DNA of 64,000 nucleotides from Corynebacterium stationis (GTDB lineage Bacteria; Actinomycetota; Actinomycetes; Mycobacteriales; Mycobacteriaceae). This document shows, piece by piece, positions 1 to 64,000 of the stretch (positions are counted from its first letter, which is position 1; each line of letters begins with the position of its first letter). The translations under genes were made by a program, and so were the position numbers. A model generated the notes under the pieces. It was not told the origin of the DNA. It did no database searches and was given only the letters and a program-made list of their open reading frames with translations. The stretch lies in contig NZ_CP009251.1 of NCBI RefSeq assembly GCF_001941345.1, positions 2,744,768 through 2,808,767 of the forward strand, given 5' to 3'.

Positions 1-525
1 AGGTGCAAGCTTCCAGGACTCCAGCATAAACGGCGTGTTCCATGGGGTAATCAGACCAGCAACGCCGATTGGCTTGCGGTTAACGTAGTTGATCTGACGG
101 CCTGGAACCGTGTAGGCATCATCGGCCTGCGCGACAATCAGGTCAGAGAAGAAACGGAAGTTTTCCGCGGCACGCTTTGCCTGGCCAGTGGCCTGGGTGA
201 TGGGCAGACCGGAGTCGAAGGACTCCCAGGCTGCGAGAACCTCAGCGCGGGATTCCACGACGTCTGCAATCTTGTCCAGCACGCGGGCACGCTCACGAGG
301 AAGCATGGAGGACCAAGGGCCGTTCTTAAAGGCATCGTTAGCCGCAGCTACTGCCTTGTCGATGTCTTCGGGCTTACCGGAAGCTGCCTTGATGTAGGTC
401 TGGTTGGTGACTGGGTCGATGACGTCGAACTCATCGCCGTCGACGGATGGGACGAATTCACCGTTGATGTAGTGGAGGATCTTCTCTGGCAGATCCTGTG
501 GCTTTGCTGCATCGTTGTTAGTCAT
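1..525 (-). CDS. aldehyde dehydrogenase, HpaE-like (partial; C-terminus beyond left edge)
   Basis: Only the first 175 residues are present; the gene runs off the left edge. They match the N-terminal part of NAD(P)-dependent aldehyde dehydrogenases: an early YINGEFV segment, the DVIDPVTNQ segment, and the nucleotide-binding-domain motif ITPWNTPF near residue 163. The catalytic Cys and Glu would be outside the window. An AAGGAG ribosome binding site lies 6 bases before the ATG. The start overlaps the stop of the GntR gene by 8 bp, so the two are co-transcribed and probably translationally coupled. The FAH-family gene upstream in the operon suggests a semialdehyde of aromatic ring cleavage as substrate, as for 5-carboxymethyl-2-hydroxymuconate semialdehyde dehydrogenase. 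The exact substrate is an inference. Confidence 0.85.
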   Translation of the reverse strand, partial: MTNNDAAKPQDLPEKILHYINGEFVPSVDGDEFDVIDPVTNQTYIKAASGKPEDIDKAVAAANDAFKNGPWSSMLPRERARVLDKIADVVESRAEVLAAWESFDSGLPITQATGQAKRAAENFRFFSDLIVAQADDAYTVPGRQINYVNRKPIGVAGLITPWNTPFMLESWKLAP

Positions 526-1213
526 TGTGCACTCCTTGTTCTTCGTGATGATTTTCGGAATTTAAACGTTGGCGGTAGGTCGTTGCGGTTGTCAGGCGGT
601 GGTTGCGGGCTTGGGATTCGATGTAGAAATCTTCTGCCTGCGCTTCGATTAGCGCTACTAATCTGTCGTGTTCTTCCACCGATTGCTCTGCTCTGTGTGG
701 CACATAGCGGAAAGTGGAAACGCGGAAATATTCGAGGTTCTCCCATTCATCGAAAAGCAACTGCACCAACCTGGAATTCGGACACTTGCTAAACAACGTC
801 TGGTGGAATTCTTTATTAAGGTGCGTGAACTCGAGCGGGTCAAAATCCTTCAGCAGGTCCCGCATCTGTTGGTTGATGCGGCGGGCTTCATTCAGATCCT
901 CCGCGGTCAACAGTGGTGCGGAAAGGGCGGTGGCTCGACCTTCGAGCACCGCGATGGTCTCCATGGTTTCGAAGTACACCGCTTGGTTGTAGGTGGAAAC
1001 CCTGGCGCCCACGTTGCGCTCGTAGGTGACCAAACCTTCGGCCTCGAGCTGCCGGATAGCCTCACGTACTGGAACGACGCTGACCTGCAGTGCATCGGCG
1101 ATGGTCGAGAGCACCAGGCGGTATCCGGGTTCATACTCGCGGGTGCGGATTTTCTCCCGAATCCACGCATATGCCTGCTCCGCTTTGGATTGATTACTTA
1201 GGTGCGTTGTCAT
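518..1213 (-). CDS. GntR/FadR-family transcriptional regulator (FCD domain)
   Basis: A 231-residue protein with an N-terminal winged helix-turn-helix (about residues 10-75; VSVVPVREAIRQLEAEGLV is typical) and an all-helical FCD ligand-binding domain after it. Such regulators usually repress catabolic operons and release DNA when a pathway acid binds. The gene sits between the FAH-RraA gene (20-bp overlap) and the aldehyde dehydrogenase gene (8-bp overlap), so it belongs to the operon it probably controls. Candidate operators containing ATATCAT half-sites lie in front of the operon (2703-2728) and in front of the monooxygenase (4209-4222). The ligand cannot be read from sequence. Confidence 0.88.
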   Translation of the reverse strand: MTTHLSNQSKAEQAYAWIREKIRTREYEPGYRLVLSTIADALQVSVVPVREAIRQLEAEGLVTYERNVGARVSTYNQAVYFETMETIAVLEGRATALSAPLLTAEDLNEARRINQQMRDLLKDFDPLEFTHLNKEFHQTLFSKCPNSRLVQLLFDEWENLEYFRVSTFRYVPHRAEQSVEEHDRLVALIEAQAEDFYIESQARNHRLTTATTYRQRLNSENHHEEQGVHND

Positions 1214-2681
1214 CAGAGTTCGCCGCTAGATACTCTTGGTAGGCCTCTTTGTTCTTACCGGTTGGCGGGAACAAGCCATCTAGGCTTGCGCCTTCGGCAA
1301 CGCGGGCTGCTACCCATTCATCTTCGTGTTCTTTGCGCAGTGCTGCGTCGACGACCTCTTCGGCGATATCGCGCGGGATGACAAGAACGCCGTCATCATC
1401 GCCGACGATGATATCTCCTGGCTGCACGGCCACTCCGCCACAAGCGATGGTGATATCGGAATCCCATGGCACGTGCTTACGGCCTAGAACTGATGGGTGC
1501 GGACCCTGGCTAAAGATCGGCAGGCCAATGCGCTTTACTTCTTCATAGTCACGCACAGCACCATCGGTAACCACGCCGGCAGCCTTATTAGCTTGTGCAC
1601 GTAATGCCAAGATATCGCCTAAAGTTCCGGCCTCACGCGTGCTGCGAGCTTCGATGACGATGACTTCATCTTCGCGCACGGAATCAAAGACGGCCTTCTG
1701 CTCATTCAGTCCGCCACCGTGCGACTTGAACAGGTCCGGGCGGAAAGGAATAAAGCGCAAGGTACGCGCCACGCCGAACAGTTTGGTGCCGGTGGTTTGT
1801 GGGAATACACCTTCAATAAAGCAATCCACGTTGCCGCGGTTGCGCAGTTGAGCAGAAAGACCCGCGGTTGGAGCCTTCTGCAGCTTGGCCTTCAGCTCTG
1901 GCGGGATGGTCTGCTTATCTTCAACTGGTGGCAGACCAGCGGACTCACGGTCACCGAATGCATCTTCGCGCTGCTTGTCATCCACATTCGGCAACATGCC
2001 CACTGCCGGGTTAAAGGAGGCTTCAACCTCGACGACGGTGGTCTTCAAACGACCCGAAGTCACGCCACCAGGGACATCGACTTCTACCTCGACCACGTCA
2101 CCAGGAACGATGACGGTCGAGCCAGCTGGGGTTCCCGTCAAGATAATGTCGCCGGTTTCCAAGGTCATGTGCTGCGACAAGTCTGCAACAAATTGCGCCA
2201 GCGGGAAGATCAGATCTTCATCGGAGGTGCCGTCTTCTTGCACAACGTCGCCATTGACCCAGGTGCGCAGGCGCAGGGACTTGGGGTCGATACTTTGGGC
2301 ATCGATAAGCTCTGGCCCAATCGGGGTGTAGCCATCGCGCGACTTGGAACGGGTATTAGAGCCCTTATCCTGCGCCCGGTAGTCGTATAAACCGATATCA
2401 TTGGCCGCAGTAACATAGCCAACATGCTCCCAAGCCTTGTCAAGGGAGACGTTGCGCGCCGGCTTGCCGATGATCAAAGCGACTTCACCTTCAAACGCCA
2501 ACAACTCAGTGCCGGCGGGGCGTTCTACTACTCCGTCAGATTCCGCGAGAGTACTAGTTGCCTTAATGAAGTAGCTCGGATACTTAGGCCGACGTCCACG
2601 TTGTGCCGCCCGCGACTCAAATGCCACATGGACGGCAATCATTTTGCCCGGATGATCCGGGAGGAACGAAGGAACAGCCAC
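1194..2681 (-). CDS. fumarylacetoacetate hydrolase-family / RraA-like fusion protein
   Basis: About 495 residues with two enzyme domains. Roughly residues 10-220 are an FAH-family domain like HpaG (isomerase/decarboxylase of the homoprotocatechuate pathway), with the acidic metal-site segment LLAFEGEVALIIG and the later GDIILTGTPAG motif. Roughly residues 270-470 are an RraA/HMG-aldolase-like domain with the DGAVRD motif and GDDDGVLVIP. RraA-like aldolases split 4-hydroxy-2-oxo acids to pyruvate or oxaloacetate. The fusion may couple decarboxylation/isomerisation to aldol cleavage (inference). I chose the GTG at 2681 because AAAGGA lies 7 bases upstream; in-frame ATGs at 2702 and further up have no comparable site. 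First gene of the operon, divergent from the transporter gene. Confidence 0.85.
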   Translation of the reverse strand: MAVPSFLPDHPGKMIAVHVAFESRAAQRGRRPKYPSYFIKATSTLAESDGVVERPAGTELLAFEGEVALIIGKPARNVSLDKAWEHVGYVTAANDIGLYDYRAQDKGSNTRSKSRDGYTPIGPELIDAQSIDPKSLRLRTWVNGDVVQEDGTSDEDLIFPLAQFVADLSQHMTLETGDIILTGTPAGSTVIVPGDVVEVEVDVPGGVTSGRLKTTVVEVEASFNPAVGMLPNVDDKQREDAFGDRESAGLPPVEDKQTIPPELKAKLQKAPTAGLSAQLRNRGNVDCFIEGVFPQTTGTKLFGVARTLRFIPFRPDLFKSHGGGLNEQKAVFDSVREDEVIVIEARSTREAGTLGDILALRAQANKAAGVVTDGAVRDYEEVKRIGLPIFSQGPHPSVLGRKHVPWDSDITIACGGVAVQPGDIIVGDDDGVLVIPRDIAEEVVDAALRKEHEDEWVAARVAEGASLDGLFPPTGKNKEAYQEYLAANSDDNAPK

Positions 2682-2702
2682 GAAGAATTCCTTTCTGCTC
2701 AT

Positions 2703-2728
2703 TGATATTTGACACAAATCGTATATCA
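2703..2728. promoter_or_regulatory. candidate GntR operator upstream of the FAH-RraA operon
   Basis: Inverted repeat TGATAT - 14 bases - ATATCA in the divergent intergenic region, just before the FAH-RraA start. The ATATCAT half-site recurs at 4209-4215 before the monooxygenase gene. Assignment to the GntR protein encoded at 518-1213 is inference from position and shared motif. Confidence 0.4.
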
Positions 2729-2805
2729 TTTCATCCCATTGGGCAAGTGGGTCAACTCACAAACTCCCAACTTTTACAAGTAGCACCACAATTGAAAGGG
2801 TTTCA

Positions 2806-4161
2806 ATGACCACGACAACCAGCGTTTCGCGGCGCGAACGCCGCAAAGTGCTTGCGGCCACCACGATCGGCACAGCCATCGAGTGGTACGACTACTTCCT
2901 TTATGCAGCGGTCGCCGGCCTCGTATTTAACAAGGTCATGTTCGGCCCACTGGAAGGTGGCCTAGCCAGCATCATCGCCTTTCTGACGGTGGGAATTTCC
3001 TTCCTTTTCCGCCCCCTGGGTGCCTTTTTAGCCGGGCACTATGGCGACCGCCTGGGCCGCCGCTTCGTCCTGATGGTCACCCTCTTTGCCATGGGCGGGG
3101 CAACCACCCTCATCGGCCTGCTGCCCACCTATGACACGCTGGGCTACTTTGCACCACTGCTGCTCATCCTGTTGCGCATCATTCAAGGTATTTCCGCTGG
3201 TGGTGAGTGGGGTTCCGCAGTCCTGCTCGCAGTTGAGCACGCACCCAAGGAAAAGCGCGGAATGTTCGGCGCCGGCCCCCAGATTGGTGTACCCATCGGC
3301 CTTTTGTTGTCATCGGCAGTTTTATCCATCATGAACTGGGTTGCGCCAGGTGATGCTTTCATGGAGTGGGGCTGGCGCGTACCCTTCCTGCTTTCCATTG
3401 CCCTGGTAGCCGTGGGCTACTTCGTACGCATGGGCGTTGATGAATCCCCAGTCTTTGAAGAGATGGCTGAACGCAAGGAAGTAGAAGCCGAAAACCCCGC
3501 AAAGCTGCTGTTCAAGCGCTTTACCCCACTGGTCATCGTCGCCGCTTTGGTCTTCGCCGGCAATGGCACAGTGGGATACATGACCACCGGTGGCTACATC
3601 CAGTCTTATGCCTCCAACCCAGATGGCCCCGTAGGTCTTGCCCGCGGTGATGTCCTCAACGCGGTTACACTCTCTGCATTTACCTGGATGCTCTTTACTC
3701 TGTTCGCGGGATTTATCTCCGACAAGATTGGCCGCCGCACGACCTACCTCATCGGTTTCGTGCTCCAAGCCATCGCCGCTGCAGCACTATTCCCACTGGT
3801 CAACACCGCCAACCTCGGCCTTTTGTACTTCGCACTTATTGCACTGACGGTCGGTCTGGGACTTACCTATGGCCAGCAATCCGCAATGTACGCCGAACTA
3901 TTCCCAGCATCGATTCGCGCCAGCGGCGTATCAATCACCTACGCGCTGGGTTCTGTCCTGGGTGGCGCCTTCGCCCCCATGATCGCTGCGGCGCTCGTGG
4001 AAGCCACCGGCTCCACCACCGCGGTATCTATCTACCTGGTCAGCGCCTGTGTCATCGGCTTTATCTGCGCATTCCTCTTGAAGGAACGCAAGGGCATTCC
4101 ACTGTCCACTGACCATGAAGATGAGCAAGCCTCTAATCACTTCATCTTCAGCAAGAACTAA
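2806..4161 (+). CDS. MFS transporter, metabolite:H+ symporter (MHS) family
   Basis: A 451-residue integral membrane protein with about 12 hydrophobic segments. The N-terminal GTAIEWYDYFLY motif marks the MHS subgroup (relatives of ProP, KgtP and aromatic acid carriers), and the loop 2-3 motif GDRLGRRFVL is present. Family members import small organic acids or betaines with protons. The GAAAGGG ribosome binding site sits shortly before the ATG. It lies between the ring-cleavage operon (divergent) and a monooxygenase gene (downstream, same strand), so it probably brings in the aromatic acid the cluster degrades. The substrate is not determined by sequence. Confidence 0.9.
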   Translation: MTTTTSVSRRERRKVLAATTIGTAIEWYDYFLYAAVAGLVFNKVMFGPLEGGLASIIAFLTVGISFLFRPLGAFLAGHYGDRLGRRFVLMVTLFAMGGATTLIGLLPTYDTLGYFAPLLLILLRIIQGISAGGEWGSAVLLAVEHAPKEKRGMFGAGPQIGVPIGLLLSSAVLSIMNWVAPGDAFMEWGWRVPFLLSIALVAVGYFVRMGVDESPVFEEMAERKEVEAENPAKLLFKRFTPLVIVAALVFAGNGTVGYMTTGGYIQSYASNPDGPVGLARGDVLNAVTLSAFTWMLFTLFAGFISDKIGRRTTYLIGFVLQAIAAAALFPLVNTANLGLLYFALIALTVGLGLTYGQQSAMYAELFPASIRASGVSITYALGSVLGGAFAPMIAAALVEATGSTTAVSIYLVSACVIGFICAFLLKERKGIPLSTDHEDEQASNHFIFSKN

Positions 4162-4208
4162 TCCCCATCACCGCAGGAATTAATTGTGATACGTTGCTCA
4201 ATTTTGGA

Positions 4209-4222
4209 ATATCATATATGAT
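4209..4222. promoter_or_regulatory. candidate GntR operator upstream of the monooxygenase
   Basis: ATCATATATGAT (4211-4222) is a perfect 12-bp palindrome about 105 bp before the monooxygenase start. With the preceding bases it contains ATATCAT, also found in the operator-like repeat at 2703-2728. Operator role is inferred. Confidence 0.35.
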
Positions 4223-4324
4223 TCACCGATATAGGGTCTAAGTCACAATCGGCGTGGCATTGAGCCGCCTCACACGGCATACCCCGGTTATTGAATCACT
4301 CATATCGTGCACAAGGAGCGCCAC

Positions 4325-6178
4325 ATGCAGTTTCACCACAATGGCTACGTATCTGAAGATCCACGCGTCTTGCCCGCCCAGGGATACGGCGTGGACCGCG
4401 CAGAAGAACTTCCCGATGAAATGGATGTGCTCATTGTGGGCTCCGGTCCCGCGGGCATGATTGCCGCGGCACAGCTGTCGATGTTCCCGAACGTCAACAC
4501 TCGCTTGATTGAGCGTCGCCCGCATCGCCTGAAACTCGGTCAAGCAGATGGCATCCAGTCCCGCTCCGTTGAAACTTTCCAAGCTTTTGGCTTCGCTACC
4601 GAAATCACCGATGAAGCTTATGAGATCACGGAGATGTCCTTCTGGAACAAGGACCCGCAGAACCCGGACAACATTGTCCGCGGCGCGCGTCCACTGGATG
4701 ATGAGTTTGGAATCTCCGAGTTTCCGCACTTGATTGTGAACCAGGCACGCGTCCTGGATTACTTTGCCCGCTTTGCCAAGCAGGGCCCAGCTCGCATCAC
4801 CCCGGATTACGGCTGGGCTTTCATTGGCCTCGAAGTCAGCGAAGAAGGGGAGTACCCAGTTGCTGTCACGGTAGAAGACACTGAAGGCAACCAGCGCGTC
4901 GTTCGTGCCAAGTACGTTGTGGGCTGCGACGGTGCGCACTCGGCGGTACGCAAGTCCATCGGCCGCAAGATGGCCGGGGATAAGGCCAATCACGCATGGG
5001 GTGTGGCGGATGTTGTGGTGGAAACTAACTTCCCCGATTGGCGCACCAAGGCTGCTATTCACTCGAAGTCTGGCTCGGCGCTGCACATTCCGCGTGAGGG
5101 TGGCTACCTTTCACGCATGTACATTGATTTGGGCGAGGTTCCGGCAGATGACAATGGTCAGATCCGCAAGACCACCATTGACACCATCGTGGGCAAGGCA
5201 AATGAGATTTATGCGCCGTACACCATTGATGTTAAGGAAGTGGCGTGGCATTCGGTCTACGAGGTTGGTCATCGTCTAGTGGATTCTTTCCACGATCACG
5301 ATAAGAGACCGCGGGTGTTCCTCACCGGCGACGCTTGCCATACCCACTCCGCAAAGGCGGGTCAGGGAATGAATGTTTCCATGCAGGATGGCTTCAATAT
5401 CGCGTGGAAGCTAGGGCATGTGCTTGATGGCCGCGCCCCGGAAGACTTGCTGTGCACGTACCACGGTGAGCGCCAGCCAGCAGCACAGAATCTGATCAAT
5501 TTTGACCGCGAGTGGTCCACGCTGATGGCTACCCCTGTTGAGGAACTCGATGATCCGGAGGCCGTGGAGAAGTACTACGTGGCCGCGGAAGAATTTGCTG
5601 CTGGCATGCTCACTGAGTACGCATCGAATGCCATCGTGGGTGATACGACGTATCAGGATCTGGCCACTGGTTTCCCGGTGGGCAAGCGGTTTAAGTCTTA
5701 TGTTGCTAAGCGTCGCGCGGATGCACGCCTGCTACATCTTGGTCATCAGCATTTCGCCGATGGCCGCTACCGCATCTATGTCTTCGCGGACCAGACGGCA
5801 CCGACCGCCGATGATTCAAACTCGCCGGTGGTGCAGTGGGCTGATATTGTCAGCGAAGCTATTGCCAAGTACACCCCAGAGCGTGCCGATGAAAATGCTC
5901 TGGTTGATGTCAAGGTGATTTACCAGCAACATCACCATACTTATGAGCATGCGGATGCCCCACGCATTTTCCGCCCCCTTAACGGTAGGTACAAGATCAC
6001 TAACTGGGAGAACGTGTGGAATGCGGATAAGGACCAGGACATCTTTGATGCCCGTGGAATCTCTCGTGATGGCGCTGTCGTTATTGTGCGCCCGGATCAG
6101 TACGTCGGTGCGGTCTTGCCTCTGGATAAGCCAGAGCTTGTCGATGCCTACTTTGCGAACAATCTCATTGCCCAGTAG
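4325..6178 (+). CDS. FAD-dependent aromatic monooxygenase (phenol 2-monooxygenase / 3-hydroxybenzoate 4-monooxygenase type)
   Basis: A 617-residue flavoprotein hydroxylase. The Rossmann motif [15 protein letters not shown] lies at about residues 32-46, the DG-type motif VGCDGAHSAVRKSIG near 200, and the FAD-contact motif GDACHTHSAKAGQGMN near 335-350. The last ~170 residues form the thioredoxin-fold domain of the phenol hydroxylase group (YRIYVFAD, then RPDQYVGAVLPL near the end). Such enzymes use NAD(P)H and O2 to add a hydroxyl ortho to an existing one, giving the catechol needed for ring cleavage. Start ATG chosen because AAGGAG lies 6 bases upstream; a GTG at 4307 would extend it by six residues. 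It likely does the first step of the pathway. The true substrate is unknown. Confidence 0.88.
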   Translation: MQFHHNGYVSEDPRVLPAQGYGVDRAEELPDEMDVLIVGSGPAGMIAAAQLSMFPNVNTRLIERRPHRLKLGQADGIQSRSVETFQAFGFATEITDEAYEITEMSFWNKDPQNPDNIVRGARPLDDEFGISEFPHLIVNQARVLDYFARFAKQGPARITPDYGWAFIGLEVSEEGEYPVAVTVEDTEGNQRVVRAKYVVGCDGAHSAVRKSIGRKMAGDKANHAWGVADVVVETNFPDWRTKAAIHSKSGSALHIPREGGYLSRMYIDLGEVPADDNGQIRKTTIDTIVGKANEIYAPYTIDVKEVAWHSVYEVGHRLVDSFHDHDKRPRVFLTGDACHTHSAKAGQGMNVSMQDGFNIAWKLGHVLDGRAPEDLLCTYHGERQPAAQNLINFDREWSTLMATPVEELDDPEAVEKYYVAAEEFAAGMLTEYASNAIVGDTTYQDLATGFPVGKRFKSYVAKRRADARLLHLGHQHFADGRYRIYVFADQTAPTADDSNSPVVQWADIVSEAIAKYTPERADENALVDVKVIYQQHHHTYEHADAPRIFRPLNGRYKITNWENVWNADKDQDIFDARGISRDGAVVIVRPDQYVGAVLPLDKPELVDAYFANNLIAQ

Positions 6179-6265
6179 ATCTCTTTTAAAAGTAATTCAT
6201 CGGTAAAATCACTTTGGGGTTTGTTGAGTTTAACAAGGCTAAAATCTCTGAGTAGACTCGCCTGC

Positions 6266-8842
6266 GTGCGCCAAAGTTGGAAGATATTTACTCGTGACGT
6301 TAAACGCTTAGGACAAGTGCCCAAAGCGTGGATCATTTTAATTGGCTTGCTCTTTGTTCCAGCGTTATATTCTTGGTTCAACATTGCTGCCTTCTGGGAT
6401 CCTTATAGCAATACGCAAAACATTAAAGTTAGCGTAGTCAATGAGGATCTCGGAGGTGATTCTGAGACCATCGGTCACTTGGATGTCGGTAAGCAAATCA
6501 CCGAACAGCTGGCTGAGAATGATCAATTAGGCTGGCAGCTACAGGATGCTGACACCGCAGAAGATCAGCTGCGGCGAGGGGAAACCTACGCCAGCATTAT
6601 CATACCCAAGAACTTCACAGCGGATCTTCTGGCGATCACAGAAGGTACATTGACCCAGCCTACCTTGGAATACCGGGTCAATGAGAAATCCAGCGCCATC
6701 GCGCCGCAGATCACTGATACAGGTGCCACGGCCGTAGATCAGGCCATCACCGCTGCACTGAAACAAGAAATTGCCACTGCTGCAACGAAATCCATCAGCG
6801 ATGAGGGAAAATCTTTAGAAGATGCCATCCTGGATGCCCGCGACACCACGAATACATCATTCGGCGAAACCGCCGCGAATCTTCGATCCGCGCGCGGGGG
6901 ATTGGATGATTTTAAAGCCCGTCTGAGCGAGGCCGAGGCTTCAATGACTGGAGCTAAGGACACCGTCGCGCAAGTCGACCAGGCTCTTATCGAAGGTCAA
7001 GATGCCCTCGCGCAGGTTCAAGATCTAGCAGAGTCAATCCAAACCGAAGTCACCAACTTCACCGACCAGACCACCTCGGCTTTCGTCGATGGTACCACCG
7101 CCGTCGCGGAAGGCACCGCCAACGCGAATGCTTCCATCGCCGATATCAATGCCACCTTGCAGCAAACCAGCGGGCGCTTAGATACTGCAGGCCAGCAAAC
7201 TAACGATGCCATTCAGGCTGGTAAATCTGCCATCGAACAAGTCCAAGGCTTACTCAATGACAGCGCGCTAAGCCCCGAACTGGCAGCACCTTTAGAAGAC
7301 ACGCTGCAACGCTTGGAAGCCGGCAATGCCGCCAGCGAGCGCCTGCTGGGTGATGTCACTAGCTTGAATTCCGAGACTGCCGATACCGCCAATGCTATTT
7401 CTCAGGCCGCTGGTGCCATCGATTCAGCCGCGCAAGATACCAGCGCGGCTACACAAGCACTACGCGACGCCGTCGGCGATGGAATCCCGTCTTTAAATAG
7501 AACTTTGAGCAATCTCAGCACCGTCGCAGGTTCATTCGCTGGGTCTTTAGAAGGTCAACGAGCCACCCTCGGCGAGGCCAATAACCTCATCGATGGGGTG
7601 GTGTCACAGTTGGAATCCACCCGCAGCGCACTGGACGATTTTGATATCACCTTAGCTGGGTTAGAGGACGGCGTACGCGATGTCCGCAGCGATATCCTTG
7701 CGTTGACGGCAAGCTCCAATTCCGAAAAGCTCCAGACCATCACTGGCCTTAATTCCGATGAAATTGGCTCATTCTTTGCCGACCCAGTCACGATTAATAG
7801 CGAACCGGTCTATGAGGTCAACTCCTATGGTTCTGCTATGGCCGGGCTATTTACCAATCTTTCGCTATGGATTGGCGCCTTCATGCTCATCGTGGTCTTC
7901 CGCGTCGAAGTTGACACCGAAGGCTTCAAGCGCGTCACCGTTCCACAAGCCTATGTGGGACGATTCATCCTAATGGCGATTATGGTCGCGTTACAGGCCA
8001 TTATCGTTGCCGCAGGTAACCTGATCATCGGTGTGCAAACCGTCAATGCCTTGGCTTTCATCGGCACCGCCGTCCTAGTGGGCTTGGCATATCTAAGCAT
8101 CATCTATGCCTTAGCCTCCACTCTCGGGCTGGTGGGTAAGTTCATCGCCGTCTTGCTGGTCATCATGCAGATCCCCGGCGCATCAGGCCTTTATCCCATT
8201 GAGCTTCTGCCCGGATTCTTCAAGGCTATTTATCCTTTCCTCCCGTTTTCCTATGGCATTGACGCCTTGCGCGAAACCATTGGCGGTTTCTACGGTACGC
8301 ATTACCTGCAGTTCATGGGGATGCTCGCGCTCATGGGAGGCGTCGCCTTTTTCATCGGCATCATTCTGCGTAAAAACCTCGGGCATTTCAGCACAGTTTT
8401 TAATCATGAGATGGCGGAAAGCGAGCTCATCGAGTTCGAAAACGTTCAAGTTGTCGGCGATGGCTACCGCTTGGCCGACATCGTTCGCGCGTTGGAAGAT
8501 CGCGAAGGATTTGCCGAAAGCATCAAGAACGAAGCTGAAAGGTACACCCGTCGCATTCATGTCACCGCCGGCATTGGCGTGGTCGGAATCATCGCACTCA
8601 CCATTGCCGCTTGGGCGCTTCCCGATGCTAAGGCCCTTCTTTTGGGCTTGTGGACCGCCTGGACACTCTTGCTCATGGGCCTGGTGATTGCTTTCGATTA
8701 CATCCGTAAGTCGTTGAAACAATCCGAGGAAATTATTCAGATGGATGACCAAACTCTGCACAAGTCTGTTTCTGCCCAGGCCAGCGGACTTCACGCCATC
8801 GCGGCATCACCAGCTTCAGAGACTACGGAAGGGGAGAAATAA
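6266..8842 (+). CDS. YhgE/Pip-domain membrane protein (first of tandem pair)
   Basis: About 858 residues. One N-terminal membrane helix (KAWIILIGLLFVPALYSWFN) is followed by an external region of ~500 residues rich in Ala/Thr/Asp/Gln that looks like extended helical coiled coil. Then come about six membrane helices (from AMAGLFTNLSLWIGAFMLIV) and a final pair near the C-terminus. This is the YhgE/Pip (phage-infection-protein-like) layout, related to ABC-2-type exporter membrane domains; function is not well defined. The start is uncertain: in-frame TTG at 6221 or GTG at 6266; the GTG gives an N-terminus aligning with the second copy. The TAA overlaps the next ATG by one base, so the pair is translationally coupled. 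Confidence 0.85.
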   Translation: MRQSWKIFTRDVKRLGQVPKAWIILIGLLFVPALYSWFNIAAFWDPYSNTQNIKVSVVNEDLGGDSETIGHLDVGKQITEQLAENDQLGWQLQDADTAEDQLRRGETYASIIIPKNFTADLLAITEGTLTQPTLEYRVNEKSSAIAPQITDTGATAVDQAITAALKQEIATAATKSISDEGKSLEDAILDARDTTNTSFGETAANLRSARGGLDDFKARLSEAEASMTGAKDTVAQVDQALIEGQDALAQVQDLAESIQTEVTNFTDQTTSAFVDGTTAVAEGTANANASIADINATLQQTSGRLDTAGQQTNDAIQAGKSAIEQVQGLLNDSALSPELAAPLEDTLQRLEAGNAASERLLGDVTSLNSETADTANAISQAAGAIDSAAQDTSAATQALRDAVGDGIPSLNRTLSNLSTVAGSFAGSLEGQRATLGEANNLIDGVVSQLESTRSALDDFDITLAGLEDGVRDVRSDILALTASSNSEKLQTITGLNSDEIGSFFADPVTINSEPVYEVNSYGSAMAGLFTNLSLWIGAFMLIVVFRVEVDTEGFKRVTVPQAYVGRFILMAIMVALQAIIVAAGNLIIGVQTVNALAFIGTAVLVGLAYLSIIYALASTLGLVGKFIAVLLVIMQIPGASGLYPIELLPGFFKAIYPFLPFSYGIDALRETIGGFYGTHYLQFMGMLALMGGVAFFIGIILRKNLGHFSTVFNHEMAESELIEFENVQVVGDGYRLADIVRALEDREGFAESIKNEAERYTRRIHVTAGIGVVGIIALTIAAWALPDAKALLLGLWTAWTLLLMGLVIAFDYIRKSLKQSEEIIQMDDQTLHKSVSAQASGLHAIAASPASETTEGEK

Positions 8843-11007
8843 TGCGGGATGCCCTGTCTGTTGTTAAAAATGACTTCTCCAAAGTCCGCCGCAGTGTCAT
8901 GGCGACATGCCTGTTGCTCTTTCTTATCATCATTCCCCTGCTTTTTACGTGGTTTAACGTATTGGCTGCCTGGGATCCTTTCGGTAATACCAAAGACCTG
9001 AAGATTGCCGTCGCCAGTGAAGATGATGGCTACACCAGTGATTTCTTCCCCATCGAGGTCAATGCGGGAGACCAGGTCTTGTCGCAACTACGCGCGAATG
9101 AACAAATGGACTGGGTCATCACGAACCCCTCTGATGCCATTGAAGGAACCAAATCAGGGGAATACTACGCGTCAATTATCTTGCCCTCCACTTTCAGCGA
9201 TGACATGCTGACCTTTTACGCCGATGGTTCTCAGCCTGCCCAAATCGCGTTGCACACCAACGAGAAAAAGAATGCGCTAGCACCAACCATTGCTAATAAA
9301 GGCGCCGAGGGTATATCGGCTAATATTTCGGAGACTTTTACCCGCACCATTGGTGATGTCTCATTGGGATTGGTGACTTCCTTGTCTGATTTCTTAGACC
9401 AAGGTGACACTCAAGATGCACTCAGCCGTATTGAGGCACGTGCCGAAAATCTACAGTCTCAGCTACGCAATGGCGCGCGAACCGCGCGAACAATGGGCGA
9501 TTTAACGGAATCCGCTATCCCCCTGCTCGAAAGCGCTCAGCGTATTATTGATACCCCGAGGCCATCACTGCCTGACACCACTCGCGATGGCATCACGGAT
9601 ATATCTGCTTCTTCCGACGCCCTAGACGGTGCTTTATCTGCCACCCGCGAAAGCTATGCCATTGTCGGCGACCGCATCGATGCACTCTACGAAACAGCCA
9701 ACATTTCTCGAGAAACTCGTTCCGAAACGCTCAATACTTTGGCGAACAATGTCCAACTCAATATCAATGCTTACGAGGGTCTCAAGGACACCGTAAATAC
9801 CCGAATTCGCCCGCTAGCTCCGGCCGAAGCCGCGACCCTCACCGGTCAATTAGATGAGGCTATAGCTGCCCAAGAAAGCGTGCGTGATCGTCTGCGCGCT
9901 GCGTCGGATTCAGATAGCCCAGAACGTCCTGATTTCTCGTCGTTAGACCGGGCATCCAGCGCCATTGAGGATGTGCGAAACTCTGGCATTCGTGACCAAG
10001 TCAGTCAGCTGGCACAGACCCTGCGCGGCATCGGCGACACCATCGAATTGCCCGAAGGCGATATTCAGCTCAACACCGATTCCTTAGCAGGAGCGAGTGC
10101 AGCGCTTGACGATGTCGGTGCCACCCTAGACCAAAACGCGGATAGGCTCGACGACTTACTCGACCGGATAAACACCGCCAGCAGGACCGGCGATCTATCG
10201 GAGATCGCTGCAATTGTTGGCGATGATCCAGAAGCCTTTGCCCAAGCGCTTGCCGCCCCCGTGGAAGTAGAACGCCAAGCTATTTACCCTGTTGCTAGTT
10301 TTGGCGTAGGGATGGCTCCGCTGTACACCACTCTTGCGCTATGGGTTGGGGCACTCCTCGCTGCGGTCGCATTGCGCACCGATGTCGCAGCTAAGCTCAC
10401 CAAGCATCGCCCAAACCGCTTCGACGAGGAAGTAGACCTTGAAAACGAGACCGAAGACGACACGGCAGAGATTCCGTCCGAGGCACCAGAAGAACCTGAG
10501 GAGATCGGGCCATTCGCAAAGTACTTTGGGCGCTATGGCACCTTCGCGCTCGTTGGCCTTGCACAATCTACATTGTTAACCCTTGGCCTTATCTTCTTCG
10601 TTAAGCTCGAGCCAGCGCATCCTTTCCTGCTAGTACTGGCCGGCTGGGTCTCATCATGTATTTTCATGCTGTTGGTCTACGCATTAACAGTGGCTCTGAG
10701 TAATGCCGGTAAAGCATTGGCTGTATTCCTACTCGTCATACAAATCTCTAGCGCCGGTGGCTCCTACCCACTGCAACTTTTGCCGCACTGGTTCCAAAGC
10801 GTCAGCCCTTGGCTTCCGGCAACTTATTCCATCCGTGCATTCAGGTCGGCGCTCGCTGGCAGTTACGGTGCTGACTACTGGATTGCGCTAGCTATGCTGT
10901 TGCTCTTTGTCATCCCCGCTTTAATTCTCGGCGTGGTATTGCGCAAACCTTTGGCTAACTACACCTCGGGATTAAATAAAGCTCTGGCGAAGACCAAGAT
11001 GATGTAG
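8842..11007 (+). CDS. YhgE/Pip-domain membrane protein (second of tandem pair)
   Basis: A 721-residue paralogue of the preceding gene with the same plan: N-terminal helix ending LLFTWFNVLAAWDPFGNTKD, a long helical external domain, then about six membrane helices from about residue 490. The aligned segments WFN..A.WDPF/Y.NT.. and ASIILP/IP..F are shared by both. Unlike the first copy it carries an acidic cytoplasmic-type insert (EEVDLENETEDDTAE, about residues 530-555) between the first two C-terminal membrane helices. AAGGGGAG precedes the ATG. The 1-base overlap and shared architecture suggest the two proteins act together, perhaps as a heteromeric envelope complex (inference). Confidence 0.86.
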   Translation: MRDALSVVKNDFSKVRRSVMATCLLLFLIIIPLLFTWFNVLAAWDPFGNTKDLKIAVASEDDGYTSDFFPIEVNAGDQVLSQLRANEQMDWVITNPSDAIEGTKSGEYYASIILPSTFSDDMLTFYADGSQPAQIALHTNEKKNALAPTIANKGAEGISANISETFTRTIGDVSLGLVTSLSDFLDQGDTQDALSRIEARAENLQSQLRNGARTARTMGDLTESAIPLLESAQRIIDTPRPSLPDTTRDGITDISASSDALDGALSATRESYAIVGDRIDALYETANISRETRSETLNTLANNVQLNINAYEGLKDTVNTRIRPLAPAEAATLTGQLDEAIAAQESVRDRLRAASDSDSPERPDFSSLDRASSAIEDVRNSGIRDQVSQLAQTLRGIGDTIELPEGDIQLNTDSLAGASAALDDVGATLDQNADRLDDLLDRINTASRTGDLSEIAAIVGDDPEAFAQALAAPVEVERQAIYPVASFGVGMAPLYTTLALWVGALLAAVALRTDVAAKLTKHRPNRFDEEVDLENETEDDTAEIPSEAPEEPEEIGPFAKYFGRYGTFALVGLAQSTLLTLGLIFFVKLEPAHPFLLVLAGWVSSCIFMLLVYALTVALSNAGKALAVFLLVIQISSAGGSYPLQLLPHWFQSVSPWLPATYSIRAFRSALAGSYGADYWIALAMLLLFVIPALILGVVLRKPLANYTSGLNKALAKTKMM

Positions 11008-11056
11008 TTAGGATGGGAACTGTCCGCACATCGTCTCTCCTCAAGGAGGAATAGCA

Positions 11057-11590
11057 ATGGCACAACTAAGCAATCGAAAAGTAGCAGTTATCGCAACCCA
11101 CGGTTTCGAGGATTCGGAACTTACTAGCCCAGTGGATGCAGTCAAAGAAGCCGGTGCAACAGTTACCATCATCTCTACTGAGGACCAGCCAATCACCGGC
11201 AAAAATGGCACAGAAGTACAGGTAGATCTGACATCGAACCAAGCCAAGGCAGAGGATTTCGACGCCTTGCTTCTTCCGGGCGGCACCGGCAACGCCGATC
11301 AGATTCGCATGGATGAGCACGCAGTGAAGTTCGTCGAAGACATTTTTACCTCTGGGAAACCAACTGGCGTTATTTGTCATGGCGGCTGGATTCTTGCTGA
11401 TGCCGATGTGCTCAAGGGTCGTACCCTAACGTCTTTCCCCAGCCTCCAGACTGACCTGCGCAACGCGGGTGCTACCTGGGTGGATGAGGAAGTACACACC
11501 GATAACGGGCTAGTCTCCTCCCGCACTCCAGATGATCTTCCAGCATTCAATGCGAAGATCATCGAGGAATTCGCAGAAGGCGAGCACTAG
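11057..11590 (+). CDS. DJ-1/PfpI family protein (type 1 glutamine amidotransferase-like)
   Basis: 177 residues covering the full PfpI/YhbO subfamily fold: VAVIATHGFEDSEL at the start, LLLPGGTGNADQIR in the middle, and the nucleophile elbow TGVICHGGW with Cys near residue 108. Members act as stress-related hydrolases or deglycases for glyoxal-modified targets; the activity here is not established. A strong AAGGAGG lies upstream of the ATG. It follows the YhgE/Pip pair by 49 bp and could be read with it. Its stop codon overlaps that of the convergent FMN reductase gene. Confidence 0.92.
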   Translation: MAQLSNRKVAVIATHGFEDSELTSPVDAVKEAGATVTIISTEDQPITGKNGTEVQVDLTSNQAKAEDFDALLLPGGTGNADQIRMDEHAVKFVEDIFTSGKPTGVICHGGWILADADVLKGRTLTSFPSLQTDLRNAGATWVDEEVHTDNGLVSSRTPDDLPAFNAKIIEEFAEGEH

Positions 11591-12153
11591 AAGCCATAAG
11601 CGGCGTCTTTTTCATCCCGGATCTTTTGATAGGTCTGGGTCAACACCACGGTGTCTTCTACTAAACGATCTAATCGTTGGAGGACATCGTGGTTTACTAT
11701 TTCACCACGCAGCAGATCGGCGCTTTCAACAAAGACATAAGGTTGCACGACTTGGCCCTTCATATAGGTGACAATCGGCTGTAGCTGCTGCGCTAAAACG
11801 AGGTAATGCTTGGACGAACCGGCCGTGGCAAACATCCCGACGACCTTGTCACGAAAAGCATTGGTAGGAAGGATGTCGAAGACATTCTTCAGCGCTGCTG
11901 GGATCGAGGCTTGGAAGATTGGCGTGCCGATGACTAGCGCATCAGCCTGCATAATCTTCTGCGCGATTTCTCCTGTATCACCGGTGTATTCGGTGTAGTT
12001 TCGGCCATCAGAGAAGACCATGTCGACCTCGGCCAAATCGATGATTTCGACATCGATATCAGAGTCGTACACCGCAAAAGCCTGCTTTAAATACTCCGCC
12101 ACCGTTTTGGTTTTGGTTCCGACATTAGAGCCCGAAATTAGTACAACGCGCAT
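11587..12153 (-). CDS. NADPH-dependent FMN reductase (flavodoxin-like fold)
   Basis: 188 residues beginning with the FMN phosphate-binding loop LISGSNVGTKTKT and containing the ALVIGTPIFQASIPAALKNVFD segment of the SsuE/MsuE family. Such reductases supply reduced FMN to a partner monooxygenase. Here the partner is almost certainly the luciferase-like protein encoded directly upstream: the upstream TAA overlaps this ATG by one base, so the two are translationally coupled. No substrate genes are nearby, so the oxidised compound is unknown. Confidence 0.9.
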   Translation of the reverse strand: MRVVLISGSNVGTKTKTVAEYLKQAFAVYDSDIDVEIIDLAEVDMVFSDGRNYTEYTGDTGEIAQKIMQADALVIGTPIFQASIPAALKNVFDILPTNAFRDKVVGMFATAGSSKHYLVLAQQLQPIVTYMKGQVVQPYVFVESADLLRGEIVNHDVLQRLDRLVEDTVVLTQTYQKIRDEKDAAYGF

Positions 12154-13262
12154 TAATTATCTTTCTCCTCATCTTGAGCTTTGGCATCGGCAGCCGTGTA
12201 TTTGCGAATTACTGGCAGAATTTCCTCGCCGATAATGTCAATCTGCTTCATTACTTCATCAAATGGCACGCCACCGAAGTCGATCTGTCCAATGTATCGC
12301 TGATGCCCGAAGACTTCGTGCTGGTGCAAGATATTTTCGATGACCTGCTGCGGACTACCCATATTGGCAATGCTCATCGGATCCACGTTTTGGGCATACA
12401 TCTGCTTCGATAGACCCTGTCCGTTGGTGCGGATCATGCCCTCATTCATGTAGCGGTAGGTATTCTGCAGTGCCTTTTGCGAAGTCTCTGCCACGTGGAA
12501 GAAACCAGCCGTGGTGATAGGCAAGGTAGCGGGGTCGAATCCGGCATGTTCTGCCGCCTGGCGGTAGGCATCCACCGTGCGAGCAAAGATGGAGGTAGTT
12601 CCACCGAGGTGTGCCATGACCATTGGCACGCCTGCCAATCCAGCTTTAATCGCGCTGCCTGGTGCGCCGCCGACAGCGCGCCAAATACGCAAGCGATCCT
12701 CAATTGGGCGAGGGATAACTTCTGCTTCATTTAATGGTGCACGGAATTGCCCTGACCAGGTCACCGATTCTTCACGATTAATCTGCAGCAGTAGCTCGAG
12801 CTTTTCTTCATAGAGCTCTTCATAATCACGAAGGTCATATCCCAAAAGTTCAAAGAGCCCCACGCGTGATGCGCGTCCCGCAACCAACTCAATGCGTCCG
12901 TTTGAGATGAGGTCCAACGTGGAGAAATTCTCATAGACGCGCACAGGATCCGAAGTACTAATAATCGTCGAGGAGCTACCGATGCGCATAGTGGACGTCG
13001 CCTGCGCGATAGCGCCCAAGATGACAGCGTGCGCTTGGGAGGCGAAGAATTCCTGGTGCGATTCACCTAATCCGAAGTAGTCCAGCCCTGCCTGTTCGGC
13101 TGCTTGCGCGTAGCGGATAAATTCATGCACCCGCTCTTTGGTGCTAACCCGAGAACCATCATTCGGGTTGGGAAGGTGGTCACCTAGGGTATAAATACCA
13201 AATTCGAGACCTTGACCTTTATCAAAGCCAAAATCGTGCATGGGGTTGGGAGTATCCGCCAC
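12153..13262 (-). CDS. LLM-class flavin-dependent oxidoreductase (luciferase-like monooxygenase)
   Basis: 369 residues with the bacterial luciferase TIM-barrel pattern: FGIYTLGDH near the start, EQAGLDYFGLGESHQEFFASQAHAVILGAIAQATSTMRIGS, the family signature DPVRVYENFSTLDLISNGRIELVAGRASR, and the late NMGSPQQVIENI segment. These enzymes use FMNH2 and O2 to oxidise small molecules. Its own reductase is encoded immediately downstream with a 1-base overlap, giving a two-component system. Substrate cannot be deduced. Confidence 0.92.
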   Translation of the reverse strand: MADTPNPMHDFGFDKGQGLEFGIYTLGDHLPNPNDGSRVSTKERVHEFIRYAQAAEQAGLDYFGLGESHQEFFASQAHAVILGAIAQATSTMRIGSSSTIISTSDPVRVYENFSTLDLISNGRIELVAGRASRVGLFELLGYDLRDYEELYEEKLELLLQINREESVTWSGQFRAPLNEAEVIPRPIEDRLRIWRAVGGAPGSAIKAGLAGVPMVMAHLGGTTSIFARTVDAYRQAAEHAGFDPATLPITTAGFFHVAETSQKALQNTYRYMNEGMIRTNGQGLSKQMYAQNVDPMSIANMGSPQQVIENILHQHEVFGHQRYIGQIDFGGVPFDEVMKQIDIIGEEILPVIRKYTAADAKAQDEEKDN

Positions 13263-13369
13263 GTTGCATCCTTAGTGTTGTAATTTAAATAGCTTCTTAA
13301 TCCTGGCAACTACCATTCTGGCCGAACTATTCCGGAAAACGTCGATTTACATGATACGTCACCAATAGC

Positions 13370-13414
13370 AAAAGGCCGCCTCCCACATCTTGGTATTAGA
13401 TGAGGAAGCGACCT
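13370..13414 (-). terminator. Rho-independent terminator of the pat transcript
   Basis: Read on the minus strand, a long stem (arms about 13398-13414 and 13373-13390, with a few G-U pairs and one bulge) is followed directly by TTTT. It lies 72 bp after the aminotransferase stop codon. Confidence 0.75.
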
Positions 13415-13485
13415 GTCACTTCGTTTACCCGGGAAGAAACTTACCTAGGTCGAGCTCTTTCGCGCTCACAGCGCGTTAGACGACG

Positions 13486-14532
13486 TCACTTGATTACGGC
13501 GGACCCAAAAGCCTTCAGCAAGACATCGGTTTCTTCTTCCGTTGTGGTGGAAATACGCACACCTTCTGGGAAGGCGCGGATGAGTACGCCAGCTTCGGCG
13601 AATTTGGCGGCGAGTTCTTGCGGAGGAAGTGGGAGGGCAGCAGCCGGGAGCCACACGAAATTCGCTTCGGAGGCGATTGCGCCCCAATCGGCGAAAGCTT
13701 TTGCGATGCGCTCACGGGCGATGACGGCTTCATCGATACGCTCTTTAAGCTCTTCTTTGGCATCTAATGCCGCAAGTGCACCTGCTTGTGCCAGGGAGTT
13801 CACAGAGAAAGGAATAGCTACCTTGTTGATCGCCTCAATGAGATTGCGCGGGCCGAAAGCATAACCCACACGAGCCCCGGCGAGGCCGTAAGCCTTAGAG
13901 AAGGTGCGCAGGCCCACGACGTTGTCGTATTTTGCGATGACCTCGGTGCCAATCGGCTGACTTTCAGCGCGGTTGTACTCAAAATAAGCCTCGTCGAGGC
14001 CGACCACAACATTCGCGGGAACCTTAGCCATGAAGGCCTCAAACTCGTCGTTGCTAATGGTGGTACCGGAAGGGTTATTCGGGTTGCAGATAAACACCAG
14101 GCTGGTCTTATCCGTAATGGCCGCTGCGAGACCATCCATATCTAGACCCTGCTCCGGGGTAAGCTCCACAGGCACGGGGGTTGCACCGACGACCTGCGCG
14201 AAGATTGGATAAGCCTCGAAGCTGCGCCACGGGAAAACCACCTCATTATCGGCAGTGGTGGTGGCGTGGACCAGCTGCTGGCACAACGCGGAGGAACCCG
14301 TGCCAACGGCGGTCTGTTCAAAATCCACACCTAAATGCTTGGCCAACGCGGTGCGCAATTCAACGGCACCCATATCTGGATAGCGATTCACGCCAATTGC
14401 TGCCTCGCTCATGGCCTTAGCTACCGAAGGCAGCGGGGCATAGGAGGACTCATTGGATGAGAGCTTGACGGCATCATCCATGCGTGCGCCTGGTACATAA
14501 GCGGGGAGGTTGTCCAGATCTTTTCGGATCAT
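13486..14532 (-). CDS. pat: aromatic amino acid aminotransferase (HisC-like)
   Basis: A 348-residue class I/II PLP aminotransferase, close in sequence and length to corynebacterial Pat/AroT, which transaminates phenylpyruvate and related aromatic keto acids. Visible motifs: KLSSNESSYAP near residue 23, CNPNNPSGT at 149-157, the Asp-Glu-Ala-Tyr segment at 180-183, and the PLP lysine K213 in TFSKAYGLAGARVGYAFG. A true HisC would usually sit in a his operon; here the neighbours are a 2-keto acid decarboxylase, an ABC importer and the trp operon, which fits an aromatic role. Monocistronic, with its own terminator. Confidence 0.85.
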   Translation of the reverse strand: MIRKDLDNLPAYVPGARMDDAVKLSSNESSYAPLPSVAKAMSEAAIGVNRYPDMGAVELRTALAKHLGVDFEQTAVGTGSSALCQQLVHATTTADNEVVFPWRSFEAYPIFAQVVGATPVPVELTPEQGLDMDGLAAAITDKTSLVFICNPNNPSGTTISNDEFEAFMAKVPANVVVGLDEAYFEYNRAESQPIGTEVIAKYDNVVGLRTFSKAYGLAGARVGYAFGPRNLIEAINKVAIPFSVNSLAQAGALAALDAKEELKERIDEAVIARERIAKAFADWGAIASEANFVWLPAAALPLPPQELAAKFAEAGVLIRAFPEGVRISTTTEEETDVLLKAFGSAVIK

Positions 14533-14635
14533 TATCTATAGCTACCTTTTCTTGTGCTTTATTAAACGCTGCAGGTTTATAGGGTGTGACCGCGAAACCT
14601 AGCTTTATCCTAGCCCGCGGGCAACCAGTCCCATG

Positions 14636-16306
14636 TTATGGATTACGGGGACCGCGTGGGCCGAAGTCAAAATCAGCGGTCATAGGACCAAAGGCCTTCA
14701 ACCCAGCAGGTGCATCCATAGCGTCAAGGTGGACTTCGAGGAAAGCTCCGGCATCAGAAGCCTGAATCTTGCTCAATGCGTCTTCGAGTTCACCTTCGGT
14801 ACGCGCCTGGTAGGACACCATGGTGGTATCCGGGACAAAGACTTGCGGAAGCTTGGCGTATTGCCAATCAGCAATGTCGTTGTACTTTTCTTCCATACCG
14901 AGGATATAACGCTCAATGGTGTAGCCCTTGTTGTTGACCAGCACGATAATCGGCTTGAGGTCTTCACGCAGGATGGTTGAGAGTTCCTGGGCAGTGAGCT
15001 GGAAAGAGCCATCGCCGATAAAGAGCACGTGTCGGCGGTCGCGGTTTGCCAGCATGCTGCCCAATAGTGCGGGCAGGGTAAAGCCAATAGCGCCCCAGAT
15101 AGGGGAGTTGATATAACGTGCACCCTTGGGCAGACGCTCTGGGGTGAGACCAATGTGGGAGGTTCCGGCCTCTGCAATCACGGTGTCATCGTCTTCCAAG
15201 AAACGGATGAATCGCGGCCACATGCGCGCATGCGTTAATGGTGCTTCGGCCCTAACTTCCCATTTTTCGTAGACAAACTCTTCCTTTTTCTTCTTGCGAG
15301 AGGTCTTGGTGCGGTCGATAAGGGCATCGAGAAGCTCTAGCGTATTGATGCCGACGAAAAACTCACCGCCGACGTTGACGTGCTGGTCACCGAAGTTCAC
15401 GATGGCTTCCGCAGGCAGGTGGTGGGTGAAGGAACCGGAATTCACCTCGATGAAGCGTGGGTTGGTGGTAAAGAGCAGGTCAGCCGATTCCACAATCTTT
15501 TGAACACCCGGTGCGGAAGCCTTGCCGTTGTAGGAGCCAAGGAAAAGGCCATCGCGTTCGGAAAGCACGCCCTTGCCGGAAGTCAGCTGGGAATAAGGAA
15601 TCTGCAGCTTATCCACCAAGGTACGAAATTTTTCCGTGAAACCGTGGCGATCAGTGTCCTGGTCAAAGAGAAAGACAGGCTTTTTCGCCTCGGCGATGCG
15701 CTCTAACACGCGGGCGGTGGCGGCTTCGAGGCGTTCGGCATCGGAAGTTGGCAGCGTCGTGTCCAATACTTCGTCTGGTGCTTCAATTTCCAGATGCGTG
15801 ATATCCGAAGGGATCTGGATGTGCACTGGGCGCTTTTCGCGCAAGCAGATGTGCAGCGCGCGGTCTAGCTCTTCCACCACGTTCATCGGCGTAATGCGCA
15901 CCGCTGCACCAGTAAACGGCAGGATAGATTCGAGCATGTTCTCAAAGTCGCCATCGGCAAGCGAGTGGTGCAGATTCCAGCGATATTCCGTGGAATACAA
16001 CGGGGGAGAACCGGCCAAGCTCACCATGGGAATGTGCTCCGCGCGTGCACCAGCGATGCCATTGAGCGCGGAGAGCTCACCCACGCCATAGGTCGTCAGC
16101 AGCGCGCCGACGCCTGACTGACGGCCGTAGCCATCTGCCGCATATGCCGCGTTGAGCTCATTACACGCGCCTACAAATTCGATGTTGTCTGCTTCGTTGA
16201 TCTGCTCGATGAAGCTTAAGTTGAAATCTCCGGGCACACCGATGATGTGTTCAATCCCCAGTTCTTTCAACCGCCTAATGATGAATTCACCTACGGTAGT
16301 GCGCAT
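14636..16306 (-). CDS. thiamine diphosphate-dependent 2-keto acid decarboxylase (indolepyruvate/phenylpyruvate decarboxylase type)
   Basis: About 556 residues with the complete pyruvate decarboxylase-type layout. The N-terminal domain has the activating Glu in FVGACNELNAAYAADGYGR and the LHHSLADGDF segment with the His pair. The C-terminal TPP-binding motif starts at GDGSFQLTAQELS and ends VNNKGYTIE. It decarboxylates a 2-keto acid to an aldehyde. I chose the ATG at 16306 because GAGGA lies upstream and MRTTVGEF matches the family start; an ATG at 16342 adds 12 unlikely residues. The aromatic aminotransferase next door suggests an Ehrlich-type pathway from aromatic amino acids. A divergent PucR gene is its probable regulator. 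Confidence 0.87.
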   Translation of the reverse strand: MRTTVGEFIIRRLKELGIEHIIGVPGDFNLSFIEQINEADNIEFVGACNELNAAYAADGYGRQSGVGALLTTYGVGELSALNGIAGARAEHIPMVSLAGSPPLYSTEYRWNLHHSLADGDFENMLESILPFTGAAVRITPMNVVEELDRALHICLREKRPVHIQIPSDITHLEIEAPDEVLDTTLPTSDAERLEAATARVLERIAEAKKPVFLFDQDTDRHGFTEKFRTLVDKLQIPYSQLTSGKGVLSERDGLFLGSYNGKASAPGVQKIVESADLLFTTNPRFIEVNSGSFTHHLPAEAIVNFGDQHVNVGGEFFVGINTLELLDALIDRTKTSRKKKKEEFVYEKWEVRAEAPLTHARMWPRFIRFLEDDDTVIAEAGTSHIGLTPERLPKGARYINSPIWGAIGFTLPALLGSMLANRDRRHVLFIGDGSFQLTAQELSTILREDLKPIIVLVNNKGYTIERYILGMEEKYNDIADWQYAKLPQVFVPDTTMVSYQARTEGELEDALSKIQASDAGAFLEVHLDAMDAPAGLKAFGPMTADFDFGPRGPRNP

Positions 16307-16445
16307 CGTCTTATCCTCAACTTTCTTGCCATGTGACGGCATTATCCTGCATTAACACCTATTGTGCTGCACATCACTTTCAAAGTCACTAGACAAAAAG
16401 CGTGAATTTCTTCGACGAATGTCAAAATGTGCCACACTTTGAACC

Positions 16446-17651
16446 ATGGATTCCTCCACGCCACAAGCAACACCCCGCGCGGCCCAGCTCGGTCAGATTC
16501 AATCTTTGGTCGATGAGTTAGCCAGCAAGCTGCAGCGTTCAGTCCAGGTTGATACGCCGGCCTTTTATGCCTTTTGCTCCAGCCCACAATATGGCGAGGT
16601 CGATAATGAGCGGGTTTTTAATGTGCTGCACCGTGAACCCAACCCCGAGCCCATCCCGTGGCTAGTTGCCAACGGCGTACAGGAATCCCGCGATGCTGTG
16701 CGTGTGCCCGCTCATAAAGAATTCGACTTGCTTCCGCGCCTGTGCGTTCCGCTGTGGGAAGGGGAGAAGCTGTGCGGACACATCTGGCTCATTGACTCGC
16801 CAGCTATTAGTGAAGAGGACTTAGAGATCATCACCAGCTATCGTCGGCCGATTATTGACCTGATGGCCGCGCGCGATGAAACCTTTGTACGGCGCGTAGC
16901 AGAGATGCGCGAGATAGCTCGCGATGTCACCTTGGGCCTAGATGGGTCGCTCGCGCATGCGGTGGACAATAATTTCTTGCCGCGGAGCGGGGTCATCCGT
17001 ATTCACCAGCTCACCATTCGTGAGGCCGCCGAAGCTGCAGTCACCACAGATGCACCTGAGCGGCTCATGTTGGAATTGCTGCGCTTTCGGCGCCGTCGAC
17101 CTTTCCTTGTCACGGATAATCATGATGGGTTGACCATCGTCGAGCGCTCAGATGATGTGGCCGCATCGCAGTCGCTTTTCGATGCCCTCCAGGCCGCCTC
17201 AGTCGCCGTCGGCGCCCAAGTTGTTTCACGTGGAACATCGACAATCAATGAGTTAAGTGGCGCCCGCAATACAGCCCGGCGCGCGAGTTTCATCGCCACG
17301 GTGGCGTCACTGCTTGGGCAAGAAACCCTCACATGGGAGGATTCCGGCGCTTGGCGCTTGTTGTTGGGCTGGGAGCTTACGCCCGCGACCGTCAGCGCAA
17401 TTTCCCCAGCAGCGGCAGCCCTGATTGCTGAGGGTTCCCAATTTTTATGGGAGACGGTGCTGGAGTATTTAGACAATGCTCGTAATGTCACCGCCACCGC
17501 AGATAACCTGTTTATTCACCGCGCTACTTTGCACTACCGCTTGGAAAAAGCTCGAACAGTGTTGCCCCAAGGCGCGCTCGATGATGGTTGGGAGTCCACC
17601 TGTTTACACGCAGCGCTGCGCCTTCATGCGGCGTTGAATACAGTGCCATAG
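16446..17651 (+). CDS. PucR-family transcriptional regulator
   Basis: A 401-residue protein with the PucR C-terminal helix-turn-helix (about residues 340-395; NVTATADNLFIHRATLHYRLEKA). No recognisable N-terminal purine-catabolism domain; residues 1-150 look like a GAF-type sensory region. Such proteins usually activate an adjacent catabolic gene in response to a metabolite. The gene is divergent from the keto acid decarboxylase, with ~140 bp between starts, so it probably controls it (inference). A parS-type sequence is embedded in its coding region at 17222-17237. Confidence 0.85.
   Translation: MDSSTPQATPRAAQLGQIQSLVDELASKLQRSVQVDTPAFYAFCSSPQYGEVDNERVFNVLHREPNPEPIPWLVANGVQESRDAVRVPAHKEFDLLPRLCVPLWEGEKLCGHIWLIDSPAISEEDLEIITSYRRPIIDLMAARDETFVRRVAEMREIARDVTLGLDGSLAHAVDNNFLPRSGVIRIHQLTIREAAEAAVTTDAPERLMLELLRFRRRRPFLVTDNHDGLTIVERSDDVAASQSLFDALQAASVAVGAQVVSRGTSTINELSGARNTARRASFIATVASLLGQETLTWEDSGAWRLLLGWELTPATVSAISPAAAALIAEGSQFLWETVLEYLDNARNVTATADNLFIHRATLHYRLEKARTVLPQGALDDGWESTCLHAALRLHAALNTVP
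17222..17237. other. parS: parS site (in PucR gene)
   Basis: TGTTTCACGTGGAACA, matching the parS consensus TGTTNCACGTGNAACA. In frame it encodes Val-Ser-Arg-Gly-Thr. About 46 kb from the oriC DnaA boxes. Confidence 0.85.
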
Positions 17652-17693
17652 AAAAATCCAGTCTCGCCCGGGGAGAACGAAGACTGGATTTTC
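17652..17693. terminator. bidirectional terminator between PucR and ABC importer genes
   Basis: Perfect 12-bp stem (17653-17664 with 17681-17692), A-rich on one side and T-rich on the other, between two convergent genes. Confidence 0.8.
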
Positions 17694-17705
17694 GGAGCAG
17701 ATTTT

Positions 17706-18494
17706 CTACTGCAGCAGAGTGCGGTCAGAAGTTCCGCCTTTAATCTTGGCAAATTCTGACATGAGGTCTTGCACGGCGAGTTTTTGCTTTTGCTCTTCGG
17801 AAGCCTCGTAAATAATTTTGCCATCATGCATCATGATGAGTCGGTTGCCCACCTGGATGGCTTGCGCCATGTTGTGGGTGACCATCAAGGTGGTTAGGTT
17901 GCCTTGGGAGACAATACGTTCCGTCAAGGTGGTCACCAGCTCCGCACGTTGGGGGTCTAGCGCTGCGGTGTGCTCATCGAGCAGCATCACGTCAGGGTTG
18001 GTAAAGCCCGCCATGAGAAGGCTGAGCGCCTGGCGCTGACCACCCGACAGCAGACCCACCTTGGAGCCCATGCGATCTTCGAGGCCAAGTTCTAGGCTTG
18101 CGAGCTGCTCGCGGAAGAATGCCCGGCGCTTGGAGTTAAGTCCCAATGACAGCCCACGGCCTTTGCCACGCAAGTATGCGAGGGAGAGGTTTTCTTCAAT
18201 CGTGAGGTTTGGTGCAGTACCCGCCATCGGGTCTTGGAAGACGCGGCCGACAACCTTCGCACGCTTGTGCTCCGGTTGGCGGGAGACATTCTTGCCTTCG
18301 ATGGAGATGGTTCCGGAATCAACTATCAACCGACCTGAAATCGAGTTGAGCAATGTTGATTTTCCGGCGCCATTAGAACCAATCACGGTGACGAAATCAC
18401 CGGGATTTAGATGCAGGGAGACATCGACAAGCGCCTTGCGTTCGTTGGCTGTGCCGGCGAAGAAGGTTTTGGAAATGCTATCAATCTTAAGCAT
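17706..18494 (-). CDS. ABC importer ATP-binding protein (next to trp operon)
   Basis: 262 residues with all ATPase motifs: Walker A GSNGAGKST near residue 39, signature LLSGGQRQALSLL near 145-157, Walker B VMLLDEHTAALD near 170, and the switch His in VTHNMAQA. It energises the importer formed with the two genes upstream, whose coding regions overlap (8 bp with the permease). The set resembles the TrpX-type importers predicted for tryptophan in other Gram-positives. Lying head-to-head with the trp operon supports an aromatic amino acid as substrate, but this is inference. Confidence 0.9.
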   Translation of the reverse strand: MLKIDSISKTFFAGTANERKALVDVSLHLNPGDFVTVIGSNGAGKSTLLNSISGRLIVDSGTISIEGKNVSRQPEHKRAKVVGRVFQDPMAGTAPNLTIEENLSLAYLRGKGRGLSLGLNSKRRAFFREQLASLELGLEDRMGSKVGLLSGGQRQALSLLMAGFTNPDVMLLDEHTAALDPQRAELVTTLTERIVSQGNLTTLMVTHNMAQAIQVGNRLIMMHDGKIIYEASEEQKQKLAVQDLMSEFAKIKGGTSDRTLLQ

Positions 18495-19362
18495 TGGCTA
18501 CCTTCCTCCCGGCGACTTTCGGCGTCCGGCCAGTCAGCTTCGGCAGCAGCAGCGCGGCGATGACAAGCACTGCGGTAATCAACTTCATGTCGTTCGGATT
18601 CAGGCCCACCGTCAGCGCCACGTAGATGATCAGGCGGTAGAGGATGGAGCCCAACGCAACCGAGCCGACAATCAGCCACAGGCGACGCTGCGGGATAACA
18701 GCTTGGCCGACAATGACAGATGCCAGGCCGACCAAGATGAGGCCGACACCCATGGAGATATCCGCGAAGCCCTGGAATTGCGCAATCAGCGCGCCACACA
18801 GGCCAACCAGACCATTCGACAGTGCGAGGGTCAGCGTCTTGGTGAAGTCAGTGGAGACACCGAAAGAGGTAATCATCTGCTGATTATCACCTGTAGCGCG
18901 CAGCGCCAGCCCGAGGTCGGTGGACAGGAACCACACGATGAGTGCAACCAGCGCGATGGCGCCGATGACCAACAGGCCGACGACAGCCCAGTCATTTTTG
19001 ATGCTATCGAGCGGGGTAAACACGGAGTCTTGGCTCAGCAGCGGGATATTCGCACCGCCCATAATGCGCAGGTTGATTGACCACAGGCCAATCATGGTCA
19101 AGATACCAGCGAGCAGGCCGTCAATCTTGCCCTTGGTGTGCAACAGGCCGGTGATGATGCCGGCGATAAAACCCGCAACGAAACCCACGCCCGTAGCGAG
19201 GATGGGATTAACACCGTTGGTAATGAGCACGCCGGCGGCAGCAGCACCGGTGGTGAAACTGCCGTCAACGGTTAGGTCAGGGAAATCTAGAACTCGGAAG
19301 GTGAGGTAGACGCCTACCGCCATCACGGCATAAAGGAGTCCGAGCTCAACTGCACCGATCAT
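18487..19362 (-). CDS. ABC importer permease
   Basis: 291 residues with 8-9 hydrophobic segments, of the branched-chain/TrpY-like permease type (N-terminus VELGLLYAVMAVGVYLTFRVLDFPDLTVDGSF; the motif ALRATGDNQQMITSFGV, which contacts the ATPase, is in the cytoplasmic loop). Overlaps the substrate-binding-protein gene by 4 bp and the ATPase gene by 8 bp, forming one operon. Confidence 0.9.
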   Translation of the reverse strand: MIGAVELGLLYAVMAVGVYLTFRVLDFPDLTVDGSFTTGAAAAGVLITNGVNPILATGVGFVAGFIAGIITGLLHTKGKIDGLLAGILTMIGLWSINLRIMGGANIPLLSQDSVFTPLDSIKNDWAVVGLLVIGAIALVALIVWFLSTDLGLALRATGDNQQMITSFGVSTDFTKTLTLALSNGLVGLCGALIAQFQGFADISMGVGLILVGLASVIVGQAVIPQRRLWLIVGSVALGSILYRLIIYVALTVGLNPNDMKLITAVLVIAALLLPKLTGRTPKVAGRKVANA

Positions 19363-20378
19363 ACGGTTTCAGCTTCTTCCAAAATCGCTTCTGGAATCTC
19401 AATGCCCTGCGCCTCAGCAGCTTCTGGGTTGACGACGTAGGTAAATTCCTTCGCGGATTCCACAGGCGTAGACGCTGGCTCTTCGCCGTCTTGCAGGATG
19501 CGCAGCGCCATCTCACCGGTCTGGCGTCCCAGCTGCTCGTAGTCAATACCCAAGGTTGCAGCAGCGCCACCTTCAACGGTGCCGGCCTCAGCGCCGATGA
19601 CTGGAATCTGCTTCTCATTGGCCACGTTGATCAAAGAAGCAATACCGGAGACCACCATGTTGTCGGTGGGGACGTAGATGGCATCGACATCGCCAAGCGC
19701 CTGCACTGCCTGCGGGATTTCAGTCACGGAAGTCACGGTCTGGGACTTCACATCAATATCAGAGTCACCAGCAACGGAAGTCAGCTCATCCACCTGCACC
19801 TGGGAGTTGACCTCACCAGAGGCGTAGACAACTCCAACGGTCTTCGCATCCGGAACCAGTTCCTTGAGCAGGTCCACCTGGTCAGAAATCGGCGCGATAT
19901 CGGAGGTACCAGTCACGTTTGCGCCCGGAGCATCGTTGGAATCTACCAACTCTGCTGCCTCTGGGTCAGTGACAGCGGTAAAGAGCAGGGGAGCGTCCTT
20001 GATGGACTGTGCCATCGCCTGCGCCGCTGGGGTAGCAATAGCCAAGTACAGATCGTGGTCGGCATTAGCCATCTGCTGCGCGATGGTCACCGCGGTGGAC
20101 TGCTCACCGTTCGCATTTTGCTCATCCCACTCCACCTCGACGCCGGCGTCTTCGAACGCGGCCTTGAAGCCTGCGGCGCTGGCATCCAGTGCCGGGTGCT
20201 GCACGAGCTGGTTGATACCGATGGAGTAGCTTTCCGATGCACCTTCGCCGCCAGCGTTATCGCCAGCAGCGTCGTCGCCGCTTTCCGATGAACAGCCGGC
20301 GAGCACGAGGGCAGTCGCAGAAAGGGTAGCGATGACTGAAGTCATGCGGGAGGGCTTGGAGATTCGATTAATTCTCAT
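19359..20378 (-). CDS. ABC importer substrate-binding lipoprotein (TrpX-like)
   Basis: 339 residues. A signal peptide ends in the lipobox LVLAGC, so the mature protein is lipid-anchored at Cys29. The rest has the two-lobe fold of the ABC_sub_bind/TrpX family (YSIGINQLVQHPALDA, then LFTAVTDPEAAELV, later DAIYVPTDNMVVSG and PVIGAEAGTVEGGAA). It is the specificity-giving part of the importer. Its upstream leader contains an unusual short ORF with two Trp codons and a strong hairpin (20410-20484). Confidence 0.9.
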   Translation of the reverse strand: MRINRISKPSRMTSVIATLSATALVLAGCSSESGDDAAGDNAGGEGASESYSIGINQLVQHPALDASAAGFKAAFEDAGVEVEWDEQNANGEQSTAVTIAQQMANADHDLYLAIATPAAQAMAQSIKDAPLLFTAVTDPEAAELVDSNDAPGANVTGTSDIAPISDQVDLLKELVPDAKTVGVVYASGEVNSQVQVDELTSVAGDSDIDVKSQTVTSVTEIPQAVQALGDVDAIYVPTDNMVVSGIASLINVANEKQIPVIGAEAGTVEGGAAATLGIDYEQLGRQTGEMALRILQDGEEPASTPVESAKEFTYVVNPEAAEAQGIEIPEAILEEAETV

Positions 20379-20409
20379 ATTGAGAGCTTCCTTATGTGTT
20401 GAAGGGAGT

Positions 20410-20484
20410 TCACAGGAAACGGTGGCGCCAGTTGGCGCACCACGGCGCTTCCTTCTGCAAAACCAGTAGGGTAGTTCTAAACAT
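20410..20484 (-). CDS. candidate leader peptide upstream of the ABC importer
   Basis: A 24-codon ORF (starts MFRTTLLVLQ, ends WCANWRHRFL) that stops 31 bp before the substrate-binding-protein start. Its two Trp codons (TGG TGC GCC AAC TGG) lie inside the hairpin at 20421-20441. No obvious ribosome binding site and no U-tract terminator follow, so a regulatory role is only a hypothesis. Confidence 0.25.
   Translation of the reverse strand: MFRTTLLVLQKEAPWCANWRHRFL
20421..20441 (-). promoter_or_regulatory. strong hairpin in the ABC importer leader
   Basis: GGTGGCGCCA - GT - TGGCGCACC pairs over 9 bp with one bulged G. It lies about 45 bp upstream of the substrate-binding-protein start, in the transcribed leader. 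It may modulate translation or elongation. Confidence 0.45.
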
Positions 20485-20959
20485 ATCCGTTAAGCAGGGG
20501 TTTCAATACTCTTTCAACAAATTAATTCAGGCTCTATACAGCTGAATTCTTCGCCCAATCCCCAAGCTTGCGTAATGCAAGTCACATAACATGCAGCTCA
20601 TAGCTACGCCAGTCTTTTATTCACGCCTTGCCCTAACTGTCTTTACGGTCAGTAAATATTTGGCTTTCTAGCCCCGACTGGGGGTATCAACCTATGGCAT
20701 AACGGTCCAGGATTCCCCGCATCCGGAACATAACACTCAACATAGTACTTAACATAGTAATCCGGAGTAAAAGTACTATCTCAAGTACGGAGTTAAGCAC
20801 TATGCTAGAATATCCGCAGTTCAAGTCACGTTTTGAGGTCTTGGACTGTAATGAGTTGGATGGGCAATACTTAGTAGTGGTGAGTATGGGCCCGGGAGGA
20901 AAGAATTAAATTCGGGATCCGTATCCCATTTTTGAAGAGGTAGTGCTACAGTGTGTTTC
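20485..20959. other. divergent regulatory region between ABC importer and trp operon
   Basis: 475 bp without a gene. It holds the promoters for both transcription units, the repeated ATAGTAC/GTACTAT elements at 20739-20807, a TGCTAGAAT extended -10 (20803-20811), and a small GGGAT/ATCCC hairpin followed by ATTTTTG (20914-20933). Nothing else is recognisable. Confidence 0.6.
20739..20811. promoter_or_regulatory. candidate trp operator repeats and promoter
   Basis: CAACATAGTACTTAAC at 20739-20754 recurs inverted and slightly degenerate as GTTAAGCACTATGCTA at 20792-20807, with additional CATAGTA and AGTACTAT units between. The second copy overlaps the extended -10 TGCTAGAAT, about 150 nt before trpL. 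The arrangement resembles a repressor operator set. The protein (a TrpR-like or LtbR-like factor) is not identifiable here. Confidence 0.45.
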
Positions 20960-21004
20960 ATGAAGAACTTGAGCACCGTTAATCTTTGGTGGTGGCGCGC
21001 GTAA
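20960..21004 (+). CDS. trpL: trp operon leader peptide
   Basis: A 14-residue leader peptide, MKNLSTVNLWWWRA, with three tandem TGG codons just before its end. It is followed by mutually exclusive hairpins and a U-tract terminator upstream of trpE. This is the classical ribosome-mediated attenuator: when charged tRNA-Trp is scarce the ribosome stalls at the TGG run and the anti-terminator forms. Too short for routine gene finding. Confidence 0.92.
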   Translation: MKNLSTVNLWWWRA

Positions 21005-21007
21005 CAC

Positions 21008-21076
21008 GCGGGCCCATTGAAGCTTCCTTCTTTAAAGCTTTCCTTAAAACCAGGCTCGCAGTATGCGGGCCTTTTC
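21008..21076 (+). terminator. trp attenuator (anti-terminator and terminator)
   Basis: Terminator stem: GGCTCGCA (21053-21060), loop GTA, TGCGGGCC (21064-21071), then TTTTC. The segment GCGGGCC at 21008-21014, right after the leader stop, is identical to the terminator's 3' arm and can pair with 21053-21059 instead, giving the anti-terminator. It can also pair back with the Trp-codon region. About 95 bp upstream of trpE. Confidence 0.9.
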
Positions 21077-21170
21077 GTTGTCTTAAGGGACATAAACCGG
21101 TATAGACCCGCGAACTGCGAGATAAAAATAATTAGTCTCTCAATAACACAGTCGCGAAAGATAGATAGCT

Positions 21171-22685
21171 ATGACCGGATTTTCTACCGCATCACGGCAG
21201 CTCCCGTACTACACGGATGCCGCTGCATTATTTGATGCCCTGGCCACCACGCATGATTCCATGCTGCTGGAATCAGCAGATATTGAATCCAAGAAGAATG
21301 TACAGTGCCTCGCTGTTCTGGATGCCGCGCTCAAGGTCACCTGCCGCGGCCAGCGCGTATACGCCGAGGTGCTTTCTCCCACTGGGCACGCGATGCTCGA
21401 GCGCTTAGAAGAACAGCTTTCTGAGTACCGCGTTGGGGCAGGGGAGTTTGAATTCCAACGCCCTACCGATAGTGATGAACGCCGTCGCCTGAAGGCCATT
21501 TCCAATGCAGAAGTCCTGCGTAAGCTGCAGTTAGATGCAGGTTATTCACATGAAATGTTGCCCTTTCTAGGCGGCGGCTTTGCTTATGATTACCTCGATA
21601 CATTTGAGGTACTTCCTGAGGTGCCAGATAGCACTAATGAATACCCGGACTATGAGTTCATCGTGGCACAGACCTTGCTGCACGTTGATCACCTCAACCA
21701 CAGCATTGTTATCCACGGCGTCGATACTGATGAAGCTGCGCTGCAAGGGCGCTTAGATGAACAGCTGGACAAAGCACAAAAGCTTGCCGATGCCCCCCTG
21801 ACCGAAACCACTGAGGTCGCCGAAAAGAAAACCGTGACCGTCACCGCGGATATCTTGGATAAGGATTTCCGCGAGCATGTAAGCAACCTGCAGAAGAATA
21901 TCTACGAGGGCGATATTTATCAGGTTGTGCCAGCACGGTCTTTCTCCATGGAATGCCCAGATGCTTTCGCTGCTTACCGGAAGCTGCGCGAGACCAATCC
22001 TTCGCCCTATATGTTCTATATCCGCGGCGCAGATTATGAACTCATTGGCGCATCCCCTGAATCCAACCTGAAATTCGATGCTGATACCCGCGAGGTGCAG
22101 CTCTATCCCATCGCAGGTACCCGTCCCCGCGGTGCAACGCATGAATTAGATATCCGCAATGAGCTGGACATGCGCACCGATACTAAGGAACTGGCCGAGC
22201 ACACCATGCTCGTTGACCTCGCGCGCAATGACCTGGCACGGGTCGCGGTTCCTGGAACCCGGCGCGTGGCGGATCTTCTGCAGGTGGATCGCTACTCCCG
22301 CGTGATGCACTTGGTCTCCCGTGTGGTGGCAGAGTTGCACCCTGATTTCGACGCGATTGATGCCTACCGCGCATGCATGAATATGGGCACACTCACCGGC
22401 GCGCCGAAACTGCGCGCGATGGAATTGGTTCGCAACACCGAGAACAAGCGCCGCGGTTCCTATGGCGGGGCAGTGGGGTACCTGCGCGGAGATGGCTCCA
22501 TGGATAACTGCATCGTCATCCGCTCCGCCTACATCAAAAATGACACGGCAATTGTCCAAGCCGGTGCCGGCGTTGTCCGCGACTCCGTTCCACAATCCGA
22601 AGCCGATGAAACTTTGCACAAGGCTTATGCCGTCCTGCACGCAATTGCTGCTGCCAACAACGCCACCCTGGAGGTCATCCGATGA
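21171..22685 (+). CDS. trpE: anthranilate synthase component I
   Basis: 504 residues. The enzyme makes anthranilate from chorismate and ammonia, the committed step of tryptophan synthesis. The N-terminal LLESADI segment belongs to the tryptophan feedback site. The chorismate-binding core includes IYEGDIYQVVPARSF, ASPESNLKF, PIAGTRPRG, LARNDLARVA, GTLTGAPKLRAMELV and GGAVGYLRGDGSMDNCIVIRS. Expression is controlled by the attenuator upstream. It overlaps trpG by 4 bp (ATGA), typical of the two subunits of one complex. Confidence 0.97.
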   Translation: MTGFSTASRQLPYYTDAAALFDALATTHDSMLLESADIESKKNVQCLAVLDAALKVTCRGQRVYAEVLSPTGHAMLERLEEQLSEYRVGAGEFEFQRPTDSDERRRLKAISNAEVLRKLQLDAGYSHEMLPFLGGGFAYDYLDTFEVLPEVPDSTNEYPDYEFIVAQTLLHVDHLNHSIVIHGVDTDEAALQGRLDEQLDKAQKLADAPLTETTEVAEKKTVTVTADILDKDFREHVSNLQKNIYEGDIYQVVPARSFSMECPDAFAAYRKLRETNPSPYMFYIRGADYELIGASPESNLKFDADTREVQLYPIAGTRPRGATHELDIRNELDMRTDTKELAEHTMLVDLARNDLARVAVPGTRRVADLLQVDRYSRVMHLVSRVVAELHPDFDAIDAYRACMNMGTLTGAPKLRAMELVRNTENKRRGSYGGAVGYLRGDGSMDNCIVIRSAYIKNDTAIVQAGAGVVRDSVPQSEADETLHKAYAVLHAIAAANNATLEVIR

Positions 22686-23317
22686 GCACTGTAGAAACCA
22701 AACCGAAGGTTTTACTTCTCGATAATCACGATTCTTTCGTTTATAACCTTGTCGATGCTCTTTCTGGCTATGACACCGTGGTTATGCGCAATACCGTCAC
22801 AGTGACGGAAATCCTCGATGAGTCCCCTGACCTGATTGTGCTCTCCCCAGGACCCGGACACCCCACTGATGCCGGCTGCATGATGGAACTCATCGACACC
22901 GTCTTGGGCAAGATCCCACTGCTGGGCATATGCCTCGGTTTCCAGGCGCTCTTGGAATACCACGGTGGAAAGGTCGCACCGTGCGGACCCGTCCACGGTT
23001 CTACCGACACCATGGTTCTCACCGGTGAGGGAGCGCAGCACCCCGTTTTCCACGGACTGACTACCGACGTGGAACCAGACCAACCCGATTACGTAGGCAC
23101 CCAGGTTCCGATTGCGCGTTATCACTCCCTGGGTTGCACGCAGTTGCCAGAGGGCTTGCGCGCATTGGGCTATATCGATGACATCGTGATGGCCGCCGAA
23201 ACCACTGACGGCACCGCACTAGGCCTGCAGTTCCACCCAGAATCCGTGCTCACGCCAACAGGTCCCGTCATGTTAGAGCGTTGTGTGGAGCAGTTGGCAT
23301 CGAAAAGCGTGCTCTAA
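22682..23317 (+). CDS. trpG: anthranilate synthase component II (glutamine amidotransferase)
   Basis: 211 residues of class I amidotransferase that releases ammonia from glutamine for TrpE. Start LLLDNHDSFVYNLVDAL; oxyanion strand LSPGPGHPTDAG; nucleophile Cys in LGICLGFQALLEYHGG; His-Glu pair in LGLQFHPESVLTPTG. Translationally coupled to trpE by the 4-bp overlap. Confidence 0.97.
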   Translation: MSTVETKPKVLLLDNHDSFVYNLVDALSGYDTVVMRNTVTVTEILDESPDLIVLSPGPGHPTDAGCMMELIDTVLGKIPLLGICLGFQALLEYHGGKVAPCGPVHGSTDTMVLTGEGAQHPVFHGLTTDVEPDQPDYVGTQVPIARYHSLGCTQLPEGLRALGYIDDIVMAAETTDGTALGLQFHPESVLTPTGPVMLERCVEQLASKSVL

Positions 23318-23391
23318 GCACACCATTAACCGCACGTTAAACCATATTAATTAAAGTATCTATTAAGAACTAGAAAGGATGCCTCCCTCTC

Positions 23392-24411
23392 ATGGCAGCA
23401 CCACTGAATGTATTAATGAAATTCCTCGACAACCCTGCGCCCACGGTGGAGGAGGCCCAAGAGGTCTTTAACCCGCTGAGCAACGGCGATTACGACGACA
23501 TCCATATCGCTGCACTGCTGGCCACCATCCGCACCCGAGGCGAAACCTTCGCGGACTTGGCTGGCGCAGCCAAAGCCTTCCTCAATGCCTCACGCCCATT
23601 CCCGATTACTGGCCAAGGCATCATGGACTCCGCTGGCACGGGCGGTGATGGCACCAATACCATCAATATCTCCACCGGCGCATCGCTGGTGCTCGGCGCT
23701 GGGGGAGCGAAGGTCGTGAAATGCGGCAACCGTTCCGTATCTTCTAAGTCCGGCTCCGCGGATGCACTAGAAGCTCTCAACATCCCACTGGACTTGGACG
23801 TTGACCGCGCTGTGCGCCAGTTCGAGGAATCCGGCTTTACCTTCCTGTACGCACCGGCGTACCACCCAGCGGTCGCGCACGTCATGCCCGTTCGCCGCGC
23901 GCTGAAGGTACCCACGATCTTCAACTCGCTGGGTCCCATCCTTTCCCCAGCGCGCCCAGAGTTTCAGATCATGGGCGTTGCCAACCCGAAGCTGGGCCGC
24001 ACCATCGCTGAGGTCTTTAAAGAATTGGGTCGCGGCCGCGCCATCGTCATGCACGGCGCAGGCACCGACGAAATCGCTGTGCACGGCCCAACCCAGGTGT
24101 GGGAGCTACGCGACGGCGAGATCGAAGAATACACCGTAACCCCAGACGATTTCGGCGTGGGCACCCACCAACTTGCCGACCTCACCGGTGGTGACGGCGC
24201 CGAAAACGCCGAGGCACTGCGCCAGGTCTTCAATAACACTGCACCAGCTGCACACCGCGATGCGATTGCCGCGAACGCCGGCGCCATGTTCTACCTCACC
24301 GGCCACGCTGATAGCTACAAGGAAGGCACCGACAAGGCGCTCGGTTTGCTTGCCGATGGCACCGTGAAAGATTGGTTGCAGCGCCACGAGGAGGCTAACT
24401 ATGCCAAGTAA
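23392..24411 (+). CDS. trpD: anthranilate phosphoribosyltransferase
   Basis: 339 residues. Transfers phosphoribose from PRPP to anthranilate. The PRPP-binding loop DSAGTGGDGTNTINIS, KCGNRSVSSKSGSADALEAL, and HPAVAHVMPVRRAL with FNSLGPILSPA are the expected active-site stretches. 74 bp after trpG; GAAAGGA lies somewhat far (about 13 bases) before the ATG. Overlaps the next gene by 11 bp. Confidence 0.97.
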   Translation: MAAPLNVLMKFLDNPAPTVEEAQEVFNPLSNGDYDDIHIAALLATIRTRGETFADLAGAAKAFLNASRPFPITGQGIMDSAGTGGDGTNTINISTGASLVLGAGGAKVVKCGNRSVSSKSGSADALEALNIPLDLDVDRAVRQFEESGFTFLYAPAYHPAVAHVMPVRRALKVPTIFNSLGPILSPARPEFQIMGVANPKLGRTIAEVFKELGRGRAIVMHGAGTDEIAVHGPTQVWELRDGEIEEYTVTPDDFGVGTHQLADLTGGDGAENAEALRQVFNNTAPAAHRDAIAANAGAMFYLTGHADSYKEGTDKALGLLADGTVKDWLQRHEEANYAK

Positions 24412-25876
24412 TCATCAATTACCCACGGTCCTAGAAAACATTGTGGAGACCCGTCGCACGCACTTAGAGGACATCGCCGAGCGAATTGCGCACGTCGATG
24501 TTGCCAACCTGCCGCGCTCGACACGCTCGCTGTATGACAACCTGCACGGCGCAACCAATGCCTTCATCATGGAGTGCAAGTCATCGTCTCCATCCCTGGG
24601 CCTTATCCGTGAGCACTACGAGCCCGGCACCATCGCACGTACCTACTCTCGTTATGCCGCTGGCATCTCCGTGTTGTGCGAACCCGTGCGCTTCGGTGGC
24701 GACTACGACCACCTACAAACCGTTGCTTTGTCCACACACCTGCCGGTACTGTGCAAGGATTTCATTGTTGACGAGGTCCAGATTCACGCAGCCCGCTACT
24801 TCGGGGCCGATGCCATCTTGCTGATGCTCTCTGTCCTCGACGATGAGGAATACACCCGCCTGCAGGATGAAGCACACCGGTTGGGACTCGACGTCCTTAC
24901 CGAGGTTATCGATGTCGAAGAAACTGAGCGTGCCATTCGCTTAGGCGCGAAGATCTTTGGCATTAACCACCGCAACCTGCATGACCTCAGCATCGATCTG
25001 ACCCGTTCGAAGACCTTGAGCGAGCTTTTGCCTGAAGGTTCGGTAGTGGTGTCTGAATCTGGCATTCGTGACAACAAGACCGTACGCAGCCTGGGCAACC
25101 ACTCCAATGCCTACTTAGTGGGGTCGCAGCTTACTTCAGCACCGGATGTCGATCGGGCCGCTCGCGCACTCGTGTATGGCGAAAATAAGGTGTGTGGTTT
25201 GACCACTTGGTCGGCTGCACAAGCTGCGCGTGCCGCGGGAGCTGTCTATGGAGGCCTTGTTTTTGAAGAGGCTTCTCCGCGCAATGTTTCACGTGAAACA
25301 GCGGAAGATATCATTGCGCATGAACCCGACTTGGACTACGTCGCAGTTTCGCGCCGCACCGAAGACTGGGCCGAACTAGCCGCCATTGATGGGGTAGAAG
25401 CACTCCAACTGCATGCACCTTACCAGGGAAGCATCGAAGCAGAGCTCGACTACATCCACACCGTGGTTCAAGAAGTCCGTGACGCCGGTATCCCCGTTAC
25501 ATCCTCCAAGGATGAGGATTTGGACTTCGGCGCAGAGCAGGAGAGTGGCTTACAAATCTGGCGCGCTGTCTCCATGAGCCATACGGATGGCCCGGCCTTG
25601 GCCCAAGCACTCATTGCTGACAAGGCCGTTGACCGCATCGTCCTCGACTCCGGCAACGGCGGAACCGGCACCAGCTTTGAGTGGGATACCGTTCCCGCTG
25701 AGGTTTTAGATTACGCGCTTCTTGCCGGCGGCATCGGTCTGGATAACATTGAACAAGCTCTAAAAATCGGCACCGTTGGCGTTGACCTGAATTCCGGGTT
25801 AGAAACGGTCAAGGGCACCAAAGACACCGGCCTCATTGCACGCGCATTTGCCACCATCAGAAATTTCTACCGCTAA
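24401..25876 (+). CDS. trpC: bifunctional indole-3-glycerol-phosphate synthase / phosphoribosylanthranilate isomerase
   Basis: 491 residues fusing two TIM barrels: residues 1-255 are the IGP synthase (TrpC; ECKSSSPSLG, VLCKDFIVDEVQIHAARYFGADAILLM, GINHRNLHDLSID, VVSESGIRDNKTV), and about 260-490 are the PRA isomerase (TrpF; VCGLTTWSAAQAA, GGLVFEEASPRNVS, LDSGNGGTGTSFEW, LAGGIGLDNIEQAL). The isomerase normally starts with a KxCG motif; KVCGL is present, so both halves look active. This fusion is usual in corynebacteria and enterobacteria. A parS site is embedded at 25285-25300. Confidence 0.96.
   Translation: MPSNHQLPTVLENIVETRRTHLEDIAERIAHVDVANLPRSTRSLYDNLHGATNAFIMECKSSSPSLGLIREHYEPGTIARTYSRYAAGISVLCEPVRFGGDYDHLQTVALSTHLPVLCKDFIVDEVQIHAARYFGADAILLMLSVLDDEEYTRLQDEAHRLGLDVLTEVIDVEETERAIRLGAKIFGINHRNLHDLSIDLTRSKTLSELLPEGSVVVSESGIRDNKTVRSLGNHSNAYLVGSQLTSAPDVDRAARALVYGENKVCGLTTWSAAQAARAAGAVYGGLVFEEASPRNVSRETAEDIIAHEPDLDYVAVSRRTEDWAELAAIDGVEALQLHAPYQGSIEAELDYIHTVVQEVRDAGIPVTSSKDEDLDFGAEQESGLQIWRAVSMSHTDGPALAQALIADKAVDRIVLDSGNGGTGTSFEWDTVPAEVLDYALLAGGIGLDNIEQALKIGTVGVDLNSGLETVKGTKDTGLIARAFATIRNFYR
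25285..25300. other. parS: parS site (in trpCF)
   Basis: TGTTTCACGTGAAACA, the exact palindromic consensus. In frame it encodes Val-Ser-Arg-Glu-Thr in the isomerase half of the protein. Confidence 0.92.
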
Positions 25877-25889
25877 GGATTAACCACCC

Positions 25890-27098
25890 ATGACTGACAA
25901 CTCTCGGGAAACTTTACTTCCTGCGTATTTTGGAGAGTTCGGCGGACAGTTTGTCCCAGAATCTCTCATTCCCGCATTGGACCAGCTCGAAAAATCCTTC
26001 GTGGATGCAATGGCGGACGAGTCTTTCCAAAAGGAACTCGCAGACCTCCTGCGTGACTACTTGGGTCGACCAACGCCCATCACCGAGGTTCATAAGCTCG
26101 GGGGCAAAGCGCGTATTTTTCTCAAGCGCGAGGACCTTGTCCACGGCGGCGCTCACAAGACCAACCAGGTTTTGGGTCAGGCGCTACTGGCTAAGCGCAT
26201 GGGCAAGACCCGCATCATTGCCGAAACCGGTGCGGGCCAACACGGCACGGCAACGGCTCTTGCGTGCGCACTCTTGGACCTTGAATGCGTCGTGTACATG
26301 GGCGCTAAAGACGTCGCGCGCCAGCAACCCAACGTTTTCCGCATGGAACTCATGGGCGCAAAAGTCGTTCCCGTCGATACCGGCTCCGGCACCCTAAAAG
26401 ATGCCGTGAATGAGGCGCTGCGGGACTGGACCGCCACCTTCCATGAGTCGCACTACCTGCTTGGCACAGCGGCTGGCCCACACCCATTCCCAACCATCGT
26501 GCGTGAGTTCCACCGCGTCATCTCCACTGAGGCGAAGGCGCAAATGCTTGAGCGCATCGACGGCCTGCCGGACTTGGTCGTCGCCTGTGTGGGTGGCGGT
26601 TCCAACGCCATTGGCATGTTCGCAGATTTCATTGATGAAGAAGGCGTGGAACTTGTCGGCGCTGAACCCGGCGGAGAAGGACTCGATTCCGGCAAGCATG
26701 GCGCAACCATCAACAATGGCACCATCGGCATTTTGCACGGCGCTCGCAGCTACCTCATGCGCAATAGCGACGGCCAGGTGGAGGAGTCCTACTCGATCTC
26801 CGCCGGACTGGATTACCCAGGCGTAGGCCCACAGCACGCGCACTTGCACGCTACCGGTCGCGCGAAGTACGTCGGCATTACTGATGCTGAGGCACTTGAA
26901 GCTTTCCAGCTGCTCTCCCAACAAGAGGGCATCATTCCAGCACTCGAATCTTCCCACGCGCTGGCTTATGCGCTCAAGCGCAAGGACGAAGACATCAACA
27001 TTCTGGTCTCGCTTTCCGGTCGTGGTGACAAAGACATCGACCACGTTCGCCAGACTCTCGAAGCACACCCTGAGCTTGTCATCAAGGAGAAGAACTAA
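25890..27098 (+). CDS. trpB: tryptophan synthase beta chain
   Basis: 402 residues. Joins indole and serine to tryptophan with [16 protein letters not shown] at the start; PLP lysine in [14 protein letters not shown]; substrate loop [13 protein letters not shown]; phosphate-binding [11 protein letters not shown]-terminal SGRGDKDI. Pairs with TrpA, encoded 2 bp downstream, to channel indole. Confidence 0.97.
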
Positions 27099-27100
27099 CC

Positions 27101-27964
27101 ATGACTACAACCCGTGATGGCGCTAGCCGCTTTGAAGCACTATTTGCTGCACTTGATGAGAAGAACGAAGGTGCATTCGTCCCTTTCCTCATGCTCAATG
27201 ACCCGACGGCTGAAGACAGCATGGAAATCATCCGCACCGTCGTCGAAGCAGGCGCTGACGTCCTCGAACTTGGCGTTCCTTTCTCCGACCCAGTTGCTGA
27301 CGGCCCAACCATTCAGGGCTCACACATCCGCGCTCTGGACAATGGCGCAACCGTTGATAATTCCCTGAACCTAGTTCGCCAAATCCGCGAAGAGTTCCCT
27401 GATACTCCCGTCGGCATGCTCATCTACGGCAACGTTCCCTTTACCCGTGGGCTAGATAAGTTCTACGAGGAATTTGGTGCTGCTGGCGCTGATGCCATCC
27501 TGATCCCGGATGTTCCAGTCCGAGAAGGCGCACCCTTTGCCGCCGCTGCTGAGAAGGCTGGGGTAGCTCCAGTATTCATCGCTCCGGCCCGTGCTTCAGA
27601 GCGCACCCTCGAAGGCGTTGCTAAGTACTCTAAGGGCTACATTTACGCTGTCTCCCGCGATGGAGTAACCGGTACAGAGCAAGAGTCCCAAACTCTTGGC
27701 CTCGACGAGGTAGTTGCCAATATCCACCGTTATAACGGTGCCCCAGCTCTTCTCGGCTTTGGTATTTCTACGCCAGAGCACGTTGCCGAAGCGATCGCCG
27801 CTGGCGCCGCTGGCGCGATTAGCGGCTCAGCAATCACCAAGATTGTCAACGGTTACGTTTCACGTGAAACAGAGGATTCTCCCGCCGTCATTACCAACAT
27901 GGAAGCTCTGAAGAAAGAAATCACGGAATACGTCTCCGCGATGAAAGCTGCGACCAAGAAATAA
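27101..27964 (+). CDS. trpA: tryptophan synthase alpha chain
   Basis: 287 residues. Cleaves indole-3-glycerol phosphate to indole. Catalytic Glu in DVLELGVPFSDPVADGP (preceded by FVPFLMLNDP), second acid in ILIPDVPVREG, and the phosphate site FGISTPEHVAEAIAAGAAGAISGSAI. The C-terminal stretch GYVSRETEDSPAV, absent from E. coli TrpA, is partly encoded by a parS site. Last gene of the operon, followed by a strong terminator. Confidence 0.97.
   Translation: MTTTRDGASRFEALFAALDEKNEGAFVPFLMLNDPTAEDSMEIIRTVVEAGADVLELGVPFSDPVADGPTIQGSHIRALDNGATVDNSLNLVRQIREEFPDTPVGMLIYGNVPFTRGLDKFYEEFGAAGADAILIPDVPVREGAPFAAAAEKAGVAPVFIAPARASERTLEGVAKYSKGYIYAVSRDGVTGTEQESQTLGLDEVVANIHRYNGAPALLGFGISTPEHVAEAIAAGAAGAISGSAITKIVNGYVSRETEDSPAVITNMEALKKEITEYVSAMKAATKK
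27856..27871. other. parS: parS site (in trpA)
   Basis: CGTTTCACGTGAAACA, 15 of 16 bases of the palindromic consensus. Encodes Val-Ser-Arg-Glu-Thr, as in the trpCF copy 2.6 kb away. Confidence 0.88.
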
Positions 27965-28020
27965 AAAAGAAGCCTGGTTCCTTCTTACCTCTTTCAAGAG
28001 GAAGGAACCAGGCTTTTGTT
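27963..28020. terminator. bidirectional terminator after trpA
   Basis: Perfect 15-bp stem (27970-27984 with 28001-28015), with a secondary CTCTT/AAGAG stem in its loop, flanked by AAAAAA and TTTTGTT. Serves trpA and the convergent symporter gene. Confidence 0.92.
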
Positions 28021-28055
28021 ATGCCGATTTTCGATCAGACCTGTACCCTAAAGAG

Positions 28056-29336
28056 CTACTTTTCCGCGTGCTTTCCAGAGCCAGTTTCAGCATCAACGCC
28101 TTCAATAAACTCAGCCTCGTAGCCCTCTCCACCCAGGAAGTTATCTGGGTCATCAGCATCGACCATCTTATTCTTAGCAAAGCGGTCAACGATCATGGCG
28201 ATTGCACCGTCACCGGTTACATTCGCTGCGGTGCCGAAGGAGTCGACCGCGATGTAGGCGGCAATCATCAAAGCGACCATGGAATCATCGAAGCCCATCA
28301 TGCTTTGCATCAGACCAACTGCCACCATGACTGCGCCACCTGGAACACCCGGTGCGGCAATCATCATTACGCCCAGCAGCAGAATGAATCCTGCTGCCGT
28401 CGTCAGGCTAACGTTCAGTCCAGCCAGGTAGACGACTGCAAAGCCATACAACGTCAGCTTGATCATCGAGCCCGATAGGTGAATGGTCGCGCACAGAGGA
28501 ATAACAAAACCGGCAATCGGCTTGGAAATTCCGTTGTTCAGTGCGGCCCTGTGAGTAACTGGAATGGTAGCTGCAGATGAAGAAGTACCCAACGCGGTAA
28601 AGTACGCAGGCAACATGATGCGCAATGCTTTAAATGGGTTGCGCTTGGCAATTGCGCCTGCCACAACGTACTGCAAGATCAGGTACGCAATGGTCATGAC
28701 GACTGACAGGATTAACACCTTCGCAAAGGCAGAAAGCACATCGAGCAGGTTGCCATTCATACCCAGGCCGAGGAACATACCAAAGATATAGATTGGCAAT
28801 AGTGGGATGACAAATCCCCAGATTACTTTGATGACAATAGCTTCCAGCTCGCGCGAAGCGTTGTAAATGGTCTCTGCTTTGACTGCAGTCATTGCAACGC
28901 CGACACAGAAAGCCAGCAGCAAGGCCGTCATAACCTCAAAAGGTGCAGGCATTTCGACTTCGAAGTAAGGTGTCAACGAGCCTTCATCGATGTCGGATAC
29001 ATCCAATCCGAGCGACTGGTTACCAAGCAATAGTGGATAGAGCAGCTTTGCGGTAATGAGCGCAATAGCGCCGGCAATAATGGTCGAACCATAAGCAATA
29101 GCAGTGGTATATCCCAACCACTTTCCGGCACCTTTTCCTAGACCAGCAATCGCTGGCGAGATGAGCGCAAAAATCAAGACCGGAATGAAGAAGTTCAGGA
29201 AGTTGCTGAACAGCCCATTGAATGTCGCGAAAATGCGCCCTAGCCATTCTGGGGCAAAAAGACTTACAATAATGCCAAGAACAATCGCGATGACGATCTT
29301 GAACAACAGTGAGTCTGTCACTTTTGACTTAGACAT
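28056..29336 (-). CDS. dicarboxylate/amino acid:cation symporter (DAACS family)
   Basis: About 426 residues with 8-10 membrane segments and two re-entrant loop motifs of the glutamate/dicarboxylate symporters: the serine-rich GTSSSAATIPVT and the later GVMMIAAPGVPGGAVMVAVG. The family imports glutamate, serine/threonine or C4-dicarboxylates with Na+ or H+; the motif does not settle which. The ATG at 29336 is preferred to an in-frame TTG at 29345. Convergent with the trp operon; monocistronic. Confidence 0.9.
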   Translation of the reverse strand: MSKSKVTDSLLFKIVIAIVLGIIVSLFAPEWLGRIFATFNGLFSNFLNFFIPVLIFALISPAIAGLGKGAGKWLGYTTAIAYGSTIIAGAIALITAKLLYPLLLGNQSLGLDVSDIDEGSLTPYFEVEMPAPFEVMTALLLAFCVGVAMTAVKAETIYNASRELEAIVIKVIWGFVIPLLPIYIFGMFLGLGMNGNLLDVLSAFAKVLILSVVMTIAYLILQYVVAGAIAKRNPFKALRIMLPAYFTALGTSSSAATIPVTHRAALNNGISKPIAGFVIPLCATIHLSGSMIKLTLYGFAVVYLAGLNVSLTTAAGFILLLGVMMIAAPGVPGGAVMVAVGLMQSMMGFDDSMVALMIAAYIAVDSFGTAANVTGDGAIAMIVDRFAKNKMVDADDPDNFLGGEGYEAEFIEGVDAETGSGKHAEK

Positions 29337-29511
29337 TGTTTTCAATTCTTTAAACGTGCTGCGGCGGGGATCTACCTACTCACAACTATTCGACAGGGGC
29401 TCGCCGCTAACAGGCTGTATTACCTGTCAAGCGACACGGCACTAACTTTAGCCCACGCCGGAACCTTTCCGACAGTTACTGTTTGGGTATTTTCGCCGAG
29501 CCGGGATTACA

Positions 29512-29991
29512 ATGACCGTCATGGTCGATGTTGGTATTATCATGTTGATTTTCGCCGTGTATTGGCTGGTTTTTGGCGGTTTAGCTACCGCCCGCCGACT
29601 ACCGGGAAACAAGTATTTTGGATTGCGTATCCCAGATGTACGCAAGTCCAAAGAAGCCTGGGACGGCTCGCACGTCGTGGCTGGCCCAGTCTGGATCCTC
29701 GCTGGCGTCTCTTTCCTCTTTGGCGCACTCGTTGCATTCCGAGCCTCGGGCTGGATGTGGCTGATCCCCGTCGCCACCGTTCTCATCGCAATTGTTGCAA
29801 TCTCGGTCGGTTCTAACCTTGGCGCGCGGGCAGCCCACCTGTACACGCTTAAAGATCAAGAGGAGAACGGCGGCTGCAACTCCGAAGGTGGCTGCAGCTG
29901 TGGCTCCGGCGGATGCGGTTCTTCTACAGAAGCTCCACAAGTTGATATGGATGCACTCCGCAACGCGGTCAAAAATGTAGAAGGCGTCTAA
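29512..29991 (+). CDS. SdpI-like small membrane protein with cysteine-rich tail
   Basis: 159 residues. Three membrane segments with the SdpI/YhfL-type cytoplasmic signature ATARRLPGNKYFGLRIPDVRKSKEAWDGSH between the first and second. SdpI gives immunity to the SdpC toxin in Bacillus; distant homologues are widespread with unclear roles. The C-terminal tail is unusual: GGCNSEGGCSCGSGGCG, four Cys in a Gly-rich run (about residues 122-138), suggesting metal binding or a structural role. Start ATG 29512 or 29521. Confidence 0.8.
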   Translation: MTVMVDVGIIMLIFAVYWLVFGGLATARRLPGNKYFGLRIPDVRKSKEAWDGSHVVAGPVWILAGVSFLFGALVAFRASGWMWLIPVATVLIAIVAISVGSNLGARAAHLYTLKDQEENGGCNSEGGCSCGSGGCGSSTEAPQVDMDALRNAVKNVEGV

Positions 29992-30016
29992 TACGCCCCA
30001 ACACATTCGAAAAATT

Positions 30017-30044
30017 ATCCCGGTACTTTGTATCGGGATTTTTT
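30017..30044 (+). terminator. terminator after the SdpI-like gene
   Basis: ATCCCG / CGGGAT 6-bp stem with an 11-base loop followed by TTTTTT, 25 bp after the stop codon. Confidence 0.75.
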
Positions 30045-30121
30045 GATCCCGATCTCGGAATCACAACACTTCGTGTACACACTAATGACAAGGACACACA
30101 TACAATCTCAAATCCGCAGTG

Positions 30122-30176
30122 ACGCAGATAACATTTGCGTTATAGTTGGCGTGATACCTCGACAGCCAGGGTATCA
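30122..30176. promoter_or_regulatory. two inverted repeats upstream of adhA-like gene
   Basis: ACGCA-N9-TGCGT at 30122-30140 and TGATACC-N11-GGTATCA at 30152-30176, 60-110 bp before the start. Their spacing and symmetry fit dimeric regulator sites. adhA of C. glutamicum is controlled by several regulators; which would bind here is unknown. Confidence 0.45.
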
Positions 30177-30235
30177 AATTCGCGACAACCACAACTTCAC
30201 CAAGAAGAGGCCGAAAGTCAGATAGGAGTGGCTCG

Positions 30236-31273
30236 ATGTCTGCCGCTGAATCCCAAACTTTTAATGCTGCTGTTGTTGAAAAATTTGGCCAGGAAGTCAC
30301 AGTCAAAGAGATTGGCCTCCCACAACCTGGCCCCAATCAAGCACTGGTTAAGGTGCTTACCTCTGGAATTTTCCATACGGATCTCCACGCGCTTGAGGGC
30401 GACTGGCCGGTAAAACCTGAACCACCATTTGTACCTGGACATGAAGGTGTCGGGGAAGTAGTCGAACTGGGCCCTGGGGAGCATGACGTCAATGTTGGAG
30501 ACATCGTCGGCAACGCTTGGTCATGGTCCGCTCGTGGCACTTGTGAATTCTGCATTACAGGTCGAGAGACCCATTGTCCCGATGCCGAATATGGAGGCTA
30601 TACCCAGAACGGCTCCTTTGGCGAGCACATGCTGGTCGACACGCGCTATGCTGCCCGCATCCCAGAGGGAGTCGACTACCTAGAAGCAGCTCCCATCCTA
30701 TGCGCTGGGGTGACCGTCTATAAAGCCCTCAAGCAGTCCGAGGCACGCCCAGGTCAATTTATGGTAATTTCCGGCATTGGCGGCTTAGGGCATATTGCTG
30801 TGCAATACGCCGTAGCGATGGGTCTACGTGTTATCGCAGTAGATATTGCAACCGAAAAGCTAGACCTAGCATCTAGACTCGGTGCTGAATATACCGTCAA
30901 CGCGGGTGACGAAGATCCTGGCTCAGCTGTGCAGAAATACACCGAAGGCGGATCCCATGGCGTATTGGTTACAGCAGTCCACGAAGCAGCATTTGGGCAA
31001 GCGCTGGACATGGCACGCAGCGGCGGCACAATCGTCTTCAACGGCCTGCCACCTGGAGAATTTCCTGCATCTGTATTCGACATCGTGTTCCGAGGATTAA
31101 CTATCCGCGGATCCCTGGTAGGCACTCGACAAGATATGACGGAGGCGTTGGACTTCTTTGCTCGCGGTTTAATTAAACCTACCGTTACTGAATGCTCACT
31201 TGATGATGTCAACGATGTCTTTGAGCGAATGCGTAACGGCCAGATCGACGGTCGGGTAGCGATCCGGTACTAA
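30236..31273 (+). CDS. adhA: AdhA-type zinc alcohol dehydrogenase lacking two zinc-ligand cysteines
   Basis: 345 residues, full length and highly similar to corynebacterial AdhA (alcohol oxidation to aldehyde with NAD+). The catalytic-domain GHE motif (68-70), Cys156 and the Rossmann motif ISGIGGLGHIAVQYA are intact. But the catalytic zinc Cys is Phe46 (SGIFHTDLH instead of SGICHTDLH; codon TTC), and the first structural zinc Cys is Arg100 (SARGTCEFC; codon CGT). Each needs only one base change from a Cys codon (TGC, TGT). The other three structural cysteines (103, 106, 114) remain. The reading frame is open, so this may be an early missense-decayed gene or a protein with another role. The gene symbol reflects homology, not activity. 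Confidence 0.85.
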   Translation: MSAAESQTFNAAVVEKFGQEVTVKEIGLPQPGPNQALVKVLTSGIFHTDLHALEGDWPVKPEPPFVPGHEGVGEVVELGPGEHDVNVGDIVGNAWSWSARGTCEFCITGRETHCPDAEYGGYTQNGSFGEHMLVDTRYAARIPEGVDYLEAAPILCAGVTVYKALKQSEARPGQFMVISGIGGLGHIAVQYAVAMGLRVIAVDIATEKLDLASRLGAEYTVNAGDEDPGSAVQKYTEGGSHGVLVTAVHEAAFGQALDMARSGGTIVFNGLPPGEFPASVFDIVFRGLTIRGSLVGTRQDMTEALDFFARGLIKPTVTECSLDDVNDVFERMRNGQIDGRVAIRY

Positions 31274-31311
31274 CACTGACTGACAGCCATCCCAATATTG
31301 GTCCCAAAGAA

Positions 31312-31349
31312 GATGCCACGCTGCGTACACCAAGTACGGGCGTGGCATC
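31312..31349 (+). terminator. hairpin after adhA-like gene
   Basis: GATGCCACGC (31312-31321) pairs with GCGTGGCATC (31340-31349), with a nested CGTAC/GTACG stem. No U-tract follows, so termination is not certain. Confidence 0.5.
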
Positions 31350-31447
31350 TCACTGTTGTATGAGCGCATCGAATTCCTCAGCCGGTAGACTTTCACAACA
31401 GGAAAAATTGATTTTCACGCGAACAGGACTGAGGTACTAACCCGCTC

Positions 31448-31472
31448 TAATAGCGTCACTGTGACGCTATTA
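31448..31472. repeat. 25-bp perfect palindrome
   Basis: TAATAGCGTCAC and GTGACGCTATTA flank a single T. Twelve-base arms with no mismatch, in a gene-free region. Confidence 0.85.
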
Positions 31473-31592
31473 AGTACGGACTACCACCGCTTTTCAAGCC
31501 GAGAAAATTTACCTATTCCAAAACGTTAACTATAGATCTTAGCAATGATTGAATAACTCATATTACGACCAAACTGTCTGCGATAGGGGAGA

Positions 31593-31703
31593 ATGCGCGA
31601 ATTCGTTGGCGAACCGATCTTTAAGGTTGTCTTTAATGGGATTGCTCAACCATTGATATGTTCTATACTCGCATTTGCCCAAGGTGCAGGTGCCCTATCC
31701 TAA
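31593..31703 (+). CDS. possible small ORF, 36 residues
   Basis: ATG with GGGGAGA directly upstream; encodes a mostly hydrophobic peptide (starts MREFVGEPIFKVV, ends FAQGAGALS). No homologue recognised; the spacing to the purine run is short. May not be a gene. Confidence 0.2.
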   Translation: MREFVGEPIFKVVFNGIAQPLICSILAFAQGAGALS

Positions 31704-31977
31704 AGAACACGTATAGATGATCCTGGGAGACGCTGAATAGAAATTCTCTGTGGAATGCACGCAACGTGCGACTGCGCTCCCGACGGGCGCTGGATTACTA
31801 CGTTGTTATTTTACACGAGAAGACTTTAACAACAACAGCCCCAGCCTCCACAGCTTAGAGCAGCGGGGATAGCGAGCCAAAGAGTTAACTGCGTAACAAT
31901 ATAAAGGTTTCTGCCAATCTCCTGCCCAAGTAGCCAATAAGGAAGATATCTACCGCTGAGTAAGGGATGATGGAGAC

Positions 31978-32574
31978 ATGAATAAGTCCGTAGCTATTAC
32001 CGCACTCGCCGTTTCCGCCCTTGCGTTAGCTTCCTGTTCTACGGAAGCGTCTAATGACGACAGCGCGGACAATGGCGCCATGACCCAAACCGCCACCCAG
32101 GAGTCTCCGGAAACCACGGAGGAGACCTCAGAGGAAACCTCTGAGACCACCAGCGCCGAAGAATCCAGCTCTGAAACAACGAACACCGCCGCATCGAGCT
32201 CCGGTCGATTCGATGAAGCCGCTCTCAAGAGTGAACTAGAAGGCATGGGGTACCAGTGCGATGACGATGATGACTGCACCAAGACCGAAGGCGCCATCAT
32301 CTACGACGTCGATATCGATGATGATTCCGTAGACGTTGAAGTCCAGGGCAATGACGATCTTGATCAGCACTTTGAAACCATCCTGACCGATGTTGGAACT
32401 GCATTCGGAGAGTATGACTTCGGTGGGGCATCGTGGGATGAAATCCAGACTTGGGGCATCGAGGCCGGGGAAGATGAGGAAACCGTTCTCGGAAATGTTG
32501 AGCTAGAGCATGACCGCGGGGAAGACGATGGAATCCCATCCCGCGATCTCAGCGTAGAGCTCATCGAAAGCTAA
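31978..32574 (+). CDS. putative lipoprotein with acidic Ser/Thr/Glu-rich linker
   Basis: 198 residues. The signal peptide ends with the lipobox ALASC (Cys20), so the mature protein is predicted to be anchored outside the membrane. Residues 21-80 are low-complexity Glu/Thr/Ser, typical of surface-protein linkers. The C-terminal ~115 residues are strongly acidic (DDDDDC, DVDIDDDSVDVEV) and contain a Cys pair (CDDDDDC). I do not recognise the family. GGAGAC precedes the ATG. Confidence 0.8.
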   Translation: MNKSVAITALAVSALALASCSTEASNDDSADNGAMTQTATQESPETTEETSEETSETTSAEESSSETTNTAASSSGRFDEAALKSELEGMGYQCDDDDDCTKTEGAIIYDVDIDDDSVDVEVQGNDDLDQHFETILTDVGTAFGEYDFGGASWDEIQTWGIEAGEDEETVLGNVELEHDRGEDDGIPSRDLSVELIES

Positions 32575-32631
32575 ACCGCGTCGACTAGCCTACAGCGGAA
32601 AATACTCCTGGAGACCAGGTAAAATGAAATC

Positions 32632-33372
32632 ATGTCCGCTAACCCTGTCCGTCCCAATTGTGCGCGTCCGCATTCTTGTTCTTTAGATGTCCGTCTGGAT
32701 GCCATGGCGCGTTCACCGCTTACACGTGAACTCAAGCCCGAAGAACATCTAGATCTGGATTCCTTCGTCACGTCGTGGGCGTGGTCGGAGGGTGATCCGC
32801 TCATGCTGGCAGGGCAGAAGGTATCGGGTTCTTATCTCGTTGTGGCAGGTCGAGTACGGGTAGTGCGCGATACTATCGATGGCCGTGAGATCACCGTCGA
32901 CATTGCCTCGCCAGGAGATATCATTGGACCGCTAGAGACGAATCCTTCGTATGCGGTGGATTCAGCCTGGGCAATGGAAACCACCTGTGCGTTGTACCTA
33001 CCTGCGGACCGTCTCGCAGAAGTCATCGCTAGACACCCGGCTTTGGCAGTAGCAATTGTGCAAATGCAACACACGCGATTGGCGCAAGCACGAGATAGAG
33101 ATGTCAATCAAAGCGCCAAGACCGTTGTGCAGCGCGTAGCTACCGTTCTGCTTAGGCTCGATGCCAAATTGGGGGACTTGCGCCCAGACGGCAACAGCTT
33201 GCTGCAAGTACGCCTTCGACGCGACGATATCGCCGGGATGGCTGGGACAACGCTCGAGTCCACCTCGCGGGCCATGTCGCAAATGAAAAAAGATGGACTC
33301 ATCGACTCTGGACGGGAGTGGGTGTCCATCATCGATGCCCAAGCATTAGAGCGCATTGTCGATGGTGAATAA
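32632..33372 (+). CDS. Crp/Fnr-family transcriptional regulator (Fnr-type recognition helix)
   Basis: 246 residues: cyclic-nucleotide-binding-like beta-roll (about 45-130) and C-terminal winged HTH (about 190-235). The recognition helix reads TLESTSRAMSQ, giving the E--SR pattern that in FNR reads TTGAT half-sites. FNR-type boxes precede the next two genes. The N-terminus has Cys10 and Cys16 (NCARPHSC), with a third at 119; the four-Cys set of E. coli FNR is absent, so classical [4Fe-4S] binding is doubtful, though redox or metal sensing is possible. The beta-roll lacks an obvious cAMP-binding RE-S motif. Confidence 0.87.
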   Translation: MSANPVRPNCARPHSCSLDVRLDAMARSPLTRELKPEEHLDLDSFVTSWAWSEGDPLMLAGQKVSGSYLVVAGRVRVVRDTIDGREITVDIASPGDIIGPLETNPSYAVDSAWAMETTCALYLPADRLAEVIARHPALAVAIVQMQHTRLAQARDRDVNQSAKTVVQRVATVLLRLDAKLGDLRPDGNSLLQVRLRRDDIAGMAGTTLESTSRAMSQMKKDGLIDSGREWVSIIDAQALERIVDGE

Positions 33373-33386
33373 CAAGTTCTACGCTC

Positions 33387-33402
33387 TTTGATCTGCGTCA
33401 AA
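33387..33402. promoter_or_regulatory. FNR-type box upstream of the HMA chaperone gene
   Basis: TTTGATCTGCGTCAAA contains TTGAT-N4-GTCAA, one mismatch from the FNR consensus TTGAT-N4-ATCAA, 72 bp before the gene. Confidence 0.7.
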
Positions 33403-33473
33403 GAACCTTTCCTTACTTCGTCCTAACGTAGTAATTGCAAGCACGAAGAGAAGTGAAAGGAAGCTGAGAAGCC

Positions 33474-33710
33474 ATGACCACCCCAACCGCATTGAAGAAG
33501 ACCACCCTGCGCTCTGATGAATTCACCTGCCCAAGCTGCATCGCGAAAATCGAGAATAAGCTACGCAGCCTCGATGGTGTGGAGTCTGCAGAGGTGAAGT
33601 TCTCCTCGGGCCGCATCCTTGTGGAACACGACCCCGAAAAGGCGAGTGTCCGCGACCTCGTCGACGCCGTGGCGGAAGTCGGATACACGGCTAAGCCATC
33701 CGCTATCTAA
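33474..33710 (+). CDS. heavy-metal-associated (HMA) domain metallochaperone
   Basis: 78 residues forming a single HMA domain. The metal-binding motif is FTCPSCIAKIENKL (Cys19 and Cys22), followed by the conserved VESAEVKFSSGRILVEHD and VAEVGYTAKPS. Such proteins pass Cu(I) or related soft metals to a P1B ATPase; the ATPase encoded next lacks its own N-terminal HMA domain, so this small protein may replace it. It lies between a Crp/Fnr gene and the ATPase gene and has an FNR-type box in front. Confidence 0.88.
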   Translation: MTTPTALKKTTLRSDEFTCPSCIAKIENKLRSLDGVESAEVKFSSGRILVEHDPEKASVRDLVDAVAEVGYTAKPSAI

Positions 33711-33763
33711 GCAACCACCGGGCAGTAAGCGGAGAAACCGCAATTACTGACCGCTCATTGCAC

Positions 33764-33799
33764 AGCCTGTTCCTGACCATCATCAGGAACAGGCTTTTT
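33764..33799 (+). terminator. terminator after HMA chaperone gene
   Basis: Perfect 13-bp stem (33764-33776 with 33783-33795), 6-base loop, then TTTTTG. It separates the chaperone transcript from the ATPase gene, which has its own box and promoter. Confidence 0.93.
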
Positions 33800-33842
33800 G
33801 TATTTGCGGTGCGCATACCAACGAAAAGCAGTATCGCGAACA

Positions 33843-33856
33843 TTGATCTGGATCAA
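33843..33856. promoter_or_regulatory. FNR-type box upstream of the P1B ATPase gene
   Basis: TTGATCTGGATCAA matches the FNR consensus TTGAT-N4-ATCAA exactly, about 75-90 bp before the start. Confidence 0.8.
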
Positions 33857-33929
33857 GGAACCCCAACTGCCTTCGCCATAACGTTAAAGGTGACATCACA
33901 ACACCAGTGAGGGAAGGAACTTGAGAACA

Positions 33930-35810
33930 ATGAAAACGTGGAAGACGTGGGGAGTGGTTGGCGTATCAGCGCTGCTGGTTGCGCTGTCCTGGTTAAGCCC
34001 CGCAGAATCACTCATCGCAGATGCTCTGGTGATTGCTGCTGCAGTTGTAGCAGGTTGGAATATCGCTATCTCCGCGATCCAGGCACTACGGATTAAGATG
34101 GTCTCGATCGATCTCTTGGTTGTCGTCGCCGCCATCGGCGCACTGTTTATCAACAACTATTGGGAATCCGCAGCCGTCACATTCCTCTTCGCCTTGGGTA
34201 AGACTTTGGAAAAGGCCACGATGAATCGCACCCGCAAGGCCTTGAGCGACTTGGTAGATTCCGCGCCGGAGACGGCAACGAAACTGCACGACGATGGCTC
34301 TACCGAGACGGTGGAAGTTTGGGAGCTGATGCCCGGGGAAAAGGTTCTGGTTCGCAATGGCGAACAAATCCCTGTGGACGGCCGGGTGATATCCGGATTC
34401 GCGGGAGTGGACGAAGCCAGCATTACCGGCGAGTCCGTTCCAGCAGAAAAATCTGAGGGCGCGGAAGTCTTCGCGGGAACCTGGCTACGCAGTGGCGTAC
34501 TCCGCGTCGAGGCCACAGCGGTGGGATCAGAATCCACCTTGGCGAAAATCATCCACCGCGTCGAAGACGCGCAGGACGATAAAGCAAAGACGCAGACATT
34601 TTTAGAGCGCTTTTCCAAGTGGTACACCCCGGGTGTCATGATCGCGGCGTTAGCGGTCGGCCTCATCACCCAAAACGTAGAACTGGCACTGACCTTGCTG
34701 GTTATCGCATGTCCAGGCGCTCTGGTTATCTCCATTCCAGTCTCCATCGTCGCCGGCATTGGTCGCTCGGCGAAAGATGGCGTACTTATCAAGGGTGGGG
34801 AATACCTGGAGGCCTCCGCGAAGGTGGACGCCGTTGTCGTCGATAAGACTGGCACCTTAACCAATGGACAACCAGAACTTACTGACGTCGAAGTACTCGA
34901 CCCTGCTTATACCGCCAACGAGGTTCTGCAGCTTGCTGCGCGCGCGGAAACCGCCTCCGAGCACCCGCTTGCCGATGCCATCATCCGCGGAGCCAAGACC
35001 CGCGGTCTAGAGGTGGAGCTCGTAGAAAGCGCACAACCAGTGATGGGTAAGGGGATTAGGGCTGAAGTTGATGGACACGCAGTCGCAGTTGGCTCCGCAG
35101 AGCTTCTCGATAAAACCCCTAACGAGGATCGCGTCCTGGAGTTAAATGCTCAGGGCAAGACCGCCATGTACGTCGGCGTCGATGGCCGTGCCATTGGCTT
35201 GGTCGCAGTTGCCGATACCATCCGCAGTGATGCACCTGCCGCCGTGAAGTCCTTACATGACAATGGCATCAAGGTTGTCATGGCAACTGGTGACGCCCAG
35301 CGTGTTGCCGAAAACGTTGCCCGCGAATTAGGTGTGGATGAAGTCCACGCCGAGATGATGCCGGAAGACAAGCTGGACTTGGTCAAGGAACTACAAAGCC
35401 GCGGCCACGTCGTGGCCATGGTCGGTGATGGCGTCAATGACACGCCAGCCCTGGCCCAAGCAGACATCGGTGTCGCCATGGGCGCGGCAGGCTCACCCGC
35501 CGCTATTGAAACCGCGGATATCGCGCTGATGGCAGATAAGCTACCACGCTTGCCCTATGCGCTACACCTGGCTCAACGCACCGTCCGAACCATGACGCTC
35601 AACATCGTCATCGCACTGGCAACCGTCGCAGTTCTGCTAGCAGGCGTGCTCCTGGGTGGCGTGACCATGTCCATTGGCATGTTGGTCCACGAGGCTAGTG
35701 TCCTCCTCGTCATTGGCATCGCGATGCTGCTTCTGCGCCCAGTGCTGAAGCCAGAAGTGACGAGCGAGAGTCCAGTTCCACGTGAAACACAAGAAGTCGC
35801 TGCAGCCTAG
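33930..35810 (+). CDS. P1B-type heavy-metal-translocating ATPase with CPG motif
   Basis: 626 residues, no N-terminal HMA domain. All P-type motifs are present: ITGESVPAEK, phosphorylation site VVDKTGTLTN, SEHPLADAI (the HP locus of heavy-metal pumps), ATGDAQ and MVGDGVNDTPALAQADIGVAMG. The metal-site motif in the sixth membrane helix is CPG (ACPGALVISIPVS, about residue 261), not the usual CPC, so metal specificity cannot be taken from standard rules. Start ATG 33930; an in-frame TTG at 33921 is closer to GGAAGGAAC. It forms a unit with the HMA chaperone and Crp/Fnr genes. The C-terminal tail is partly encoded by a parS site. Confidence 0.9.
   Translation: MKTWKTWGVVGVSALLVALSWLSPAESLIADALVIAAAVVAGWNIAISAIQALRIKMVSIDLLVVVAAIGALFINNYWESAAVTFLFALGKTLEKATMNRTRKALSDLVDSAPETATKLHDDGSTETVEVWELMPGEKVLVRNGEQIPVDGRVISGFAGVDEASITGESVPAEKSEGAEVFAGTWLRSGVLRVEATAVGSESTLAKIIHRVEDAQDDKAKTQTFLERFSKWYTPGVMIAALAVGLITQNVELALTLLVIACPGALVISIPVSIVAGIGRSAKDGVLIKGGEYLEASAKVDAVVVDKTGTLTNGQPELTDVEVLDPAYTANEVLQLAARAETASEHPLADAIIRGAKTRGLEVELVESAQPVMGKGIRAEVDGHAVAVGSAELLDKTPNEDRVLELNAQGKTAMYVGVDGRAIGLVAVADTIRSDAPAAVKSLHDNGIKVVMATGDAQRVAENVARELGVDEVHAEMMPEDKLDLVKELQSRGHVVAMVGDGVNDTPALAQADIGVAMGAAGSPAAIETADIALMADKLPRLPYALHLAQRTVRTMTLNIVIALATVAVLLAGVLLGGVTMSIGMLVHEASVLLVIGIAMLLLRPVLKPEVTSESPVPRETQEVAAA
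35774..35789. other. parS: parS site (in P1B ATPase gene)
   Basis: AGTTCCACGTGAAACA, consensus except the outermost base. Encodes Val-Pro-Arg-Glu-Thr in the non-conserved C-terminal tail. Confidence 0.82.
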
Positions 35811-35845
35811 ACATCACCGTAGGTTCTGTGAACGATAAACAGACT

Positions 35846-35880
35846 GGACAAGGGGCAAATGTCTTGCCCCTTGTCCTTAA
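35846..35880. terminator. terminator after P1B ATPase gene
   Basis: Perfect 13-bp stem (35846-35858 with 35864-35876) followed by TTAATT. Confidence 0.8.
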
Positions 35881-35919
35881 TTCTCGCCCAAAGCGAGTGC
35901 ACTGCGTAAGCTAACACTC

Positions 35920-36891
35920 ATGCTTGAGCGCTTGAAAAAGGTCGACCCACTTATTGTTTTGATTATCTCGGCGGTCATCATCGCCATTATCTTCCCGGCC
36001 CGAGGGCAGTTCGCCGAAGTGTTTTCAACACTGGTCAGTATCGCGATCGCGGTGTTGTTCTTTCTGTATGGCGCACGATTATCCACGCAAGAAGCGCTCA
36101 ATGGCCTAAAGCACTGGAAGCTGCATCTGACCATCTTGATGTTTACTTTCGTGCTCTTTCCCATCGTCGGGCTAGCCCTGCGGCCACTGACGTTATTTAT
36201 TACCGATGAGATGTACCTCGGTATTTTATTCCTCACCCTGGTTCCCTCAACCGTGCAGTCTTCGGTGGCATTTACCTCCATCGGTCGCGGCAATGTGGCC
36301 GGAGCAATCGTGGCCGCATCTGCATCTAACCTCGTCGGCGTTATCGCCACCCCAGTCCTAGTGATGCTCTTGATGAATTCCACTGGCGGAATCCACATCG
36401 ACGCCTCGGTCTTCGGCGAGATTGCGCTTCAACTTCTCGCACCGTTTATCTTTGGCCAGATCGTGCGCCCGTGGGTGAAGAATTTCGCAGCGAATAAAGC
36501 CACCAAAGTAGTCGACCGCGGCTCCATTGCCATGGTCGTCTACTCAGCTTTTTCCTCGGGCATGGTCTCCGGAGTGTGGGGGAAAATCTCTGTCGGAGAA
36601 GTTATCTTCCTCGTTGTCTTCTCCGCCGTGCTGGTCTGCTTCATGCTCTTTCTTACCCGCGTAATCAGCAAGCGCTTAGGTTTTAATCGGGGCGATACCA
36701 TCGCGGCGGAGTTTTGTGGTTCCAAGAAGTCTCTAGCAACGGGCTTGCCCATGGCATCGGTCATGTTTGGCTCGGGCGCCACACTAGGTCTGCTGATTTT
36801 GCCACTGATGATTTACCACCAAATTCAGTTGATGATCTGCTCATGGCTTGCCGCGCACTATGGCAAGGAAGAAACCGAGCCAGTGACTTAG
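35920..36891 (+). CDS. bile acid:sodium symporter-family transporter (YfeH-like)
   Basis: 323 residues with about 9-10 membrane helices. Motifs of the SBF-like/YfeH branch: LYGARLSTQEALNGLKHWKLH, LFLTLVPSTVQSSVAFTSIGRGN, ASASNLVGV and the late FCGSKKSLATGLPMASVMF. Despite the family name, bacterial members transport varied organic anions with Na+; the substrate is unknown. No strong ribosome binding site seen. Followed 15 bp later by a small unknown gene on the same strand. Confidence 0.88.
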   Translation: MLERLKKVDPLIVLIISAVIIAIIFPARGQFAEVFSTLVSIAIAVLFFLYGARLSTQEALNGLKHWKLHLTILMFTFVLFPIVGLALRPLTLFITDEMYLGILFLTLVPSTVQSSVAFTSIGRGNVAGAIVAASASNLVGVIATPVLVMLLMNSTGGIHIDASVFGEIALQLLAPFIFGQIVRPWVKNFAANKATKVVDRGSIAMVVYSAFSSGMVSGVWGKISVGEVIFLVVFSAVLVCFMLFLTRVISKRLGFNRGDTIAAEFCGSKKSLATGLPMASVMFGSGATLGLLILPLMIYHQIQLMICSWLAAHYGKEETEPVT

Positions 36892-36906
36892 ATAGACTGT
36901 CAGACC

Positions 36907-37218
36907 ATGGACACCATTCACTACGTACGCACCACCTTGTCTGTTCCCGGCGCAGGCATGGCCATCCACATCGCCGAGCTCAAGGAGCTCAATAGCCAAG
37001 TGTGCGAGATGTTGCGCTTGATTGCTTTAGACCCCAATAATTCCATCGTGGGCGCAGCAGCTGGCGATGCACGTGAAGGCAACATTGATATGCCCACCAA
37101 GCAGGTTCCACACCCGGAAACCTATGACCAATTCCCGGATATTGAAGCGACGTACATCGATTCGCAGGAATTCGAAGGTTTGTGGTCGGAAGCCCAGGCG
37201 CTTTTCCCACGCCTGTAA
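36907..37218 (+). CDS. conserved-looking hypothetical protein, 103 residues
   Basis: A small soluble, slightly acidic protein starting MDTIHYVRTTLSVPGAGMAIHIAELKELNSQV. No family recognised. ORF length, lack of overlap with other genes and position between a transporter gene and a terminator favour a real gene. Confidence 0.65.
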   Translation: MDTIHYVRTTLSVPGAGMAIHIAELKELNSQVCEMLRLIALDPNNSIVGAAAGDAREGNIDMPTKQVPHPETYDQFPDIEATYIDSQEFEGLWSEAQALFPRL

Positions 37219-37255
37219 GCACGACACGAAAGCGTCGCCCTCAAAGCAACAGAAT

Positions 37256-37291
37256 GCCTCTGCAAGGTTTCACGTGAAACTTTGCAGAGGC
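37256..37291. terminator. bidirectional terminator with parS at its centre
   Basis: An 18-bp-arm palindrome with no loop bases and a single G-U wobble, between convergent genes, followed by ATTATTT on the plus strand. Its middle 16 bases are a parS sequence. Confidence 0.85.
37266..37281. other. parS: parS site (inside terminator palindrome)
   Basis: GGTTTCACGTGAAACT; the inner 14 bases GTTTCACGTGAAAC match the consensus exactly. The only intergenic parS in the window. Confidence 0.88.
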
Positions 37292-37296
37292 ATTAT

Positions 37297-37629
37297 TTAG
37301 AAGACCAGGTTGACCAACAACATATAGGTAATAGTTCCGCCCAAAATGGATAAACCAACATCGCGGCGCCACTTGTGCAACAGATAAGTAGCAGCCACTG
37401 CGATGGCCACCGCCACGAAACCACCGGGAGACTCACGCTGCCCGTACCAAGTGTAAACCACCAGTACCGTCATTACTCCCACGGGCATGGTGCGACCCAA
37501 GACGGTCATAAACTCACTGTTTTTGAGATAACGCAGCAAGCTAAAGGGAAGAGCGCGCAGGGCGACCGTCACGATAAACAGAGGGATGATGACCGCGAGG
37601 ATCATCCCTAAATCAACACCATTAGGCAT
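37297..37629 (-). CDS. brnE: branched-chain amino acid exporter small subunit (AzlD/BrnE)
   Basis: 110 residues, 4 hydrophobic segments, AzlD family; matches corynebacterial BrnE in length and sequence style (ALRALPFSLLRYLKNSEFM). With BrnF it exports isoleucine, leucine, valine and methionine. The start ATG (37629) overlaps the brnF stop by 8 bp; the longer ORF start at 37662 would run back into brnF and is unlikely. Confidence 0.93.
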   Translation of the reverse strand: MPNGVDLGMILAVIIPLFIVTVALRALPFSLLRYLKNSEFMTVLGRTMPVGVMTVLVVYTWYGQRESPGGFVAVAIAVAATYLLHKWRRDVGLSILGGTITYMLLVNLVF

Positions 37630-38335
37630 CCTTCGCCCCCCTTCGCCATTCCATTTTTTCATCGATCTGTGGCGAGTAGAAGCGCAGCAGCAGTACCGCG
37701 AGGTAGGCCGTCAGTGCCACCATCAGGATCTGGTTAGGAAAGATCACCGCTGCGATAATCCCAAAGACTCCTGCGGTAAGCGGGAGGGAGTAATCCTGGT
37801 TATTCTTAAACGAATCCATCATTAACACGACGAATAGAGCAACCAGAGCAAACTCCAGTCCTTCTAAGTTGGGTGGAATGATTTGGCCGGCGAGTGCGCC
37901 GATAATCCCGCCACCGACCCACGCGAGTTGGCACAGAATTTGAATACTTAAGATGCGCGGTCCTGTAAGTTGCAGATCCCTCGGCATGGCCGAGACGATT
38001 GCATAGGACTCATCGGTAAGCGCGTAAGTGGAGTAAACCTTCCCCGGACCTGAATTAATACGATGGCGGGGAAAGGTCAGCCCATAGAACATGTGCCGGA
38101 AATTCACCATGAAGCCGGTAATGATAGATGCGGCAACGCTGGTGTTGTTTAAGACCATGGGAATGGCCAAAAATTCCATCGAACCAGCGTAGACGACGAT
38201 GGAAAATATAGGCGTCCACCACCAGGCAAAGCCCGTTTGAACCATCAAGAGTCCAAACGCTAATCCTAAGGGAATTAGTCCGATGCCTACCGCCCAGGAA
38301 TCCTTGATCCCCTTCTTTATCTCCTCAACGTGCAT
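37622..38335 (-). CDS. brnF: branched-chain amino acid exporter large subunit (AzlC/BrnF)
   Basis: 237 residues with about 7 hydrophobic segments; AzlC-family signature GIGLIPLGLAFGLLMVQTGFAWWW, VYAGSMEFLAIPMVL and NFRHMFYGLTF. Two-component exporter with BrnE. In C. glutamicum an lrp gene is divergent from brnFE; here the upstream gene is yqgE on the same strand, so the local regulator is missing. Confidence 0.94.
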   Translation of the reverse strand: MHVEEIKKGIKDSWAVGIGLIPLGLAFGLLMVQTGFAWWWTPIFSIVVYAGSMEFLAIPMVLNNTSVAASIITGFMVNFRHMFYGLTFPRHRINSGPGKVYSTYALTDESYAIVSAMPRDLQLTGPRILSIQILCQLAWVGGGIIGALAGQIIPPNLEGLEFALVALFVVLMMDSFKNNQDYSLPLTAGVFGIIAAVIFPNQILMVALTAYLAVLLLRFYSPQIDEKMEWRRGAKDA

Positions 38336-38364
38336 GCAGATACCTTATCAGTGCAAAACTAATT

Positions 38365-38413
38365 CAGCGCACCGGAATTCACCGCAGAATCCACCTCGGG
38401 ATTCCGTGCGCTG
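38365..38413 (-). terminator. terminator after yqgE, before brnF
   Basis: Eight-bp outer stem CAGCGCAC/GTGCGCTG extended by GGAAT/ATTCC with one bulge, followed on the minus strand by AATTAGTTTTG. Confidence 0.65.
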
Positions 38414-38452
38414 ACGTGCCGTTTTCCAGCAGGAAAGGGCGGGCGTTGAGGG

Positions 38453-39052
38453 CTAGTTGGCCTCGAGATCTTCCGGGAAGGTGGCATAGAGCGGAAGCGG
38501 CATGTCTTGGCGGCGCATGACATCGCCCCACAGGTCCGCCGAACCCGGCGTAATTACGTCTTGTGGCAGGGCAGGGGTGACAAACCAGTCGCCGCGCTCA
38601 ATCTCATCATTAAGCTGTCCCGGACCCCATTCGGCGTAGCCTGCAAAAAGGCGCACACCGTCGACGTAGTTGGCGAGCTCTTCCGGATCGGTGCGCATAT
38701 CCACGTGCGCAAGGCGAGGCGCAAGGCGGTTGAGATGCGGTTGGGCATCGATATTCACGCCCGTCTTGGTCATGGCCAATCCGACTACGGATTGCTGGTT
38801 GAGCGGACCACCGATATAAAGAGCTTGTGGCTTAGCGATGACCGGAAGCCAGTCCGGAAGCACGTTAAATACCGCGACCTCGCTGCGGGAAGTCAGGTCC
38901 ACGCCGAAACTCATAGAATCGGTGTGCTCAATGACGAGCAAAACGGTGCGGTTAAAGTGCGGGGACATCGTGCCGGGCGCAGACACCAGCAGTTGGCCAG
39001 GGCCTGGCTCGTTGCGCTCTAAGGCGTTGAATAATCTATCGGCGTACATCAT
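38453..39052 (-). CDS. yqgE: YqgE/AlgH family protein (UPF0301)
   Basis: 199 residues. Family core: PGPGQLLVSAPGTMSPHFNRTVLLVIEHTDSMSFGVDLT near the start and LYIGGPLNQQSVVGLAM, RLFAGYAEWGPGQLNDEIERGDW later. Function is not established. Overlaps the end of pcnA by 4 bp (ATGA), so the two are translationally coupled; this adjacency is common in Actinobacteria. Confidence 0.93.
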   Translation of the reverse strand: MMYADRLFNALERNEPGPGQLLVSAPGTMSPHFNRTVLLVIEHTDSMSFGVDLTSRSEVAVFNVLPDWLPVIAKPQALYIGGPLNQQSVVGLAMTKTGVNIDAQPHLNRLAPRLAHVDMRTDPEELANYVDGVRLFAGYAEWGPGQLNDEIERGDWFVTPALPQDVITPGSADLWGDVMRRQDMPLPLYATFPEDLEAN

Positions 39053-40461
39053 TTCTTAGACTCCCACCATTTCAGCAACTCCGCAATAGCTTCGTCCCGC
39101 GACAGCGGGCCGACCTCGAGCCGCAAATCTTTCATAAAGGCCCACGCTTGACCAACTTCGGGGCCAGGCTTGAGATCTAGAATTTCCATGATCTCATTGC
39201 CATCCAAATCTGGACGGACTGCAGCGATGCCTTCTTTTTCTTGAATCTCCGCAATGCGCTCTACTAAATGATCATAGGTGCGTTGCAGGCGCCGCGCCTT
39301 ACGTTCGTTGCGCGTGGTGCAGTCCGCGCGCACTAGCTTGTGGAGCCGCGGGAGCAATTCACCGGCATCGTTGACGTAGCGACGTACCGCAGAATCCGTC
39401 CACTGACCTTCACCAAAGCCATGGAAACGCATGTGCAAGCGCACTAGCTCGGAGATCGCCGAAATAGTAGCTTTTGGGTACTTCAGCTGACGCATGCGCC
39501 GGCGAGCTAATTTCGCACCGACAATCTCATGCTGGTGGAAACTAACCTTGCCGTCAGTGACATCCCGGGTATCAGGCTTGCCGATGTCATGCAGCAGCGC
39601 GGCCCACCGCAATACCAGATCGGGGCCGTCTTCTTCTTGTTCCATCGCTTGGCGAAGAACCGTGAGCGAGTGCGCATAGACATCCTTATGCTGCGCGTGC
39701 TCATCCGGTTCCATGGCCATCGCAGGAATTTCGGGGAAGATGATCTGCGCCAGGCCTGTCTCCACGAGCAGGTCAATGCCATCCCACGGAGCTGCACCGA
39801 GGATCATCTTGTCCATCTCTACCTGGATGCGTTCAACAGTGATGCGGCGGATTTCCTCAGCCATGTCGGCCATGGCTTGACGCACGCGGTCGCTCACCCC
39901 AAATTCCAACTGGGAAACAAAGCGCGCGGCACGCAGCATCCGCAGCGGGTCATCGCGGAAAGAAAGCTCCGGGGCAGCCGGAGTGTCCATGATCCCAGCC
40001 TGCAAGTCCTTGAGACCTGCCATCGGGTCAAAGAATTCCCGGGTGCCATCGGCACGGAGCTCGATTGCCATGGCGTTGACTTTAAAGTCACGGCGAATCA
40101 AGTCATCGTCAAGCGTGTTGCCAAACGTGACCTCCGGGTTACGGCTATCCCCGTCATAAAGATCAGCGCGGAAGGTAGTGATTTCAATCTGCTGGCCCTT
40201 GTACACCGCAGAGACCGTGCCAAACTCAATGCCAGTATCCCACGTTGTCTCCGCCCAGCCGTCCAAGATCTCATGAACAACCTCGGGCCGAGCATCAGTG
40301 GTGAAATCCAGGTCATTGCCCAAACGGCCCAACAAAGCATCACGAACGGAGCCACCTACTAAATAGAGGGAGTGTCCGCGGCGCGAAAATTCGGATATCA
40401 AGCCGGATAAAAGATCACTTAAGCCTGCAATGGTCGAGTCTGCACGGGCGAGAAGCCCCAT
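39049..40461 (-). CDS. pcnA: CCA tRNA nucleotidyltransferase / poly(A) polymerase family with HD domain
   Basis: About 470 residues. Nucleotidyltransferase head: LYLVGGSVRDALLGR, GNDLDFTTDARPE (metal-binding DxD), RRDFKVNAMAIELRADG and DDPLRMLRAARFVSQLEFG. An HD phosphohydrolase domain follows (LRWAALLHDIGKPDTR). It adds or repairs the CCA end of tRNAs. The open frame continues upstream to 40689, but the divergent NUDIX gene occupies that DNA; the ATG at 40461 with AGGA upstream gives the family N-terminus. Confidence 0.92.
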   Translation of the reverse strand: MGLLARADSTIAGLSDLLSGLISEFSRRGHSLYLVGGSVRDALLGRLGNDLDFTTDARPEVVHEILDGWAETTWDTGIEFGTVSAVYKGQQIEITTFRADLYDGDSRNPEVTFGNTLDDDLIRRDFKVNAMAIELRADGTREFFDPMAGLKDLQAGIMDTPAAPELSFRDDPLRMLRAARFVSQLEFGVSDRVRQAMADMAEEIRRITVERIQVEMDKMILGAAPWDGIDLLVETGLAQIIFPEIPAMAMEPDEHAQHKDVYAHSLTVLRQAMEQEEDGPDLVLRWAALLHDIGKPDTRDVTDGKVSFHQHEIVGAKLARRRMRQLKYPKATISAISELVRLHMRFHGFGEGQWTDSAVRRYVNDAGELLPRLHKLVRADCTTRNERKARRLQRTYDHLVERIAEIQEKEGIAAVRPDLDGNEIMEILDLKPGPEVGQAWAFMKDLRLEVGPLSRDEAIAELLKWWESKK

Positions 40462-40513
40462 TAGCTGAGTGTCCTGTAAATCCACGCCTTGGAGTCTACT
40501 ACGATAAGCAGGG

Positions 40514-41098
40514 ATGACTAACCACGCTAACCGGAAGCGGCGCAAACGCCGCCCAGCGCAACGGCCGCAACGCCAGACGCGCTCGACAAATAAAATGGTA
40601 ACCCGCGATGAAACCTCAGCGGGTGGCTTAGTGGTGTCCGGATTAGCTGAGGCAGTCGGTGAAGACGGGGAAGTAGATCTCACCCGCATTTACGTCGCGC
40701 TGATCGGCAGGCTTGATCGCCGCGGCCGCCTGTTGTGGTCCATGCCGAAGGGCCATGTCGAAGATGGAGAGCCCAAAGACCTCACCGCGCAGCGCGAGGT
40801 GTGGGAAGAAACTGGCATCCATGGAGAGGTAATCTCCGAATTGGGCGTCATTGATTATTGGTTCGTCTCCGATGGCGTGCGCATTCACAAAACGGTGCAC
40901 CACTTCCTCTTGCGCTTTGTCGATGGCATCTTAAATGACGAAGATCCTGAGGTCACCGAGGTGGCCTGGGTTCCAGTGGCCACGTTGATTGAGCATTTGG
41001 CCTATGCCGATGAACGCAAGCTCGCGCGCTTGGCACATGATCAGCTCCCGGATCTCGCACGAAAGGAAGCCGCAGCAGGAAGGGCAACCCCGCGGTGA
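40514..41098 (+). CDS. NUDIX hydrolase
   Basis: 194 residues. A basic, Arg/Lys/Gln-rich N-terminus of ~27 residues precedes the NUDIX fold. The box fits GX5EX7REUXEEXGU exactly: [20 protein letters not shown] followed by TGI, preceded by LLWSMPKG. Hydrolyses a nucleoside diphosphate linked to another moiety; the actinobacterial gene at this site (next to murJ) is a MutT-like protein of undefined substrate. Start may instead be the ATG at 40595. Overlaps the next gene by 4 bp and is divergent from pcnA. Confidence 0.9.
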
Positions 41099-43356
41099 TG
41101 ACGGTGAGGTCAAGGCACTTTTTGTGGCGTCTTCCCATAAAGCGCGCAGCGGGCATTTCCGCTGCCGCGGCTTTAACCATGCCTTTGGCACTTGGCGGTG
41201 CGCTAATCGCTCCCGCGCCTAGTGCAGATGCTCAGGAATATGTCCAAGAAGATAGTGACGTAGCCGTTCAACACCCAGGCTGGGAGAGCCTTTCGACCCG
41301 CCGCGATGATCGCGTGGGCTTTGAGCTCACCACGAATCCGGGCAGCGTGGAGTTAGATGAGCGCTTCAACGTCGGGATGGAAATTTCCAACGACACTATG
41401 GGCACGCTGGAAAACCTCCAGGTTACGGCTCGTCGCGGCCCGCAGGTCACAGATGCCGAATCTGCGCAGCAACAGCTTGCGCACGGGGATTTTCCCTATT
41501 ATGGCTCCACGGTATTCCCAGCGGCTATGGCACCGGGGGATAGTGCCACTGAAGATATTGATATCGCTGTCGGCTTGGAAGATGAAGCCACCTTGGCGAT
41601 TACTAGCCCAGGTGTTTATCCCGTCATGTTGTCGCTGACAGGCACACTCGATGGGGAGCCAGTTGCGCTTGCCGATGACCGCTTCTTGCTCACTGTCACC
41701 GACGCCGATGGCCAGATTCCCGGTGCGGATGATTCATTTGCACCCTCGACTCTGATCTATCCCATTACGGCGCAGACCAATATCGCGCCAGGAGAAACCG
41801 GCGATAGCCCGCTGGTGCTTAACGATGAATCTCTGGCCGAGCAATTAGCCAACGGTGGTCGTTTGGATCGCCTCGTTGATATCTACGAGGACCATAAGTT
41901 AGGCGATGGCGCTTGCATCGCTATCGATCCGGCCCTTTTAGACACCGTGGATCGCATGAGTGATGGCTATAACGTGGCTGATAAGCATCCGCCGATTGTT
42001 AAAGAGCGCAAACGCCTGCGCGATTCCTGGTTTGATAATGATGACTATGACGAAGGCGTTCCCGGCACCGGCGCTGCCGATGCCAAGCGCTGGGTCGAGC
42101 GTGTTTCACAGTTGAATTGTCTCATCGCGATGCCGTGGGCGAATACTGATCCGAATGCGGTCGCGCGCGTTAATAACAACTGGCTCAATGTTGAAGCCAC
42201 CGAACGCGGTAAAGAAACCATTCGCGCAATTACGGGCAAAGAAGTTGCCTCTGATCTGATCGTTTTGGCATCAGGTTATTCAGAAACCAAGACCGAATTG
42301 CCTTTCTTAGTTGCCGATAACACCGGCTGGGAGGGCGAAGCAGCAACTTTTGATGCCAACCAAGCAGCGCTGCTGGCCCAAGCGGGCACGAGACCACAAA
42401 CCACCGCGTATACCGATCCGTGGCTGCGTTATGACTTCACCACGGATTCTGTGCATGCTCGTGATCTCTCAGCAGCGTCGGCAATCTTTTTGCAGGATGC
42501 CCAAGAAGACACCAATGAAGCTCCGAGTATTGTGAAGTTGCCGAATTACTTGGAGCCATCGACAGCCGAAGCGGTACTCGATGCCGTCGATAAGCTGCCC
42601 GAGCTACGCCCGCTTACTGCAGTAGAAATGCGCACCACCGATCAAAAACCGGGGCTGCCTATGGATAGCACTGGGGTACAAGCGGTGTCTGACCCAGCGG
42701 CTTTTACTGATCCGGAAATCCAGCGCATCGCTCAGCAAGCTCGTTATACCGATGAGCTGACCATGATGATGGAAAATAGCGAATCCATCGCGATGACGCG
42801 TTATGGCTTTACCTTGCCGCTGCGTCGCGATTTGCTTGCTGCCTTGTCGATGACCAAGCGCGATTCCTTGCACAGTCATGATGACGCGGTGAGCACTGCG
42901 AACCGCCGTTTGCAGGAAGATAACGTGGTGCTGCGCACATTGCGCGATGCGGTGAATTTGATCCCACCGGGCAATGTGTACACGCGCACCTCAGATTCTT
43001 CGCCGCTGCTGGTCGTAGCGGAAAATGCGTTGCCTTTACCAGTACGTGCGAAGTTGGAATATGACAGCATTGACGCCGTTAGTTTGAACACGTCCGAAGA
43101 CATCGTCATTCCGGCAAAAGGTTCGATTACGGTGTCATTAACCGCTTCCATGCCTGAGCGGCAGGAGCGAACAAATATTTCTATGTGGCTTGCCACTGAA
43201 GACGGTGCGACAATCTCCGAGCCTGCCAACATCGCTGTGCAGACTCGAGGCGGTATCGTAAACATCTATGGCGCCGCCATAGCGTGTGCCTTGATCTTTG
43301 TCCTTGCCGTGGTGGTGAGAATTAGTCGGAAGAAGAAACGTGGACGACAAACCTAA
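41095..43356 (+). CDS. DUF6049-type secreted membrane-anchored protein
   Basis: 753 residues. Basic N-terminus and signal peptide ending about APSADA-Q; a long extracytoplasmic region whose start ([26 protein letters not shown]) is immunoglobulin-like; a C-terminal membrane helix ([20 protein letters not shown]) and basic tail. The same arrangement, between a NUDIX gene and murJ, is found across Actinobacteria (Rv3909 position in M. tuberculosis). Function unknown; a cell-wall role alongside MurJ is the usual inference. Overlaps the NUDIX gene by 4 bp and murJ by 17 bp. Confidence 0.87.
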
Positions 43357-46300
43357 ATCTCTGAGTTCGACGGAGAAGCAGGACCAACCTGTTTCTCCGT
43401 CAAATGCTACTGCCCCTTCTGTCACGGAGGAAGACGCTGCCGCAACTGCTGTTGCCGCGGCGAATATTCCTGCGCTAAACAACGGCGGAGGTTCCGAAGA
43501 AACCTCGCCGGAAGGGGGCGCTGAAGAAGCTGAAGGTTCCTCGGTCGGCTTGCGCCAACGCATCGTTGCGCCTTCGCCACCGGCTCCCGTGCCGGAGCTG
43601 AAAAAACCGGAGCCAGTACCGCCGGCGGTAGAGGATAAGTCAACGCTGAAATCAGCGCAGGCGACCCAAACCAGTGACGGCGACGTCGTGCGCGCGACCG
43701 GCTCCATGGCGGTAGCGACGCTACTGTCACGCATCACGGGCTTTATCCGCAACGTGCTCATTGGTTCATCGTTAGGCGCGGCGATTGCTTCAGCGTTTAC
43801 AACAGCAAACCAGCTGCCCAACCTGATTACGGAAATCGTCCTCGGAGCCGTGTTGACCTCGCTTGTGGTCCCAGTGCTGGTGCGTGCGGAAAAGGAAGAC
43901 GCCGACCACGGCGAAGCCTTCGTACGAAGACTATTCACCCTGGCAGTCACGCTGCTGGGGGCTATCACCTTGCTGTCCATTGTCTTCGCGCCTCAACTGG
44001 TGAAGATGATGCTGCCGGAAACCGGCCAGGTCAACACCACGCAAGCAACAAGTTTTGCCTATCTGCTGCTCCCGCAGATCTTCTTCTATGGCCTGTTTGC
44101 ACTGTTCCAAGCAGTGCTCAACACCAAGCACATCTTTGGCCCCGCGGCCTGGGCGCCGGTGGCCAATAACGTCATTTCTATCTCGGTCTTGCTGGCTTAT
44201 CAGTTTGTTCCCGGCCAGCTCAATGCCGCTGAAGCTTCCCCAGTAACAGATCCCCACGTCCTGCTGCTGGCTGCTGGTACCACCTTAGGCGTGATTATCC
44301 AGTGCGCGATTTTGATGCCTTATATCAAAAAGGCCGGCATCAATATCAAGCCTTTGTGGGGCCTGGATGCACGCTTAAAGCAGTTCGGAAACATGGCGAT
44401 TGCCATTGTTGCCTACGTGGCAATTTCCCAATTCGGCTACATTGTCACCTCCCGTATCGGCGCGCTTGCTGATGAAGCAGCACCGTTTACTTACCAGCAA
44501 GCATGGCTGCTTTTGCAGGTTCCATACGGCATCATTGGCGTCACTTTGCTCACGGCGATTATGCCAAGGCTCTCGCGCAACGCTGCCGAAGGCGACGTCA
44601 AGGCCGTCGTTCGCGACCTGACTTTGGGCACCAAACTGACCTTTATTGCGCTGATTCCAATCGTCATTTTCATGACTGCTTTTGGCGTTCCGATTGCGCG
44701 CGGGCTGTTCCAGTACAACAATTTCTCCGCCGATGACGCTGAGCTTTTGGGACTCACGCTATCCTTCTCGGCGTTTACGCTGATTCCTTATGCCTTGGTG
44801 CTTTTGCACCTGCGCGTGTTCTACGCGCGTGAAGAAGCCTGGATTCCGACTTATATTATTGCCGGCACCATCTTCACCAAGGTTGTGTTGACCATGCTCT
44901 CACCACTGGTGGCAGGCTCTCCTGAGCGCGTGGTTATTTTGCTCGCGGCTTCCAACGGGTTTGGTTTCATTGCTGGTGCCGTCATCGGCGCTTTCTTGCT
45001 GCGTCGCAAGCTGGGCAACCTCGGTGGCCCAGAAGTCATGTCCACTACCTACTGGGCTGTAGGCGCATCCCTGGTCGGCTTAGTGCCTTCTGCGCTGCTG
45101 ATGTGGCTGATGAACTGGCTGCTGCCAGATTCTGTTCCGAGCGTGGTCTTCTTGCTGCTGCTAGCTATTGTCGGCGTCATTTTTGTGATCACCACCGGTG
45201 TGGTCTTGGGCCGCTCGAGCTTGCCGGAGGTCGTCAACCTTGGCCGTGCGCTGCAGAGGATCCCAGGCCTCAGCCGCTTTATCCGCGTGCGCACCGAAGA
45301 TGGCATTAACGTCGAAGCCCCCGAGATGGCTGAAATTCAGCCGATCTACGGCCTGGATGCATTCAACTCTTCGCCAGTTCCACCACCAATGTCCGCGGGT
45401 ATTGTGCGCGGCCCACGCTTGGTCCCTGGTGCGCCAGTTTCTGATGGCCGCTTCCGCCTGCTGCGTGACTGTGGTTCCGTTCCAGGTGCACGCTTCTGGC
45501 AAGCCCGTGAGCAAGATACGGGCCGCACTGTGGCGCTCACATTCGTTGACACCACCTCGCAGGCACCGCTGGCGCCAGCTCCTCCAGCAGAGGCAGCACG
45601 CCGTTCAGCGCTGGTATCGCGCAATACCCGCAAGCTTGCTGAGCTCAACCTCGACACCATGCCAACCGGCGTGGAAATCTTGGGCTACCGCTCAGGTTGC
45701 TTGGTTGTAGCGGACTGGGTCGAGGGCTCTGATCTGGCAACCGTTGCTGAGTCCGGCAGCTTGGATCCACACGCTGTAGCTCGCGCGCTGGCGCCACTGG
45801 TGGAGGATTCCGCCACCGCGCACGAGGAAGGGCTTGCGGTAGGTATTGATAACCGTTCCCGCATCCGTATTTCCACCGATGGGGTAGCGGTGCTGGCTTT
45901 CCCGGCAGTGCTTAATGAGGCGACTGAAGAGACCGACCGCAAGTCATTGTCTTCTGCTCTTCGCTTGCTTGTCGATGCCTCCACCCCAACCCCACAGGTT
46001 CTGGTGGACTTAGGCGATAAGGACGCGGATCATTCCCTCGAAGAAATCGCCGCTGGATTGCGGGATTACGCACCAGTAGAGACTGATGAGCAAGAAGAGC
46101 AAGAGCCAGTTGAGGCGCTACCTATGCCAGAAGAGCCGCTGGCGCGACAGGATATCCCGGAGGAAACCGCTGGCTTTGGTGCCCGCAGCTATACGCGCGT
46201 GGGTGCAATTGTTGTTGGTACCGCAGTGATCTTCTTCGTGGTCTTGATGGCCGCGTTGACCACCTGGATCACTTCTTTGATCGGCAAGGATTCAGAGGCC

Positions 46301-46825
46301 AACCCAGTGGCAAGTGCCCCGCTGGAAAGCCAAGAATCGGCAGAACCTACGTTGGCAACCTCACCGCCGGTGATGCTACCGATGGCCTCAGCCATTGAGG
46401 TACCGACCGGGCGTATCGTCGGCGAGGCTGTCGATGATGACCGTGACACCGCTTGGACCGGCGATGAAACTGGTTTGGGAATCGTGGTTACTTCAGAAAA
46501 CTCCGCACAGCTGCGCGATGTCTTGATCTCCCATCAGGGGTCGTCTGGAGCAGAAGTTGCCATCTATGGCGCCAACGCTGCTGACTTCACCGCGTCGCAG
46601 TTCAACGCTGATGAGCTCACGCAGCTGGGCGAGGGCACGCTCTCGCGTGGTCGTACTGCCATCGACCTAGAAGAGGATCCAACCTCTTATGACTCGGTGA
46701 TTGTGTGGGTAACCAAGCTTCCTTCCGATGATGAAATCAACGTGACGGAAGTACAGCTGACCGGAGTTATCACCGGTGCTGGTTCTACTGACAACCCGGA
46801 AGAAGCAGTAGGCGAAGAAAGCTAG
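43340..46825 (+). CDS. murJ: lipid II flippase MurJ with C-terminal pseudokinase-like and discoidin-like domains
   Basis: 1161 residues. Residues 1-112 are a Pro/Glu/Ala-rich cytoplasmic extension; about 115-640 form the 14-helix MurJ/MviN flippase (ATLLSRITGFIRNVLIGSSLG, ANQLPNLITEIVLGAVLTSLVVPVL); about 680-910 are a protein kinase-like fold without the usual catalytic motifs; then an acidic linker, one membrane helix (VGTAVIFFVVLMAALTTWI) and an external discoidin-like domain (DDDRDTAWTG, ITGAG). In M. tuberculosis the pseudokinase binds FhaA when phosphorylated. It flips lipid II across the membrane. GTG start; overlaps the DUF6049 gene. Confidence 0.93.
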   Translation: MDDKPKSLSSTEKQDQPVSPSNATAPSVTEEDAAATAVAAANIPALNNGGGSEETSPEGGAEEAEGSSVGLRQRIVAPSPPAPVPELKKPEPVPPAVEDKSTLKSAQATQTSDGDVVRATGSMAVATLLSRITGFIRNVLIGSSLGAAIASAFTTANQLPNLITEIVLGAVLTSLVVPVLVRAEKEDADHGEAFVRRLFTLAVTLLGAITLLSIVFAPQLVKMMLPETGQVNTTQATSFAYLLLPQIFFYGLFALFQAVLNTKHIFGPAAWAPVANNVISISVLLAYQFVPGQLNAAEASPVTDPHVLLLAAGTTLGVIIQCAILMPYIKKAGINIKPLWGLDARLKQFGNMAIAIVAYVAISQFGYIVTSRIGALADEAAPFTYQQAWLLLQVPYGIIGVTLLTAIMPRLSRNAAEGDVKAVVRDLTLGTKLTFIALIPIVIFMTAFGVPIARGLFQYNNFSADDAELLGLTLSFSAFTLIPYALVLLHLRVFYAREEAWIPTYIIAGTIFTKVVLTMLSPLVAGSPERVVILLAASNGFGFIAGAVIGAFLLRRKLGNLGGPEVMSTTYWAVGASLVGLVPSALLMWLMNWLLPDSVPSVVFLLLLAIVGVIFVITTGVVLGRSSLPEVVNLGRALQRIPGLSRFIRVRTEDGINVEAPEMAEIQPIYGLDAFNSSPVPPPMSAGIVRGPRLVPGAPVSDGRFRLLRDCGSVPGARFWQAREQDTGRTVALTFVDTTSQAPLAPAPPAEAARRSALVSRNTRKLAELNLDTMPTGVEILGYRSGCLVVADWVEGSDLATVAESGSLDPHAVARALAPLVEDSATAHEEGLAVGIDNRSRIRISTDGVAVLAFPAVLNEATEETDRKSLSSALRLLVDASTPTPQVLVDLGDKDADHSLEEIAAGLRDYAPVETDEQEEQEPVEALPMPEEPLARQDIPEETAGFGARSYTRVGAIVVGTAVIFFVVLMAALTTWITSLIGKDSEANPVASAPLESQESAEPTLATSPPVMLPMASAIEVPTGRIVGEAVDDDRDTAWTGDETGLGIVVTSENSAQLRDVLISHQGSSGAEVAIYGANAADFTASQFNADELTQLGEGTLSRGRTAIDLEEDPTSYDSVIVWVTKLPSDDEINVTEVQLTGVITGAGSTDNPEEAVGEES

Positions 46826-46843
46826 TCACAGCTTTGCACCTTC

Positions 46844-46890
46844 AGCCGGCTTGAAGCTTAAGAGAAAACTCTTGCTTCATGCCGGCTTTA
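46844..46890 (+). terminator. terminator after murJ
   Basis: AGCCGGC/GCCGGCT outer stem, TGAAGC/GCTTCA and AAGAG/CTCTT inner stems, then TTTAGT. A second GGCCTCCC/GGGAGGCC hairpin follows at 46917-46940. Confidence 0.75.
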
Positions 46891-47034
46891 GTATTTGCTA
46901 TTAGGATTGGTGGCGCGGCCTCCCAAACCGTGGGGAGGCCGATGGTTTCTGATTGGTTGTTATTGCAGTTTTCTACGCGCGAAAAATATTTTTACCGCTT
47001 CTAACTGCAATTTCAAAATATTTTTAGTTAAAGG

Positions 47035-47063
47035 TTGACGTATCATGCAACTGGTGCCATAAT
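47035..47063 (+). promoter_or_regulatory. strong sigma-A-type promoter of yceI
   Basis: TTGACG (47035-47040), 17-bp spacer, CATAAT (47058-47063). GTTGACG is mirrored by CGTCAAC about 40 bp downstream, so a regulator could bracket the promoter. Confidence 0.7.
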
Positions 47064-47140
47064 AGTTGTTGTTGCGTCAACAAAGGTTGATGCTAAAGCT
47101 TGAATCGCAACGCACTTGAATGACTACTTAGGAGTACACA

Positions 47141-47677
47141 ATGTCTAACTTCACCGGTTCTTACACCTTGGACCCAACCCACACCATCATCGGTTTCGTA
47201 GCTCGCCACGCAATGGTTACCAAGGTTCGCGGCAAGTTCAACGAGTGGGATGCCACCATTGAAATCGCTGACACCCCAGCAGATTCCAACATCGAGGTTG
47301 TAGTTAAGACCGCTTCCGTGGACACCGGCAACGCTGACCGTGACGGCCACGTTCGCGCTGATGATTTCTTCAACTCCGAAGAATTCCCAGACATGATCTT
47401 CAAGGCAACCGACTTCAACATCGATGAGAACGGCAACGGCACCCTGACCGGCGACCTGACCATCCGTGAAACCACCAAGTCTGTCACCCTGGATGTAGAG
47501 ACCGAGGGTATTGCTGAGGACCCATTCGGCAACACCCGCGTGGGCTTCGAGGCTTCCACCAAGATTGACCGCACCGAGTTCGGCCTGAGCTTTAACGCTC
47601 CACTGAACACCGGCGGTGTCCTGGTTTCTGAAAAGGTCACCATCGAGATCGAGGGTTCTGCAATCAAAAACGCTTAA
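47141..47677 (+). CDS. YceI family protein (lipid-binding lipocalin-like fold)
   Basis: 178 residues covering the whole YceI domain: SYTLDPTHTIIGFVARHAMVTKVRGKFNEW, then DGHVRADDFFNSEEFPDMIFKATDF, LTIRETTKSVTLDVE and the final VLVSEKVTIEIEGS. Homologues bind isoprenoid or fatty-acid-like molecules; no signal peptide here, so it is cytoplasmic. Codon use is strongly biased to preferred codons, and promoter and terminator are both strong, suggesting high expression. Monocistronic. Confidence 0.93.
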   Translation: MSNFTGSYTLDPTHTIIGFVARHAMVTKVRGKFNEWDATIEIADTPADSNIEVVVKTASVDTGNADRDGHVRADDFFNSEEFPDMIFKATDFNIDENGNGTLTGDLTIRETTKSVTLDVETEGIAEDPFGNTRVGFEASTKIDRTEFGLSFNAPLNTGGVLVSEKVTIEIEGSAIKNA

Positions 47678-47688
47678 GTTAAAACCTT

Positions 47689-47733
47689 GAAAAGGTCGTG
47701 CTGTCGGATTTTCTCCGACAGCACGACCTTTTC
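47689..47733. terminator. strong bidirectional terminator after yceI
   Basis: A perfect 20-bp stem (47689-47708 with 47714-47733) with a 5-base loop, between convergent genes. Confidence 0.93.
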
Positions 47734-47747
47734 AATTGCTCTCTAAA

Positions 47748-49481
47748 CTACACCGACCAGGCTTGCCAAAGATTTTCATACTCCCCACCAAGTGTGCGCA
47801 GCTGCTCATGCGTGCCGGATTCTTTAATGCTGCCGGCCTCCATCACGATGATGCGATCTGCATCGGCAGCCTGATCCAGGCGGTGGGCCACTGTCAGGCA
47901 CCCACGATCTTTGACTACAACCCGCGCTGCTTCTTCCAAACGCTGCGCCTGATCCGAACCAGCTTCTGCAGTCGCTTCATCTAAAATCACCAATTCTGGA
48001 TTGGCGAGCTCCACGCGCGCCAAAGCCAGCATCTGGCTTTCAACCGCACTAAGACGAAATCCGCCGTCACCGATGACAGTCTCGAGTCCCTGGGGCAAGC
48101 GGTCAATCCAAAAATCGCCCACGGTGGAAAGGGCTGCGCGGACTTCTTCATCACTGGCACCAGGTTTAGCCATGCGCACATTGTCAATCACAGTGCCACG
48201 AAAACAGTGCATTTCTTGGCTGACCATCGCGATGACACCGCGCAGCTGACCCGGGTCAATATCAGCAATATTTTTGTCATTTAGCGCCACGGTGCCGTCA
48301 GTTGGGGTCAACAGCCCGGATGCGATCAACGCCAGCGTGCTCTTGCCGGCACCTGTGGCACCAACAATGGCGATATGCTCACCCGGTGAAATATGCAGAC
48401 TCACCTTATCGATGACGGGAAGCTCGTCGAAGGCGTGGGAGACATCGACAAGCGAAAGCGTTGCGTGCTGCGGTGCTGCAACCGTTCCGGGTGTGCGTGC
48501 CTGCGCTGTGTCGATGACCCCGACCATGCGGATCAGCGAGGCGGCTGCTGACTGAATATCGGCAAACATGCCCACCACAATGCCAATCGGACCGAAAAGC
48601 CGGTGAAAGATCAATGCCGCAGTGGAAACCGCACCGACTGTGACAAGATCTTGAGTGACCAGGTAAAAGCCCATGCCCAAAATAGCAATCAGCGTTATGC
48701 ACTCCGCGCGGTTATTGCGGGAAAAGGCCCAGGTAACAAATCGGAATACCGCAATCGAAATATCCCGCGCCTTGCCTGAAGCCTGGTTGATGCGCGCAAG
48801 CTCCGCCGGTTCCGCGTGGTAGGCGCGCAAGGTTGAAGCACCTTCCACAGCACCCAGCAGGCGTTGCGTGCGAACACCAAAAGCTTCGCGCTCTTGGGTA
48901 TACATAGGACCCGACCTGGGCAAGTAGACGCGCAAAGTTGTCCAGTACAAGGGGATAGCGATTAACCCGATCAGCCCTAAACGCCAATCCACCGCGGTCA
49001 TGCCGACGGCAGAGACAATCACCGTGAAACCAGCTTGGATGACCATCGGCATAACGGAGCTCGCCGCCGTGGACACTTCCCGGGAGTCATCAGCAACACG
49101 TGAGACTAAGTCACCGCGACCGGCACGTTCTACGGTGTCTGAATCCAAGGTCAATGCCGCATCCAGTACCGATTCACGCAAGTTGGCGATGGCTGGTTCT
49201 AGAACCCGCGCCAGCAACACGTTGCCCCACCAAGTGCCCAATGCTGCGATGATGCCGCCGACCACGATAAGCAAGCAATACCCGAGTACTTGACGGAAAT
49301 CCGGGGTGATGAGCAATTTGTCGACCACGACGCCGACTGCCCACGGGCCGATCAGCCCACAGATCGCAGTAACTAAGCCCAAAACCACTACGCCAAGCAG
49401 ACGAAGCCGATAGGGTTTGAGCTGGTCAAACACGACCTTGAAAGCGTGCTTGGGGCGCGGTGAGGCTAAAATAGTACTCAT
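47748..49481 (-). CDS. ABC exporter half-transporter with intact Walker motifs and degenerate signature
   Basis: 577 residues: six-helix exporter domain (1-310) and ATPase domain. Walker A IVGATGAGKST, Walker B and catalytic Glu VILDEATAEAGSD, and switch His TVAHRLDQ are intact. The signature LSGGQ is replaced by LSAVE (FRLSAVESQMLALARV). Since each ATP site uses Walker A/B of one chain and the signature of the other, this chain provides the ATP-binding face of one site only. It starts directly after the stop of its partner gene (TAAATG), so a heterodimer is expected. Substrate unknown. Confidence 0.9.
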   Translation of the reverse strand: MSTILASPRPKHAFKVVFDQLKPYRLRLLGVVVLGLVTAICGLIGPWAVGVVVDKLLITPDFRQVLGYCLLIVVGGIIAALGTWWGNVLLARVLEPAIANLRESVLDAALTLDSDTVERAGRGDLVSRVADDSREVSTAASSVMPMVIQAGFTVIVSAVGMTAVDWRLGLIGLIAIPLYWTTLRVYLPRSGPMYTQEREAFGVRTQRLLGAVEGASTLRAYHAEPAELARINQASGKARDISIAVFRFVTWAFSRNNRAECITLIAILGMGFYLVTQDLVTVGAVSTAALIFHRLFGPIGIVVGMFADIQSAAASLIRMVGVIDTAQARTPGTVAAPQHATLSLVDVSHAFDELPVIDKVSLHISPGEHIAIVGATGAGKSTLALIASGLLTPTDGTVALNDKNIADIDPGQLRGVIAMVSQEMHCFRGTVIDNVRMAKPGASDEEVRAALSTVGDFWIDRLPQGLETVIGDGGFRLSAVESQMLALARVELANPELVILDEATAEAGSDQAQRLEEAARVVVKDRGCLTVAHRLDQAADADRIIVMEAGSIKESGTHEQLRTLGGEYENLWQAWSV

Positions 49482-50924
49482 TTACTTCACCTCGTCTGCT
49501 AGGTGCCGAAAAGCCGGTGAGGTGCTGAGCACCAGCGTGGACTTGCCCGCGCGATAGTTATAGATCCCCTGCGCGATACTAACTTCGGTGACTGAATCAA
49601 CGGCACTGGTGGGATCGCTAAGCACTAGTACTTCCGGATCTGCATACAAGGCGCGCGCTAAAGCCAGCCTTTGGCGCTGACCGCCGGATAAATTGCTGCC
49701 CGAATCCCGCACGGGTGCATCCAGGCCCTCGGGGAGTGTTTCAACAATCTCTGCCACACCCGATGCTTCCAGCACCGCTGGGTCAATGACCGTGTTGGGT
49801 TCATGCGTCATGGTGATATTAGAGCGCAAGGTTCCCTCAACGATGTCGGCTGAGTGCGGTGCAATCAGTATCTGCTCGTGGTTTTCAGGCAAGGTGATAG
49901 CCGCTGGGTCCGCGACAGTGAACGCAGAATCAGCGATTTCTACGTTGTAAGTTTGACCATTCGAAGGTGGGGTAGTGCCCAAGAATTCGCTTACTCGTCC
50001 GGCTGCGCCATGCGCAACGGCGGCATCACTCATGGAGTTGCTCAATAGCCGGATCGGTTCTGAAAGGTACACGGCAATACCCACGATGGCCACGAGCTGA
50101 CCTGGTTCCAAGTGACCGGAGGTGACTCGCCACGCTGACATCAATAACACCGCAGCTAGGTTCAAAGCCACGGCTAGCTCACCAATGCCAGCGACTTTTC
50201 CGGTGGCAGCAGCAGTGTTAATAGCCGCGCGCGCGGATTCTTGGGAGGCCCGGTGATAAGCGGAGCTTGCCCATTTCTCACCGCCGATAGCTTTAATGAC
50301 GCGCAAGCCCAGCATCGTGTCACCGACTTGCGCCCCGGCGGCGGCAAGCGTGGCTTGTTGCTTCGCGCTGCGTTGGGAAATCCCCTTGCTGGTTGAGGCC
50401 ACGATCAAAGAAATCACCGGCGCGATAATCATTACGATAAGCCCGACTAGCCAGTCGCTAAACAGCAAAAATATCGCACTTACGGCAAAGCCCGTAAGCG
50501 CGGAAACACCCGTTCCAATTTGGCCAAAGATGCGCGTGATGGAGTCAGCGTCCGCAGTAGAGCGCGACATCACTTCACCAGGCACAAGATCTTTAGTAGC
50601 CAGCTTCGTCAACGCATGCTCTGCAACTTCTACCCGCAAAGAATGCGATTCATGGTTGACTGCACGATTAAGCGCCCGGGAGCCAATGCGATAGGAACCG
50701 GAGAGAACCACGAATAATAGCGCGAAGCACACCAACGCGATCCCCATGAGCATGAGATCGCGCGACAACACTGCGTGATCGATGATCAGACCAATGGCGA
50801 TAGGAACTAGAGCTTCACTAATTTGCCACAGACCTAAGAAAATAGCTCCCGCAACAGCGCGCTTCCATTGTCTTTTTACCGTGCGCTGCAATAGCGATGT
50901 TCCGCTGTGCGGCACCTTTTCCAT
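49482..50924 (-). CDS. ABC exporter half-transporter lacking Walker A
   Basis: About 480 residues, some 90 shorter than usual. Six-helix exporter domain is complete. In the ATPase domain the segment from Walker A to the Q-loop is missing: the sequence passes from the first beta strands (TYNVEIADSAFTVADPAAIT) to ILIAPHSADIVEGTLRSNI, the Q-loop equivalent with His instead of Gln. The signature NLSGGQRQRLALARAL is perfect, Walker B is LVLSDPTSAVD, and the switch His is Ser. It therefore supplies only the LSGGQ face to its partner. Start ATG 50924 chosen because GAAAGG precedes it; 50954 is the alternative. Confidence 0.88.
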   Translation of the reverse strand: MEKVPHSGTSLLQRTVKRQWKRAVAGAIFLGLWQISEALVPIAIGLIIDHAVLSRDLMLMGIALVCFALLFVVLSGSYRIGSRALNRAVNHESHSLRVEVAEHALTKLATKDLVPGEVMSRSTADADSITRIFGQIGTGVSALTGFAVSAIFLLFSDWLVGLIVMIIAPVISLIVASTSKGISQRSAKQQATLAAAGAQVGDTMLGLRVIKAIGGEKWASSAYHRASQESARAAINTAAATGKVAGIGELAVALNLAAVLLMSAWRVTSGHLEPGQLVAIVGIAVYLSEPIRLLSNSMSDAAVAHGAAGRVSEFLGTTPPSNGQTYNVEIADSAFTVADPAAITLPENHEQILIAPHSADIVEGTLRSNITMTHEPNTVIDPAVLEASGVAEIVETLPEGLDAPVRDSGSNLSGGQRQRLALARALYADPEVLVLSDPTSAVDSVTEVSIAQGIYNYRAGKSTLVLSTSPAFRHLADEVK

Positions 50925-51074
50925 AGCAACCTTTCTCTCCCGCAACAACGACATGGCTTATCGATGCCCGCAGAACCTACTGAATGCTATGAATCTACCT
51001 GAGATCAAACTTTAGTAGGCATAGGCGTTTGGAAAGAGAAGGAAGCTAAAGGGGCATTGCAGACGATCCCAGCC

Positions 51075-51503
51075 TTAATTCGCGGAGACGTTTACAGCCC
51101 AGCTGATGCCAAAGCGGTCACGGACGTGGCCATAGAGTTCGCCCCATGGCGCTAACTCCAGCGGCAAAACAACTTCGCCGCCAGTATCTAGGAACGCATC
51201 CCAATAGTGTCGGCCTTCTGCTTCATCCTCAGCAATGAGCAAAAGTGAATAAGGCGTGCCATCCAGCCCCGGAGCTGATTCATCCATGGCATCACCACCC
51301 GCGAGAGAGATGACATCGGAGACCAAGGTGGCATTGGCAACCGCATCCAGGTTTAGTTCAAAGGGAAATTCCGAGGCCATTTCCTCTGGGAATTGGCCAT
51401 AGGTCACGATCTCGAGCTCACCACCGAAAATGGAGTGATAGTACTCAAATGCTTCCTTCGCAGTGCCGGGGAAGCTGATGTAGGTATAAGATTTCACGGA
51501 CAT
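51075..51503 (-). CDS. VOC/PhnB-like glyoxalase-fold protein
   Basis: About 142 residues. The PhnB-type pattern YTYISFPGTAKEAFEYYHSIFGGELE, ESAPGLDGTPYSLLLIAEDEAEGRHYWDAFLDTGGEVVLPLELAPWGELYGHVRDRFGISWAVN fits the 3-demethylubiquinone-9 3-methyltransferase-like VOC group, usually of unknown substrate. ATG 51503 follows GGAGGG; the longer ORF start at 51539 is unlikely. Confidence 0.88.
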   Translation of the reverse strand: MSVKSYTYISFPGTAKEAFEYYHSIFGGELEIVTYGQFPEEMASEFPFELNLDAVANATLVSDVISLAGGDAMDESAPGLDGTPYSLLLIAEDEAEGRHYWDAFLDTGGEVVLPLELAPWGELYGHVRDRFGISWAVNVSAN

Positions 51504-51631
51504 GACGACCCTCCAATGGGGTAGTTGTGGCAACCCCATTCAAGGGCCGCTTAGCCTAAAGCGTACCTGCCCTAGCACCTGAGAAAAGGGCTCAGTGTGC
51601 TCAGCGTCATATTTTTCCGGTGAGTTCTACA

Positions 51632-54184
51632 ATGGCAAATATGTCTCAAGCTAATCTCACTCATAAAGAAGCCCAGTTTCGAACCGATGCGCTCTCTTTA
51701 GATTCTTACCACCTGCATTTAGATCTGTCGCAAGCACGCGATCACGAGCGCACCACCTATCCGGTGAACACTCGAATCGTGTTCTCAACGACTGCACCGG
51801 AGATCTTCTTAGATTATCTAGGTGCGGAAATCTCTGATCTGACTGTCAACGGCAAGCCCGTTGATGTCGACTTCCACGATGGCAGAATTTACCTCCACGA
51901 TCTGCCAACCGGGGAAGAAGTAACCGTTGAAATTAACAGTATCTCCAGCTATTCACGCAGCGGGCAAGGCTTACACCGCATGCTCGACACCGCGGACGGC
52001 AATACCTATCTCTATTCACACTTAGAACCTTCCGATGCCCGCCGGATCTTTCCATGTTTTGAACAGCCTGATTTAAAAGCGAAGTTTCACGTGAAACTTT
52101 CAGCACCCGCCGAATGGGAGATCCTGGCCAATCAGCCGGAGGCGTCCCGCGATACCAGTGGGAAAGTAGCAACCGTACAGTTCGCGCCAACTCCGTTGCT
52201 GTCTACTTATCTCACATCTTTTGCTGCGGGGCCTTATGCATCCAAGTCACAAACCTGGACCGCACCAGATGGTTCTCTAACGGTGGACTTACGAAGCTTA
52301 GCGCGGGCATCCATGGCCGACTACTTGGATGATGAGATCTTGGAACTGACCGCTAGGGGCATGGATTTCTTCCATGAGAACTTTGCCTATCCCTACCCTT
52401 GGGGCAAGTATGACTCTATCTTCGTGCCTGAATACAACCTAGGCGCGATGGAGAATCCAGGGCTTGTCACTTTTACTGAGTCTTATCTCTTTAGATCAGC
52501 GCCAACGCGCGCACAGCATGCTGCCCGCACCAACACGATCTTGCACGAAATGTCGCACATGTGGTTTGGCGATCTGGTTACTCCACAGTGGTGGGATGAC
52601 CTGTGGTTGAAAGAATCTTTTGCTGAATACATGGGAGCAGACGCCTCCGTGCATGCCACTCAATATAAAGAGGCGTGGACGAATTTTGCTGGTAGTCGCA
52701 AGAATTGGGCATACCTCCAGGATCAGCTGCCCACCACGCACCCAATTAAGGCGGTGATCCCAGATGTGGATGCGGCACGCCAAAATTTTGACGGCATCAC
52801 CTATGCCAAGGGTGCGGCAGCGCTGAAGCAGCTCGTGCACTATGTCGGCCGCGAAGAGTTTTATGCCGGCGCTCGGGACTATTTCCAGGCGCACGCTTTT
52901 GGCGCCGCAACCTTCGACGATCTATTAAACGCGCTGCGTAACCATACCGACCGCGATCTTGAAGCCTGGTCTAATGCATGGTTGAAGACCTCTGGGCCAG
53001 ATACCCTTACTCCGGAAATTCGCATCCAAGGTGACAGCATTGAATCTTTAGAAATCCATGCGACAGCTGACGAGGAAGTTCGTCCACACCGTTTGAGCAT
53101 TGCGCTTTTCGATGCCCACCTTCACCGCACTGACACCTTCGACGTCGATATCGCCGCTGGTAGCAGCACTACCGCGATCTCAGAGGCTAGAGGCAAGCCA
53201 GCCCCTAGCCTGGTTTTGCTCAATGATGGGGACCATACTTATGCGAAGGTGCGCTTTGATGACAACTCCTTAGAAACGGTGCGCACAAACCTTTCGCAGT
53301 TAACGGGAGGAGCCGAAGAAGAACTTTCACGCGCGGTTATCTGGACGGCTCTGTGGAATATGACCCGCGATGGGAAGTGGCCAGCTAAAGAATTTATCGC
53401 CACGGTCTTAGAGCATGCCCCGAAAGAAGACAGTGCCGATCTCATGGGCACCAACTTCGCCAATGCGCGCTATGCCGTTACGCATTTCCTGCCAGAAGAA
53501 CAACGCGATGATGCACGTGCGGAGATCGCCCAGACTTCTTGGAACTTGCTGACCAGCGCCGATCCCGGATCCGATGCGCAATTGACGCTTGCCCGTTCTA
53601 CCATCGCAACGCTTACCGCAACCCCTGAAGAATCGGGCACTGAGCGCCTGCAAGAGATCCTCAATGGCGCGGTTACGGGCCTTCAATTAAGCCCGGATCT
53701 GCGCTGGTCCATCATTCGCGGCCTCGCAGCACGCGATGCACTACCGCTAGAGCTCCTCGATCAGCAGCGTGCAGACGACAACACGCTTACAGGAGAAGCC
53801 GAATACCTAGGCGCGAAGCATTCATTCCCTACCGAGGAGAATAAGCGCTATATCTTCGATCAGCTGCTTATTCCGCAGGCGTATTCCAATGCGGAAGTAC
53901 TGAAATTGCTTGGGGCATTTAACGCTCCACGCTCGGCATCGTTAAACGAAGTCTTTGCGCCAGAGTTCTTTGAAGTCCTATCTACTATCTGGGAAAAGCA
54001 CCCCATCGAGATTGCCAACCACATTGTGCGCGGTTTGTACCCACAGCTAGAAATGGCTTTAGCGGCGACGGATGAGTTCTTAAGTGCTGACGCTGTCCCC
54101 GGTGCTTTACGTCGTGTACTGCTGGAATGCCAGGACACCGTGCGCCGCAACCTTCATGTGCAGAAAGTACAGAAGGGCCAGTAG
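51632..54184 (+). CDS. pepN: aminopeptidase N (M1 family zinc metallopeptidase)
   Basis: About 850 residues. N-terminal beta domain (YHLHLDLSQARDHERTTYPV), exopeptidase motif GAMENPGLVTF, zinc site HEMSHMWFGDLVTPQWWDDLWLKESFAEYMG (His305, Glu306, His309, Glu328), and the ERAP1-like helical C-terminal domain. Removes neutral or basic N-terminal residues from peptides in the cytoplasm. Start: ATG 51632 or 51641; an in-frame GTG at 51620 is possible. A parS site lies in the coding region at 52083. Confidence 0.93.
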   Translation: MANMSQANLTHKEAQFRTDALSLDSYHLHLDLSQARDHERTTYPVNTRIVFSTTAPEIFLDYLGAEISDLTVNGKPVDVDFHDGRIYLHDLPTGEEVTVEINSISSYSRSGQGLHRMLDTADGNTYLYSHLEPSDARRIFPCFEQPDLKAKFHVKLSAPAEWEILANQPEASRDTSGKVATVQFAPTPLLSTYLTSFAAGPYASKSQTWTAPDGSLTVDLRSLARASMADYLDDEILELTARGMDFFHENFAYPYPWGKYDSIFVPEYNLGAMENPGLVTFTESYLFRSAPTRAQHAARTNTILHEMSHMWFGDLVTPQWWDDLWLKESFAEYMGADASVHATQYKEAWTNFAGSRKNWAYLQDQLPTTHPIKAVIPDVDAARQNFDGITYAKGAAALKQLVHYVGREEFYAGARDYFQAHAFGAATFDDLLNALRNHTDRDLEAWSNAWLKTSGPDTLTPEIRIQGDSIESLEIHATADEEVRPHRLSIALFDAHLHRTDTFDVDIAAGSSTTAISEARGKPAPSLVLLNDGDHTYAKVRFDDNSLETVRTNLSQLTGGAEEELSRAVIWTALWNMTRDGKWPAKEFIATVLEHAPKEDSADLMGTNFANARYAVTHFLPEEQRDDARAEIAQTSWNLLTSADPGSDAQLTLARSTIATLTATPEESGTERLQEILNGAVTGLQLSPDLRWSIIRGLAARDALPLELLDQQRADDNTLTGEAEYLGAKHSFPTEENKRYIFDQLLIPQAYSNAEVLKLLGAFNAPRSASLNEVFAPEFFEVLSTIWEKHPIEIANHIVRGLYPQLEMALAATDEFLSADAVPGALRRVLLECQDTVRRNLHVQKVQKGQ
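52083..52098. other. parS: parS site (in pepN)
   Basis: AGTTTCACGTGAAACT, a perfect 16-bp palindrome matching the consensus except the outermost base pair. In frame it encodes Phe-His-Val-Lys-Leu, a different frame from the other coding parS copies. Confidence 0.88.
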
Positions 54185-54343
54185 TCGCAGACTGCGCAGG
54201 TCTAAGAAAGGTTGCGCGGTACAGCCCACTTCGGTGGGCTAAAAACCCTAGTTCTTTGTTGAAAGCCCCGTGATAATGGGTGAAGAAACACACCATGTAG
54301 TGGTGTTTAATATTTTCATCACAATATCTCGGGGGGATGTGCG

Positions 54344-54892
54344 ATGGCTGCTGATGACAGTGAGCCCACGGACGAAGAACTGGTGGAAGCTTTCTTAAAC
54401 GGGGACCACAAGGCTTTTTCCACCATCGTTGAACGTCACCGAGAACAACTCGTCTACGTCGCAAAGTCTTATACCAAGACGGAGACAGATGCCCAGGACA
54501 TCGTGCAGGAGACATTCTTTAAAGCCAGCAATAAACTGCACACCTTCCGGGCTGAGGCCAAGCTTTCGACATGGCTAAACCGGCTGGTGCGAAATTCGGG
54601 CTATGACTATGTGCATCACCGTTCCAATGTCCAGCACCATTCTTTCGATGGGGAAGTAGACGCTGATCGAAATAGCTGGCTTTCCCACGAGCCCCTGATG
54701 GGCATCGACACACGCTTAGATATCCAAGAAGCTTTACAAAATCTGCAACCTGAGCAAAGGGAAGTGTGGATGCTCACGGAGATTGGTGGTTACTCCTTAA
54801 AAGATGTCGCAGGACTGCAGGGAGTAGCGGAAGGAACCGTAAAATCGCGGCGCTCGCGCGCGAAAAGTGCTCTGCGCTTGGCGATTGGCTAG
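54344..54892 (+). CDS. sigM: ECF-type RNA polymerase sigma factor SigM
   Basis: 182 residues: region 2 (AFSTIVERHREQLVYVAKSYTKTETDAQDIVQETFFKASNKL) and region 4 (LQPEQREVWMLTEIGGYSLKDVAGLQGVAEGTVKSRRSRAKSAL), with no extra domains. The location directly before trxB-trxA is that of corynebacterial SigM, which directs disulfide-stress genes including the thioredoxin system. In M. tuberculosis sigM is followed by the anti-sigma gene rsmA; here only ~200 bp without an ORF follow, so no local anti-sigma factor. Confidence 0.9.
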   Translation: MAADDSEPTDEELVEAFLNGDHKAFSTIVERHREQLVYVAKSYTKTETDAQDIVQETFFKASNKLHTFRAEAKLSTWLNRLVRNSGYDYVHHRSNVQHHSFDGEVDADRNSWLSHEPLMGIDTRLDIQEALQNLQPEQREVWMLTEIGGYSLKDVAGLQGVAEGTVKSRRSRAKSALRLAIG

Positions 54893-55101
54893 CCGCACCA
54901 TCGACGGCGGTAGACTCGCAAGAAGAATTGGTTTTTAAGAATTTACTTTCAAACCAAGTCGCCGGGGTCTTTGCAGCTACCTGTCTTGCAAGCTCGGCTC
55001 GACATGCAGCAGCTGTGGCGAATGAAATTAGTTCACGAACCCTGCTGTTGATCCTATTGGCGGCTATAATCGCCCACGGTAACAAATAGAGGAGTTAGTA
55101 C

Positions 55102-56028
55102 ATGACCATCCATGATGTCGCTATTGTTGGGTCCGGCCCAGCAGGCTACACCGCTGCACTTTATGCAGCACGCGCAGAGCTCAAACCCATCGTTTTTGAG
55201 GGTTTTGAATACGGTGGCGAATTGATGAACACCACTGAAGTGGAAAACTACCCTGGTTTCCAAAAGGGCATCATGGGCCCTGAGCTCATGGAAGAAATGC
55301 GCGCTCAGGCCACTCGCTTTGGCGCTGACCTGCGCATGGAAATCGTGGACTCGGTTGAGCTTGAAGGCGACATTAAGAAGATCCACGTCGGAGACGAAGT
55401 CTTTGAGGCTCGCTCTGTCATTCTGGCAACCGGCGCGGCACCACGCCACCTCGGCGTTGAAGGTGAAGACACCTTGACTGGCCGCGGTGTTTCTACCTGT
55501 GCAACCTGTGACGGCTTCTTCTTCAAGGGCCACCACATTGCGGTAGTCGGTGGCGGTGACTCTGCGATGGAAGAAGCCACCTTCTTGACCAAATTCGCAG
55601 AAACCGTGACCATCATTCACCGTCGTGAAGAGTTCCGTGCTTCCAAGATCATGCTCGAGCGTGCACGCGCGAACCCACAGATTAAGTGGGAGCTGAACAA
55701 AACGGTGGAGAAGGTCATCGAGGTTGACGGCAAGGTCGGCGGCCTAGAGCTTAAAGACACCGTTACTGGTGAGACCTCCACGAAGGACTTCACCGCGATG
55801 TTCGTCGCTATTGGCCACGATCCACGCTCTGAGTTCCTCGAAGGGCAAGTTGCTACTAACGAAGAAGGCTATGTCGTAGTTGAGCAGCCTTCCACCCGTA
55901 CCAATGTTGATGGCGTTTTTGCGTGTGGTGACCTTGTTGATGACCACTACCGCCAGGCTATTACTGCTGCTGGTTCCGGTTGCCGCGCAGCTATTGATGC
56001 GGAACATTTCTTAGCTGCACAGCGTTAG
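55102..56028 (+). CDS. trxB: thioredoxin reductase
   Basis: 308 residues, FAD- and NADPH-binding. FAD motif [20 protein letters not shown] at the start, redox centre CATC (Cys133, Cys136) in [16 protein letters not shown] motif [15 protein letters not shown], and the C-terminal [28 protein letters not shown]. Reduces the thioredoxin encoded 7 bp downstream. GAGGAG precedes the ATG; a TATAAT element lies at 55065-55070. Probably SigM-controlled (known in C. glutamicum, inferred here). Confidence 0.97.
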
Positions 56029-56035
56029 GGAGAAT

Positions 56036-56362
56036 ATGAGCAACGTAATTGACGTAACCAAAGACACCTTCCGCAGCGAAGTTATTGACTCCGACAAGCT
56101 CGTGGTCGTTGATTTTTGGGCTGAATGGTGTGGTCCATGCAAGAAGCTGTCCCCATTGCTGGATGAAATCGCCGCGGAAATCGGTGACGATGTCACTATC
56201 GCCAAGATCAACGTGGATGAAGAGCGTGAATTGGGCGCGATGTTCCAGGTAATGTCCATCCCTTCTGTCTTGCTCTTCAAAAATGGTGAGAAGGTCGATG
56301 AGTTCATCGGGCTGCAGCCAAAGCCTGCGATTACTTCGAAGATTCAGGCGCAGCTTCAGTAA
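56036..56362 (+). CDS. trxA: thioredoxin
   Basis: 108 residues with the WCGPCKK active site (Cys32, Cys35), conserved cis-Pro in SIPSVLLFKNGE. Accepts electrons from TrxB and reduces protein disulfides. AGGGAG precedes the ATG. Forms an operon with trxB and is followed by a terminator. Confidence 0.97.
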   Translation: MSNVIDVTKDTFRSEVIDSDKLVVVDFWAEWCGPCKKLSPLLDEIAAEIGDDVTIAKINVDEERELGAMFQVMSIPSVLLFKNGEKVDEFIGLQPKPAITSKIQAQLQ

Positions 56363-56418
56363 TTTTCTCGTGTCTGTCATCAACCGTAAAGTGTGATGAA
56401 AAGACTCTAATAATATGT

Positions 56419-56465
56419 GACGCCGAGGTCGAAAGCTTCCTGCTGAGACCTCGGCGTCTTTGTGT
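56419..56465 (+). terminator. terminator after trxA
   Basis: Perfect 12-bp stem (56419-56430 with 56447-56458) followed by TTTGTGTT. Confidence 0.9.
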
Positions 56466-56673
56466 TCCTGCAGGTTATTGCCGCTAATGTGGCATGGCGC
56501 CGCGTTAGGGCTAGTCGTGATTAGTTTGTTATCGTAGTTCGCTGATGTTTCCACTGATGTTCGTGTGAAATGGCGTATTCTCAAACTGTCACACTAGAGT
56601 GGAATGCAAGATTAATTGTCAACGGATAAAAGTATTTACTGAAATGGTTATGAGTTCTAGAAAGGGGGACGAA

Positions 56674-57858
56674 GTGGATCAAGTCCTTCGGGTTGGAGAT
56701 CGCAGTGCCCGCGTTGCTGAAGCTAGGGCTACGCTTGCGCGCGTTGGAATGTTGTCGAACTACACCGGCGACGTATCGGATTGGAAGCGCCAGAAGTTCT
56801 CCGAAGAAGACAAGCACTTCGACCCCGAGCTTTCCGACATCCTAAAAGCATTTCAGCAGTCCCGGGGCATCATTCCTTCGGGAAATATAGATGATTTAAC
56901 CCTGCGGGAACTACGCCAGGCTTCCTATAAATTGGGCAACCGGGTCTTAAGCTACCAACCCAACAATGAACTTGTTGGTGATGATGTCCTGCAGCTGCAA
57001 CGCCAGCTGCAGGAGTTGGGCTTTTACATGGCGCGTATCGATGGCCATTTTGGCTCATTCACCCATCAAGCACTGCTGGAATATCAGCTCAATTACGGTC
57101 TGCAACAAGATGGTGTGTGCGGCCCCGCTACGATTCGTGCGTTCGGCCTCTTGGGCCGACGCATTACCGGCGGGTCTGCACACAACATTCAAGAGCGTGA
57201 ACGCGTGCGTAATGCGGGACCCCAACTCGCTGGTAAACGCGTTGTTATTGATCCGAGTCTCGGTGGTGATAACAAGGGTCAGCAGGTGAAAGGTCGTTTT
57301 GGCCAGATTTCTGAGGAAGAAATCTTGTGGGATCTTGCCGAGCGCCTAGCTGGTCGCATGATTGCAGCGGGCATGGAAATTATCTATTCGCGTACTCGCG
57401 AGGATGAGCCTTCCAACAAGGACCGCGCAGAAATAGCCAATGCTTTTGATGCTGATCTGGTTATTTCCTTGTCCTGCGATCGCTACCCGAATGAAAAAGC
57501 TAACGGTATCGCAAGCTTTTACTTCGGCTCCGAGCTAGGTAGTACCTCCATGATTGGAGAAACGCTCTCTGGATATATCCAACGCGAGATTGTCGCGCGT
57601 ACGGATCTGAGCAACAACCATAATCATGCTCGTACGTGGGAGCTGCTGCGTCTTACGCGCATGCCGGTTGTCCAGGTGGTGTTGGGCTATCTGTCCAACC
57701 CGCATGACGTTTCGGTACTGACCAATCCATCTAGCCGCGATGATATTGCAGAAGCCATCGTGGTTGCTGTCAAGCGCCTCTATCTGCTTGACGATGATGA
57801 TGCGCCAACCGGTACCTATAATTTCGCCGAGCTATTGCGTGCTGAACAAGCTCCATAA
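56674..57858 (+). CDS. cwlM: CwlM-type amidase-like regulator (peptidoglycan-binding domains + degenerate Amidase_3)
   Basis: About 394 residues. Two peptidoglycan-binding-1 repeats (about 5-70 and 90-155) precede an Amidase_3 domain. The zinc-binding His expected in the VVIDPGHGG-type motif is absent (VVIDPSLGGDNKG), as expected for a non-catalytic CwlM. In mycobacteria, phosphorylated cytoplasmic CwlM activates MurA; there is no signal peptide here either. GTG at 56674 is chosen because AAAGGGGG lies 5 bases upstream; the ORF extends to 56599. It has its own region of ~300 bp from trxA. Confidence 0.88.
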   Translation: MDQVLRVGDRSARVAEARATLARVGMLSNYTGDVSDWKRQKFSEEDKHFDPELSDILKAFQQSRGIIPSGNIDDLTLRELRQASYKLGNRVLSYQPNNELVGDDVLQLQRQLQELGFYMARIDGHFGSFTHQALLEYQLNYGLQQDGVCGPATIRAFGLLGRRITGGSAHNIQERERVRNAGPQLAGKRVVIDPSLGGDNKGQQVKGRFGQISEEEILWDLAERLAGRMIAAGMEIIYSRTREDEPSNKDRAEIANAFDADLVISLSCDRYPNEKANGIASFYFGSELGSTSMIGETLSGYIQREIVARTDLSNNHNHARTWELLRLTRMPVVQVVLGYLSNPHDVSVLTNPSSRDDIAEAIVVAVKRLYLLDDDDAPTGTYNFAELLRAEQAP

Positions 57859-57876
57859 AGCTTGGCACCAACAGAT

Positions 57877-57925
57877 AATCACCGCATCCATCGAAGATTT
57901 ACTTCGTTAGCTGCGGTGATTTTTC
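57877..57925. terminator. terminator after cwlM
   Basis: AATCACCGCA/TGCGGTGATT 10-bp stem with an inner CGAAG/CTTCG stem, then TTTCT. Between convergent genes. Confidence 0.88.
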
Positions 57926-57945
57926 TATACGCATAATCGGAGTTG

Positions 57946-58635
57946 CTAGGCCAAGGCTTTAGCGACTAAGTCTTCAACGGCGGCTGCTGAGAGCAGGTCA
58001 TGGGCCGGTGGCAGCTCTAAACGCAGCCGTGGGGTAACTGGATGGTCTTGGACGACCTCAAAGCCTGCTCCTTGCAGGATAGAGACCGGTAAAAGCCCAA
58101 TATGATCGGGGCGGATACCTAGAAAGTGCCGGGCAATCTCAAAATTAACGTCGGCGAAAAACTCCGAAGAAGTGCTCTTAAAGAGCTCTTCAATTCCAGG
58201 GCCTTGCGTCCCTACATCAGTGCTTTCATAAAAGATTTCATCGTCCGCGGTCTCTCCAAAATCGTGGTAGCCAAAAGCTTCCACGGCGTCGAATTCACGC
58301 TGGAGTAAATCCATAATTGCAGTATCCAGAAGAACTGATTCGAGACCTCGGCCGAAACGCTGGGAGGATACGAATAATGACGTGATGATGGCAGCATCTG
58401 AAGCTACTGGCCCGGTAGGCATTTTGGCGATACCGGGGGCGTCGTCAGCAGCGCAGTAGATGATGGTGGCATCGGAGCGAATACTGAAACCACACGGACC
58501 AAAGCTGAGCAAGGTAGATGAAATCCAGGCTTCTTTTTCAAAGCCCGGATCAGCTACCTCATGCGCGCACTCCCAATACATGGAGCTAGCTGCCCGCGGA
58601 TGCATCTCCGAATATGGAGTTAGTGGTTCAAGCAT
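57946..58635 (-). CDS. GNAT-like acetyltransferase-family protein
   Basis: 229 residues. The central stretch AAIITSLFVSSQRFGRGLESVLLDTAIMDLL resembles the acetyl-CoA binding strand-loop-helix of GNAT proteins, flanked by an unusual N-terminal beta region. This gene at the parB side of the cwlM terminator is conserved in corynebacteria. The substrate is unknown and acetylation is not demonstrated. Convergent with cwlM; 42 bp separate it from parB. Confidence 0.65.
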   Translation of the reverse strand: MLEPLTPYSEMHPRAASSMYWECAHEVADPGFEKEAWISSTLLSFGPCGFSIRSDATIIYCAADDAPGIAKMPTGPVASDAAIITSLFVSSQRFGRGLESVLLDTAIMDLLQREFDAVEAFGYHDFGETADDEIFYESTDVGTQGPGIEELFKSTSSEFFADVNFEIARHFLGIRPDHIGLLPVSILQGAGFEVVQDHPVTPRLRLELPPAHDLLSAAAVEDLVAKALA

Positions 58636-58677
58636 TGCCTCATGCTTTTCCTTTACTTGCTGTTGGCTCCTAAAGGA

Positions 58678-59802
58678 CTAAGAGCCTTGTGCTCCTGCGC
58701 CGTCGATCAAGGCCATGATGCGTTCGAAGTCTTCTTGATCGCCGAACTCAACTACCATTTTGCCTTTTCGCTTGCCCATTGTCACGGTTACCTTCGTGTC
58801 AAAGCGGTCTGAGAGGCGTTCTCCCGCGTTGGTGTAGATCTCCGGCTGTGGTTGTGCAGGCTTCGGTTGTGGAGCGTCAGGCATGCCATTGCGCTTAATT
58901 AGCGTCACGGCTTCTTCAGTGGCGCGCACGGACATGCCTTCGGCAACGATGCGCTGCGCCAATTTGTCCATGACGTCTTTATCTTCTAAGCCCAACAATG
59001 CACGCGCATGACCGGAGCTCAAAACGCCCGCTGCAACGCGGCGTTGCACTTCAACGGGCAGGCGCAGCAGACGAATGGTGTTGGTGATCTGTGGACGTGA
59101 GCGCCCAATCCGATCAGCTAACTCATTCTGAGTGACGCTAAATTCTTCCAGCAACTGCTGATAAGCGTGAGCTTCTTCCAAAGGATTGAGCTGCACACGG
59201 TGGATATTTTCCAACAATGCATCGCGCAACAAGGAATCATCTTGAGTATCGCGGACAATCGCTGGAATCGTCGCCAAGCCAGCCTTGGATGCCGCGCGCC
59301 AGCGACGCTCACCCATAATCAGCTCAAAGCCACCTTGACCGGATGGACGAACTACAACGGGCTGTAATAGCCCAAACTCACGAATGGAGTGCACCAATTC
59401 ATTGAGTTCTTCTTCGTCAAAGACGGTACGCGGCTGCTTCGGGTTCGGCTGGATCTCACCAATTGAGATCTCGCGGTAAGTAGCACCGATCGATGCCGGC
59501 TTAGGCTGACGCTTCTTAGAATTTGTCGTCGCAATAGTCGGAGCACCAACCACACGCTTATTGCCGCCAGCAGATGAGCCGCCCGTGCCTAAACCACCTT
59601 TAGGCTTCGCAGACTTCGAGTCAGCATCCTCAGCGCCAGCTTTGCCTTGGCCATCGCGAGGCTTAGCAGCGCCCAAGATTACATCAGCTGCACTATCGCC
59701 GAGACGCGGCTTGCGCGTGGGAGCATCAGGTCCCGTAGGGATCAAAGCAGCAAGGCCTTTGCCCAGCCCGCCTGATCGTGCCTGTGGTTTCTTATCAGCC
59801 AT
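58678..59802 (-). CDS. parB: chromosome partitioning protein ParB
   Basis: 374 residues. Low-complexity N-terminal ~110 residues; then the CTP-binding ParB/Srx domain ([49 protein letters not shown]), central helix-turn-helix ([23 protein letters not shown]) and a C-terminal dimerisation domain. It loads on parS sites and slides as a CTP clamp, organising the origin region; six parS sites lie in this window. Starts 16 bp after the parA stop. Confidence 0.97.
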
Positions 59803-59818
59803 AAAGTATCTCTCCAGC

Positions 59819-60676
59819 CTAAGCTTCTAATTCCGCATAAATTTCCGGACTGACACCAATGACGCCGGTGGTTTCATGTGGAACATAGTCACCGCGTTCA
59901 TGCAGCTCTCTTGCTGCTGCCACATAAGCGTGGCCGCCTGGTGATGAAGGGTCATATTCAATTACGGTCTTGCCAAAGCCTGGTGCCTCGGACACGCGAA
60001 TAGAACGCGGAATAATGTTTCCTAAGACCACCGCGCCAAATTGCTCGCGGACTTCATCTGCGACCTGCGATGCCAGCTTGGTACGTGCATCATACATGGT
60101 CAAAAGCACGCCAGAGATGTGCAAGTCTTCATTGAGATGCTGACGAATCATGGTGATATTGCCCAGCAGCTGACCCACGCCTTCTAGCGCGTAGTACTCG
60201 CATTGAATCGGGATAATGACTTCTTCCGCGCACGTCATCGCGTTAATGGTTAACAATCCCAAAGACGGCGGGCAGTCGATAAAGACATAGTCAAAGCCAT
60301 GCTTGTCCAAAAAGCCCTTATGCAATGCGTCGTAAAGTCTAAACTCGCGGCGTACCAGCGAGACCATCTCAATTTCCACCGCAGCCAGATCGATGGTGGC
60401 TGGGATACAAAACAGATTCTCCAGCGTTGGAGATGCCTGCATGGCCTGATCTGCGTCAATATCGCCTAGGAGCAATTCATAGCTAGACGGAGTGCCGGAA
60501 CTGTGTTCAACATTAACCGCGGTCGACGCATTGCCCTGCGGGTCAAGGTCGATGACCAGCACTTTATTGCCGGACTCGGACAAGGCAGCAGCAAGGTTTA
60601 CAGCAGTGGTGGTCTTTCCCACACCGCCTTTTTGATTCGCAATAGTAATCAGGCGCGGTTTGTTCATATCCACCAC
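59819..60676 (-). CDS. parA: chromosome partitioning ATPase ParA
   Basis: 285 residues, deviant Walker [18 protein letters not shown], Walker A' [13 protein letters not shown] and Walker [12 protein letters not shown]. Drives segregation of the ParB-parS complex. The start is unclear: GTG 60676 or ATG 60667, both 2-11 bp after the rsmG stop. The C-terminal codons contain a degenerate parS-like sequence (59870-59885). Confidence 0.96.
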
Positions 60677-60677
60677 T

Positions 60678-61277
60678 CTAGTTCACCCGTGGGATACGGA
60701 TAATGGTAGTCCCGCGCACTACCTCAACCTGGGCTTTTCCGCCGCCTGCCTTTTTAATATCAGCTGCATCGCGAGCTAATTCTTCGTGTACAGATTCGCC
60801 TTTCATAGCGATCATTTCACCACCGCGGCGAACCAGCGGCAGTGACCACTTCGCAAGCTTGCCCAGGGGAGCCACCGCGCGGGAAGTAACGATGTCAGCG
60901 CCGGCCACGGCCTTTTTGATAGGTCCTTCTTCAGCCCGGCCGCGGATAACCGTGACGTTGTCAAGGGCTAGCTTGTCGACGACTTCTTGCAGAAACACTG
61001 AACGCTTCAGCAAGGGCTCGATCAAGGTGATCCGCAGATCAGGACGGGCGATAGCTAAAGGAATACCGGGTAGCCCTGCGCCTGAGCCAACATCGACAAC
61101 AGTCGCGCCTTCATCCATCACATCACCAATTACGGCGCAGTTAATCAGGTGCCGTTCCCACAACCGTGGAACCTCGCGCGGGCCGATAAACCCGCGGGTG
61201 GAGCCGTCTGTTGCTAGCAAGTCATGGTATTTCTCCGCTAATAGCAGACGGTCTTTGAATACTTCCGACGGCTCCAC
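60678..61277 (-). CDS. rsmG: 16S rRNA (guanine527-N7) methyltransferase
   Basis: 199 residues, GidB family: SAM-binding motif [29 protein letters not shown] and the later [29 protein letters not shown]. Methylates G527 of 16S rRNA. First gene of the rsmG-parA-parB unit. The yidC terminator lies directly upstream, so a promoter must be within ~50 bp or transcription reads through. Confidence 0.96.
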
Positions 61278-61317
61278 GCAAGTAACTCCTTGGTCACGAA
61301 TAGAATTGAGGGGATCT

Positions 61318-61353
61318 AAAAAGCGCCTGGAATCAAACTATCCCAGACGCTTT
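61318..61353 (-). terminator. terminator after yidC
   Basis: On the minus strand, AAAGCGTCTGG pairs with CCAGGCGCTTT (one G-U), followed by TTAGA. Lies between yidC and rsmG. Confidence 0.7.
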
Positions 61354-61391
61354 AAAGTATAAAGGCTAAAAATACAGCAGCCTATTTATTA

Positions 61392-62375
61392 TTAATTGTT
61401 GCCCTGCTTACGCTGCTTCTTAGTGCGGGTATCGCGCTTGCGAGCACCTGGCTTTGGCGCGGTGGTGCGCTTGAGCTCAATTTTTGCCTGCTCTTCTGCT
61501 TCTTCCTCGCGGTCCATGTGGTTATTGACCATGCGGGTCTGAACAAAGGTCCAGACGGTGTTGGATAGCATGTAGAACAACAGACCGATTGGCCAGATGA
61601 AGCCGGAGATAACCAGCATGCCGGGCATAACCCACAGCATCATCTTGCCCATCATCGCCATTTGCTGCTGCATCATCTCAGCATTTTGGCCCTGTGGAGC
61701 TTGGGTCTTGCCGGAGGCACGGCGTGCTTCCTGGCGGTCAAGCGACATGCGAGCATTCAGGTGAGTCAGAACTGCAATGATGATAATCAGCGGAACGATG
61801 ATGATCGCTGCTTGCAGAGTCGTGACATCCTGCAGAATTGGTGAGTTCAAACGCAGGTTTGCAACCAGTGGAACACCGAAGAGCTCGGCATCCAGGTAAG
61901 ACTGAACCTGTTCTGGATTGAAGAAGTAGTTACCAATTGAGCGGTTCATCTCAATGGACATTGGCTCACCCGCTGGGTGTCCAATGCCGCCTGCAACTGA
62001 GACGGTGCGGTCAAAGGAACGCAGAACGTGGAACAGACCAATAAACATTGGGACCTGCGCCAGCATCGGCAAGCAGCCTGCCATCGGACGCACCTTGGCG
62101 TCCTTGTAGACTTTCTGCATTTCTTCTGCTTGCTTGGTCTTGTCGTTGGCGTACTTGCTGCGTACCTCTTGCAGCCGTGGCTGCAATTCCTGCATCTTTC
62201 GCTGTGAACGCAGCGAAGTCAGGGTCGGCTTGACCATGATGGCCTTTAGGGTCCAGGTCAGCAAAACAATGGCCAGAATCCATGTGATGCCCGCAGCGGG
62301 GTCAAGCACAAGACTCAGTAGCCAATGCCAGCAGTACAGCACGAATGAAATCGGCCAATAAATGAAATTAAGCAC
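61392..62375 (-). CDS. yidC: membrane protein insertase YidC
   Basis: 327 residues with five membrane helices of the YidC/Oxa1 core (WHWLLSLVLDPAAGITWILAIVLLTWTLKAIMVKPTLTSL; the hydrophilic-groove Arg would be near TSLRSQRKMQELQP) and a basic C-terminal tail (KRTTAPKPGARKRDTRTKKQRKQ) typical for ribosome contact. Inserts membrane proteins with or without Sec. Often an R3H protein gene (jag) follows yidC in Actinobacteria; none is seen here. Confidence 0.95.
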   Translation of the reverse strand: MLNFIYWPISFVLYCWHWLLSLVLDPAAGITWILAIVLLTWTLKAIMVKPTLTSLRSQRKMQELQPRLQEVRSKYANDKTKQAEEMQKVYKDAKVRPMAGCLPMLAQVPMFIGLFHVLRSFDRTVSVAGGIGHPAGEPMSIEMNRSIGNYFFNPEQVQSYLDAELFGVPLVANLRLNSPILQDVTTLQAAIIIVPLIIIIAVLTHLNARMSLDRQEARRASGKTQAPQGQNAEMMQQQMAMMGKMMLWVMPGMLVISGFIWPIGLLFYMLSNTVWTFVQTRMVNNHMDREEEAEEQAKIELKRTTAPKPGARKRDTRTKKQRKQGNN

Positions 62376-62411
62376 TGGGGATTGGTTTCCTCAACTGATC
62401 GATAAAATGTG

Positions 62412-62687
62412 TTACTTCTTCGGCACCGGGTCAAACCCGCCCGGATGCCACGGACCGCATTTGACCAGCCTAGCCGCAGCTAAACCAGCTCCGCGTACCG
62501 CACCATGAACAGAAACCGCTTCGAGTGCATAGGCACTACATGTTGGTTCGAAGCGGCAGGTTGACACCGTCTTTAGCGGGGACACGTGCTTTTGATAGAA
62601 GCGTACCGCTTTTACCAAAGGTTTTGCTGCGCCACGAGGCCTTGGGATTTCTTCGCCGTCGGAATTGAAATAGACATCCCCGCTCAT
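62412..62687 (-). CDS. yidD: membrane protein insertion efficiency factor YidD
   Basis: 91 residues, YidD family: VRFYQKHVSPLKTVSTCRFEPTCSAYALEAVSVHG, RLVKCGPWHPGGFDPVP. Conserved three Cys in CRFEPTCS and KCGPW. Thought to aid YidC/Sec insertion. Starts immediately after the rnpA stop with no gap. Confidence 0.95.
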   Translation of the reverse strand: MSGDVYFNSDGEEIPRPRGAAKPLVKAVRFYQKHVSPLKTVSTCRFEPTCSAYALEAVSVHGAVRGAGLAAARLVKCGPWHPGGFDPVPKK

Positions 62688-63056
62688 TTAAGAACTCTTC
62701 TCAAGCTTCTTGCGAACCCGCTGCAAAGCGGAGCGCAGATCTTTTTCCAGTTCTGCGCTACTGGCTTGAGAACTTGGCGGCAATGCCCGAATAACAATGT
62801 CCAAATTTGCTGGTAGCTCATCCGCTAAGGCCATGCACACATGCCGAAGCCGCCGGGAAGTGCGGTGTCGAATCACAGCATTCCCAACGGCTTTAGAAAC
62901 AACCAAGCCGAACCGCGGACCAGTGGTCACGAGTTCGGCTTCAGAAGTTGTGTCGTAAGCATGCACGACAACAGTATGCGACCCCACGCGACGCCCACGC
63001 TTAATTGTCCGACGAAACTGTGTCGGCGAAGTGAGCTTGTTCGATGTGGGAAGCAC
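62688..63056 (-). CDS. rnpA: ribonuclease P protein component
   Basis: 122 residues, basic. Family pattern [24 protein letters not shown] near the start and the central RNA-binding stretch [21 protein letters not shown]. Assists the RNase P RNA in 5' tRNA maturation. GTG start 3 bases after the rpmH stop, the usual rpmH-rnpA coupling. Confidence 0.95.
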
Positions 63057-63059
63057 GGA

Positions 63060-63203
63060 TTAAGCAGTCAGCTTTGCGCGACCCTTCTTGCGGCGAGCCG
63101 CAACGATGGCACGACCCGCACGGGTGGACATACGGGTACGGAAGCCGTGCTTACGAGCACGACGACGGTTATTTGGCTGGAATGTACGCTTTCCCTTTGC
63201 CAC
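63060..63203 (-). CDS. rpmH: 50S ribosomal protein L34
   Basis: 47 residues, highly basic: [20 protein letters not shown] at the start. GTG start with GAGGAG upstream; the open frame extending to 63362 is non-coding. First gene of the minus-strand cluster beside the origin. Confidence 0.97.
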
Positions 63204-63627
63204 GATATTCTCCTCTAGGTTCACCGGGCTAGGCATACAAGGCACACCAAGCCCGTAAAAAAATTTACAAATGTGGGTAGTTAACGTTTCACCACCGGTC
63301 AAGACTTCCTCGACAGCGCTAAAAAGAAGCGCTTTTCGACGAGTATTTTGCACACGGGGCAAGACACATACTCACGCACAGCCATATTGCTGCGATAGAC
63401 CATGACAGATTACGTGATTTGACGTGCATTAAACAAATCGACACACAGGGGTACCCGAAATTACAAAGATGTTTTTACCTGCTGGATAACGCCACTTTCA
63501 TGGGCTCATCCTGCGGCCTTGAACCTTCAGGATTTTGACACCGATTTCCTATCGCGCCAAAAGAAATCGCGAAAACGTACATCACTAGACAGCGGGTTCA
63601 AAAAACGGGTAAACATGAGTAATCAAC

Positions 63628-63782
63628 TTGTTCACAACCTAGGCGGTGATGTGGATAACTCTCAATTTACACTTTAGACTTAAGTCATTACTGCAGGTAA
63701 ATGCAAAATTTAAGGCTATTGGGAGTTATCCACACCCATAGACTAGGCTGTGGATAACCAATCTTTTCACACCTGTGGATAA
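63628..63782. promoter_or_regulatory. cluster of DnaA boxes
   Basis: Four perfect TTATCCACA boxes: 63650-63658 (minus), 63726-63734 (plus), 63749-63757 (minus), 63774-63782 (minus). A TTGTTCACA variant at 63628-63636 (plus) fits TTRTNCACA. Confidence 0.9.
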
Positions 63783-63896
63783 CTCTGTGGACTACAAGGT
63801 AGGCACCGAATTCCAACTGTGGAAAGTTCAGTGAGAAAATGAAATCTGGCTGTTAATGCATAAATTACAAGTTCTCCCACGGCTAGAGCCAGTACC

Positions 63897-63963
63897 TGCA
63901 CGTTAGTGCACATTGTGATCTAGGCAATAGTCGCGCAGCAGGCGCAAGCCTGCTCTTTTATTT
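63897..63963 (+). terminator. two hairpins before dnaA, the second terminator-like
   Basis: TGCAC-GTTA-GTGCA at 63897-63910, then AGCAGGC-GCAA-GCCTGCT at 63937-63954 followed by CTTTTATTT. The second has a GNRA-type loop and a U-rich tail, reading towards dnaA. Confidence 0.6.
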
Positions 63964-64000
63964 CTGTCCGTTTAACTATTTCAATGCAAAGGGCTTTGGT

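What the first reader, a model, noticed from the sequence alone, without database searches (positions are those of the whole stretch)
32632..35810. Fnr-type regulator with FNR boxes before a metallochaperone and a P1B ATPase
The regulator has the E--SR recognition helix of FNR. TTGATCTGGATCAA (33843) and TTGATCTGCGTCAA (33388) precede the two following genes and nothing else obvious. Yet the regulator lacks the FNR four-cysteine set, having Cys10, Cys16 and Cys119. This suggests a compact unit where a Crp/Fnr protein senses metal or redox state and controls soft-metal transport.
Basis: partly seen in the sequence, partly recalled or inferred. Interest (0 to 1): 0.75.

Follow-up and report, generated by a model that had tools for sequence, protein, structure and literature searches.

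The report
Fnr-like switch for a metal pump
A Corynebacterium carries a dedicated Fnr-like gene switch that appears to turn on a metal carrier and an unusual metal pump, and the same promoter layout recurs beside related pumps in distant bacteria, which points to a family of metal or redox sensors that may not have been described yet.

Summary
In detail: the regulator (32632-33372), both boxes (33388, 33843), the HMA chaperone (33474-33710) and the P1B ATPase (33930-35810) are there. (1) Each box is followed by TAACGT exactly 36 nt after its start, which puts the box at about -41.5, a class II activator position. This composite occurs twice in the 2.86 Mb genome, only here. (2) The conserved sensor set is Cys10, His14, Cys16 and Cys119. 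(3) The pump's TM4 motif is CPG, which marks a distinct P1B clade. The composite recurs upstream of HMA in 57 of 80 loci (0 of 1600 shuffles) and on Bacillota plasmids, and precedes the pump where the regulator is unlinked. All 29 regulator-bearing genomes of 151 carry the pump, against 2 of the other 122. Best explanation: a dedicated Crp/Fnr activator that binds metal through its Cys/His set and switches on metal export. The wiring is well supported; the signal is inferred and the metal unknown. Iron or redox sensing stays open. Interest about 0.65.

The parts
32632..33372 (+). Crp/Fnr-family regulator, 246 aa
   Evidence: Pfam PF00027 + PF13545; AF2 model mean pLDDT 93.3, best PDB match GlxR
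32659..32679 (+). Putative sensor motif C10-x3-H14-x-C16
   Evidence: C10 70, H14 70, C16 71 of the 71 rows that have this stretch; 45 of 116 rows lack it
32986..32988 (+). Cys119 codon, fourth candidate ligand
   Evidence: 116 of 116 homologues; two residues before the column of E. coli FNR C122
33256..33270 (+). FNR-type recognition residues E209, S212, R213
   Evidence: 114/115, 115/115, 114/115
33388..33401 (+). FNR-type box 1 (before HMA), centre at about -41.5 of the predicted start
   Evidence: conserved in orthologous loci
33424..33429 (+). -10 element TAACGT, 36 nt after start of box 1
   Evidence: TAnnnT at this spacing in 95 of 99 distinct box contexts held at that point
33474..33710 (+). 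HMA-domain metallochaperone, 78 aa, metal motif CPSC
   Evidence: PF00403; CPSC in 16 of 16 aligned
33843..33856 (+). FNR-type box 2 (before the ATPase), centre at about -41.5 of the predicted start
33879..33884 (+). -10 element TAACGT, 36 nt after start of box 2
33930..35810 (+). P1B-type ATPase of the CPG clade (TTG 33921 is an alternative start; searches used the frame from 33951)
   Evidence: TIGR01525 577 bits; clade support 99/97
34710..34718 (+). TM4 motif Cys-Pro-Gly
   Evidence: CPG in 76 of 83 ATPase ORFs scored in 80 loci; the rest: 3 CPH, 1 SPC, 1 unresolved, 2 without the stretch
35688..35696 (+). His-Glu-Ala in the last TM region (place of HEG in P1B-4 pumps)

Best explanation
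A horizontally spread metal-export regulon. The Crp/Fnr protein is a dedicated activator. When its sensor site (Cys10, His14, Cys16 of the N-terminal loop plus Cys119 on a strand before the long dimer helix) is occupied by a metal ion, the dimer binds TTGAYNNNNRTCAA boxes centred at -41.5 and recruits RNA polymerase as a class II activator. It turns on an HMA chaperone and a CPG-type P1B pump that exports the metal. Supported by sequence evidence: genes, boxes, fixed -10 spacing, conservation, co-occurrence. Inferred: binding, activation, metal as the signal, export, and which metal (a divalent ion or Cu(I)).
For: Composite box+(-10) occurs twice in the genome, only here. In the genus: 29 of 29 regulator genomes (66 sites) against 11 of 122 others (12 sites), Fisher 2e-22, relatedness not corrected; 2 of those 11 (G116, G147) carry another FNR-like gene beside the pump. 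Regulator and pump: 29 of 29 against 2 of 122. In the 5 genomes with a distant regulator the pump keeps the composite. Upstream of HMA 57 of 80 loci score 11/11, shuffles 0 of 1600; 37 of 55 representatives, doublet shuffles 0 of 2750. The only other Crp-type HTH protein found in the genome is GlxR-like. H14, C16 and C119 are kept in 37 of 37 window-type regulators of HMA loci, C10 in 31; some rows are near-copies. The six Bacillota plasmid regulators shown have a His-rich N-terminus before the Cys and sit beside the same gene pair and promoters. Spread: 29 of 151 genus genomes, plasmids, close relatives in Rothia and Brevibacterium. Plasmid neighbours include arsenic, cadmium and copper genes.
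Against: No expression, binding or metal data. Some targets or neighbours fit redox or iron stress as well: Dps, FetB, VIT1/CCC1, an Fe-S-repair-like 97-aa protein, a quinone-oxidoreductase-like enzyme and a ZIP transporter. Model coordinates were not readable, so the closeness of the four ligands is unmeasured. C10 is missing in 6 of 37 rows. 18 of 55 representative loci lack the 11/11 composite, 3 of them scoring 10. Of 18 plasmid or phage-collection regions 7 lack it upstream of HMA, among them two Microbacterium plasmids (10/11) and one Staphylococcus plasmid (9/11, spacing one base shorter) that do have a Crp/Fnr gene.
Confidence: 0.55

Rival explanations
1. Redox or iron-sulphur sensor: the C10/H14/C16/C119 set holds an Fe-S cluster (3 Cys + 1 His) or forms a disulphide, so the regulator switches the pump on in low oxygen, high iron or NO, when Fe(II) or damaged clusters release metal. 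The pump would then be a ferrous-iron or general divalent exporter.
For: FNR-type boxes and recognition helix. Targets or neighbours tied to iron or Fe-S: Dps, FetB, VIT1/CCC1, RIC-like small protein, VIT about 7 kb from the C. marinum copy. HEA/HEG late-TM motif as in P1B-4 pumps. Gram-positive FNR-like proteins with two Cys are discussed as oxygen sensors (PMC5039431, passages).
Against: FNR's four-Cys pattern is not met; C119 is offset from FNR C122. Six of 37 relatives lack C10, and five of these keep only H14, C16 and C119 of the set, few ligands for a 4Fe-4S cluster. Only two composite sites in the window genome, narrow for an oxygen regulator. A CPSC-type HMA domain is usual for soft metals (recalled).
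Confidence: 0.33
2. The regulator is a constitutive or small-molecule-responsive (cyclic-nucleotide-like) activator, and the Cys/His residues are structural.
For: cNMP_binding domain; best structural matches are cAMP-binding GlxR and M. tuberculosis CRP.
Against: C119 is invariant and C10, H14, C16 nearly so against a mean column identity of 64%; recognition helix is FNR type, not CRP type. Cyclic-nucleotide contact residues were not tested.
Confidence: 0.08
3. The boxes are chance or are bound by another protein such as GlxR.
For: The bare box is common; the window has 4 hits against 1.97 expected.
Against: Composite statistics and conservation over Actinomycetota and Bacillota, with 10/11 in two Burkholderiaceae; only one FNR-type recognition helix among the two Crp-type HTH proteins found in the genome.
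Confidence: 0.02

Closest known systems
FNR / ANR / FixK-type Crp-Fnr activators
   Same: Fold, E--SR recognition helix, TTGAT-N4-ATCAA boxes, class II position (E. coli FNR aligned; box and position of FNR recalled)
   Different: No four-Cys cluster set; instead C-x3-H-x-C plus a Cys two residues from the FNR C122 column; two composite sites in the genome rather than a wide anaerobic regulon
FLP-type FNR-like proteins of lactic acid bacteria (L. casei Flp, L. lactis FlpA, S. suis FlpS)
   Same: Bacillota plasmid counterparts (one N-terminal Cys before VPIF/VPLF, one strand Cys) resemble FLPs and sit beside the same HMA-ATPase pair (the FLP likeness rests on the two-Cys pattern and recall)
   Different: The window regulator has three Cys and a His; the plasmid proteins have a His-rich N-terminus; S. 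suis FlpS is reported to activate the arginine deiminase system (PMC5039431, title, listing and passages)
P1B-2 (ZntA/CadA) and P1B-4 (CoaT/FrvA-like) ATPases
   Same: Overall sequence; ZntA and SPC pumps form the neighbouring group in the tree; best solved relative is 7qbz 'cadmium translocating P-type ATPase', recalled as a P1B-4 pump
   Different: CPG instead of CPC or SPC; HEA/HEG or HQ late-TM motif; no fused HMA domain
C. glutamicum cg3291/cg3292 (probable orthologues; the match by gene tag is recalled, not shown)
   Same: cg3291 'uncharacterized transcriptional regulator' (PMC8112011, passage), cg3292 'copper chaperone' (PMC12113857, passage)
   Different: No function reported in those passages
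MerR/CsoR/ArsR-controlled metal export operons
   Same: A dedicated regulator beside a chaperone and a P1B pump (recalled)
   Different: Regulator fold and operator unrelated; here activation from a -41.5 site is predicted

Membership tests
Crp/Fnr superfamily | cNMP-binding domain plus Crp-type HTH, CRP fold | tested here: met
FNR subfamily | E209/S212/R213 recognition helix and TTGAT boxes | tested here: met
FNR subfamily (4Fe-4S sensor) | Three N-terminal Cys plus Cys122 as cluster ligands | tested here: not met
   C10, H14, C16 and C119; C119 two residues off the FNR C122 column
FNR subfamily (4Fe-4S sensor) | Binds an oxygen-labile cluster | not testable with these tools
   needs purified protein
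FLP (two-Cys FNR-like) | One N-terminal and one strand Cys only | tested here: not met
   window type has C10, C16, C119 plus H14; 9 of 9 other-type rows do have the two-Cys pattern
GlxR/CRP | CRP-type recognition helix | tested here: not met
   T-L-E-S-T-S-R here; RETVNK in the genome's GlxR-like protein
GlxR/CRP | Cyclic-nucleotide binding | not tested
   contact residues were not compared
P1B-type ATPase | Heavy-metal P-type ATPase model, DKTGT | tested here: met
   TIGR01525 577 bits over cut-off 346, DKTGT
P1B-2 (ZntA) | CPC and D-x-G | tested here: not met
   CPG and HEA
P1B-4 | SPC and HEGG/ST | tested here: not met
   CPG; HEA in the window, HEG in some relatives
CopZ-type copper chaperone | NCBIfam CopZ cut-off | tested here: not met
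   48.9 bits against cut-off 91; HMA domain itself met
Metal-responsive transcription factor | Metal binding alters DNA binding | not testable with these tools
   only conserved Cys/His and target identity support it

The most novel reading that the evidence does not exclude
The window regulator and its FLP-like counterparts are a family of Crp/Fnr metalloregulators not described before: two different Cys/His sensor designs on the same DNA-binding module read metal status and drive, from one class II promoter grammar shared by Actinomycetota and Bacillota, a CPG clade of P1B pumps with its own HMA chaperone.
Probability: 0.42. Interest if true: 0.82.

Novelty: new variant of a known kind. Interest (0 to 1): 0.65.

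Why it matters
If true, it adds Crp/Fnr to the known metal-sensor families (MerR, ArsR, CsoR, Fur and others, recalled) and gives a role to a pump type that travels on plasmids: an HMA gene of the Bacillota kind is found in 419 of 72,556 plasmid records. The unusual CPG motif and the fixed promoter grammar make metal specificity and sensing directly testable with two genes and two sites. It may also give a function to uncharacterised Crp/Fnr proteins in industrial corynebacteria and dairy bacteria.

Tried and rejected
Bare-box counting was rejected as a test, because the box pattern is common; the box plus -10 spacing replaced it. GlxR as the binder was judged unlikely from its helix. Classical FNR membership was rejected on the Cys pattern. 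P1B-2 and P1B-4 membership were rejected on motifs. Copper as the sure substrate was not adopted: CueP and CPH pumps occur near some copies, but iron-linked genes occur near others. C. glutamicum's copper study has 0 hits for cg3291, cg3292, cg329 or Crp in its main text (PMC3140484, search and passages).

Literature: no paper describing this regulator-chaperone-CPG pump unit as a metal-sensing system appeared in the listings (no paper). That is open-access full text only, by exact words ('Crp/Fnr' with its slash could not be searched as such), so it does not show absence in print. led to a S. equorum table that lists the same four genes on a plasmid under antibiotic stress (PMC9477809, passage). 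CPG is not among the motifs listed in PMC9045314 (passages); 'CPG' has 0 hits in PMC10654040 (passages). PMC6356457 has no Fnr, Crp or Dps hit (passages). PMC11124244 has no Crp or cg329 hit (passage).

One partial own ATPase (L229, 344 aa) was left out of the tree.
Full report
WHAT IS THERE. The window comes from a genome of 2.86 Mb. The regulator, the two boxes, the HMA gene and the ATPase are at the stated places. The genome has two Crp-type HTH matches, this one and a GlxR-like protein with a CRP-type helix, and nine P1B matches; of the eight with the TM4 stretch only this one has CPG.

THE PROMOTERS. Both boxes are followed by TAACGT starting exactly 36 nt after the box start, which places the box centre at about -41.5, the class II activator position known for FNR (established knowledge). 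The pattern TTGAYNNNNRTCAA-N22-TANNNT has two hits in the genome, these two, and none for the reversed control. Over the loci held at that point, 95 of 99 distinct box contexts had TAnnnT at +36; no other offset had more than 7. These contexts are related, so the number is not a probability. The bare box is no evidence: 114 sites with up to one mismatch, 4 exact, of which the three outside the window lie inside long ORFs. The regulator gene itself has no composite in front.

GENUS. Of 151 genus genomes, 29 have the regulator at E<=1e-20. All 29 have the CPG ATPase at E<=1e-150; of the 122 others only two do, and those two carry a different FNR-like gene (about 26% identity) beside the pump. 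All 29 have the composite promoter (66 sites); 11 of the 122 others do (12 sites, two of these genomes being the two just named); the reversed control gave 5 hits in 151. In 24 of 30 regulator loci an HMA gene lies within 1.5 kb. In five genomes the regulator is far away or on another contig, yet the composite still precedes the pump. So the link is more than shared descent of one locus.

OTHER TAXA. A scan of named genomes with the HMA alignment kept the best 80 of 293 confirmed loci. 57 of 80 have a perfect 11/11 composite within 300 nt upstream of HMA and 3 score 10; 1600 mononucleotide shuffles never reached 11. With near-copies removed: 37 of 55 at 11, 3 at 10, 0 of 2750 doublet-preserving shuffles at 11. 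Of the 20 that score 8 or less, 14 are alphaproteobacteria by title, 3 Halomonas, 2 actinobacterial bins and 1 Nesterenkonia contig end. A LysR gene is annotated beside one alphaproteobacterial copy on a plasmid; LysR- or MarR-like neighbours of unannotated loci are my reading of DNA. In Bacillota the HMA of one contig matches 419 of 72,556 plasmid records. I checked the HMA upstream stretch in 18 plasmid or phage-collection regions: 11 score 11/11 (four Actinomycetota, seven Bacillota), two Microbacterium plasmids 10, a Staphylococcus plasmid 9 (the -10 one base nearer), four alphaproteobacterial ones 7-9. The Listeria innocua plasmid has four sites: before Dps, regulator, HMA and ATPase.

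THE SENSOR. Among 116 homologues C119 is invariant; C10, H14 and C16 are present in 70, 70 and 71 of the 71 rows that reach that far; 45 rows lack the stretch, perhaps through start calls or fragments. In the HMA loci, 37 regulators of the window type all keep H14, C16 and C119, and 31 keep C10; nine others have one N-terminal Cys and one Cys about two residues after column 119, which is the FNR C122 column. The six Bacillota regulators translated have a His-rich N-terminus before that Cys. Two sensor designs thus serve one promoter type. This fits metal binding best, but a disulphide or Fe-S reading is open. S. suis FlpS showed no change in target expression after Cys129 was replaced, and cluster binding by such proteins is debated (PMC5039431, passages).

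THE PUMP. CPG is found in 76 of 83 ATPase ORFs scored in the 80 loci; the rest are 3 CPH, 1 SPC, 1 unresolved and 2 without the stretch. In a tree of 30 proteins the 16 CPG rows lie on one side of a branch, support 99/97, and in all 200 bootstrap trees; they group with ZntA and SPC pumps rather than copper pumps at 88/84, not a firm branch. Of 77 ORFs with CPG, the late-TM motif is HEA in 46, HQL in 12 (all alphaproteobacteria by title), HEG in 6, others in 8, not found in 5. A divalent ion is therefore somewhat more likely than Cu(I); the CPSC chaperone argues the other way.

REGULON AND NEIGHBOURS. Four corynebacteria have an extra composite before a protein of 91-102 aa; one of them, tested, matches the Fe-S-repair family in part (39 bits against cut-off 204.7, E 7.5e-10), and Pfam gave nothing over its cut-off for two of them. 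Two further extra hits looked at, in G094 and G116, precede unrelated ORFs and may be chance. A 105-aa protein of unknown family lies between HMA and ATPase in 18 session loci, several of them the same genome. On the C. marinum plasmid composites also precede a ZIP-family gene and a quinone-oxidoreductase-like gene. A cupin gene is found in 15 session loci, some near-copies.

JUDGEMENT. Wiring: about 0.93 sure. Metal as the direct signal: about 0.55. Identity of the metal: open.

Noticed in passing
L046 8077-8367 and 9807-10259 (G094): The regulator gene is interrupted by about 1.4 kb, the two matches covering residues 1-97 and 96-246, as by an insertion; HMA, ATPase and both composites are present downstream.
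   Followed up: no
L212-L215: Small protein resembling part of the Fe-S repair protein RIC, under the same composite promoter in four genomes.
   Followed up: partly
L164 11640-11957 and relatives: 105-aa protein of unknown family with two repeat-like halves, own box, between HMA and ATPase.
   Followed up: partly
L165 13575-13994; L148-L151, L154-L156, L171: 139-aa protein without Pfam match downstream of HMA in Cellulosimicrobium, Cellulomonas, Isoptericola, Oerskovia and Ruania records.
   Followed up: partly
L164 6607-7407 and 7825-8745: ZIP-family and quinone-oxidoreductase-like genes on a C. marinum plasmid preceded by 11/11 composites whose boxes end in ATCAT and GTCAT.
   Followed up: partly
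L174 (OR848339.1): Unannotated record labelled Listeria phage reads by eye as plasmid-type genes (Dps, Lgt, metal pump, ArsR-like); probably bacterial DNA.
   Followed up: no
window 35920-36891: SBF-like (DUF4137) transporter just downstream of the ATPase, no composite; the same order was seen only in L031 and L046.
   Followed up: no
window 31978-32574: Acidic lipoprotein-like gene upstream of the regulator, matched only in the nearest relatives (L002, L031, L046).
   Followed up: no
L167, L168, L173; L120, L122, L123, L125, L126, L129, L131, L138-L140, L146, L162: Alphaproteobacterial CPG pumps with VHQLS-type late-TM motif instead of VHEAS, and no FNR composite before HMA.
   Followed up: partly
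G000:C2 32-41589: The second, 53 kb contig of the genome carries three further P1B ATPases (one CPC, two SPC); possibly a plasmid.
   Followed up: no
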